DNA of 35,583 bases. Source: Burkholderiales bacterium (GTDB lineage Bacteria; Pseudomonadota; Gammaproteobacteria; Burkholderiales; Thiobacteraceae). Positions 1-35,583 of the stretch are shown here, one piece after another. Each line of letters opens with the position of its first letter. Positions within the stretch are counted from its first letter, which is position 1. The notes under the pieces were generated by a model. It did not search any database, was not told where the DNA came from, and saw nothing but the letters and a program-made list of their open reading frames with translations. Made by a program: the position numbers and the translations under genes. Location of the stretch: NCBI GenBank assembly GCA_018781585.1, contig JADMJT010000099.1, forward strand, positions 1 through 35,583. Direction: 5' to 3'.

Positions 1-1193
1 GCGTCATCGAAACCGCGCGCAAGCACAAAGATAAGATCGGTAAAGTGTACGCCGGGCGCAATGGCATCATCGGCGCGCTGACCGAAGACCTGATCGACAC
101 CTCCAAAGAATCGGCGAAGGCGATTGCCGCGCTGCGTCATACGCCCTCCGGCGCCTTCGGCTCCTGCCGCTACAAACTCAAAAGCCTGGAACAAAACAAA
201 CGCGAATACGAGCGCCTGATCGAAGTATTCAAGGCGCACAACATCGGCTACTTCTTCTACAACGGCGGCGGCGATTCTGCCGATACCTGCTGGAAAGTGT
301 CGCAGTTGTCCGAAGCCATGGACTATCCGCTGCAAGCGATCCACGTGCCCAAAACCGTGGACAATGATTTGCCGATTACCGATTGCTGCCCGGGCTTTGG
401 CTCGGTGGCGAAATATATCGCAATTTCCACGCGTGAGGCGAGCTTCGACGTGGCCTCCATGTGCAAGACCTCGACCAAGGTATTCGTGGTGGAAGTGATG
501 GGGCGTCACGCGGGCTGGATCGCGGCGGCGGGCGGCATGGCAGCCGACAACGAAAACAATATTCCGATCGTGATTCTCTTTCCGGAAGTGGAATTCAATC
601 AGGACAAATTCCTCGCCAACGTGAAGCAGAAAGTCGAAAAATTCGGCTATTGCACCGTGGTGGTGTCGGAAGGCACGCATTATCCCGACGGCCGATTCCT
701 GGCCGAGGCTGGCACGCGCGATTCCTTTGGCCATGCGCAACTGGGCGGCGCGGCACCGGTGGTAGCCGCAATGATCAAAGACAAGCTGGGCTACAAATAT
801 CACTGGGCGGTGGCGGATTATCTGCAACGCGCCGCGCGCCATATCGCCTCCAAGACGGACGTGGAACAAGCGTACGCCTTGGGCAAGGCCGCCGTTGAAT
901 TGGCGCTTAAGGGTAAAAATTCGGTGATGCCGACCATCGTGCGCGTGTCCGACAAGCCCTACAAATGGAAACTCGGCGTGGCGGAACTGAAAGATGTGGC
1001 GAACAAAGAAAAAATGATGCCGCGTAATTTCATCACCGCTGACGGTTTTGGCATTACCACCAAGTGCCGCGCGTATCTTTCCGGTTTGATTAAAGGCGAA
1101 GATTACCCGCCGTATAAAGACGGCATGCCGAGCTATGTGCGCTTAAAAAACACGGCCGTGGCGAAAAAACTAAAAGGCGTGTTTAAACTTTAA
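1..1193 (+). CDS. pfp: Pyrophosphate-dependent 6-phosphofructokinase (5' partial)
   Basis: The reading frame is open from base 3, so the GTG at 45 given by the ORF track is internal and the true start lies upstream of the window. The enzyme phosphorylates fructose 6-phosphate using pyrophosphate instead of ATP, a reversible cytosolic step. The sequence shows the phosphofructokinase glycine-rich loop (GGGDSAD), the substrate motif PKTVDND (a Lys where ATP enzymes have Gly, typical of PPi-dependent forms) and MGRHAGWIAA. A 72-codon gene and then hppA, a membrane pyrophosphatase, follow in the same direction. Pairing of PPi-PFK with a proton-pumping pyrophosphatase is known in methylotrophs such as Methylococcus and fits a PPi-economising metabolism. 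Family assignment is firm; the PPi preference is inferred from the motif and the neighbour. Confidence 0.93.
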   Translation, partial: VIETARKHKDKIGKVYAGRNGIIGALTEDLIDTSKESAKAIAALRHTPSGAFGSCRYKLKSLEQNKREYERLIEVFKAHNIGYFFYNGGGDSADTCWKVSQLSEAMDYPLQAIHVPKTVDNDLPITDCCPGFGSVAKYIAISTREASFDVASMCKTSTKVFVVEVMGRHAGWIAAAGGMAADNENNIPIVILFPEVEFNQDKFLANVKQKVEKFGYCTVVVSEGTHYPDGRFLAEAGTRDSFGHAQLGGAAPVVAAMIKDKLGYKYHWAVADYLQRAARHIASKTDVEQAYALGKAAVELALKGKNSVMPTIVRVSDKPYKWKLGVAELKDVANKEKMMPRNFITADGFGITTKCRAYLSGLIKGEDYPPYKDGMPSYVRLKNTAVAKKLKGVFKL

Positions 1194-1214
1194 GGACGTA
1201 GCGAGAGCGTCGCC

Positions 1215-1433
1215 ATGACATTAGAGCGCGCCCGAGAGTTACTGCTGATCCAAGCCGGGTTCGGCAGCTTTTATAATGGCAATTCGGCCAAATTGATTTT
1301 GTCCGAGGTGCAAAAAGAGCATGGCCAGGCCGCGGTCGATCAATTGATTCGCGAGTGTGGCTTGCAAGAAGTGTTCGACTTCAAGCCGGGCACCCGTTTT
1401 GAGAAGGGTATTGCAATCACCCAGTACGACTAG
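1215..1433 (+). CDS. Small conserved-looking protein of unknown function between pfp and hppA
   Basis: This 72-residue soluble protein has no signal peptide, membrane segment or motif that I recognise. It begins MTLERARELLL and ends GIAITQYD, and it reads like a small folded alpha/beta domain with a Gly/Phe-rich stretch (QAGFGSFYNGNSA) and a charged helix. It starts 21 bases after pfp stops, with a weak purine-rich stretch (GAGAGCG) upstream, and ends 65 bases before hppA, so it is very probably in the same transcript. The frame is biased like its neighbours, and an opposing ORF (1239..1478) is only its shadow. No function is assigned; position suggests a role linked to PPi metabolism or to regulation of the pair. 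Confidence 0.75.
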   Translation: MTLERARELLLIQAGFGSFYNGNSAKLILSEVQKEHGQAAVDQLIRECGLQEVFDFKPGTRFEKGIAITQYD

Positions 1434-1498
1434 CAAGACAACACGGCCAGCCCCACCGGCCAAAGCATTAAGTTGCATATAACATTAATGGAGGAGTT

Positions 1499-3532
1499 AT
1501 GTCTGAAGGTCTGATGTTGGCGCTGGGATGCGCCGTGGTGGCAATTTTGTATGGCATCGTATCCACACGCTGGATTCTTGCTAAACCGACCGGTAACGCG
1601 CGTATGCAAGAGATCGCAGCGGCGGTGCAGGAAGGGGCTTCGGCCTATCTCAACCGGCAATACACCACCATCGGTGTGGTCGGCGTCGTGCTGTTCGTTT
1701 TAATCGGTTTTTTCTTGGCGTGGAATACCGCGATCGGGTTCGCCATCGGCGCGATCCTCTCCGGTGCGGCCGGCTACATCGGTATGAACGTCTCGGTACG
1801 CGCCAACGTGCGTACCGCAGAAGCCGCCAAAGATGGCCTCAATGCTGCGCTGAATGTCGCGTTTAAAGGCGGCGCCATTACCGGCATGCTGGTCGTGGGC
1901 TTGGGTCTGCTGGGGGTGGCGGGTTATTACGCCTTCCTCACCGGCAATGGCGCAACGTCAGCCGAAGCCACCCACGCGCTGGTGGGCTTAGGTTTCGGCG
2001 GCTCGCTGATTTCTATTTTCGCGCGGCTGGGCGGCGGCATTTTCACCAAAGGCGCTGACGTCGGCGCAGATCTGGTGGGCAAGGTCGAAGCGGGCATCCC
2101 CGAAGACGACCCGCGCAACCCGGCGGTGATCGCCGACAACGTGGGCGACAACGTGGGTGATTGCGCCGGTATGGCCGCCGACTTGTTCGAGACCTATGCG
2201 GTGACCATTATCGCCACCATGCTGTTAGGCGGTTTGTTGATGGCGAATGCAGGCCCGAATGCGGTGATCTATCCGCTGGTGTTGGGCGGCGTCTCCATCA
2301 TCGCTTCGATTATCGGCACCTTCTTCGTCAAAGCGCGTGAGGGCGGCAAGATCATGAATGCGCTGTATCGCGGTCTGGCGGTTTCCGGCGTGCTGGCGGT
2401 GGCGGCTTTCTATCCCGTCACCACTTGGCTCTTGGGCGAAGGCGTGATGATTGATGGGAAGATGATTTCTTCCATGAATATTTACCTCACTTCGCTCATC
2501 GGCCTAGCGCTGACCGCTGCGCTGGTGGTGATTACCGAGTATTACACTGCGACAGAGTACGCCCCGGTGCGCCACATTGCGCAAGCCTCCACTACCGGCC
2601 ACGGCACCAACGTGATCGCCGGTCTCGGCGTGTCGATGCGTTCTACCGCCGCCCCGGTGCTGGCCGTGTGTCTGGCGATCTGGGCCGCTTATGCGTTGGC
2701 TGGTTTGTACGGTATCGCCATCGCCGCCACCGCCATGTTGTCCATGACCGGGATTATCGTGGCGCTCGACGCCTACGGCCCGATCACCGATAACGCCGGG
2801 GGTATCGCCGAAATGGCAGGCTTGCCGGATAGCATCCGCAACATTACCGATCCGCTCGACGCCGTGGGTAACACCACCAAAGCGGTAACCAAAGGCTATG
2901 CCATTGGTTCCGCTGGTTTGGCCGCCTTGGTGCTGTTCGCCGACTACACCCATGCCTTGTCGGGTGGGGGCAAGGTGTTGACCTTCGACCTCTCCAATCA
3001 CATGGTCATCATTGGCCTGTTCATCGGCGGCATGGTGCCTTATCTGTTTGCCGCCATGGGCATGGAAGCGGTCGGCCGCGCTGCCGGCTCGGTGGTGGTA
3101 GAGGTTCGCCGCCAGTTCAAGGAGATCCCCGGCATCATGGAAGGCACGGCCAAACCCCAGTACGGCGTTTGCGTGGATATGCTCACCAAGGCTGCGATCA
3201 AAGAGATGATCGTTCCTTCGCTGCTGCCCGTCGCCGTGCCTGTGATTGTGGGCCTGACCCTCGGCCCGGTGGCATTGGGTGGGGTGCTGATCGGCACCAT
3301 CGTCACTGGCCTGTTCGTTGCCATTTCCATGACTACTGGCGGCGGCGCTTGGGATAACGCCAAGAAATACATCGAAGAAGGTAACTACGGCGGTAAAGGC
3401 TCCGACGCGCACAAAGCAGCGGTGACCGGCGATACCGTGGGCGACCCTTACAAAGACACTGCCGGCCCGGCGGTTAACCCCTTGATCAAGATTATTAACA
3501 TTGTGGCGCTGATGATTGTTCCCCTGCTGTAA
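1499..3532 (+). CDS. hppA: Membrane-bound proton-translocating pyrophosphatase, K+-independent type
   Basis: This 677-residue integral inner-membrane protein, with about 16 predicted helices, hydrolyses pyrophosphate and pumps protons (or runs in reverse). The signature catalytic loop is present around residues 190-235 ([20 protein letters not shown], then [20 protein letters not shown]), as are [12 protein letters not shown] and the C-terminal [14 protein letters not shown]. The K+-dependence region reads [10 protein letters not shown]. Lys at the position that is Ala in K+-dependent enzymes marks the K+-independent class, which is normally H+-pumping. A textbook RBS (GGAGG) sits just upstream of the ATG. 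Length is normal. With pfp upstream it links glycolytic PPi turnover to the proton gradient. A strong terminator follows directly. Confidence 0.97.
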
Positions 3533-3556
3533 ATCTTGGTATTTGGATAAATTAAA

Positions 3557-3590
3557 GCCACCGCGTGAGCAATCACGCGGTGGCTTTTTT
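3557..3590 (+). terminator. Rho-independent terminator of the pfp-hppA transcript
   Basis: A perfect 12-bp stem (GCCACCGCGTGA / TCACGCGGTGGC) with a GCAA tetraloop is followed by six T residues, 24 bases after the hppA stop codon. Confidence 0.95.
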
Positions 3591-3910
3591 CTGGTGGGTT
3601 GTCCTGCGCGTCCCTTGGCGGAAATAGACTAAAAGGAATCTGTCGTCCTCGCGCTTTTGCTTATCAAGCCGCAGCTTTTTACGCCGCTAATCCTAGTAGC
3701 GGTGAGCATGGCCATGGTGTGTTTTCCGTAGTTCGATGAGATTGAGCAGCAAGGCGGTGAACGAAAGCGAAAAACCACTTTCTAATCAAGTCTAGCTAAA
3801 AGTTTCCTCCCCTGACTGCGCGTGAATGTAGCGGATTTCAAGGTATTATCAAGGGTGGGGTTGAAACAGTACCGGACTGGTACCACAATAGGATCGTAAC
3901 GAGTAAAGAC
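3591..3910. other. Intergenic region upstream of clpS, no gene seen
   Basis: These 320 bases contain no convincing ORF on either strand. A short 6-bp hairpin (CCGCTA / TAGCGG, 3684-3702) and a small inverted repeat (GTACC-N5-GGTAC) just before clpS are visible, but neither is strong. The clpSA promoter must lie here. I could not find a clear sigma-70 or heat-shock consensus pair. Confidence 0.6.
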
Positions 3911-4219
3911 ATGGCGCAGAAGGATCAACTTGGCACAATTCTTGAGCCGCAGAAAAGTAAACTCAAGGCACCGCCGTTATACAAGGTGCTTGTGTTGAAC
4001 GATGATTTCACGCCCATGGATTTTGTGGTGCAGGTATTGCAGAAGTTCTTTGGTTTGAACCGGGAGCGGGCGACACAGGTAATGCTCAAGGTACATCGAG
4101 AAGGCATGGGGGTTTGTGGGGTTTTCCCAAAAGATATTGCAGCGACGAAGGTTGATCTGGTAGTCTCTTTTGCAAGACAGCATCAACATCCGTTGCAGTG
4201 CGTAATGGAAGAAACTTAA
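3911..4219 (+). CDS. clpS: ATP-dependent Clp protease adaptor ClpS
   Basis: A 102-residue adaptor that hands N-degron substrates to ClpA and modulates the ClpAP protease in the cytosol. The ClpS core is clear: an unstructured N-terminal tail, then [17 protein letters not shown] with the conserved NDDFTPM substrate-pocket motif, [11 protein letters not shown], and the C-terminal helix segment [12 protein letters not shown]. The gene ends one base before the ATG of clpA, the standard clpS-clpA arrangement, so translation is probably coupled. Length is typical of the family. A modest purine-rich RBS (GAGTAAAGA) precedes the start. Confidence 0.97.
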
Positions 4220-4220
4220 G

Positions 4221-6491
4221 ATGATCTCGCAGGAACTGGAAGTCTCTCTCCACATGGCGTTTGTCGAGGCGCGGCAGAAGCGTCACGAATTCATTACGGT
4301 GGAGCATTTATTGCTGGCGATGTTGGATAATCCCTCCGCCGCGCAAGTGCTGCGCGCCTGCGCCGCCAATATCGAAGATTTGCGCAAAGTGCTGGGCGAT
4401 TTCGTGCAGCAGCACACCCCGATTGTCGGTGGCACCAATGAAGTCGATACCCAGCCCACGCTCGGCTTTCAACGCGTGATTCAGCGCGCTATTCTGCATG
4501 TCCAATCCTCCGGCAAAAAAGAAGTCACCGGCGCCAATGTGTTAGTCGCTATCTTCGGCGAAAAGGATTCGCATGCGGTGTACTTCTTGCACCAGCAAGG
4601 GGTGACCCGGCTCGATGTGGTGAACTACATCGCCCACGGCATCAGCAAGGTACAAGACAGCGCCGGCTCTGCCAAAGGCGGCGGTAACGATGCCGAGCCA
4701 GAAGCCGAGCAAGAGCAGCAGCCCGCGACCGCGCTCGAAAACTTTACCCAAAACCTCAATGTGCAAGCCTTGGCTGGCAAAATTGACCCGCTGATCGGGC
4801 GCGATTTGGAATTGGAAAGGGTCATTCAAACCCTGTGCCGTCGGCGCAAAAACAATCCGCTGCTGGTGGGCGAAGCTGGCGTCGGCAAGACCGCGATCGC
4901 CGAGGGTTTGGCGCGCCGCATCGTCGAAGGCAATGTGCCGGAGGTATTGGCGCAGAGCACGGTGTACTCGCTCGACATGGGTGCATTGCTGGCGGGCACC
5001 AAATATCGTGGCGATTTCGAGCAACGCTTGAAAGCGGTGTTGAAGCACCTACTCGATAACAATAAAGCGATTTTGTTCATCGATGAGATTCATACTTTGA
5101 TCGGTGCTGGCGCGGCCTCGGGCGGCACCTTGGATGCGTCCAACTTGCTCAAGCCCGCCTTGAGTTCCGGTGCGCTCAAGTGCATCGGCGCGACAACGTA
5201 TAACGAATACCGTGGCATTTTCGAAAAAGACCATGCCCTGTCGCGTCGCTTCCAAAAAATCGATGTGCCCGAGCCTTCCATCGCGGAAACCGTCGAAATT
5301 TTGCGCGGCCTCAAGTCGCGCTTCGAGGCGCATCACGGCATCAAATACACCGCTGCTGCACTCTCTACGGCCGCGGAGCTTTCGGCTAAATATATCAACG
5401 ACCGCCATTTGCCGGACAAGGCGATTGATGTGATCGACGAAGCAGGTGCTGCGCAGCGCATTTTGCCTAAATCGAAACAGAAGAAAATCATCACCCCGAA
5501 AGAAATTGAAGATATCGTGGCGAAGATCGCGCGTATCCCGCCCAAGAGCGTATCGTCCGACGACCGTTCCGCGCTCAAGAATCTGGATCGTGATTTGAAA
5601 GCCGTGGTGTTTGGCCAAGACAAGCCGATCGAAGCGCTGGCCACTGCCATCAAAATGGCGCGCTCAGGGCTGGGCAACCCCAGCAAACCGATCGGTTCGT
5701 TCCTTTTCTCTGGCCCCACAGGCGTGGGCAAGACCGAAGTCGCGCGGCAACTTGCCTACACCATGGGTATCGAGTTGATTCGCTTTGATATGTCTGAATA
5801 CATGGAACGCCATGCCGTGTCACGCTTGATCGGCGCGCCGCCGGGCTATGTCGGATTCGATCAAGGCGGCTTGCTGACCGAAGCCATCACCAAGCATCCG
5901 TATTCGGTGCTGTTGTTGGATGAAATCGAAAAAGCGCATCCGGATATTTTTAATATCCTGTTGCAAGTCATGGATCATGGCGCGCTCACGGATAATAACG
6001 GGCGCAAGGCCGATTTTCGCAACGTGATCATCATCATGACCACCAATGCCGGCGCGGAAGCACTGAACAAAACCACGATTGGCTTTACGCCAGGGGAAAA
6101 GGGCGGGGACGAAATGGGGGATATCAAGCGCCTATTTTCGCCCGAGTTCCGCAATCGCCTGGATGCGATGATTTCGTTCAAATCCTTGGATAAAGAAGTC
6201 ATCATGCGCGTGGTGGATAAGTTCTTGATGCAGCTTGAAGAGCAGTTGCATGAGAAGAAAGTCGAAGCGAATTTTACCGATGCGTTGAAAGATCATTTGG
6301 CGAAAAAAGGCTTTGACCCGCTGATGGGGGCGCGTCCGATGGCGCGGCTGATCCAAGATACGATACGCAAGGCGCTGGCCGACGAATTATTGTTCGGGCG
6401 TCTAGCCAGTGGCGGCAAGGTCACCGTTGATCTGGACGAAGCTGGGGAAGTGAAGCTTGTTTTTGAGGAAGAACCGGAATCGGTTGTTTAG
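4221..6491 (+). CDS. clpA: ATP-dependent Clp protease ATP-binding subunit ClpA
   Basis: A 756-residue AAA+ unfoldase, nearly the same length as E. coli ClpA, that forms hexamers on ClpP and feeds it ClpS-delivered or tagged proteins. Domains in order: N-terminal Clp repeat domain (about 1-145), an acidic Gln/Glu-rich linker (EPEAEQEQQPAT), D1 with Walker A GEAGVGKTA and Walker B ILFIDEIHTL, and D2 with Walker A GPTGVGKTE and Walker B VLLLDEIEKAHPD. The ClpP-docking loop is present as IGF within KTTIGFTPGEKG. A one-base gap separates it from clpS. A hairpin lies 24 bases beyond its stop. Confidence 0.98.
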   Translation: MISQELEVSLHMAFVEARQKRHEFITVEHLLLAMLDNPSAAQVLRACAANIEDLRKVLGDFVQQHTPIVGGTNEVDTQPTLGFQRVIQRAILHVQSSGKKEVTGANVLVAIFGEKDSHAVYFLHQQGVTRLDVVNYIAHGISKVQDSAGSAKGGGNDAEPEAEQEQQPATALENFTQNLNVQALAGKIDPLIGRDLELERVIQTLCRRRKNNPLLVGEAGVGKTAIAEGLARRIVEGNVPEVLAQSTVYSLDMGALLAGTKYRGDFEQRLKAVLKHLLDNNKAILFIDEIHTLIGAGAASGGTLDASNLLKPALSSGALKCIGATTYNEYRGIFEKDHALSRRFQKIDVPEPSIAETVEILRGLKSRFEAHHGIKYTAAALSTAAELSAKYINDRHLPDKAIDVIDEAGAAQRILPKSKQKKIITPKEIEDIVAKIARIPPKSVSSDDRSALKNLDRDLKAVVFGQDKPIEALATAIKMARSGLGNPSKPIGSFLFSGPTGVGKTEVARQLAYTMGIELIRFDMSEYMERHAVSRLIGAPPGYVGFDQGGLLTEAITKHPYSVLLLDEIEKAHPDIFNILLQVMDHGALTDNNGRKADFRNVIIIMTTNAGAEALNKTTIGFTPGEKGGDEMGDIKRLFSPEFRNRLDAMISFKSLDKEVIMRVVDKFLMQLEEQLHEKKVEANFTDALKDHLAKKGFDPLMGARPMARLIQDTIRKALADELLFGRLASGGKVTVDLDEAGEVKLVFEEEPESVV

Positions 6492-6515
6492 CTAGCTTTT
6501 TGCAAGCGTTCAAAA

Positions 6516-6540
6516 AAATGGCCGACTAAGTCGGCCATTT
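6516..6540 (+). terminator. Probable terminator after clpA
   Basis: A perfect 11-bp stem (AAATGGCCGAC / GTCGGCCATTT) closes a TAA loop. The T-run on the 3' side is short, but A and T tracts flank the stem, so it could work from either direction. Confidence 0.8.
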
Positions 6541-6678
6541 GCATTTGCAAGGAATAAATTTAATGGCTAAGCCGATCCATCGTGTCCGGCATCGGCAGCC
6601 GCGATGAGGATGCAAAGTTGAGGTAGGATACATGCTGTGCTGCCGGATGGCTGCTCCCTCTTTTACGAACGAATAATT

Positions 6679-8973
6679 ATGCCAGTGCAAACCCCCATTT
6701 TTACTCAGGCCCGCAAACGCGACGGTCGCATTGTTCCATTTGATCAAAGTCGCATTACCAGCGCCTTGCAGCATGCCATGCAGGCGTGCAATGAGGGCGC
6801 GCTCAAGGTCGACCCCCAGCGTGTTTCGGATGCGGTGATGGAGGCATTGGGGAAACGCTTTGTTAGCGGCCATATTCCTCAAGTGGAAGAGATTCAGGAT
6901 CAGGTCGAGGAATCGCTGATCCTGCTCGATTTTCCCAAGACCGCGAAGGCTTACATTCTGTATCGCCACGAACGGGCGAAGATTCGGGACAAGGTGAAAG
7001 ATGTCCCTGAACATGTAAAAAAGCTGGCGGCCGAATCCAAACAATATTTCCGCAATCCGCTGGCCGAATTTGTGTATTACCGCACCTATTCGCGTTGGAT
7101 CGACGATGAGAGTCGGCGTGAAACCTGGATCGAGACGGTAGATCGCTACCTGTCTTTCATGCGCGAGAAACTGGGTGAGAAACTGACCGAATCCGAATAC
7201 GCCGAGTTGCGCACGGCGATTTTGTCGCAGCACATCATGCCCTCGATGCGTCTCATGTGGTCGGCGGGCAAAGCGGCGCGCAACAACAACGTCGCGGCTT
7301 ACAACTGCTCCTTCATCGCGCCGACGCGGCTCGATGATTTCGCCGAGATCATGTTTTTGCTTATGTGCGGCGTGGGCGTGGGCTTTTCGGTCGAGAGCCA
7401 GAACGTGCAATTGCTGCCCATCATCCAGCGCCAGAGTGGCCATATGATGCCGGCGCTTGTCGTGGTGGATAGCAAGGAAGGCTGGGGCGATGCGCTCAAG
7501 ATCGGCCTCAGCGCCTGGTACGAAGGCCGCGATGTGCGCTTCGATTTTTCCCAAGTGCGCCTCGCCGGCGCGCGGCTTTACACCATGGGCGGGCGTAGCT
7601 CCGGGCCGGGGCCGCTGCGCTCGCTGCTCGATTTCGCGCGCAGCAAAATTCTCGCGAATCAAGGCAAGCGCTTGGCCAACCTCGACGTGCACGACATCAT
7701 TTGCAAAATCGGCGAAGTGGTGGAGATGGGCGGTGTGCGCCGTTCGGCATTAATTTCGCTCTCGGATTTCGATGATGACGATCTGCGCAGCGCCAAGAGC
7801 GGGCATTTCTACATCAACAACCCGCAGCGCTCCATGGCCAACAATTCGGCGGTGTATGAGACGCGGCCGCGTGCGGTGGATTTTCTTGACGAGTGGTTGG
7901 CCTTGGCCAAGAGTGGGAGCGGCGAGCGCGGGATTTTTAATCGCGGCGGCCTGCCTGACCAGTTGCCGCCACGGCGTTGGGATAAGTTTGCACCGTATTG
8001 GCCGCGCTGCGGTGTCAATCCTTGCGGCGAAATCATTCTGCGCTCCAAGCAATTTTGCAATCTGACCGAAGTCATCGCGCGTGCCGAGGATACGCTGGAG
8101 ACGCTGGGCAAAAAAATGCGTCTTGCCACGATACTGGGCACCTATCAATCGTCGCTTACCGACTTCCCTTACATCTCGCGCGAGTGGCAGGACAATTGCG
8201 AGGAAGAGCGGCTCTTGGGCGTGTCCATCACGGGGCAGTGGGATTGCGCATTGGTGCGTGAAGCCGAAGTGTTGCGCACGCTGCGCGATCAGGCAATCGA
8301 AGTGAATCGCGAATATGCGGCGCGCTTCGGCGTCAACGCCTCTACCGCCATCACCTGCGTTAAACCTTCCGGCACCGTATCGCAGTTGGTGGATTCGGCT
8401 TCCGGCATGCATCCGCGCTATGCGAATTTTTATTTGCGCCGTATTCGCATCTCCGCCACCGATCCCTTGTTCGCGATGCTGAAGGAACAGAAATTTCCCT
8501 ACCAACCGGAAGTCGGGCAGTTGGAGACAACCGCCACCAGCTTCGTATTCGAGTTTCCCGTGGCGGCGCCCAAAGGCTGCACCACCCGCACCGATCTCAA
8601 CGCCATTGAGCAACTGGAATTCTGGAAGCGCGTGAAGCTCAATTTCACCGAGCATAACCCTTCAGTCACCATCACGGTGGCGAGCGATGAATGGATCGCT
8701 ACCGCGCATTGGCTTTATGATAATTGGCCCATCTTGGGCGGTTTATCTTTCTTGCCCCAATCCGACAGCGTGTACGAGCTCGCGCCCTACGAAGAGATCA
8801 GCGAAGCGGAATACCATCGCCGTGTGGCCAGCCTGCCGAAAATCGATTTCTCCTCCATCGTGGTATACGAGAAAGAAGACACCACCAAGGGCGCAAAAGA
8901 ATTCGCCTGCGTGGCTGGGCAGTGCGAATTGGATCCAGAAGAAGGCTCAGTGGCGATGGCGCCGGGTCGTTAG
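6679..8973 (+). CDS. nrdJ: Adenosylcobalamin-dependent (class II) ribonucleotide reductase
   Basis: The enzyme makes deoxyribonucleotides with adenosylcobalamin as radical source and so needs no oxygen, useful in a microaerobic or anaerobic cell. I start it at the ATG at 6679 (MPVQTPIF), 14 codons inside the ORF-track start, because family-like sequence begins there and the longer start is non-ATG. That gives 764 residues. An ATP-cone-like N-terminus (RKRDGRIVPFDQSRITSALQ) comes first, then the reductase barrel with YNCSFIAPTRLDDFAE, GVGVGFSVE, the active-site motif NPCGEIIL, and TCVKPSGTVSQLVDSASGMH. The C-terminus has a single Cys (GQCELDPEEG) rather than an obvious CxxC pair. No cobalamin riboswitch is recognisable in the 139 bases upstream. 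The stop is four bases before the next gene's GTG start. Confidence 0.93.
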   Translation: MPVQTPIFTQARKRDGRIVPFDQSRITSALQHAMQACNEGALKVDPQRVSDAVMEALGKRFVSGHIPQVEEIQDQVEESLILLDFPKTAKAYILYRHERAKIRDKVKDVPEHVKKLAAESKQYFRNPLAEFVYYRTYSRWIDDESRRETWIETVDRYLSFMREKLGEKLTESEYAELRTAILSQHIMPSMRLMWSAGKAARNNNVAAYNCSFIAPTRLDDFAEIMFLLMCGVGVGFSVESQNVQLLPIIQRQSGHMMPALVVVDSKEGWGDALKIGLSAWYEGRDVRFDFSQVRLAGARLYTMGGRSSGPGPLRSLLDFARSKILANQGKRLANLDVHDIICKIGEVVEMGGVRRSALISLSDFDDDDLRSAKSGHFYINNPQRSMANNSAVYETRPRAVDFLDEWLALAKSGSGERGIFNRGGLPDQLPPRRWDKFAPYWPRCGVNPCGEIILRSKQFCNLTEVIARAEDTLETLGKKMRLATILGTYQSSLTDFPYISREWQDNCEEERLLGVSITGQWDCALVREAEVLRTLRDQAIEVNREYAARFGVNASTAITCVKPSGTVSQLVDSASGMHPRYANFYLRRIRISATDPLFAMLKEQKFPYQPEVGQLETTATSFVFEFPVAAPKGCTTRTDLNAIEQLEFWKRVKLNFTEHNPSVTITVASDEWIATAHWLYDNWPILGGLSFLPQSDSVYELAPYEEISEAEYHRRVASLPKIDFSSIVVYEKEDTTKGAKEFACVAGQCELDPEEGSVAMAPGR

Positions 8974-8977
8974 TGCT

Positions 8978-9871
8978 GTGCGTATCGGCATCGATTTAGG
9001 CGGTTCTAAAATCGAAATCATCGCCCTCGACCCATCAGGGCAGGAATTGGTACGCCGTCGCGTTGCCACGCCGCAGGGCGATTACTCCGCTACGCTGCAT
9101 GCGATCGCGGGGCTGGTCTATGGGGTCGAAACCGAATTGGGGCGCGAAGGCACCATCGGCATCGGCACACCCGGGGCCATTTCGCATGCTACGGGCCGGC
9201 TTAAAAATTCCAACTCCGTGTGCATGAACGGCCAACCGGTGCTGGATGATCTGCAACAATTGCTGGGACGAACCATTCGCATCCAGAACGACGCGAATTG
9301 CTTTGCGCTGTCCGAAGCGGTGGACGGTGCGGGAGCCGGCGCAGGCGTGGTTTTCGGGGTCATCATCGGCACAGGCGTCGGCGGGGGTATCGTAGTGAAT
9401 GGCAAGGTGCTCACCGGCCCCAATGCGATTGCCGGTGAATGGGGGCACAATTCGCTACCTTGGCCGTTGCCCGAGGAGCTACCAGGTCATCCCTGTTATT
9501 GCGGTAAATCGGGATGTGTCGAGACTTGGCTCTCCGGCCCCGGCATGGCGCGGCACCATGCGCAGCGCTTAGGGGCGACCTGGGATGCGCCGCGCATCAT
9601 CACCCGCGCGGCGCAAGGTGATGTCGCTTGCGAACAAACCTTGGTGGAATACGAAGACCGGCTCGCGCGCGCTTTGGCGCAGGTCATTAATATTCTCGAC
9701 CCTGATGTGATTGTGCTGGGCGGCGGTATGTCGAATATCGCCCGCTTGTATGAAAATGTTCCGCAGCAATGGGGTCGGTATGTGTTCTCTGACCAGGTCG
9801 ATACACGGCTGGTGCAACACCAGCATGGGGACTCGAGCGGGGTGCGCGGCGCGGCGTGGTTGTGGGATTAG
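8978..9871 (+). CDS. mak: ROK-family fructokinase (Mak-like)
   Basis: The ORF track extends this frame back to 8687 inside nrdJ. The real start is most likely the GTG at 8978, which gives MRIGIDLGGSKIEII, the normal beginning of ROK kinases, and 297 residues. The enzyme should phosphorylate fructose or mannose at the expense of ATP. Motifs: N-terminal phosphate loop DLGGSK, catalytic Asp in IQNDANCFALSEA, GVIIGTGVGGGIV, and the ROK zinc site GEWGHN followed by CYCGKSGCVETWLSGPG. The ending NILDPDVIVLGGGMSN closely resembles what I remember of E. coli Mak (YajF). It lies four bases after nrdJ, probably co-transcribed, and its stop overlaps the convergent GlcG-like gene by four bases. It could equally act on another hexose. 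Confidence 0.85.
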   Translation: MRIGIDLGGSKIEIIALDPSGQELVRRRVATPQGDYSATLHAIAGLVYGVETELGREGTIGIGTPGAISHATGRLKNSNSVCMNGQPVLDDLQQLLGRTIRIQNDANCFALSEAVDGAGAGAGVVFGVIIGTGVGGGIVVNGKVLTGPNAIAGEWGHNSLPWPLPEELPGHPCYCGKSGCVETWLSGPGMARHHAQRLGATWDAPRIITRAAQGDVACEQTLVEYEDRLARALAQVINILDPDVIVLGGGMSNIARLYENVPQQWGRYVFSDQVDTRLVQHQHGDSSGVRGAAWLWD

Positions 9872-10293
9872 CTGAGCGCAGCAACACCTGCCAGCGCGAT
9901 CTCGCCGTCCTGCTCGGAGGTGACGCCGGACACGCCAATCGCGCCGAGAAATTCTCCCTTTACCACCAGCGGCAGGCCGCCTTCTATCGGGGTGGCGCCA
10001 GGTAAGCCCAAAATCTGCATCCTGCCGCCACTCAGGGCTTCGCTCCAGATTTTCGTGGGGCGCTTGAAGGCGAGGGCGGTGTACGCTTTGGCTTGGGCGA
10101 CCTCGACGCTGCCGATCTGCGTGCCATCCATGCGCGCCAGGTAAATCAAGTGCCCGCCATCGTCCACGATGGCGATCACCACATTCCAGCCCTTCTTGCG
10201 TGCAAATTTTTCCGCTGTCGTGGCAATCTGCTTGGCCGCTTCGAGCGTAAGGGTGTGTTTGGTGAGCAAGGTTGGCTGAGCGGATTTTTTCAT
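9868..10293 (-). CDS. GlcG/HbpS (DUF336) family protein
   Basis: This 141-residue protein has the GlcG/HbpS layout: an N-terminal helix (LTLEAAKQIATTAEKFARKK), then WNVVIAIVDDGGHLIYLARMDG, then the Gly-rich end GATPIEGGLPLVVKGEFLGAIGVSGV. Members bind heme or small organic ligands and often occur beside redox or catabolic enzymes. There is no signal peptide, so it should be cytosolic, unlike secreted Streptomyces HbpS. Its ATG overlaps the stop of the upstream DAHP synthase-like gene by four bases (ATGA), so translation of the two is almost certainly coupled. It converges on the fructokinase with a four-base overlap. The precise role is unknown. Confidence 0.85.
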   Translation of the reverse strand: MKKSAQPTLLTKHTLTLEAAKQIATTAEKFARKKGWNVVIAIVDDGGHLIYLARMDGTQIGSVEVAQAKAYTALAFKRPTKIWSEALSGGRMQILGLPGATPIEGGLPLVVKGEFLGAIGVSGVTSEQDGEIALAGVAALS

Positions 10294-11417
10294 AAGGCTG
10301 CTTTCTGCGCATAGCGATGTGCCAGCGCTTGTCGTTTGAGATAAGTTTCGCGTGCGAGGGTTACGTCTTCCAAGAAGTGCGGCAATTCAGCCAAGGTCAT
10401 CGCTTGCGGGCCGTCTACCAGGGCTTTGGACGGGGCAGGGTGAAAATCGATCAGGATCATGTTGGCCCCGGCGATCACCCCTTGCGCTACCACCTGCATG
10501 ATATCCAGAATACCGTCCGGCCCGACAGCGCGCGTGCCGACCGAGTGTGACGGGTCGATGCATACCGGCATGCGCGTCAGGCGTTTCACCACCGGCACAT
10601 GCGCGAAATCGACAAAATTGCGATGCGGGTCGCCCATATTGGTTTTCATGCCGCGCAAGCCGAATACGACTTTGCGGTTGCCCTCCGAGGCTAAGTATTC
10701 GGCGGCGTTGATCGATTCGTCCAAGGTAATGCCGAAGCCGCGCTTGATCAGCACCGGGAATTCTTGCTGGCGGCCGACGAGTTTGAGCAACTCGAAATTC
10801 TGCGTGTTGCGCGTGCCGATTTGCAGCATGACACCGGTCGGGTTGCCGGTTGCGCTAAGCGCGGCGCGGATTTCCGCCACATGCGATTCGTGGGTGATTT
10901 CCATGGCGATCACTTTGATGCCGTATTTTCCCGCCAACTCGAACACATAGGGCAGGCAAGTCTTGCCGTGGCCTTGGAACGAGTAAGGGCTGGTGCGCGG
11001 CTTATAAGCACCCATCCGCGTACACACCTGCCCCTGTTCCTTCAGCGCTTGCATCATGCGCTCAACATGCTCCGGTGTATCCACCGCGCAGAGGCCGGCG
11101 AAGATGTTTAAATTGTCTTGCGAGAAGGTGACGCCGTTGTATTCGAAATCGCTCGGGCGCGTATCGTCCTTATGTCGACCCAACACACGATACTCTTCCG
11201 ATACCCGCACCACGCGTTCCACGCACGGCAGGCTTTTCATATAGTCGAGCCCCAGCGCGGCGGTATCGCCGATCAAATACACCTCGGTCAGCCGTTGCTG
11301 TACACCCTGCTCGTGGTGCATGCGATATTGGATATTGGGTAGCTGATCGAGAAAGCCAATGAGCTGTCCGTACTCGGCGCCTTGTTGGTCAATATTGGGA
11401 GAGAGGATGAGAATCAT
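10290..11417 (-). CDS. DAHP synthase, divergent type I-beta
   Basis: A 375-residue protein of the 3-deoxy-7-phosphoheptulonate synthase family, whose members condense phosphoenolpyruvate and erythrose 4-phosphate as the first step of the shikimate pathway. An N-terminal regulatory-like region (1-100) ends in YRVLGRHK, then the TIM barrel begins with NIFAGLCAVDTPEHV (metal-binding Cys). It continues with YKPRTSPYSFQGHG, LQIGTRNTQNFELL, LIKRG, and CIDPSHSVGTRA (metal-binding His). Where usual enzymes read IEVHPxP, with Glu as a metal ligand, this one reads LIDFHPAP; the later Asp (KALVDGPQ) is kept. These differences mark a divergent subfamily, and another aldolase-type condensation cannot be excluded. 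It shares a four-base overlap with the downstream GlcG-like gene. Confidence 0.82.
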   Translation of the reverse strand: MILILSPNIDQQGAEYGQLIGFLDQLPNIQYRMHHEQGVQQRLTEVYLIGDTAALGLDYMKSLPCVERVVRVSEEYRVLGRHKDDTRPSDFEYNGVTFSQDNLNIFAGLCAVDTPEHVERMMQALKEQGQVCTRMGAYKPRTSPYSFQGHGKTCLPYVFELAGKYGIKVIAMEITHESHVAEIRAALSATGNPTGVMLQIGTRNTQNFELLKLVGRQQEFPVLIKRGFGITLDESINAAEYLASEGNRKVVFGLRGMKTNMGDPHRNFVDFAHVPVVKRLTRMPVCIDPSHSVGTRAVGPDGILDIMQVVAQGVIAGANMILIDFHPAPSKALVDGPQAMTLAELPHFLEDVTLARETYLKRQALAHRYAQKAAL

Positions 11418-11462
11418 GGCTTATCCTGAAGATTGAGTGGGGCGCGAACTAGCCTGGATGAA

Positions 11463-11603
11463 TCAGGCTTCTGGTGTTAACCCAACGGCCTCGCAACTTG
11501 CCGGCCCGCAACGTAGATAGCCCCCGGTTTCATACCAATCAGGCAACACCCAGCGCTCGCAAAGCATACCATCAACCCTATGCGAATGGCGCGCTGCGCC
11601 TAA
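11463..11603 (-). pseudogene. Displaced 3' fragment of an lpxH gene
   Basis: Read on the minus strand, 46 codons ending in TGA give a clear LpxH C-terminus (RWVLPDWYETGGYLRC). Over 30 aligned residues, 21 match the intact LpxH encoded at 12480-13229 (RWVLADWYATGSYLRC). The fragment has no start and lacks the whole metallophosphatase core. Its upstream edge is exactly the stop codon of the membrane-protein gene at 11604, and the two are in the same frame. It is therefore a leftover from a duplication, an insertion at the 3' end of lpxH, or a lost second copy. A 6-bp hairpin (AGCCTG-N7-CAGGCT, 11451-11469) overlaps its end. Confidence 0.8.
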
Positions 11604-12119
11604 CTAGCTATTCGAGTTCTTTTTCCACACGCGACTGCGCCACGCATGCACAACGGTGTATACCGTGACAGCAAAAAAAATTAACGCAAGCACTAGTTCG
11701 CCCTGAACATAGAGCCCCCACGAGACCGCGCCAAAAATAAACGAGTAAACAATATATCCAACTCTTTTGCGCCACGTCTCGGCTTTGCCCGGCATGTGCC
11801 CGCGATTCATGAGCGCCACCATCTCGGTGTTAAGGTATCCGCTTCGCAAGAAAAGGCGATCCCACATATACCAGGCCCACACCATTGCAAGTACACCAAT
11901 TGACAATGAAATATATAAAATTTCCTCGTGGCTTTTTGCTACTTCTGGATCATTCCATGCTGAAATAAACAAATCCCAGCCGCCAATGAATACCGATGTT
12001 GCAATTGCGCCAACAAGAAGAGCTATGCCAAATGTTCCTGGCAAAAACACAAGGAACGTAATCAGTGCAAGGGCATAACGCCTATGTTGTCTTTTCTTAT
12101 CACCAACATCTTCGTTCAT
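11604..12119 (-). CDS. Multi-pass inner-membrane protein of unknown function
   Basis: A 171-residue protein with a short charged N-terminus (MNEDVGDKKRQHRR) and four or five hydrophobic segments: about 15-35, 36-55, 68-86, 118-135 and 138-158. It ends in a basic tail (SRVWKKNSNS). Between segments lies a soluble loop with MNRGHMPGKAETWRKR. A GAGG RBS sits six bases before the ATG. I recognise no family. The DNA is visibly more AT-rich than its neighbours and lies between an lpxH fragment and a dispersed repeat, all signs that it arrived by insertion. It could be a cargo gene of a small mobile unit or simply a lineage-specific gene. Confidence 0.7.
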   Translation of the reverse strand: MNEDVGDKKRQHRRYALALITFLVFLPGTFGIALLVGAIATSVFIGGWDLFISAWNDPEVAKSHEEILYISLSIGVLAMVWAWYMWDRLFLRSGYLNTEMVALMNRGHMPGKAETWRKRVGYIVYSFIFGAVSWGLYVQGELVLALIFFAVTVYTVVHAWRSRVWKKNSNS

Positions 12120-12159
12120 TCAGGCCTCGTATTGAGTTGTTCGCAAATGGTGCTTGCAT

Positions 12160-12440
12160 TTTGTTTTTGTGCGCTACGCGCTTTTGGTTTAGCGTCGGTC
12201 ATGCCCCGACGGGGCAGTTACCTTCTTTTGCTTGTCCAAAAGAAAGTAACCCAAGAAAAAGACACCCCCTTTACCGCCCTTCGGGTTCCCTGCGTTGCTC
12301 GCCATGCCGGGCGGCTGCGCAACTCGCACGTTCCGCTTCGCGGAGCCTTGCTCGAACAAGTGCTCGCCGACTTCCCCCGGCATGGCTGCGCTACTCGGCG
12401 GTGCAGAGGGGCCCCGAAAACAAAGTCAACACCAGCGGTT
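12160..12440. repeat. Dispersed intergenic repeat with nested inverted repeats
   Basis: This gene-free stretch between the membrane protein and lpxH has a 6-bp palindrome GCCCCG-A-CGGGGC (12203-12215). Next comes a 14-bp inverted repeat with one mismatch, GTTACCTTCTTTTG / CAAAAGAAAGTAAC around CTTGTC (12217-12250), and then GC-rich degenerate repeats. From memory, such GTTAC-TTCTTTTG elements recur in beta- and gammaproteobacterial genomes and produce spurious ORFs reading FLLDKQKKVT, as seen here on the minus strand. The 64- to 212-codon ORFs over it are not credible genes. The rest of 12120-12479 holds nothing else I can identify. Confidence 0.65.
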
Positions 12441-12479
12441 CACCAACACTTCGTATATTCGTCATGATGAGTGCAAGGA

Positions 12480-13229
12480 TTAATAATGTTTTGGCTTCGG
12501 TGTTTTTTCCATGGCGTGCGCTACGCATCCTGTTGTATCACAGCGCAGATAGCTGCCTGTCGCATACCAATCTGCCAGCACCCAGCGCACGCAGTCTTTG
12601 CCATCCACTGTATGCACATGCCTGGCCGGGCGGTGGGTATGGCCGTGGATCAGGCGCGGGTAACCCTGTGCACGCAGGATGCTTGCGACGGCATCCGCAT
12701 TGACATCCATGATCTCGGCAGACTTGTTGGATTTTTCTTGCGCGCTCCTTTTTCGCAGCTCATCGATCTGCGCCTTGCGCTGGTTTAAGGGCTGTGTGAG
12801 GAAATTGCGTTGCCACTCGGCACTGCGCACCATGATACGGAATTGTTGATACGCCACATCGTCGGTGCACAGCGTATCGCCGTGCATCAGTAGGGTAGGG
12901 GTACCGTAGAGATCGAGAAGGAAAGGGTCGGGCAACAGCGTCGCTTGCGCCGCACGCATGAAGGCATCGCTCAGCAGAAAATCCCGGTTGCCGTGCATGA
13001 TGTAGACACGTGTTCCCTGCTTTGCCAAGCCCGCCAGCGCGTTAGTGATGGTCAGATGAAACGGATCGGCCAGGTCATCATCGCCGGCCCAGTATTCAAA
13101 AAAATCACCCAGGATATACAGCGCTTCCGCTTGCGGTGCGATGTCTTGCACGAAACGCATGAACAGCGCATTGATCGCGGGACGGGTGGGGCAGAGGTGG
13201 AGATCGGAGATGAAGAGGGAGTGGGGCAT
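12480..13229 (-). CDS. lpxH: UDP-2,3-diacylglucosamine diphosphatase LpxH
   Basis: A 249-residue peripheral inner-membrane enzyme that cleaves UDP-2,3-diacylglucosamine to lipid X in lipid A synthesis. The metallophosphoesterase ligands are in order: SDLHLC (Asp, His), LGDFFEYWAGDD, HGNRDFLL, LMHGD and HGHTHRPARH. Length is close to the family norm of 240-250. The C-terminus (YLRCDTTGCVAHAMEKTPKPKHY) differs from that of the detached fragment at 11463-11603, so this gene may have acquired a new 3' end. No good Shine-Dalgarno sequence is seen before the ATG. Presence of lpxH confirms a Gram-negative outer membrane. Confidence 0.96.
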   Translation of the reverse strand: MPHSLFISDLHLCPTRPAINALFMRFVQDIAPQAEALYILGDFFEYWAGDDDLADPFHLTITNALAGLAKQGTRVYIMHGNRDFLLSDAFMRAAQATLLPDPFLLDLYGTPTLLMHGDTLCTDDVAYQQFRIMVRSAEWQRNFLTQPLNQRKAQIDELRKRSAQEKSNKSAEIMDVNADAVASILRAQGYPRLIHGHTHRPARHVHTVDGKDCVRWVLADWYATGSYLRCDTTGCVAHAMEKTPKPKHY

Positions 13230-13250
13230 GCAGGATCCGGGATTTAGGAT

Positions 13251-13308
13251 TCAGGATTCGGGGAAAGTTAAAAACTCACGGCGTGCCGCCCTGAATCCCG
13301 AATCCTGA
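13251..13308. repeat. Inverted repeat between ppiB and lpxH
   Basis: TCAGGATTCGGG (13251-13262) and its exact reverse complement CCCGAATCCTGA (13297-13308) flank 34 bases. Neighbouring bases contain further degenerate GGATTCAG-type copies. It may act as a processing or termination structure for the ppiB transcript, but it has no T-run. Confidence 0.6.
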
Positions 13309-13317
13309 TCCCTGTCC

Positions 13318-13809
13318 TTAAACGACTTCCGCGCTTTCGATTACGACGTCATCTACCGGGACATCTTGATGACCGCCTTTGTTGCCGGTGCGGACTTTTC
13401 TGATCTTGTCCACGACATCCTGTCCTTCGACGACTTTGCCGAATACGCAGTAGCCCCAACCTTGTGGGGTAGGCGAGGTGTAGTTCAGAAAATCGTTGTT
13501 CGATGCATTGATAAAGAATTGTGCGGTGGCGGAATTCGGATCAGATGTGCGCGCCATGGCAATCGTGTAGATATCGTTTTTCAGGCCGTTGTCGGCTTCA
13601 TTCTTGATTGCCGCACCAGTGGGTTTTTGATTCATGCCCGGCTCGAAGCCACCACCCTGAATCATAAAGCCATCAATCACGCGATGAAAGACCGTGTTGT
13701 TGAAGAAACCGTTTTGCACATACTCCAGAAAATTCGCAACCGTAATGGGCGCTTTCTCGGCATCAAGTTCCAGCGAGATGTCGCCGTGGTTGGTTTTTAG
13801 TTTTACCAT
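13318..13809 (-). CDS. ppiB: Cytosolic peptidyl-prolyl cis-trans isomerase B (cyclophilin)
   Basis: A 163-residue cyclophilin without signal peptide, which speeds proline isomerisation during folding in the cytosol. Hallmarks: [16 protein letters not shown] (active-site Arg and the Gln-Gly-Gly segment), [19 protein letters not shown], and [17 protein letters not shown]. It starts 47 bases before the end of the upstream ppiA frame and has its own good RBS (AAAGGAAAG) inside that gene. The two look like a tandem duplication in which the second copy gained or lost the export signal. Confidence 0.96.
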
Positions 13810-14419
13810 TGGTCTTTCCTTTCGATTTCACTTGGGTCGGGGGCGATTCAATTTCTTCTGGCAGGATCGCGACTTTTTCGATCACGATCGGTTCCACCGG
13901 CACATCGGACGCGAAAGGCCCGCCTGCACTGGTTTGAATGTCGGCGATTTTTTGCACCACATCCATGCCTTTCACGATTCTACCGAACACGGCATGGCCA
14001 TAGTAGTCAGGGTGATCGCGGTGGTGGTTGAGATGCTTATTGCTTTCCAAATTAAAGAAAAACTGCGAGGTGGCGGAGTTCGGATCGCGGGCGCGCGCCA
14101 TGGCGATGGTGCCTACCTCGTTGGTGAGACCATTTTTTGCTTCGCACTGAATGGGATCTTCCCCTTTACGCCAATTCATCGCTTTGTCGAAGGCGCCGCC
14201 TTGCACCATGAAATTTTTCACCACGCGATGAAAAACAGTGCCCTCATAAAAACCATTTTTGACGTAATGTAAAAAATTTTCCACCGTCTTAGGCGCTTTA
14301 TCAGGATACAACTCGACCACAATGTTGCCTTGATTGGTTTGCATTTCGACCATGGGGTGGCCGGCGTGGGCAAGGCTGGCGACGACGGAGAGGAACAGTG
14401 CAGTAAGCAGCAATTTCAT
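13763..14419 (-). CDS. ppiA: Periplasmic peptidyl-prolyl cis-trans isomerase A (cyclophilin)
   Basis: A 218-residue exported cyclophilin. It begins with a Sec signal peptide ([19 protein letters not shown], cut before GHP), then [35 protein letters not shown] and [17 protein letters not shown]. After the fold ends (about residue 180) comes a basic Lys/Pro/Gln-rich tail ([16 protein letters not shown]). Part of this tail is encoded by the bases that also encode the start and RBS of ppiB, a 47-base overlap. The tail may therefore be a by-product of the overlap. A strong AGGAGG RBS lies upstream of the ATG. It probably assists folding of exported proteins. Confidence 0.93.
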
Positions 14420-14493
14420 TTTGGCCTCCTAAGTAACGTGTTTAGATGGTCTTAGGTTAAACAAATCGGGCGAATTAACGCATTACGGTTAGG

Positions 14494-15807
14494 TTAACCC
14501 GCAGCGCCTTCATAAACAATTTTCCATGTTTCGCCCTCTTGTCTCCAGTATTGGCGCTTGCGCATTTGGTTGTTCAGATTGTTGCTGCGGTAATCTTGGT
14601 CGAAAGTCACCACAATCAAGTTGTCTTTGCCCGGATAGCGGAACATGCTGAGGTTGGTCAGTTGTACTTTGACCGAGGTCTTGCCGGCATTCACCGCGCG
14701 CTTTTGTGCGGCCCATGCGTCAAAATCCTGGCGCTCACTCGTGAAATTTTGCGCATAGTGAGCAAGATAGCGCTCGGCATTGCGGCTTTCCCAATCGCGG
14801 CGCCACGATTCGACGTCGCGCATAATTGCCTCGCGCTGGCCCTTCCACGCTTTACGGTCGATCCAGGCCACGTCGTTGCTGATGATCACCGGTGTCTGGC
14901 CCACTTGCAGGAATTTCTCGACTGATTTCAGGTCTTCGTTGGTCAGCACCACGCAACCGTTGCTGGCGCGCGGCGGGCGACTATAGGTATCGCTCGGCAC
15001 GCCATGCAGCCAAATGCCATGGCCATTCTTTCCCAGACGTTTGTCCCATTCATTCGGGTAACTGATGGGATAAGCGCCCGCGCCATAAAAGTCCGTCAGC
15101 TTGGCCTTGGGCAGGTTATCCACCACGACGTACACACCAATCGGCGTGCGCTGGTCGCCTTCCTTCAATTTCTCTGAACCTTTGAGGCCGCTGGAGATGT
15201 AGTAATCCGCCACGTAGCGTGGTTCGCCATTATCGTTTTTGTAGAGATAGAGCCGCGATTTGTTGGTGTCCACCACTACCGCGTGGTGTTGGTTCGGTTC
15301 GAATTGCAGCAAGTATTCCGGCACGAGGTCGAGTGGCGCCGGGTCGAGGTAATGTTGCAGCCGCACCCGCGCTTCATCGCGTAAATCGGACAAGCGATTA
15401 GGCGGGACACCGGGCGCATTGCCGATGGTGGCGATCGGCCGCGCGCGCGCCATGAGCAAATCGCCCTTGATCAAGTGCGCCAAACGGAAATTCGGATTGA
15501 GGGTGAGGAGCTTGTCGATCTGCTTGAGCGCGGCATCCAGACGATTGCCTTGGATGTCGATCAGACTTTGAACCAGCAGCGCTTCGGGACTGCTTGGCAG
15601 TTTATCGCCGCTGCCTTGGGCCGGATGGGGGCGATTGCCCATCGCCGTGGCGGGCGGCTCAATCAGCGGCAGCAGGATCAGCCAAGCGCCCAACACCAGG
15701 AGCTTGCCCCGGTGGCGCGAAAGCAAAGCAAAGGCGCGTCCCGTACGCGAACTGGCGATGAGGGGAGAGGCGCTTAGGCGCCGACGCGCTCTTGCTGAAT
15801 AAGCCAT
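14494..15807 (-). CDS. L,D-transpeptidase (YkuD) with TPR-like and NTF2-like regions
   Basis: A 437-residue envelope enzyme. A basic N-terminus and one hydrophobic segment (about 35-55, LLVLGAWLILLPLIEP) act as signal or anchor. A TPR-like region follows (75-115), then the YkuD domain (about 170-320) with HGIWLHGVPSD and the catalytic Cys in RASNGCVVL, then a C-terminal NTF2-like domain (about 335-437). Such enzymes form 3-3 peptidoglycan cross-links or attach proteins to peptidoglycan. The residue after GCV is Val, where many family members have Arg. The C-terminal domain resembles that of the preceding gene, with which it overlaps by 34 bases. A GGAGA RBS is present inside that gene. Confidence 0.9.
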   Translation of the reverse strand: MAYSARARRRLSASPLIASSRTGRAFALLSRHRGKLLVLGAWLILLPLIEPPATAMGNRPHPAQGSGDKLPSSPEALLVQSLIDIQGNRLDAALKQIDKLLTLNPNFRLAHLIKGDLLMARARPIATIGNAPGVPPNRLSDLRDEARVRLQHYLDPAPLDLVPEYLLQFEPNQHHAVVVDTNKSRLYLYKNDNGEPRYVADYYISSGLKGSEKLKEGDQRTPIGVYVVVDNLPKAKLTDFYGAGAYPISYPNEWDKRLGKNGHGIWLHGVPSDTYSRPPRASNGCVVLTNEDLKSVEKFLQVGQTPVIISNDVAWIDRKAWKGQREAIMRDVESWRRDWESRNAERYLAHYAQNFTSERQDFDAWAAQKRAVNAGKTSVKVQLTNLSMFRYPGKDNLIVVTFDQDYRSNNLNNQMRKRQYWRQEGETWKIVYEGAAG

Positions 15808-16808
15808 TTGTCTCCGGATTTAACCAACGCCAATGTCTTGGTGGTGGCGGAATTTAATGTGTCTGCCTTATAGGTTTGGCGGAAAGTGACGGACGCATGC
15901 GTCTCATCTTTCAGCGTGATCTTGACGCTGGATAAGCTGACCTGGATGTTCTTCGGCGCCTGGATACGTTCCTTGCGAACCTTTTCCCATGCTGCACGCG
16001 GCTCGCCCTTGGGCGTTTTGAAGTCCGGCGCATAGTAGCCAAGGTATTCGCCAACATTTTTATTCGACCAGGCGTGGGCCCAGTTGTTGACCATGCCCAG
16101 GATGGCTTGCGTCGGGTCTTGTTTAGGCTTATCGGCTTTTTCCACCGGTTTTTCAGTAGCTTTCTCGACTATTTTTTCAACTGGTTTGGCGATGGGGGCG
16201 GGCGCAGTGACGGGGCTAGGGGTGATCGGCTTGGCCGCCTGCACGGCAGGCGCGCTAACGCTCGCTTTGGCTGAGGGGCGCTGATGCCGGCTATTGACCG
16301 GGAAAATCTCTTTGATTAACGAGAGCTTGGTCTGTGCCGCGGCGTTGGATTTATCCAATTGCAAGGCGCGGTCATAGGCTTGGCTGGCCATTTTGGCGTA
16401 GATATCGCCCAGATTTTCATGCGCGGTGGCATAGGAAGGATGGGTTTGAATCGCCAACTCCAGCGCTTGGCGCGATTTGTCGTATTGCTGCTGCGAGGCG
16501 TAGAGCACTGCGAGGTTGTTATAGGGCTCGGGCAACTCGGGGTAGTCCTCGGTCAGGGCGGTGAACATCTTGATCGCTTCGCCGGTTTTGTTCTGCTCGG
16601 TCAGAATCACGCCCTTGAGGAAACGTCCCTGTGCATCTTTGGGGCGGCTGGCCAGGTAGCTATTGACGCGGTCGAGCGCTTGATTGTGGTTGCCCTGCTT
16701 GACTAAGGCTTGGATGTCCTGCAGCTCGTCCGCGCGGGCGGGTGTGCTTGCCGCAGCGAATAAGAAGGCGGCGAGGGCGAGGGCAGAGGCAATGTGGCGT
16801 GAGGTCAT
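15774..16808 (-). CDS. Exported TPR protein with C-terminal NTF2-like domain
   Basis: A 344-residue secreted protein with a signal peptide (ALALAAFLFAAASTPARA, cut before DEL). At least three TPR motifs follow (about 30-160, e.g. PYNNLAVLYASQQQYDKSRQ), then a low-complexity Pro/Ala/Lys linker with repeats such as VEKIVEKATEKPVEKADKP (about 180-235), and an NTF2-like domain (about 238-344). The last domain is homologous to the end of the L,D-transpeptidase that follows and overlaps it. The pair probably works in one periplasmic cell-wall complex, the TPRs acting as scaffold; that role is inferred. A TATAAC box lies a few bases upstream of the ATG, so a very short leader is possible. Confidence 0.85.
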   Translation of the reverse strand: MTSRHIASALALAAFLFAAASTPARADELQDIQALVKQGNHNQALDRVNSYLASRPKDAQGRFLKGVILTEQNKTGEAIKMFTALTEDYPELPEPYNNLAVLYASQQQYDKSRQALELAIQTHPSYATAHENLGDIYAKMASQAYDRALQLDKSNAAAQTKLSLIKEIFPVNSRHQRPSAKASVSAPAVQAAKPITPSPVTAPAPIAKPVEKIVEKATEKPVEKADKPKQDPTQAILGMVNNWAHAWSNKNVGEYLGYYAPDFKTPKGEPRAAWEKVRKERIQAPKNIQVSLSSVKITLKDETHASVTFRQTYKADTLNSATTKTLALVKSGDKWLIQQERVGA

Positions 16809-16899
16809 TATGTTATACTTTCGTCCAGTTAAGCCCTTGTTCTAACCATCGATTTTACCAACAACCGCGCCCCGGCGACAATTTGTTTTTCCCCATTTC

Positions 16900-18315
16900 A
16901 TGCCTGCCTTGAAAACTCGCTTCGCCCCCAGCCCCACGGGCCTGATCCATTTCGGTAATGTGCGCACCGCGCTGTTCAATGTATTGCTCGCACGAAAGGA
17001 AGGTGGCGCATTCCTATTACGCATCGAAGACACGGATTTCGAACGTAGCCGCGAGGAGTATATCCAGGCGCTGATGGAAGATTTGCATTGGCTCGGTCTG
17101 GATTGGCAGGAGGGCGAGCAGGCGGGGGGGGCTGCCGCGCCTTACCGCCAATCGCAGCGTACCGCAGCGTATGAAAAGTATATGGCCGAGCTGGCGTCGA
17201 TTGATCGCGTCTACCCCTGCTTTTGTTCTGCGGTGGAGCTGGAAGTGTCGCGCAAAGTGCAAGCCGCCTCCGGCAAGCCCCCGCGCTATTCGGGCAAATG
17301 CGCGCATTTGAAGCCGGATGAAATCGTCAAGAAAAAAGCCGAGGGTTTGCCTTACACCTTGCGTTTTCGCATGCCAAAAAGCGAGGCGCTCACTTTCGAC
17401 GACGTGGTGCGGGGTGCGCAAAAGTTTCCGTCCGAGGATATCGGCGATTTCATCATTCGCCGTTCCGACGGCAGCTTCGCCTTCTTTTTCGTCAATGCCA
17501 TCGACGATGCGCTGATGGGCGTGACCCATGTGCTGCGCGGCGAGGATCATCTCACCAACACCCCGCGCCAAATCGCGCTGCTGCAAGCTTTGAGTATGGC
17601 TGCGCCGATTTACGGTCACATCTCGCTCATCGTCGATGCTCACGGCGCGCCGCTCTCCAAACGCAGCGGCAGCCTCTCGGTGCAGGAGTTGCGCGAAATG
17701 GGTTACTTTCCGATCGCCGTGAACAATTACCTCGCGCGCTTAGGCCATCATTTCGTCGAAACCGGCTTGATGGATCTGGATGCGATGTCATCAGCTTTTG
17801 ATCAATCCCACTTGGGCCGCGCCCCGGCGCGCTACGACCGCAGCCAATTGGATTACTGGCAAGCACAGGCGGTACAGCAGGCCGACGCGACTACCTTGCT
17901 GGATTGGCTCACCCCGACGCTGAAGGGCTGGGTGCCAGAAGCGTCGCTGGCTGAATTTGCACAAGCCGTGCGCGCGAATATCGTGTTCCCGCACGATGCC
18001 CGGCTCTGGGCGGAGGCGGTGTATGCCGATGCTTTGCCGATTTCCGACGATGCCCGTCAAGTACTAGATAACGCTGCGCCGAATTTTTTCCGTGCGGCGG
18101 TGGATGCGCTGGGGGATGACATGGATTTCAAAGCCTTCGCCAATCGCGTCAAGTCGGCCAGCGGCACGAGCGGCAAGAATTTGTTTTTACCGCTGAGAGC
18201 TGCGCTCACCGGTCAGACCTATGGCCCGGAAATGCCGGCGCTATTCAAGCTCATGGGGCATGCGCGGGCGCGGCATCGTCTGACGCAACACGTACTCGCC
18301 AGCGAAATCGATTAA
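16900..18315 (+). CDS. gltX: Glutamyl-tRNA synthetase
   Basis: A 471-residue class I aminoacyl-tRNA synthetase charging tRNA-Glu (and tRNA-Gln if non-discriminating). The ATP-binding motif is FAPSPTGLIHFGNVRTALFN, with HFGN at the HIGH position. LRIEDTDFERS and the KMSKS-equivalent LSKRSG follow. A zinc-knuckle region (CFCSAVELE then YSGKC) is present in the acceptor-binding part. The anticodon domain spans about residues 300-471. LTNTPRQIALLQAL and the short C-terminal domain recall the second-type GluRS of some proteobacteria, so another gltX might exist elsewhere. No Shine-Dalgarno sequence is seen before the ATG. The gene diverges from the TPR gene across 91 bases. Confidence 0.95.
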   Translation: MPALKTRFAPSPTGLIHFGNVRTALFNVLLARKEGGAFLLRIEDTDFERSREEYIQALMEDLHWLGLDWQEGEQAGGAAAPYRQSQRTAAYEKYMAELASIDRVYPCFCSAVELEVSRKVQAASGKPPRYSGKCAHLKPDEIVKKKAEGLPYTLRFRMPKSEALTFDDVVRGAQKFPSEDIGDFIIRRSDGSFAFFFVNAIDDALMGVTHVLRGEDHLTNTPRQIALLQALSMAAPIYGHISLIVDAHGAPLSKRSGSLSVQELREMGYFPIAVNNYLARLGHHFVETGLMDLDAMSSAFDQSHLGRAPARYDRSQLDYWQAQAVQQADATTLLDWLTPTLKGWVPEASLAEFAQAVRANIVFPHDARLWAEAVYADALPISDDARQVLDNAAPNFFRAAVDALGDDMDFKAFANRVKSASGTSGKNLFLPLRAALTGQTYGPEMPALFKLMGHARARHRLTQHVLASEID

Positions 18316-18342
18316 TGTAACTCGCAAAGTGAGTCTATGTCC

Positions 18343-18366
18343 CTCTCTCCCGCGTGCGGGAGAGAG
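18343..18366. repeat. CTCTCTCCCGC hairpin (REP-like), possible gltX terminator
   Basis: A perfect 11-bp stem CTCTCTCCCGC / GCGGGAGAGAG has a two-base loop, and a further partial copy (AGGAGAGAGGG) follows at once. Sequences of this type are common as dispersed intergenic repeats in proteobacteria. It sits 28 bases after gltX, but no T-run follows it. Confidence 0.6.
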
Positions 18367-18444
18367 CTAGGAGAGAGGGCTTCCTTAGCGAATTTCATAT
18401 TCCGAGGTAGCTATTGTTAAGGCCGTTAGGAGTCAAGCCCATCC

Positions 18445-19860
18445 ATGTTGATCTACAATTCGCTCGCCCGCGATAAGCAAGTATTTCAGCCGATCAATCC
18501 CGGCGTCGTGCGTATGTACGTCTGCGGCATGACCGTGTACGACTATTGCCATCTGGGGCATGCGCGGGTGATGGTGGTGTTCGACCTGGTGTATCGCTGG
18601 CTCAAGGCGAGCGGCTTTGAGGTGAACTATGTGCGCAACATCACCGACATCGACGACAAAATCATCAAGCGCGCGGCGGAAAATAATGAGCCGATCGATG
18701 CCTTGACCGAACGCTTCATCCAGTTCATGCATGAGGATGAAGCCCGGCTTGGCATTCTGCCGCCGACGCATGAACCGCGCGCCACCCAATTCGTGCCGGG
18801 CATGGTTGCGATGATTCAAACCCTAGTGAATAAAGGTCTCGCCTATCCGGCGCCGAATGGCGATGTGTATTACGCCGTGCATCTTTTCCACGGCTACGGC
18901 AAGCTCTCCGGCAAATCGCTGGACGATTTACGTGCTGGTGAACGGGTCGAAGTGGATGTGAATAAGCGCGACCCGCTCGATTTTGTGCTGTGGAAAGCGG
19001 CCAAGCCGAATGAGCCGGCGTGGGATTCGCCCTGGGGCAAAGGCCGCCCCGGCTGGCATATCGAATGCTCGGTGATGAGCGAGCATTACCTGGGCGAGCA
19101 ATTCGACATCCACGGCGGCGGCCAGGATTTGCAATTTCCACATCACGAAAATGAAATCGCGCAAAGCGAAGGCGCGCACGACCACCCGTTCGTGAATTAC
19201 TGGATGCACAACGGCTTCGTGCGCGTGGACAACGAAAAAATGTCGAAATCGCTCGGCAACTTCTTCAGTATTCGCGAAGTGTTAGGACAATTCGATCCTG
19301 AAACGGTGCGTTTCTTTATTCTGCGCGCGCATTACCGCAGCCCCTTGAACTACTCGGATCAGCATTTACAGGATGCCAAGCAGTCGCTCGATGGGCTCTA
19401 CATAACGCTGCGTGATGTGGTGCCTGAAGCAGTGGAGATAGATTGGAGCGATGCCTATGCCACACGCTTTAAAGCGGCAATGGATGACGATTTTGACAGC
19501 CACGGCGCGATTACCGTCCTATTCGAATTGTCGCGCGAGGCGAACAAGGCTAAATCCGGCAAGTTATCTGGGCTGTTGAAAGCTTTGGGTGGGGTGCTGG
19601 GGCTGTTGCAGCAAGATCCTCCGCGATATTTGCAGGGAACGGTCTTGAATGCGAAAGCAGGGGAATGGGCTTGGGAGGTTACTCGTGGCCAGATCGTCGG
19701 AGGCTACTCGCAGGAACATATTGACCAACTCATCACCGAACGCCTCGCTGCCCGAAAAGCCAAAGACTTCACCCGCTCCGATGCGATCCGTAAGGAGTTG
19801 TCAGACGCGGGTGTAATCTTGGAAGACGGCCCGCAAGGCACGACCTGGCGCCGCGTTTAG
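18445..19860 (+). CDS. cysS: Cysteinyl-tRNA synthetase
   Basis: A 471-residue class I synthetase that charges tRNA-Cys, cytosolic and essential. The zinc site starts at Cys27 (YVCGMTVYD) and continues with WHIECSVMS and the HHE segment in [13 protein letters not shown]. The HIGH-type motif is CHLGHARV and the KMSKS motif is [10 protein letters not shown]. The C-terminus ([20 protein letters not shown]) is standard. A TAGGAG sequence lies 13 bases upstream of the ATG. Its stop is only five bases from the stop of the convergent porin gene, with no room for a terminator between them. Confidence 0.97.
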
Positions 19861-19865
19861 ATCTC

Positions 19866-21617
19866 TTATAGATCCCAACGATAGCCGATAAAGAAGAAGC
19901 TGCGCTGCGTTGTGTCCTGTTGGGTGGTGCCGTTGGTCGTGCTATGTTCGAGCCCGGCTTCGCCTTCCAAGGTGAAATTTTCTTTCATCTTGTATCCGAT
20001 GCGCACGGTCGGCGAGATGCGGGTCAGCTTTGTGCCTAGGTTGTCCTTTTGCGTATACAAACGTAGCGCACCATCCACCGTCCACTTTTCTTGAAACGTC
20101 GATAAGTTGTTGATCGAGAGCGATTGGCCATCATATTGCCGCCCCGTGATCAAGCTCCCGTTAACCACAGTAATATCTTTATCGAACACCAGTCCGGTAG
20201 CGATTGCTTGCAGGGTGTAAGTGGTCACGATGCCGGTACCCTCAGTAGCGGGCAGTGTGCCGCTGGCGCTGGTGCCAGAGACTTGCGATAGTTTGATATC
20301 GCCACCCAGTTGCCAGCGCGGGGTGAAGGGACGCGTCACGCCGAACAATAGGAAATCGGAGGTGGCGGTCAGTGCTTTGGCGCGCCGGCGCAATTCGTCT
20401 TCTGAAATGGTTTGCAGCAAGGTACGGATAGAAGTGCTGGTCTCTCCGGAAAGCGCATTGGTGGTCTGCATGGTCGGCGTTTTGCGGTGGTCGAGCAGTA
20501 GCGTGTAAGACGTGCCATCCTCGCTAATTAAATTGCCTTGGAAGAGCGCGACGTTGAGCACCTCATAGGATGCATCGTAGTCAATCAAGCTGTAGGCGGA
20601 ACGGTTCGCATCGAAGTAACGCAGCTCGGCGCCGACGGCGAGCCGATCAGTAATATCGTCGACGCGTTGGTGGATGGTGTAGACGTTGCCGCTCCAGTGC
20701 TCGGCGAAGGTGCCGCCATCCACGCTGGCGCCGTAGAAATAACGTTGAGATTCCAGATTGCTGCTTTCCGCCGGGGTGCCGATGACGCCATTCACGCGCC
20801 ACTTAGGCGCAACGCCATAGCCGCCCAAGACGCCGTCGAAGCGGCCGAGCACGCCGCCGGCGTTACCGGACTGCCGCCCCATACGCGCCGAATAGTCGTG
20901 TTCCTTGTTCTTGAGATCGAAGAATGCTGAGGTGAGGCGGTTGTCGTCCTTGCCGGTCTTGAGGAAATTCAAAGTGTGCGTGTCGCGCAGCACGAGCCGG
21001 TTGTCGTATTCGCTGCTGCGGAAACGGGCATTCAAGTCAAGGTTGGTGATGATGGAAGATTGATCAGTGCTGGAGAGGGTTGCCTTGTCGATGGTGGAGG
21101 TAGTGTTGGTGGTGATTTCGGCGTGTGTATTGCCGTAATAGTAGTTCTGCGACAAGCTGCCGAAGATCAGTGTTTCAGAAACTTCTTCGCGCTTTTTCGC
21201 TACGCGCAGCTTCGGGGTTTGGGCCGGGGCCAAATTAGCCAAGCGCTGGCGCACTCGCTCCGCGCCTTCTCCCGTTGGGTACTCTTTCAGATACAGCTCG
21301 TATTCAATTTTGGCTCTACTGATCTGCCCGTTTCGCTCGCGCGCTAAGCCGATGAGTTCTTGACCCTCTTGCTTGAATGGCGTTGGGGGAAGCCTGAGTA
21401 AACGGTTTAGTGTTCCAATCGCAAGCTCGATATCGCCTGCGCTGAGCGCTTCGCGGCCCTTGATCAAAAGCGCTTCAGCTTGGGCCTCAATGGGGCCGGC
21501 GGCGGTGCTGCTTGCGTTTGCGGTGGCTGGAGAGGGAGGAAGGGCGGTGGCGGTAGGTTCCGCCCATGAGAGGCTTGGCAGTAGGCTGGCGCAGATCAGA
21601 AGAATGGGTACCCTCAT
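19866..21617 (-). CDS. Outer-membrane beta-barrel (porin) with N-terminal TPR domain
   Basis: A 583-residue exported protein. A signal peptide (MRVPILLICASLLPSLSWA) is followed by an Ala/Pro/Thr linker (20-44) and a helical TPR region (about 45-130, with AIGTLNRLL, IEYELYLKEYP and RVRQRLANL). From about residue 150 come alternating hydrophobic/polar strands with turn residues, ending in the aromatic strand SFFFIGYRWDL, the usual beta-barrel terminus. No CxxCH is present. As the last gene of the five-gene cytochrome set it is the natural candidate for the pore that holds or passes a multiheme wire across the outer membrane, as MtrB-type porins do; its sequence does not look like MtrB to me. 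The periplasmic TPR could dock the cytochrome or peptidoglycan. A GAGGA RBS is present. Confidence 0.82.
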   Translation of the reverse strand: MRVPILLICASLLPSLSWAEPTATALPPSPATANASSTAAGPIEAQAEALLIKGREALSAGDIELAIGTLNRLLRLPPTPFKQEGQELIGLARERNGQISRAKIEYELYLKEYPTGEGAERVRQRLANLAPAQTPKLRVAKKREEVSETLIFGSLSQNYYYGNTHAEITTNTTSTIDKATLSSTDQSSIITNLDLNARFRSSEYDNRLVLRDTHTLNFLKTGKDDNRLTSAFFDLKNKEHDYSARMGRQSGNAGGVLGRFDGVLGGYGVAPKWRVNGVIGTPAESSNLESQRYFYGASVDGGTFAEHWSGNVYTIHQRVDDITDRLAVGAELRYFDANRSAYSLIDYDASYEVLNVALFQGNLISEDGTSYTLLLDHRKTPTMQTTNALSGETSTSIRTLLQTISEDELRRRAKALTATSDFLLFGVTRPFTPRWQLGGDIKLSQVSGTSASGTLPATEGTGIVTTYTLQAIATGLVFDKDITVVNGSLITGRQYDGQSLSINNLSTFQEKWTVDGALRLYTQKDNLGTKLTRISPTVRIGYKMKENFTLEGEAGLEHSTTNGTTQQDTTQRSFFFIGYRWDL

Positions 21618-21648
21618 GGGATGGTGTCCTCACTGTTCCTGGTCATGT

Positions 21649-22110
21649 TTATTTTTCGCTCTTTGGTTGGGTAGTTTCAGGGCTGCTTAGTGCGGTGACT
21701 TGCAGTGTCACACTGTAGGCATCTTTGCCCGGCTTAATCTTGTATTGGACTGGCCGCGAAAATTGGATAACAACACAATGGTTAGAGCTGGCAGCATCGC
21801 ACGATCCGCGTGGGCTATAGCTCACTGTGAACGAGGGCAGTAAATCCGAGGGCGGCGATTTCCGTTGTTCCTGTGCCTGCAGCGGTTCTGGCGTATCTAG
21901 TGCCAACAGCCGGAAATAAACCTGGATCTTGTCCCCCTTATCCTTGGGATAGTGCCGCAGGTATTGGATCTGCGAGGCGAAGCGGATATTGACCTCGGCG
22001 CCACCCGCCACCGGATTGATTTCGATCTCATCCAAGAGCTGTGCGTTCGCGAACTGCGCCAGTCCCAGTATCAGGCAAGTGAAAATCAGTTTTACAAGTG
22101 CGTTGATCAT
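21649..22110 (-). CDS. Small secreted AMIN-like periplasmic protein
   Basis: A 153-residue protein with a signal peptide (MINALVKLIFTCLILGLAQFANA, cut before QLL). A single beta-rich domain follows, resembling the AMIN-type fold (EIEINPVAGGAEVNIRFAS, then DKIQVYFRLLAL, SFTVSYSPRGSC, CVVIQFSRPVQYKI, YSVTLQV). Two Cys (in GSCDAASSNHC) could form a disulfide. AMIN-like domains usually bind peptidoglycan or partner proteins at the envelope. A strong GGGGAGA RBS precedes the ATG. It lies 21 bases after the giant cytochrome and 31 bases before the porin, so it is part of the same transcript and probably a periplasmic assembly or anchoring partner. The family call is tentative. Confidence 0.75.
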   Translation of the reverse strand: MINALVKLIFTCLILGLAQFANAQLLDEIEINPVAGGAEVNIRFASQIQYLRHYPKDKGDKIQVYFRLLALDTPEPLQAQEQRKSPPSDLLPSFTVSYSPRGSCDAASSNHCVVIQFSRPVQYKIKPGKDAYSVTLQVTALSSPETTQPKSEK

Positions 22111-22131
22111 ACTGTTTTCTCCCCACTCAAT

Positions 22132-25100
22132 TTAGAATCCCCCATCGGTGGAGCGATGTTTGCTGTCGCGCCTCTGCTTGATAGTGGTGAAGGAGCTGCT
22201 CGTATATTCGTGGCAACTCCCGGCGCAATTCTTGAGTTCGGCCACCGTGTACACGATCTTCGGGCTATCCACTTTTTTGTGCGAATCGGGCTTGAACTTG
22301 CCCGCATGGCAACCGGCGCAATCGGGTTTGTAGCCGCCGTATTGCCAAGCGATCACTTCATTATTGGTTTTGTGGCAAGTGGCACAGGTCACGCCCGCGT
22401 TATGCGGCTTATAGTATGGCGTTGTATGCGTATAGCTAGTCGCCGGCGTCCAGCCGGTGGTGCGATGGCAGGATTCGCAAGCGCGCGTGGTGATGAAGTG
22501 CCCCCCGCCCTTACCTGTGGCAGTCGCTCCATTATGGCAAGTGGCACATCCGGTCGTGATCCCTGTGTGACTCATCTTGGCACCAGCGAAACTGGTAGTG
22601 GACTTATGGCAAGTCTCGCACGCGGCAGTAGTCAGAATATGGGAACCGGTCTTACCGATCGCTGTGGAACCGTTATGGCAAGTGGCACAGCCGGTGGTGA
22701 TGCCGGTGTGATTCATCCTGGTGCCGGCGAAACTGGTAGTGGACTTATGGCAAGTCTCGCACGCGGCAGTAGTCAGAATATGGGAACCGGTCTTACCGAT
22801 CGCTGTGGAACCGTTATGGCAAGTGGCACAGCCGGTGGTGATGCCGGTGTGATTCATCCTGGTGCCGGCGAAACTGGTTGTCGACTTATGGCAAGTCTCG
22901 CAGGTGGCAGTAGTCAGAATATGTGAACCGGTCTTACCGATTGCGGTGGAACCGTTATGACAGGTGGCACAACCGGTGGTGATCCCGGTGTGATTCATCC
23001 GGGTGCCGGCGAAACTGGTAGTGGACTTATGGCAAGTCTCGCACGCGGCAGTAGTCAGAATATGGGAACCGGTCTTACCGATCGCTGTGGAACCGTTATG
23101 GCAAGTGGCACAGCCGGTGGTGATGCCGGTGTGATTCATCCTGGTGCCGGCGAAACTGGTTGTCGACTTATGGCAAGTCTCGCAGGTGGCAGTAGTCAGA
23201 ATATGTGAACCGGTCTTACCGATTGCGGTGGAACCGTTATGACAGGTAGCACAACCAGTCGTGATGCCGGTGTGATTCATCCGAGTGCCAGTGAAACTGG
23301 TGGTGGACTTGTGACACGTCTCGCATGCGGCGGTGGTGAGGATGTGCGAGCCAGACTTGCCGATGGCTGTGCTGCCGTTGTGGCAGGTGGCGCAACCAGT
23401 CGTGATGCCGGTGTGATTCATCCGGGTGCCGGCGAAACTGGTGGTGGACTTGTGACACGTCTCGCAGGCGGCGGTGGTCAGGATGTGCGAACCGGACTTA
23501 CCGATGGCTGTGCTGCCGTTGTGGCAGGTAGCACAACCAGTCGTGATGCCGGTGTGATTCATCCGGGTGCCGGTGAAACTGGTAGTGGATTTATGGCAGG
23601 TCTCGCATGCGGCGGTGGTGAGGATGTGCGAACCGGACTTGCCGATGGCGGTGCTGCCGTTATGGCAGGTAGCACAACCAGTCGTGATGCCGGTGTGATT
23701 CATCCGAGTGCCAGTGAAACTGGTGGTGGACTTGTGACACGTCTCGCATGCGGCGGTGGTGAGGATGTGCGAACCGGACTTGCCGATGGCGGTGCTGCCG
23801 TTATGGCAGGTAGCACAACCGGTAGTGATGCCAGCGTGATTCATCTTTGCGCCGAGGAACGAGGTAGTCGACTTATGGCAGGTCTCGCACGTCGCAGAAG
23901 TGGTGATGTGCGTGCCAGACTTGCCTTTAGCCGTCTTGCCGTCATGGCACGAGGCGCAGCCGGTGGTGACACCAGTGTGATTCATCTTGGTACCCAAGAA
24001 GCTGGTGGTGGACTTATGGCAGGTCTCGCACGCGGCAGAAGTCGTGATGTGCGTGCCGGACTTGCCCTTGGCGGTCGTGCCATTGTGGCAAGAGGCGCAA
24101 CCGGCGGTGACACCGGTGTGATTCATCTTGGCGCCGAGGAACGAGGTGGTCGACTTGTGACAGGTTTCGCAAGTCGCAACAGTCGTGATGTGGGTAGTCG
24201 ACTTGCCTTTAGCCGTCTTCCCGTCATGGCAGGTGGCGCAACCGGTAGTGACACCTGTGTGATTCATCTTGGCGCCGAGGAATGACGTGGTCGAAGCGTG
24301 GCAAGTCTCGCATGTCGCAGAAGTCGTGATGTGCGTGCCGGACTTGCCTTTAGCGGTCGTGCCATTGTGGCAAGACGCGCAACCGGTGGTGATGCCGGCG
24401 TGATTCATCTTGGTGCCGAGGAATGAAGTGGTCGACTTGTGACAAGTTTCGCACGCGGCATTGGTCACGATGTGCGTGCCCGACTTGCCCTTGGCCGTCT
24501 TGCCATCGTGGCAAGTAGCGCAACCGGTCGTGACACCGGTGTGATTCATCTTGGCGCCCAAGAAACTGGTGGTGGACTTATGGCAGGTCTCGCACGCAGC
24601 AGACGTCGTGATGTGTGAGCCGGACTTGCCTTTAGCGGTCGTGCCATTGTGGCAAGAGGCGCAACCGGTCGTGACACCGGTGTGATTCATCTTGGTGCCG
24701 AGGAATGAAGTGGTGGACTTGTGACAAGTTTCGCACGCGGCATTGGTCACGATGTGCGTGCCGGACTTGCCCTTGGCGGTCTTGCCATCGTGGCAAGTAG
24801 CGCAGCCGGTGGTTACACCGGTGTGATTCATGGTGGCGCCCAAGAAACTGGTGGTGGACTTATGGCAGGTCTCGCACGCAGCAGACGTCGTGATGTGTGA
24901 GCCGGACTTGCCTTTAGCGGTCGTGCCATTGTGGCAAGAGGCGCAACCGGTCGTGACACCGGTGTGATTCATCTTGGTGCCGAGGAATGAAGTGGTCGAC
25001 TTGTGACAAGTTTCGCACGCGGCATTGGTCACGATGTGTGTGCCCGACTTGCCCTTGGCCGTCTTGCCATCGTGGCAAGTAGCGCAACCGGTGGTGACAC

Positions 25101-26619
25101 CAGTGTGATTCATCTTGGTACCGAGGAATGAAGTGGTCGACTTGTGACAAGTTTCGCACGCGGCGGCAGTCGTGATATGGGTAGTCGATTTACCTTTAGC
25201 GGTCGTGCCATTGTGGCAGGAGGCGCAGCCGGTGGTGACACTGGTGTGATTCATCTTCGCGCCGAGGAATGACGTGGTCGACGTGTGACAAGTCTCGCAA
25301 GTGGCAGACGTTACGATGTGCGAACCGGACTTGCCCTTGGCCATCTTGCCGTCATGGCAAGTCGCACAACCGGTGGTGATGCCAGCGTGATTCATCTTTG
25401 CGCCGAGGAACGAGGTAATCGACTTATGGCAAGTCTCGCACGCGGCAGCAGTCGTGATGTGGGTAGTCGATTTACCTTTAGCGGTCTTCCCGTCATGGCA
25501 GGTGGCGCAACCGATGGTGACACCGGTGTGGTTCATCTTGGTACCCAAGAAGCTGGTCGTGGACTTGTGACAAGTTTCGCAAGTCGCATTCGTCACGATG
25601 TGCGTGCCGGACTTGCCCTTGGCCGTCTTGCCATCGTGGCAAGTAGCACAACCGGTGGTGACCCCGGTGTGATTCATCTTAGCGCCGAGGAACGATGCAG
25701 TTGAGGCGTGACACGTCTCGCACGCAGCGGTCGTCGCGATATGGGTAGTCGATTTGCCCTTGGCTGTCTTGCCGTTATGACAAGTCACGCAAGTGGCGAT
25801 GGCCACGGAATGGTTAAAGCTTACCCCGGCTTTATAGGTGCTGGTGGTGCGGTGGCAGATCTCGCAGTTGTCACCATTTCTGATATTGGCCGGGCTGTGC
25901 AGCGTGTCCTTGGGTTTGCCCCGCGTGCGGATATCGTTGTGGCACCCGATACAGCCGGTTGAAATGTCGAGATGGTTGAAAGCGGTGACTGGAACCCAAG
26001 CCGAAGTGCGGTGGCAGGCCGCGCAGGAGGCGATAGTCGCGATGTGTTTCGAGGATTTACCGGTCGCGATGACACCATTGTGGCAGGTGGCACAGGCGGC
26101 AGGATCAGCGCTTTTATGGTTGAATTTTGCCGGCGTCCAAGCGACAGTTATATGGCAGGAATCGCATGAGGCAGTCGTTCGAATATGGCTGGCCGATTTA
26201 CCGGGGGCGCTTTTGCCGTTATGGCAGGTGGCGCAAGTGCCGGGCGCGATGCCGGAGTGCGAGAAGATTGCGGGCGACCAAGCGCTGGTGTGGTGGCATG
26301 TATCGCAGGGTTCCGCAGTGGGGATGTGCGTAGAGGGCTTGGCGGCACCCCCCATTTTATTGCCGGCGATATGGCAATTCTGGCATTGGGTCGGGGTGCC
26401 TTTGAAAACGCCTTGCACATGGCAAGATTCGCATTTAGCGCGCGCGTGCGCCCCAGAGAGCGCGAAGCCGGTTTTAAGATGGCTGAAATTGGCGCGGGGT
26501 TTGGCTTCTGCTCCCCAACCCGGGGTCATCCAGAGCGTGGCGCAGAGCGCGGCCAGAAGGGCAAATGCCCATGCAAGCTGGCGTGCAAACGCTACATAGC
26601 TCCTCTGCCCCTGGAACAT
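22132..26619 (-). CDS. Giant secreted multiheme cytochrome c (59 CxxCH + one CX3CH)
   Basis: I start at the ATG at 26619 (MFQGQRSY), five codons inside the ORF-track start, because AGGGGG sits just upstream of it and nothing usable precedes the longer start. That leaves 1495 residues. A signal peptide (AFALLAALCATLWMTPGWGA) directs export. My hand count is 59 CxxCH motifs and one CX3CH (CAGSCH) near the C-terminus. Two hemes come first, then four degenerate di-heme units of about 47 residues with Trp (e.g. CHHTSAW), then 23 regular units, then four terminal heme sites. Each regular unit has two extra His (MNH and THI/SHI), enough for bis-His ligation of both hemes. There is no membrane anchor or lipobox. 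Between a 24-heme cytochrome and a porin, it is probably the trans-outer-membrane or extracellular wire. Confidence 0.93.
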   Translation of the reverse strand: MFQGQRSYVAFARQLAWAFALLAALCATLWMTPGWGAEAKPRANFSHLKTGFALSGAHARAKCESCHVQGVFKGTPTQCQNCHIAGNKMGGAAKPSTHIPTAEPCDTCHHTSAWSPAIFSHSGIAPGTCATCHNGKSAPGKSASHIRTTASCDSCHITVAWTPAKFNHKSADPAACATCHNGVIATGKSSKHIATIASCAACHRTSAWVPVTAFNHLDISTGCIGCHNDIRTRGKPKDTLHSPANIRNGDNCEICHRTTSTYKAGVSFNHSVAIATCVTCHNGKTAKGKSTTHIATTAACETCHASTASFLGAKMNHTGVTTGCATCHDGKTAKGKSGTHIVTNATCETCHKSTTSFLGTKMNHTGVTIGCATCHDGKTAKGKSTTHITTAAACETCHKSITSFLGAKMNHAGITTGCATCHDGKMAKGKSGSHIVTSATCETCHTSTTSFLGAKMNHTSVTTGCASCHNGTTAKGKSTTHITTAAACETCHKSTTSFLGTKMNHTGVTTGCATCHDGKTAKGKSGTHIVTNAACETCHKSTTSFLGTKMNHTGVTTGCASCHNGTTAKGKSGSHITTSAACETCHKSTTSFLGATMNHTGVTTGCATCHDGKTAKGKSGTHIVTNAACETCHKSTTSFLGTKMNHTGVTTGCASCHNGTTAKGKSGSHITTSAACETCHKSTTSFLGAKMNHTGVTTGCATCHDGKTAKGKSGTHIVTNAACETCHKSTTSFLGTKMNHAGITTGCASCHNGTTAKGKSGTHITTSATCETCHASTTSFLGAKMNHTGVTTGCATCHDGKTAKGKSTTHITTVATCETCHKSTTSFLGAKMNHTGVTAGCASCHNGTTAKGKSGTHITTSAACETCHKSTTSFLGTKMNHTGVTTGCASCHDGKTAKGKSGTHITTSATCETCHKSTTSFLGAKMNHAGITTGCATCHNGSTAIGKSGSHILTTAACETCHKSTTSFTGTRMNHTGITTGCATCHNGSTAIGKSGSHILTTAACETCHKSTTSFTGTRMNHTGITTGCATCHNGSTAIGKSGSHILTTAACETCHKSTTSFAGTRMNHTGITTGCATCHNGSTAIGKSGSHILTTAACETCHKSTTSFTGTRMNHTGITTGCATCHNGSTAIGKTGSHILTTATCETCHKSTTSFAGTRMNHTGITTGCATCHNGSTAIGKTGSHILTTAACETCHKSTTSFAGTRMNHTGITTGCATCHNGSTAIGKTGSHILTTATCETCHKSTTSFAGTRMNHTGITTGCATCHNGSTAIGKTGSHILTTAACETCHKSTTSFAGTRMNHTGITTGCATCHNGSTAIGKTGSHILTTAACETCHKSTTSFAGAKMSHTGITTGCATCHNGATATGKGGGHFITTRACESCHRTTGWTPATSYTHTTPYYKPHNAGVTCATCHKTNNEVIAWQYGGYKPDCAGCHAGKFKPDSHKKVDSPKIVYTVAELKNCAGSCHEYTSSSFTTIKQRRDSKHRSTDGGF
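22480..25722 (-). repeat. Array of 23 tandem 141-bp repeats inside the giant cytochrome gene
   Basis: The first CETCH of the regular region starts at 25722 and the first base after the array is 22479, so 3243 bases hold exactly 23 units of 141 bp with no change in length. Each unit encodes CETCH-x19-CATCH (or CASCH)-x18. Units nearer the start read SFLG[AT]KMNHTGVTTG and often alternate between a CATCHDGKTAKGK type and a CASCHNGTTAKGK type (282-bp super-unit). The last nine or ten read SF[TA]GTRMNHTGITTG with NGSTAIGK. Bases 22720-22965 and 23002-23247 are identical, 282 bases apart. Antisense ORFs with a 47-residue periodicity (e.g. 23239..24285) are shadows. Confidence 0.97.
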
Positions 26620-26649
26620 AAAACCCCCTGACATATATTGTTATTTTGG

Positions 26650-26678
26650 AATTTATCCAGTGGTAGGGTGTATGTCAA
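26650..26678 (-). promoter_or_regulatory. Sigma-70-type promoter for the giant cytochrome gene
   Basis: On the minus strand, a perfect -35 TTGACA (26673-26678) is followed after 17 bases by TAAATT (26650-26655, four of six matches to TATAAT). It lies in an AT-rich 99-base gap after the 24-heme gene, and would start transcription about 24 bases before the chosen ATG at 26619. It would allow expression of the giant cytochrome, AMIN-like protein and porin apart from the upstream genes. Confidence 0.6.
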
Positions 26679-26718
26679 GTTAAGTTCCCTTCATAAGTTA
26701 ATATATTTTAATGAATTT

Positions 26719-28509
26719 TTACTTACCAAACCCCATTTCACCCTTGATGGTTTTGAATGACGACGTCACATGGCAGCGTTCGCATTGGCGACCGAAGCTG
26801 CCATCGTGCACATCTTCTCGCTCATGGCAGCTGACGCAGGTGCCGGAGAGGCTGAGTTTGCCTGGCATCGGGCGGGTATGGCAGGCCACGCATTCCAGCC
26901 CCTTGTGCCCGCCGTCGAGCTTGAATTTGGTGCGCTGGTCGTGATCGAAATCCCATAGTTTCCAATCCCTTGCGTTGTGGCATTGGCCGCATTCGGTGCC
27001 CAGGCGCTTTTTGTGGACATCTTCTTTCGCATGGCAGGCGTTGCATTCCATGGAGGCGTCCTTGAAGGCGGGCGTCAGGTGGCATTTTTTGCATTCCACC
27101 TTGATATGCTTGCCCAGCAGGGGGAAGCGCGCCAAACCGTGATCGAAACTGGTGTCTTTCCAGTCTTTCTCGTTGTGACAGGATTCGCATTTTTTGCCTT
27201 CCTGGCCCTTGTGTTTATCGTCTTGCTGGTGGCAGGCGTAGCAGGTCGATTGCACCTTGTCCTTGTAGAGATGCCCTTTGTGGCAAGCCATGCATTTCAC
27301 CTTGATATGCTTGCCGCGCAAAGGGTATTTGGTATCGCGGTCATGCTGGAAAGTGCTGATTTTCCAGTCTTTTTCCTTATGACAGGTTTCGCATTTCTCC
27401 CCGTATTTGCCTTTATGCTCGTCTTCTTTCAGGTGGCAGGCGATACAGGCGGTTTTTAGCTTGTCGCGGTAGTTGGCGTTGGTGTGGCAAGCGGTGCACT
27501 TAGCCGCTTTGTGCTTGTCGCGTAAGGGAAATTTGGTGTCCTGGTCGTGGTTGAACGAGGTCGTACGCCACTCGCGCTCGTTGTGGCAGGATTCGCATTT
27601 CTCACCCAAGCCGCCCTTATGCACATCGTCCGCGCGGTGGCAGGCGACGCAAGTCGTTTTAAGTTTTTCTTTATATAACCCGCTCTTGTGGCAGCTCTCG
27701 CATTTCGTCGTGCGGTGTTTGCCGCGTAGGGGGTAGCGGGTTTTGTCATGATTGAAGGTCATTTCCTTCCAGTCGCGCTCGGTGTGGCACGACTCGCACT
27801 TGGCGCCGAAGCTGCCTTTATGCTTGTCGTCCTTGCGATGGCAGGATAGGCAGTCCCGCGGCACGCCCTTGAAGCGCTGGTTTTGATGGCAATCCTCGCA
27901 CTTCACGTCGGCATGCTTGCCGGCAAGGGGGAAGCGCGTTTTTTCGTGGTCGAATTTCGCGGCTTTCCAGTCGCGCTCGTTGTGGCAGGTTTCGCACGCC
28001 GCGCCCAGATTGCCTTTGTGCTTGTCGTCTTTTTTATGGCAGGCATTGCACTTGGTGGCGGTATCGCGGTACTTGACGCCGGGACGATGGCAATCGCGGC
28101 AGGCGATTTTTGCGTCGGCGTGCCCGCCTTTTAAAATAAAATCCGTCTTGGTGTGATTGAAGGATTTCTCATCCAAGGGTGCGATATGGGCGGCGCGGCC
28201 CTTGTGCTCGGTGTGGCAGGCGCGGCATTCCTGCTCGGTCAAGCGGCCATGGTAGCCCTGTTTCTGGCGCACATCGCTTGCCACGTCTTTGTGGCAATCC
28301 AGGCACAAGCCGGTTTGCGCCGCTTTGTTGAAGCGCATATGGCATTTGACGCATTCGCTTTCGTACTTGGCGTGCCCCTCGATCACTTTGCCCGGCATCA
28401 GCACCGATTCGATGCTGTCGGCGCGCGCCCCGGCAGCGCAAAAAAACATGAGAAGTATGGCGGTGAGCCAGGCCAAGCACGGCCTAATACATGTGCACTG
28501 CGATGACAT
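26719..28509 (-). CDS. Secreted 24-heme cytochrome c of tri-heme repeats
   Basis: The ORF track begins at 28698, but those first 63 codons lie out of frame within the upstream gene. The ATG at 28509 gives a proper signal peptide (CLAWLTAILLMFFCAAGARA, cut before DSIES) and 596 residues. There are 24 CxxCH motifs: three near the N-terminus, then seven tri-heme units of about 66 residues of the form CxxCH...CxxCHxxDDxHKG...CExCHxxxxW...F(N/D)H...GKH. Each unit has three further conserved His (DKH, FNH/FDH, GKH), matching its three hemes. No anchor is seen, so it is likely periplasmic. The overlap of 26 bases with the cytochrome b-like gene suggests coupled translation. It is the natural link between inner membrane and the outer-membrane cytochrome. 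Confidence 0.93.
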   Translation of the reverse strand: MSSQCTCIRPCLAWLTAILLMFFCAAGARADSIESVLMPGKVIEGHAKYESECVKCHMRFNKAAQTGLCLDCHKDVASDVRQKQGYHGRLTEQECRACHTEHKGRAAHIAPLDEKSFNHTKTDFILKGGHADAKIACRDCHRPGVKYRDTATKCNACHKKDDKHKGNLGAACETCHNERDWKAAKFDHEKTRFPLAGKHADVKCEDCHQNQRFKGVPRDCLSCHRKDDKHKGSFGAKCESCHTERDWKEMTFNHDKTRYPLRGKHRTTKCESCHKSGLYKEKLKTTCVACHRADDVHKGGLGEKCESCHNEREWRTTSFNHDQDTKFPLRDKHKAAKCTACHTNANYRDKLKTACIACHLKEDEHKGKYGEKCETCHKEKDWKISTFQHDRDTKYPLRGKHIKVKCMACHKGHLYKDKVQSTCYACHQQDDKHKGQEGKKCESCHNEKDWKDTSFDHGLARFPLLGKHIKVECKKCHLTPAFKDASMECNACHAKEDVHKKRLGTECGQCHNARDWKLWDFDHDQRTKFKLDGGHKGLECVACHTRPMPGKLSLSGTCVSCHEREDVHDGSFGRQCERCHVTSSFKTIKGEMGFGK

Positions 28510-29377
28510 GAAACACCGCGCTGAAGGCGAGCATATAAACGAAGGGGACATGCAGCACATGCCAAAGTGAAAACATGCGCTCGTAAGCAGCAAACTGATG
28601 CACGCGCTGCACTTCCGCCACGTAGTCCGCCAGCGCCGGGGTAATTTCGGCCAGGAATTTGCGCAGGGCTTGCCGATCCAGGCCGTGTTGCGCCGCATCG
28701 GTTTTAAGGGTTTTTTTCAGCGCTTGCAGGCAGTGCCGATAGGTGCGCCGCTTATACCAACCCAGGGTCATGAAGCGCCAAGCGCGGGTGATAAAGGAGC
28801 CGGAGGTGTCTTTGGCGCGCGCTTCGAAGGCTTGGAGCAGGGCTTCCGCCTGCGGCGCGAAGCGCAAGCGGGATTCCACATCCCCCGCATGCAGGCCGAG
28901 TTCCGCTTGCATTTCCTTCAGATTCGCATGGCTGCCATAGAGGCCGTGGTGAATGCGCGTGTAGATGAAACGGCCGATCACGCCGCTGCCGGCCACCAGC
29001 AGCATGGACACCAACGCTACCCCGGCATTGAGCGAGCCGATGCTGAAGGTCGAGTGAAACAAGATCAACATCGGGCCGGCGATCCCGAGAAACATGTGGG
29101 TGCGGAACCAGGGTTTGATCGGTCCCCAGCCATGCATGAAACGCAAATGTTTGCGTAGCGGGTAAGTGAGCAGCATCAGCATCATCACGCCGCCGATCAA
29201 TCCCATGTAATAGCCTAAGTCGGATCCCGCAGTGTAGTAATCGCCTTGCGCGACCAACCAGGCGGCAGCCATGGCGAGGATCAACGCGAGACTGATTCCA
29301 GCGCGCTTGATGATGGCAGCGTTAACGGCCGGCTGCCGGGCTTCGGTCTGGGGAAGGGCTGCTGCGGGATTAGTCAT
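28484..29377 (-). CDS. Di-heme cytochrome b-like inner-membrane protein
   Basis: A 297-residue membrane protein with hydrophobic segments near 26-43, 55-72, 92-112, 118-139 and 270-296, and a soluble helical domain at about 145-262. His94 and His108 in the third segment and His276 and His290 in the last are each 14 residues apart, the spacing of stacked b-type hemes in ferric reductase/NOX and cytochrome b four-helix bundles. The motif is LWHVLHVPFVYM. There is no FAD or NAD domain on this chain. It is the first gene of the minus-strand set and diverges from a ferredoxin-flavoprotein gene, which could supply the missing dehydrogenase part. It probably moves electrons between the cytosol or quinone pool and the 24-heme cytochrome. 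Heme binding is inferred. Confidence 0.8.
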   Translation of the reverse strand: MTNPAAALPQTEARQPAVNAAIIKRAGISLALILAMAAAWLVAQGDYYTAGSDLGYYMGLIGGVMMLMLLTYPLRKHLRFMHGWGPIKPWFRTHMFLGIAGPMLILFHSTFSIGSLNAGVALVSMLLVAGSGVIGRFIYTRIHHGLYGSHANLKEMQAELGLHAGDVESRLRFAPQAEALLQAFEARAKDTSGSFITRAWRFMTLGWYKRRTYRHCLQALKKTLKTDAAQHGLDRQALRKFLAEITPALADYVAEVQRVHQFAAYERMFSLWHVLHVPFVYMLAFSAVFHVIAVHMY

Positions 29378-29596
29378 GCGTCAGGGATACCTTGTGCTGA
29401 GGTTCATTCGAACCGAGTTTACTGGTCGCGCCGGGGCTTGTGCAATGCCTGTGCTGCGGAAAAGATATTGAATGATGTGGCTGCATGCTAGTATTTTCGG
29501 CTTTAGTGGAAATTTCTCCATTAAAGATCGTTAATCCCGTCATCGGCGCATCCTCAGTACGATGGGCTCGCAGGTGGCTAAATAGCGTGGCGAAGA
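29378..29596. promoter_or_regulatory. Divergent promoter region of the two electron-transfer transcripts
   Basis: This 219-base gap separates the start of the cytochrome b-like gene (minus) from that of the ferredoxin-flavoprotein gene (plus), so both promoters and any shared operator must lie here. Visible are a short hairpin GGTTC-ATTC-GAACC (29401-29414) and an imperfect palindrome TGGAAATTTCTCCA near 29507-29520, in an AT-rich stretch. I see no strong -35/-10 pair. Confidence 0.5.
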
Positions 29597-30904
29597 ATGG
29601 TGTTATCGACGGAACTGATTAGCGTATTGCTCTATCTTTCTCCGCTTGCGGTCGTGATGTATTTGTATCTGCGGCGGCATGCGAAACGCGCCGCGCAGCA
29701 TGCGGGTGTGTTGCGCGAGTCGGTGGAAGCGGGGCTCAATGAGCCGCCCTCGCTGCATCCGGTGATCAACCCGAATCGTTGTATCGGCTCCGGCGCCTGC
29801 GTCAAAGCGTGTCCGGAAAAGGCGCTGGGCATCATCAACGGCAAGGGTCAGTTGATCAATGCCTCCTCCTGTATCGGCCACGGTGCGTGCCGGCTGGCCT
29901 GCCCGGTGGATGCGATTCAACTGGTATTCGGCACCGAAAAGCGCGGCGTGGACATTCCGCAAGTGCAGCCAAATTTCGAAACCAATGTGCCGGGAATTTT
30001 TATTGCCGGCGAGTTGGGCGGCATGGGGCTGATCCGCAATGCGGTGGAGCAGGGCCGGCAGGCACTGGAATCCGTTGCGCAAACAAAAGATCGCGAGGGC
30101 GAACTGGATGTGGTGATCGTCGGCACTGGCCCCTCTGGCTTATCCTCTGCTTTGGCCGCGATGGAGAAGAAGCTGCGTTTTGTCGCGGTGGAGCAAGAGG
30201 ATTCTTTGGGCGGCACGGTCTATCACTATCCGCGCAACAAGGTCGTGATGACCAGACCCATGCGCCTGCCCATGGTCGGCACGGTGAAAATGGGTGAGGT
30301 GAGCAAGGAATCTCTGCTCGAATTCTGGAATGGCATCATTCAGAAAACCGGACTCAAAATCAACTTCAACGAACGCATGGAAAAGATAGAGCAAACCGCT
30401 AGCGGCTTCGAGGTCCAGACCAATCGCCAGGTGTACCGCACGCGCAATGTGTTGCTCACCATTGGCCGCCGCGGCACCCCGCGTAAGCTGGGGGTGGCGG
30501 GCGAGGAACAGCCCAAAGTAGTGTATCGCTTGATCGACCCCGAGCAGTATCGCGGCCAGCATGTGCTGGTGGTGGGCGGCGGCGACAGCGCCTTGGAAGC
30601 GGCGCTGGCCATTGCCGATCAGCCTGGCAGCACGGTTGCCTTGTCTTACCGCAGCGAGGCATTCGGCCGGGTCAAACCCAAAAATCGGCAGCGACTGGAT
30701 GCGGCGCAAGCGGCGGGCCGCGTGCAGGTCTTGCTCAAATCGAGCGTGAAGGAAATTGTGTCTGATGCGGTGTCGATTGAGCATGATGGCCAAACCCTGT
30801 CGCTTAAGAATGACGCAGTGATCGTGTGCGCCGGCGGTATTTTGCCGACGCCCTTTTTGAAAGAGATTGGCATCATGGTGGAGACAAAACATGGCACAGC
30901 CTGA
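29597..30904 (+). CDS. Membrane-anchored ferredoxin-flavoprotein oxidoreductase fusion
   Basis: A 435-residue protein. An N-terminal membrane helix (about 5-25, ISVLLYLSPLAVVMYLYL) anchors it, then comes a ferredoxin-like domain with CIGSGACVKACP (62-73) and CIGHGACRLACP (92-103). In both motifs the second Cys of the usual CxxCxxCxxxCP is replaced (Ser65, His95). A thioredoxin-reductase-like part follows: first VPGIFIAGELGGMGLIRNAV, which resembles the usual C-terminal FAD contact, then FAD Rossmann VVIVGTGPSGLSSAL, then NAD(P) Rossmann VLVVGGGDSALEAAL. No redox CxxC disulfide is present. It probably exchanges electrons between NAD(P)H, FAD and Fe-S centres at the inner face of the membrane, in concert with the divergent cytochrome b-like protein. 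ccmI overlaps its end. Confidence 0.85.
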   Translation: MVLSTELISVLLYLSPLAVVMYLYLRRHAKRAAQHAGVLRESVEAGLNEPPSLHPVINPNRCIGSGACVKACPEKALGIINGKGQLINASSCIGHGACRLACPVDAIQLVFGTEKRGVDIPQVQPNFETNVPGIFIAGELGGMGLIRNAVEQGRQALESVAQTKDREGELDVVIVGTGPSGLSSALAAMEKKLRFVAVEQEDSLGGTVYHYPRNKVVMTRPMRLPMVGTVKMGEVSKESLLEFWNGIIQKTGLKINFNERMEKIEQTASGFEVQTNRQVYRTRNVLLTIGRRGTPRKLGVAGEEQPKVVYRLIDPEQYRGQHVLVVGGGDSALEAALAIADQPGSTVALSYRSEAFGRVKPKNRQRLDAAQAAGRVQVLLKSSVKEIVSDAVSIEHDGQTLSLKNDAVIVCAGGILPTPFLKEIGIMVETKHGTA

Positions 30905-32180
30905 AATCTGGTTCTGGATAAGCGCAATTGTGTTGACCCTGTTCGCGCTCGGGGTGGTGTTGCGCCCCTTGCTTTCCAAGCGCGAGATCGCCACACCCGA
31001 TCAGATCGAATCGAATGCCGCGATTTATCGCGGCCAACTCGACGAGTTGGAGCGGGATTTGGCCGCCGGCACGCTGGATGCCGAGCACTATGCCGAGAGC
31101 CGGCGCGAGCTCGAACGCCGTTTGTTGGAAGAAGCTTCGTCGTCCGCCTTGCCGCGCCCGCCTGTCGCGCGCCGTTGGTGTTTTGCGCTGTTGGTGGCCG
31201 CGCTTTTGCCGCTGACGGCCCTCGGTTTGTATTACCAATTGGGGCGCCCCGATGCGATTACCTACGCGCCCTTGGATAATTTGATGGCGCAGGAAAAGCC
31301 TGAGGGGCACGCGAAGGATGCAGATTTGGATCCCTTGGTGGCGCGCTTGGCGGCGCGGCTGCGCGACAAGTCGCCGGAAGACGGCGAAGGTTGGGCTTTG
31401 TTGGCGCGTTCCTATGTGGAGCTTAAGCGCCATGCCGAGGCGTCGGCGGCGTTCGCAAAAGCTGCCGCGCTGTTGCCGCGCGATCCTGTCTTACTGGTGG
31501 ATTACGCTGATGCGCTGGCCATGGCGCAGGGCAGGCGCATGGAAGGCAAGCCCGCGCAACTGGTCGAGCAAGCGCTGGCGCTCGACCCGCGCAACGAAAA
31601 AGCCTTGATGCTGGCCGCGACACACGAATTCGATCGTCACCGCTACCCTGAGGCCATTAAATATTGGGAACGCTTGAGCCATGTGGCGTCCCCAGGATCA
31701 GAATCGGCGAAAGAAGCACTAGCCAGTATTGAGGAGTCGAAAGCGATCCTATCCGGCAAGGCCGTAGCCGCAGCACCCGCCGCGCCGATCGAGGCGCCTG
31801 CCCAAGTCGTAACCGCGCCGCGTGCTGCTCCCGCTTCCATAGAGATACGCGGTGAAGTGACACTCGCACCCGCCTTGGCACGCCGCGTCAAGCCCACCGA
31901 TACCTTATTCATTTTTGCGCGCGCTGCGACTGGTCCGCGCATGCCGGTTGCGATCATCACGGCAAAGGCGAATGCGCTACCATATCTGTTCACTCTGTCG
32001 GATAGCATGAACCTGATGCCGGGCCGCAATTTGTCCGAGATGGAAAGCGTGGTGGTGGTGGCGCGCATCACCTCCTCCGGCCAGGCCACGGTGCAAAGCG
32101 GCGATCTCGAAGGCGCCACGCCGCCGCTGCGCCCCGGCGGCCAGCCAGTGAAACTGGTGATCGACCGTGTCACGCCTTAA
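30891..32180 (+). CDS. ccmI: Cytochrome c maturation protein CcmI (CycH)
   Basis: I start at the ATG at 30891 (MAQPEIWFW), eight codons inside the ORF-track start. It has GGTGGAGA upstream and overlaps the preceding stop by 14 bases. The 429-residue product has two membrane helices (about 6-25 and 92-112) around a cytosolic coil with AIYRGQLDELERDLAAGTLD. A periplasmic TPR domain follows (about 145-275), then an Ala/Pro linker and a C-terminal beta domain (IEIRGEVTLAPALA to the end) found in long CcmI/CycH proteins. CcmI holds apocytochrome CxxCH tails for the heme ligation complex. No other ccm gene is in the window. Its placement ties heme loading capacity to a cluster encoding more than 80 heme sites. 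Confidence 0.92.
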   Translation: MAQPEIWFWISAIVLTLFALGVVLRPLLSKREIATPDQIESNAAIYRGQLDELERDLAAGTLDAEHYAESRRELERRLLEEASSSALPRPPVARRWCFALLVAALLPLTALGLYYQLGRPDAITYAPLDNLMAQEKPEGHAKDADLDPLVARLAARLRDKSPEDGEGWALLARSYVELKRHAEASAAFAKAAALLPRDPVLLVDYADALAMAQGRRMEGKPAQLVEQALALDPRNEKALMLAATHEFDRHRYPEAIKYWERLSHVASPGSESAKEALASIEESKAILSGKAVAAAPAAPIEAPAQVVTAPRAAPASIEIRGEVTLAPALARRVKPTDTLFIFARAATGPRMPVAIITAKANALPYLFTLSDSMNLMPGRNLSEMESVVVVARITSSGQATVQSGDLEGATPPLRPGGQPVKLVIDRVTP

Positions 32181-32231
32181 CTCGGTGCTCTAAGTCCGAA
32201 TCCCATTGCCCGCCCGCCGGGCGCGGCTTAT

Positions 32232-32266
32232 GATGGCGCGGTTACCGCCAAAGGGGCCGCGCCATC
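32232..32266. other. 10-bp inverted repeat before the GGDEF/EAL gene
   Basis: GATGGCGCGG (32232-32241) and its exact complement CCGCGCCATC (32257-32266) flank 15 bases. The hairpin lies 51 bases after ccmI. It has no T-run, so it is more likely a leader or operator structure, or a repeat, than a terminator. It also covers the AAAGGGG run discussed for the start of the next gene. Confidence 0.6.
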
Positions 32267-32320
32267 GCAACGTTCAAGACTGTTTTCCCGCCACTGCTGA
32301 TTGAGCTGCAGCACCACTTA

Positions 32321-34675
32321 TTGTTCGTGAAAAGCGTGGTGGATCGCGTATTCGCGGATGACGTCGCCACCGCCGCCGGTTTGCCCGAGCCAGAGTATTG
32401 GCATTGGTATGACAACGCTGATAATCGCTTGGTAAAACAACTGGCAAACGACGATTTGCGTGCTGCGTGGGTGCATACCGGGCGCGTGCATAAACAGTTT
32501 CTCAAGGCAGCCGAAGCCGCGGTCAACCTTGCCGCCAAGGGCGAGCCGGCCCGAGCACGTATTCAACTCAATGAAGTATTTTCCCTTTCTAATGAGCTCA
32601 CCGGTTTGCTGGTGGGCGGCAGCATTGCCGAGTTGGTGAGTGCGATTCAAGCGCACGAGCAACTATTGGCCACGCGCTACGAGCGCGATTTTCTCGAAGC
32701 GACCCACATGGGGCGTTTTACGCTGCGCTTGAGCGATAACGTGATCATGGAAGCGGATGATAGTTTCCTCGATTTTTGTGGCTATACGCGTGAAGATTTG
32801 ATCGGCAGTACGGTCAATGCGCTGCTCGGAAAACCGGCGCTGTCGCGCATGACGACCGCCGCGCGCAATATGGAGAAGACCGAACGCGTTGCGATCAAGG
32901 CCAAGCATGGGGCCGGTCATCCGATCACGCTGGATGTTATCGCCTACATCGACCACGACAACCATGCCGAGCTGCTGCACGCTTTCGCGGTAAACGTGAC
33001 GCAGACCGAGACCGAAGCGCAGCAGCGGCGCTTGCTCTCGACCGCAGTTGAGGCCTCCGGCCAATCGGTGATGATCACCAATGGCAAGCAGGAAATTGTC
33101 TACGTAAACCCTGCTTTCACGCTCATCACGGGCTACGAGTCAGAGGAGGTGCTAGGGAAAACGCCGCGCTTCCTACAGGGCGCGGAGACCAGCCAAGCGA
33201 CGCGGGTGGCGATTCGCGAGGCGCTCGCGGCGCACAAGCCGGTGCGGGTGGAGATTCTGAATTACCACAAAAGTGGGCGGCCTTATTGGCAGGATTTATC
33301 TATCGTGCCGGTGCTCGACGATGAGGGTGAGGTCACGCACTTTGTGGCAATCGAAGTTGATATCACCGAGCGCAAAAAAGCGGAGCAGGAAATTGCCCGC
33401 ATTGCGATGGAGGATCATCTCACCGGTTTGGCCAATCGGCGCGCGGCGGAAGATCGCTTGGAATTGGAGTGGGGGCGGGCACGACGCGATCATGGTGATT
33501 TTGCCATAGCGATCGCCGATATTGACCGCTTTAAATTAGTGAACGATCAGTATGGGCATCACATCGGCGACCAAGTGCTAAAGCACGTCGCGGGGGTGAT
33601 GGCGTCTAACCTGCGTGGCGGCGACTGGATCGCGCGCTGGGGCGGGGAAGAGTTCATCGTCTGCTTCCACGACTTGGACCGGCGCGGCGCGCTGACCGCC
33701 GCGGAGCGGCTACGCAAGCAGGTGAAGGCAAAACCCATTACGCTGCCGCAGGGCGAGCTGCCGGTGACGGTGAGCATGGGTGTATCGCTGTATGGAACGG
33801 AACACAAAAGCATCGAGGAAATGCTCGCCCAAGCGGATGCCTTGCTGTACGAGGCCAAGCATGCGGGGCGGGACAAGGTGATGTGCGCGGGCAAAGACGC
33901 GACCCGCAAGGGCGGCGTGATCTGGGAAGGCTCGCAAGTGCAAAGCGCGCTGCACGAAGGACGGGTGTTGCCGGCGTATCAGCCCATTGTCGATCTGCGC
34001 ACCGGGCGTATTGTGGCCGACGAAGCGTTGGCGCGTATTCGCGCCAAGGATGACTCTTTAATTCCCGCGATTAATTTTATCCAGGCGGCGGAAGCGCTGC
34101 ACCTTATCGGCGCCATCGACGAGACCATTTCCAGCAGTGCGCTGGAGCGTTGTTCTGTTTCGATTGCGGGCCAGGAGGAAGAAGCGTTTATTGCTCACTT
34201 CATTAACCTCTCGCCCCAATTCCTCGCCAATCCCGAAGCGGTGGACAATCTGCTGGAACGCGCACGCGACTATTGCACGCGTTGCGGCATGAATAACGCT
34301 TCGAACAAACCGATGGTGATCGAAATTACCGAGCGCCAGTCAGCCGATATTTTGTTGCTGAAAAAACATCTCAAGCCGCTGATGGATTTCGGCTTCCGGC
34401 TGGCGCTCGATGATTTCGGCAGCGGTTATTCTTCGTTTTTGTATCTGGCCGAACTACCGGTCAATTTCATCAAAATAGAAGGCTGGATGGTGAACCGGAT
34501 CAACCAGGACAAACGCATCCGGCAGTTGGTTGAGACGCTGGTCAATACCGCGCAGAAATTTAATATCCTCACCGTGGCGGAGTGCGTCGAAGATCCGGAA
34601 ACGGCACAGGTGTTGTGTGATATCGGCGTCGATTGGGCGCAGGGGTATTACTTCGCCCGACCCGCGGTGGCGTAG
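32321..34675 (+). CDS. CZB-like/PAS/PAS/GGDEF/EAL cyclic-di-GMP protein
   Basis: The product has at least 784 residues. In order: a helical CZB-like sensor region (about 1-110, with GRVHKQF), two PAS domains (about 118-225 and 236-356, the second ending FVAIEVDITERKKAEQE), GGDEF (about 357-525) and EAL (about 535-780). The cyclase site is GGEEF with an RxxD inhibitory site (RGGDWIARWGGEEF). The phosphodiesterase residues appear in DEALAR, NLSPQFL, EITERQ, LDDFGSGYSS, IKIEGW and AECVED. Both enzymes look competent. No membrane segment is seen, so it is a cytosolic sensor. The track start is a TTG at 32321, but the same frame upstream encodes ELQQHHLLF, a plausible His-bearing first CZB helix, without a canonical start codon; the true N-terminus is unresolved. 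Confidence 0.9.
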   Translation: MFVKSVVDRVFADDVATAAGLPEPEYWHWYDNADNRLVKQLANDDLRAAWVHTGRVHKQFLKAAEAAVNLAAKGEPARARIQLNEVFSLSNELTGLLVGGSIAELVSAIQAHEQLLATRYERDFLEATHMGRFTLRLSDNVIMEADDSFLDFCGYTREDLIGSTVNALLGKPALSRMTTAARNMEKTERVAIKAKHGAGHPITLDVIAYIDHDNHAELLHAFAVNVTQTETEAQQRRLLSTAVEASGQSVMITNGKQEIVYVNPAFTLITGYESEEVLGKTPRFLQGAETSQATRVAIREALAAHKPVRVEILNYHKSGRPYWQDLSIVPVLDDEGEVTHFVAIEVDITERKKAEQEIARIAMEDHLTGLANRRAAEDRLELEWGRARRDHGDFAIAIADIDRFKLVNDQYGHHIGDQVLKHVAGVMASNLRGGDWIARWGGEEFIVCFHDLDRRGALTAAERLRKQVKAKPITLPQGELPVTVSMGVSLYGTEHKSIEEMLAQADALLYEAKHAGRDKVMCAGKDATRKGGVIWEGSQVQSALHEGRVLPAYQPIVDLRTGRIVADEALARIRAKDDSLIPAINFIQAAEALHLIGAIDETISSSALERCSVSIAGQEEEAFIAHFINLSPQFLANPEAVDNLLERARDYCTRCGMNNASNKPMVIEITERQSADILLLKKHLKPLMDFGFRLALDDFGSGYSSFLYLAELPVNFIKIEGWMVNRINQDKRIRQLVETLVNTAQKFNILTVAECVEDPETAQVLCDIGVDWAQGYYFARPAVA

Positions 34676-34732
34676 TCACGAATCGACGCACGGGAAGTGT
34701 GCTAGCATGCGCGCTTTTCTGCGAAGCTCCCC

Positions 34733-35287
34733 ATGAAAATCTGCATCGTTTCCGACAGTCATGACAATCGCCGCCTGCTTGGCAGCGCGGTGGAAGACGC
34801 CAAGCTGCATGGCGCAGAAGCCGTGCTGCATTGCGGCGACGTGGTCGCGCCGACCACCCTGCGCGTGCTGCAAAAATTCGGTTTGCCGGTGCATGTGATT
34901 TACGGCAACAACACCGGTGATTTGTACAATATGTCCAAGCTTGCCCACGAGCCAGAAAGTGTCGTGCATTTCCATGGCCCCGATGCGGGCATCGAGTTGG
35001 CGAATAAAAAAGTGTTCCTGGTGCATTACCCCCACTATGCGCAAGGGATGGCGACGACCGGCGACTGGGACTTGGTGTGCTGCGGCCACGACCATCGCTC
35101 GGAGATTCGGTGGGTAGCCAATGTTAAAGGCGGGAAAACCCTCCTAGTGAATCCCGGTACGGTCGGTGGCGTAGGTTCTCCGCCGACGTATGTGCTGGGC
35201 GATCTGAATACGATGGAATTTGAAGTCATCAATGTACCGGCGCAGCAGGGTGAATTGTGCAACATGCCGCGCGTGGCCAAGCATTAG
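34733..35287 (+). CDS. YfcE/MJ0936-type metallophosphoesterase
   Basis: A 184-residue cytosolic phosphodiesterase of the calcineurin-like superfamily, with two-metal ligands in order: SDSHDN (Asp8, His10), HCGDVV, YGNNTGD, VHYPHY and CCGHDHRSE. The family cleaves phosphodiesters such as bis-p-nitrophenyl phosphate in vitro, and natural substrates are mostly unknown. The PGTVGGVGSPPTY segment near the end is typical. Length is normal for the family. It lies 57 bases after the GGDEF/EAL gene on the same strand. A link with cyclic-dinucleotide turnover is possible but unsupported by motif. Confidence 0.92.
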   Translation: MKICIVSDSHDNRRLLGSAVEDAKLHGAEAVLHCGDVVAPTTLRVLQKFGLPVHVIYGNNTGDLYNMSKLAHEPESVVHFHGPDAGIELANKKVFLVHYPHYAQGMATTGDWDLVCCGHDHRSEIRWVANVKGGKTLLVNPGTVGGVGSPPTYVLGDLNTMEFEVINVPAQQGELCNMPRVAKH

Positions 35288-35386
35288 CGTCCGCTAATGC
35301 GTAGTCTCGCCCGCGTCTTCAAATTGACCGTCTCTATCGACATATAAATAATTTCAATTGTGTTTGACGAAGCCAAATCTGGAACG

Positions 35387-35400
35387 CTGATTCGAATCAG
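35387..35400. promoter_or_regulatory. Perfect 14-bp palindrome upstream of the last gene
   Basis: CTGATTCGAATCAG is its own reverse complement. A TTGACG hexamer (35364-35369) lies 17 bases before it, so the palindrome would cover the -10 region of a promoter, as a repressor site might. The rest of 35288-35534 is AT-rich and holds no gene that I can see. Confidence 0.45.
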
Positions 35401-35534
35401 AGTAAGATCCGGTGTCTTGAAATACGCCTTTTCGCCAACAGGGCGTCAATGAAATACTCGATTTAATTACCATCTAAAAAGCTTAGTGGCCTTAACCACC
35501 ACTGATCGACAACCATCCGTATTTGGAGGACCTC

Positions 35535-35583
35535 ATGACGGAAGTAGTGGCAACCAACCAGACCATTTTGGTGGTCGGCGGCG
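35535..35583 (+). CDS. FAD-binding oxidoreductase, start only (3' partial)
   Basis: Only 16 codons lie in the window: ATG preceded by a strong GGAGG, then MTEVVATNQTILVVGGG. TILVVGGG is the first strand and glycine turn of a Rossmann nucleotide-binding fold at the very N-terminus, as in HdrA/QmoA-type flavoproteins, and also in many other FAD enzymes. The 247-base leader with a palindrome suggests it begins a new transcript. The family cannot be settled from what is visible. Confidence 0.6.
   Translation, partial: MTEVVATNQTILVVGG

Follow-up and report, generated by a model that had tools for sequence, protein, structure and literature searches.

The PCC3 gene cluster

The window, that is, the whole analysed stretch of 35,583 nucleotides, originates from a groundwater bacterium and carries an entire PCC3 porin-cytochrome cluster. 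The genes considered here are listed below in the order of their coordinates.

19866-21617, minus strand: PCC3 porin homologue, 583 aa (signal peptide, TPR-like N-terminus)
21649-22110, minus strand: small exported protein, 153 aa (blastp; conserved beside PCC3 porins)
22132-26634, minus strand: repeat-rich giant multiheme cytochrome c of 1500 aa with 59 CxxCH (Pfam, motif count)
26719-28509, minus strand: cytochrome c with 24 CxxCH, putatively periplasmic as judged from its signal peptide (Cytochrome_C7/Cytochrom_c3_2)
28484-29377, minus strand: PCC3 inner-membrane protein (IMP), 297 aa (five transmembrane segments, SGxxG at residues 131-135 in the fourth)
29597-30904, plus strand, divergent from the IMP gene: partner flavoprotein (Pfam/NCBIfam and alignment of homologues)
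30867-32180, plus strand: CcmI-like cytochrome c maturation protein (TIGR03142, PF23914, PF23892)

PCC3 was described by He et al. (2017; PMC5566968), who reported that its IMP has approximately 300 aa, five transmembrane segments (TMs), SGxxG in TM4 and Wx3Hx13H motifs in TM3 and TM5, and likened it to the ferric-reductase domain (FRD). A periplasmic multiheme cytochrome (MHC) with 21-27 hemes, a giant MHC and a porin adjoin the IMP in the published clusters (He et al., 2017; PMC5566968). The window protein has the length, the five TMs, SGxxG and the two Wx3Hx13H motifs; the protein encoded next to it has 24 hemes (range approximately 21-27), and a many-heme MHC with a low aa-per-heme ratio is also present. 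Because of these IMP and MHC features its sequence places it in the PCC3 IMP class. It is also similar to Slit_1446, the PCC3 IMP of Sideroxydans lithotrophicus ES-1, in size, TMs, SGxxG and both Wx3Hx13H motifs. That the protein is part of a PCC3 extracellular-electron-transfer cluster was missed in an earlier note on this DNA.

The reading frame of the 24-heme cytochrome is open to 28698, and its likely start is at 28509, where a predicted signal peptide (MSSQCTC...) begins and from where the gene would share 26 bases with the end of the IMP gene. The 59-CxxCH protein has approximately 25 aa per heme and is larger than most of its PCC3 counterparts; position and composition predict that it is the extracellular MHC of the cluster. 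The 583-aa protein, with a C-terminus (...GYRWDL) typical of outer-membrane barrels and homologues of 26-51% identity that take the place of the porin in 35 further loci, is the putative porin. Counterparts of the 153-aa protein in other loci either have a gene of their own or form the N-terminus of the porin. On the other strand, the start of the ccmI-like gene overlaps the end of the flavoprotein gene, and the two possibly form an operon. Also, the regions 16900-18315 and 18445-19860 appear to encode proteins resembling glutamyl- and cysteinyl-tRNA synthetases, and the PCC3 cluster would thus lie beside housekeeping genes.

Histidine pairs and topology of the inner-membrane protein

The earlier note had pointed to His94/His108 and His276/His290, each with the 14-residue spacing known from membrane-spanning b heme pairs, and had taken the protein for a stripped-down ferric-reductase-like cytochrome b. 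These are indeed the only Hx13H pairs of the 297-aa chain, which has 15 histidines in total. The first pair is within TM3 (W90-x3-H94-x13-H108) and the second within TM5 (W272-x3-H276-x13-H290). Two Hx13H pairs in two different TM segments occur in 0.5% of shuffled IMP sequences, and their chance origin is ruled out because the pairs are conserved in homologues. All four histidines are invariant in 51 of 51 PCC3-type homologues (28-90% identity), and so are W90, W272 and the S131-G132-x2-G135 residues S131, G132 and G135. In a broader family set (n = 29, down to approximately 20% identity) the invariant residues are the four histidines and two glycines only. Two sequences were left out of the set of 51: the frameshift-broken L128, and L011, which lacks His290 because its reading frame shifts at the 3' end of the gene. 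The PCC3 genes of L011 (CAMDRJ010000128.1) are on a contig labelled as a Klebsiella pneumoniae MAG, probably mislabelled or contaminated. The conserved residues suggest heme binding, and the IMP is a probable diheme b-type membrane cytochrome. The four-histidine diheme observation is, however, already published, since both the IMP motif and the FRD comparison were given by He et al. (2017; PMC5566968).

Five TMs are seen in the AF2 model (mean pLDDT 88) and in the hydropathy profile. Among the 51 IMP sequences the number of Lys and Arg residues averages 0.5 in loop L1, 5.1 in L2, 0.2 in L3 and 22 in L4, and therefore the topology is N-in/C-out. Consequently, H94 and H276 lie toward the cytoplasm and H108 and H290 toward the periplasm, and the insert between the ligand helices is cytoplasmic. 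This soluble helical segment (residues approximately 139-268), to which the earlier note had drawn attention, is present, and its AF2 helices are continuous with TM4 and TM5; it is not a hallmark of the family, as fused and small members have only a short insert or none. The earlier note had also expected the two histidine pairs to be in adjacent helices. Along the chain TM3 and TM5 are separated by TM4, and they cross the membrane in the same direction, which is also the case in FRD/NOX proteins.

Sequence and fold searches gave a mixed picture. Pfam search of the window IMP gave no match to PF01794, to prokaryotic cytochrome b561 (PF01292) or to DUF4405. Weak matches were obtained in its relatives: among the 29 family members nine matched PF01292 (best 8e-8) and ten DUF4405 (best 1e-4), and individual members had a weak PF01794 match. 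With the A6 family profile, the best PDB match was the TM domain of CsNOX (5o0t; E 1e-3), the sole PDB sequence below E 0.01, and the H-x13-H pair of TM3 is in register in the alignment, which is consistent with the ferric-reductase-like ligand geometry proposed in the earlier note. The profile of the 51 PCC3 IMPs had PDB matches confined to the helical insert. The IMP model had no Foldseek match at E<=0.001; neither had a 190-aa insert-free relative, whose top matches were bc1 cytochromes b (probability 0.77-0.80, too weak, and set aside). The hhalign comparison of the IMP with the FRD and b561 sets was not significant (3.5% vs FRD relatives), in a test without power because these two known families also missed each other.

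The FRD is recognized by two histidine pairs (x12-x14) in TM3 and TM5, and the IMP has them. Similarly to the IMP, the ferric-reductase domain of NOX/FRE proteins (PF01794; CsNOX 5o0t, SpNOX) has bis-His pairs with a spacing of 13-14 residues in TM3 and TM5, and its inner heme, on the cytoplasmic side, is served by a flavin dehydrogenase, as is proposed for the IMP. In contrast to NOX/FRE, the IMP has five TMs instead of six, a long cytoplasmic insert and no PF01794 match. Pfam search also found no dehydrogenase domain in the IMP chain, as the earlier note had recognized; the dehydrogenase is on a separate chain and of the TrxR/Fe-S type, whereas NOX has a fused FNR-type FAD/NADPH domain. Because the profile match, the six TMs and the fused dehydrogenase were looked for and are lacking, the protein is not filed as PF01794 or NOX, and its description as stripped-down, i.e., derived from NOX by loss, is not supported by the TM number, the Pfam search or the fold search, the last of which gave no significant match. 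As judged from its sequence, the IMP may nevertheless work like the FRD/NOX membrane module. A precedent for a dehydrogenase on its own chain is the MsrQ-Fre system of E. coli, where the FRD membrane protein and the NAD(P)H flavin reductase that reduces it are two distinct proteins. The acceptor of MsrQ is MsrP, while the proposed acceptor of the IMP is a multiheme wire, and Fre is soluble and, unlike the flavoprotein of the IMP, is not known to have Fe-S clusters or a TM.

The flavoprotein partner and the wider family

The flavoprotein has an N-terminal TM (residues approximately 5-25) with positive charge after the anchor, two Fe-S motifs (C62-x2-S65-x2-C68-x3-C72 and C92-x2-H95-x2-C98-x3-C102) and, C-terminal to them, TrxR/YpdA-like FAD and NAD(P) domains. 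In 44 homologues six cysteines are invariant and His95 is present in all 44; position 65 is Cys in 32, Ser in 11, including the clade of the window, and Thr in one. CxxC is absent from the flavin part in 44/44. Given the anchor, the invariant cysteines and His95, the FAD and NAD(P) domains and the absence of CxxC, the protein seems made for electron transfer and not for disulfide reduction. The C-x2-H-x2-C-x3-C second motif, also found in 44/44, suggests a Cys3His [4Fe-4S] or [3Fe-4S] cluster. Two other readings were discarded: two [4Fe-4S] clusters on eight cysteines are excluded by the six invariant Cys, the Cys/Ser alternation at position 65 and His95, and a YpdA/bacillithiol or thioredoxin reductase is excluded by scores below the model cut-offs and by the lack of CxxC. 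In most other PCC3 loci (L090-L117 and others) the gene after the flavoprotein, on the same strand, encodes a Sel1- and ankyrin-repeat protein of 650-720 aa with a signal-like start; the window has ccmI at this place.

The earlier note had seen a flavoprotein gene lying divergently beside the IMP gene, and in the genome samples such a flavoprotein proved to be a regular companion of the IMP. Among 369 genomes of the class, a strong IMP match was found in 42 and the flavoprotein in 43; both were present in 41 genomes, the IMP only in one and the flavoprotein only in two (Fisher p 7e-51). In a phylum-wide sample of 299 genomes, the IMP was accompanied by the flavoprotein in four of four cases. 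Counting both samples, the flavoprotein was on the same contig within 15 kb in 43 of 49 IMP copies, and within 3 kb and divergent in 36 of 49. Five genomes with two copies had two IMPs and two flavoproteins each. The flavoprotein is a near-obligate partner of the PCC3 IMP, with the co-occurrence being partly a consequence of belonging to one gene cluster. In their text, He et al. (2017; PMC5566968) do not mention the flavoprotein or use the words "thioredoxin" or "ferredoxin"; their cluster maps may show the gene. In a literature search covering main texts, no other paper tying such a flavoprotein to PCC3 was found. What is new here is that the IMP is nearly always accompanied by a flavin/Fe-S protein resembling NAD(P)H dehydrogenases.

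PCC4 IMPs and other five-TM IMPs found near MHCs have other dehydrogenase partners. A cNMP/FHA-type IMP group is linked to the PCC3 IMPs by profile comparison, with an hhalign probability of 99.5% (E 1.7e-22); He et al. (2017; PMC5566968) had seen no significant homology of PCC3 IMPs to those of PCC4. Many distant IMPs have other flavin dehydrogenase genes directly upstream. These are of the FNR plus Fer2 type in L137, L236, L250, L252, L255, L151 and L153, with the ferric-reductase NAD-binding domain PF08030 among the matches in L137 and L250, and of the TrxR plus cNMP plus 4Fe-4S type in L138, L139, L156 and L241, to which L238, L242 and L247 were added on the basis of their ends alone. L140 and L141 are natural fusions of the IMP with Pyr_redox_2, rubredoxin-reductase and BFD domains, and a decaheme cytochrome is encoded next to them, downstream. 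In a tree of 29 IMPs the PCC3, FNR-Fer2, TM-FNR, TrxR-cNMP and fused types form separate, well supported clades, the support covering the clades and not their order. Such a neighbor is lacking in some members of the TM-FNR and TrxR-cNMP clades, and a sizeable minority of the distant loci examined (L243-L246, L248, L249 and L145-L149 among them) have no flavin dehydrogenase next door; because of such IMPs the flavin partner is not a constant feature of the family at large. Altogether the results point to a family-wide five-TM diheme module without its own Pfam model.

Two further arrangements were seen in the distant loci. In L150 (7665-11463) an IMP-like membrane protein with a weak profile match has as its neighbor a molybdopterin oxidoreductase that carries an Fe-S domain. 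L145, L146, L156 and L241 have a decaheme cytochrome with an FHA-like start together with the IMP, and in L156 and L241 also the TrxR-cNMP-4Fe-4S fusion; these clusters look like another system of the extracellular-electron-transfer type, possibly controlled by cyclic nucleotides.

Routes of electrons through the conduit

PCC3 clusters are among the largest predicted trans-envelope electron conduits, and published models link them to the quinone pool. The near-obligate flavin/Fe-S partner and the recurrent dehydrogenases offer a concrete, testable alternative, direct coupling to NAD(P)H. We give a probability of about 0.5 to the reading that the IMP and the flavoprotein are a split, two-piece, NOX-like conduit that links NAD(P)H to the PCC3 wire. 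It is favored by the co-occurrence of the two proteins, the build of the flavoprotein, the recurrent dehydrogenases and fusions, the NOX TM domain as the best PDB profile match, and the topology, by which the insert and the inner heme are on the side of the flavoprotein. NAD(P)H in the cytosol would reduce the FAD of the flavoprotein, and electrons would pass via its Fe-S clusters, in direct contact with the IMP, to the inner of two b hemes stacked across the membrane, with H94/H276 on the cytoplasmic and H108/H290 on the periplasmic side. From the outer heme they would continue to the 24-heme periplasmic cytochrome, through the porin, and to the 59-CxxCH surface cytochrome, independently of quinones. 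Outward flow is favored because NAD(P)H has a low potential and the inside-negative membrane potential drives electrons out, a reasoning (redox downhill, membrane potential) that is textbook energetics. More tentatively, PCC3 as a whole could be a five-part, NAD(P)H-driven and quinone-bypassing system, in which a TM-anchored Fe-S flavoprotein with a Cys3His second cluster reduces a five-TM diheme b module, and this module passes electrons to a 24-heme plus 59-CxxCH wire across the outer membrane. In this view the module would be a plug-in that evolution has combined, in some cases by fusion, with four or more kinds of flavin dehydrogenase.

The main rival, which we consider rather unlikely, is a quinone-linked cytochrome b, with the IMP connecting the PCC3 wire to the quinone pool, in the sense of electron uptake from a donor outside the cell, and the flavoprotein being an accessory or regulator. 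Coupling to the quinone pool is the model proposed for the PCC3 IMP by He et al. (2017; PMC5566968). The Hx13H spacing is bc1-like, and the relevant fold matches of highest probability, though not significant, are bc1/b6 cytochromes b. Expression data point both ways: one PCC3 IMP gene of Sideroxydans CL21 increases with the ability to oxidize iron (PMC12442390), whereas in Sideroxydans ES-1 both PCC3 clusters go down on Fe(II) as compared with thiosulfate (PMC8788666). A quinone link also leaves the near-obligate flavin/Fe-S partner, the fusions and the repeated NAD(P)H-type dehydrogenases unexplained.

An inward conduit, where an extracellular donor reduces the flavoprotein and the electrons continue to NAD(P)+, or to some other acceptor of low potential, for use in biosynthesis, is improbable. 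PCC3 is known from iron oxidizers (He et al., 2017; PMC5566968), and the relatives of the host are lithotroph-like (Thiobacillus, Gallionella and Hydrogenophilales loci), but transfer from Fe(II)-range potentials to NAD(P)+ would, on textbook energetics, be strongly uphill, and the module appears to have no ion-pumping part. It is very improbable that the flavoprotein has its role in cytochrome c maturation or thiol redox and owes its place near the IMP solely to PCC3 and ccm genes traveling together, as the position of ccmI after the flavoprotein gene in the window and the presence of ccm genes in other loci might suggest, given that no CxxC is found in 44/44 FAD domains and that the next gene in most other loci is ankyrin/Sel1 and not ccm.

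In another genome (G271:C17:43021-55236, from position 11022 of L107 into L157) a single ORF of 4071 aa with 133 CxxCH, or 144 Cx2-4CH, is next to a PCC3 IMP gene; the assembly was taken as given and spans repeats. As assembled, this ORF exceeds the 85-heme protein that was the largest according to He et al. (2017; PMC5566968).
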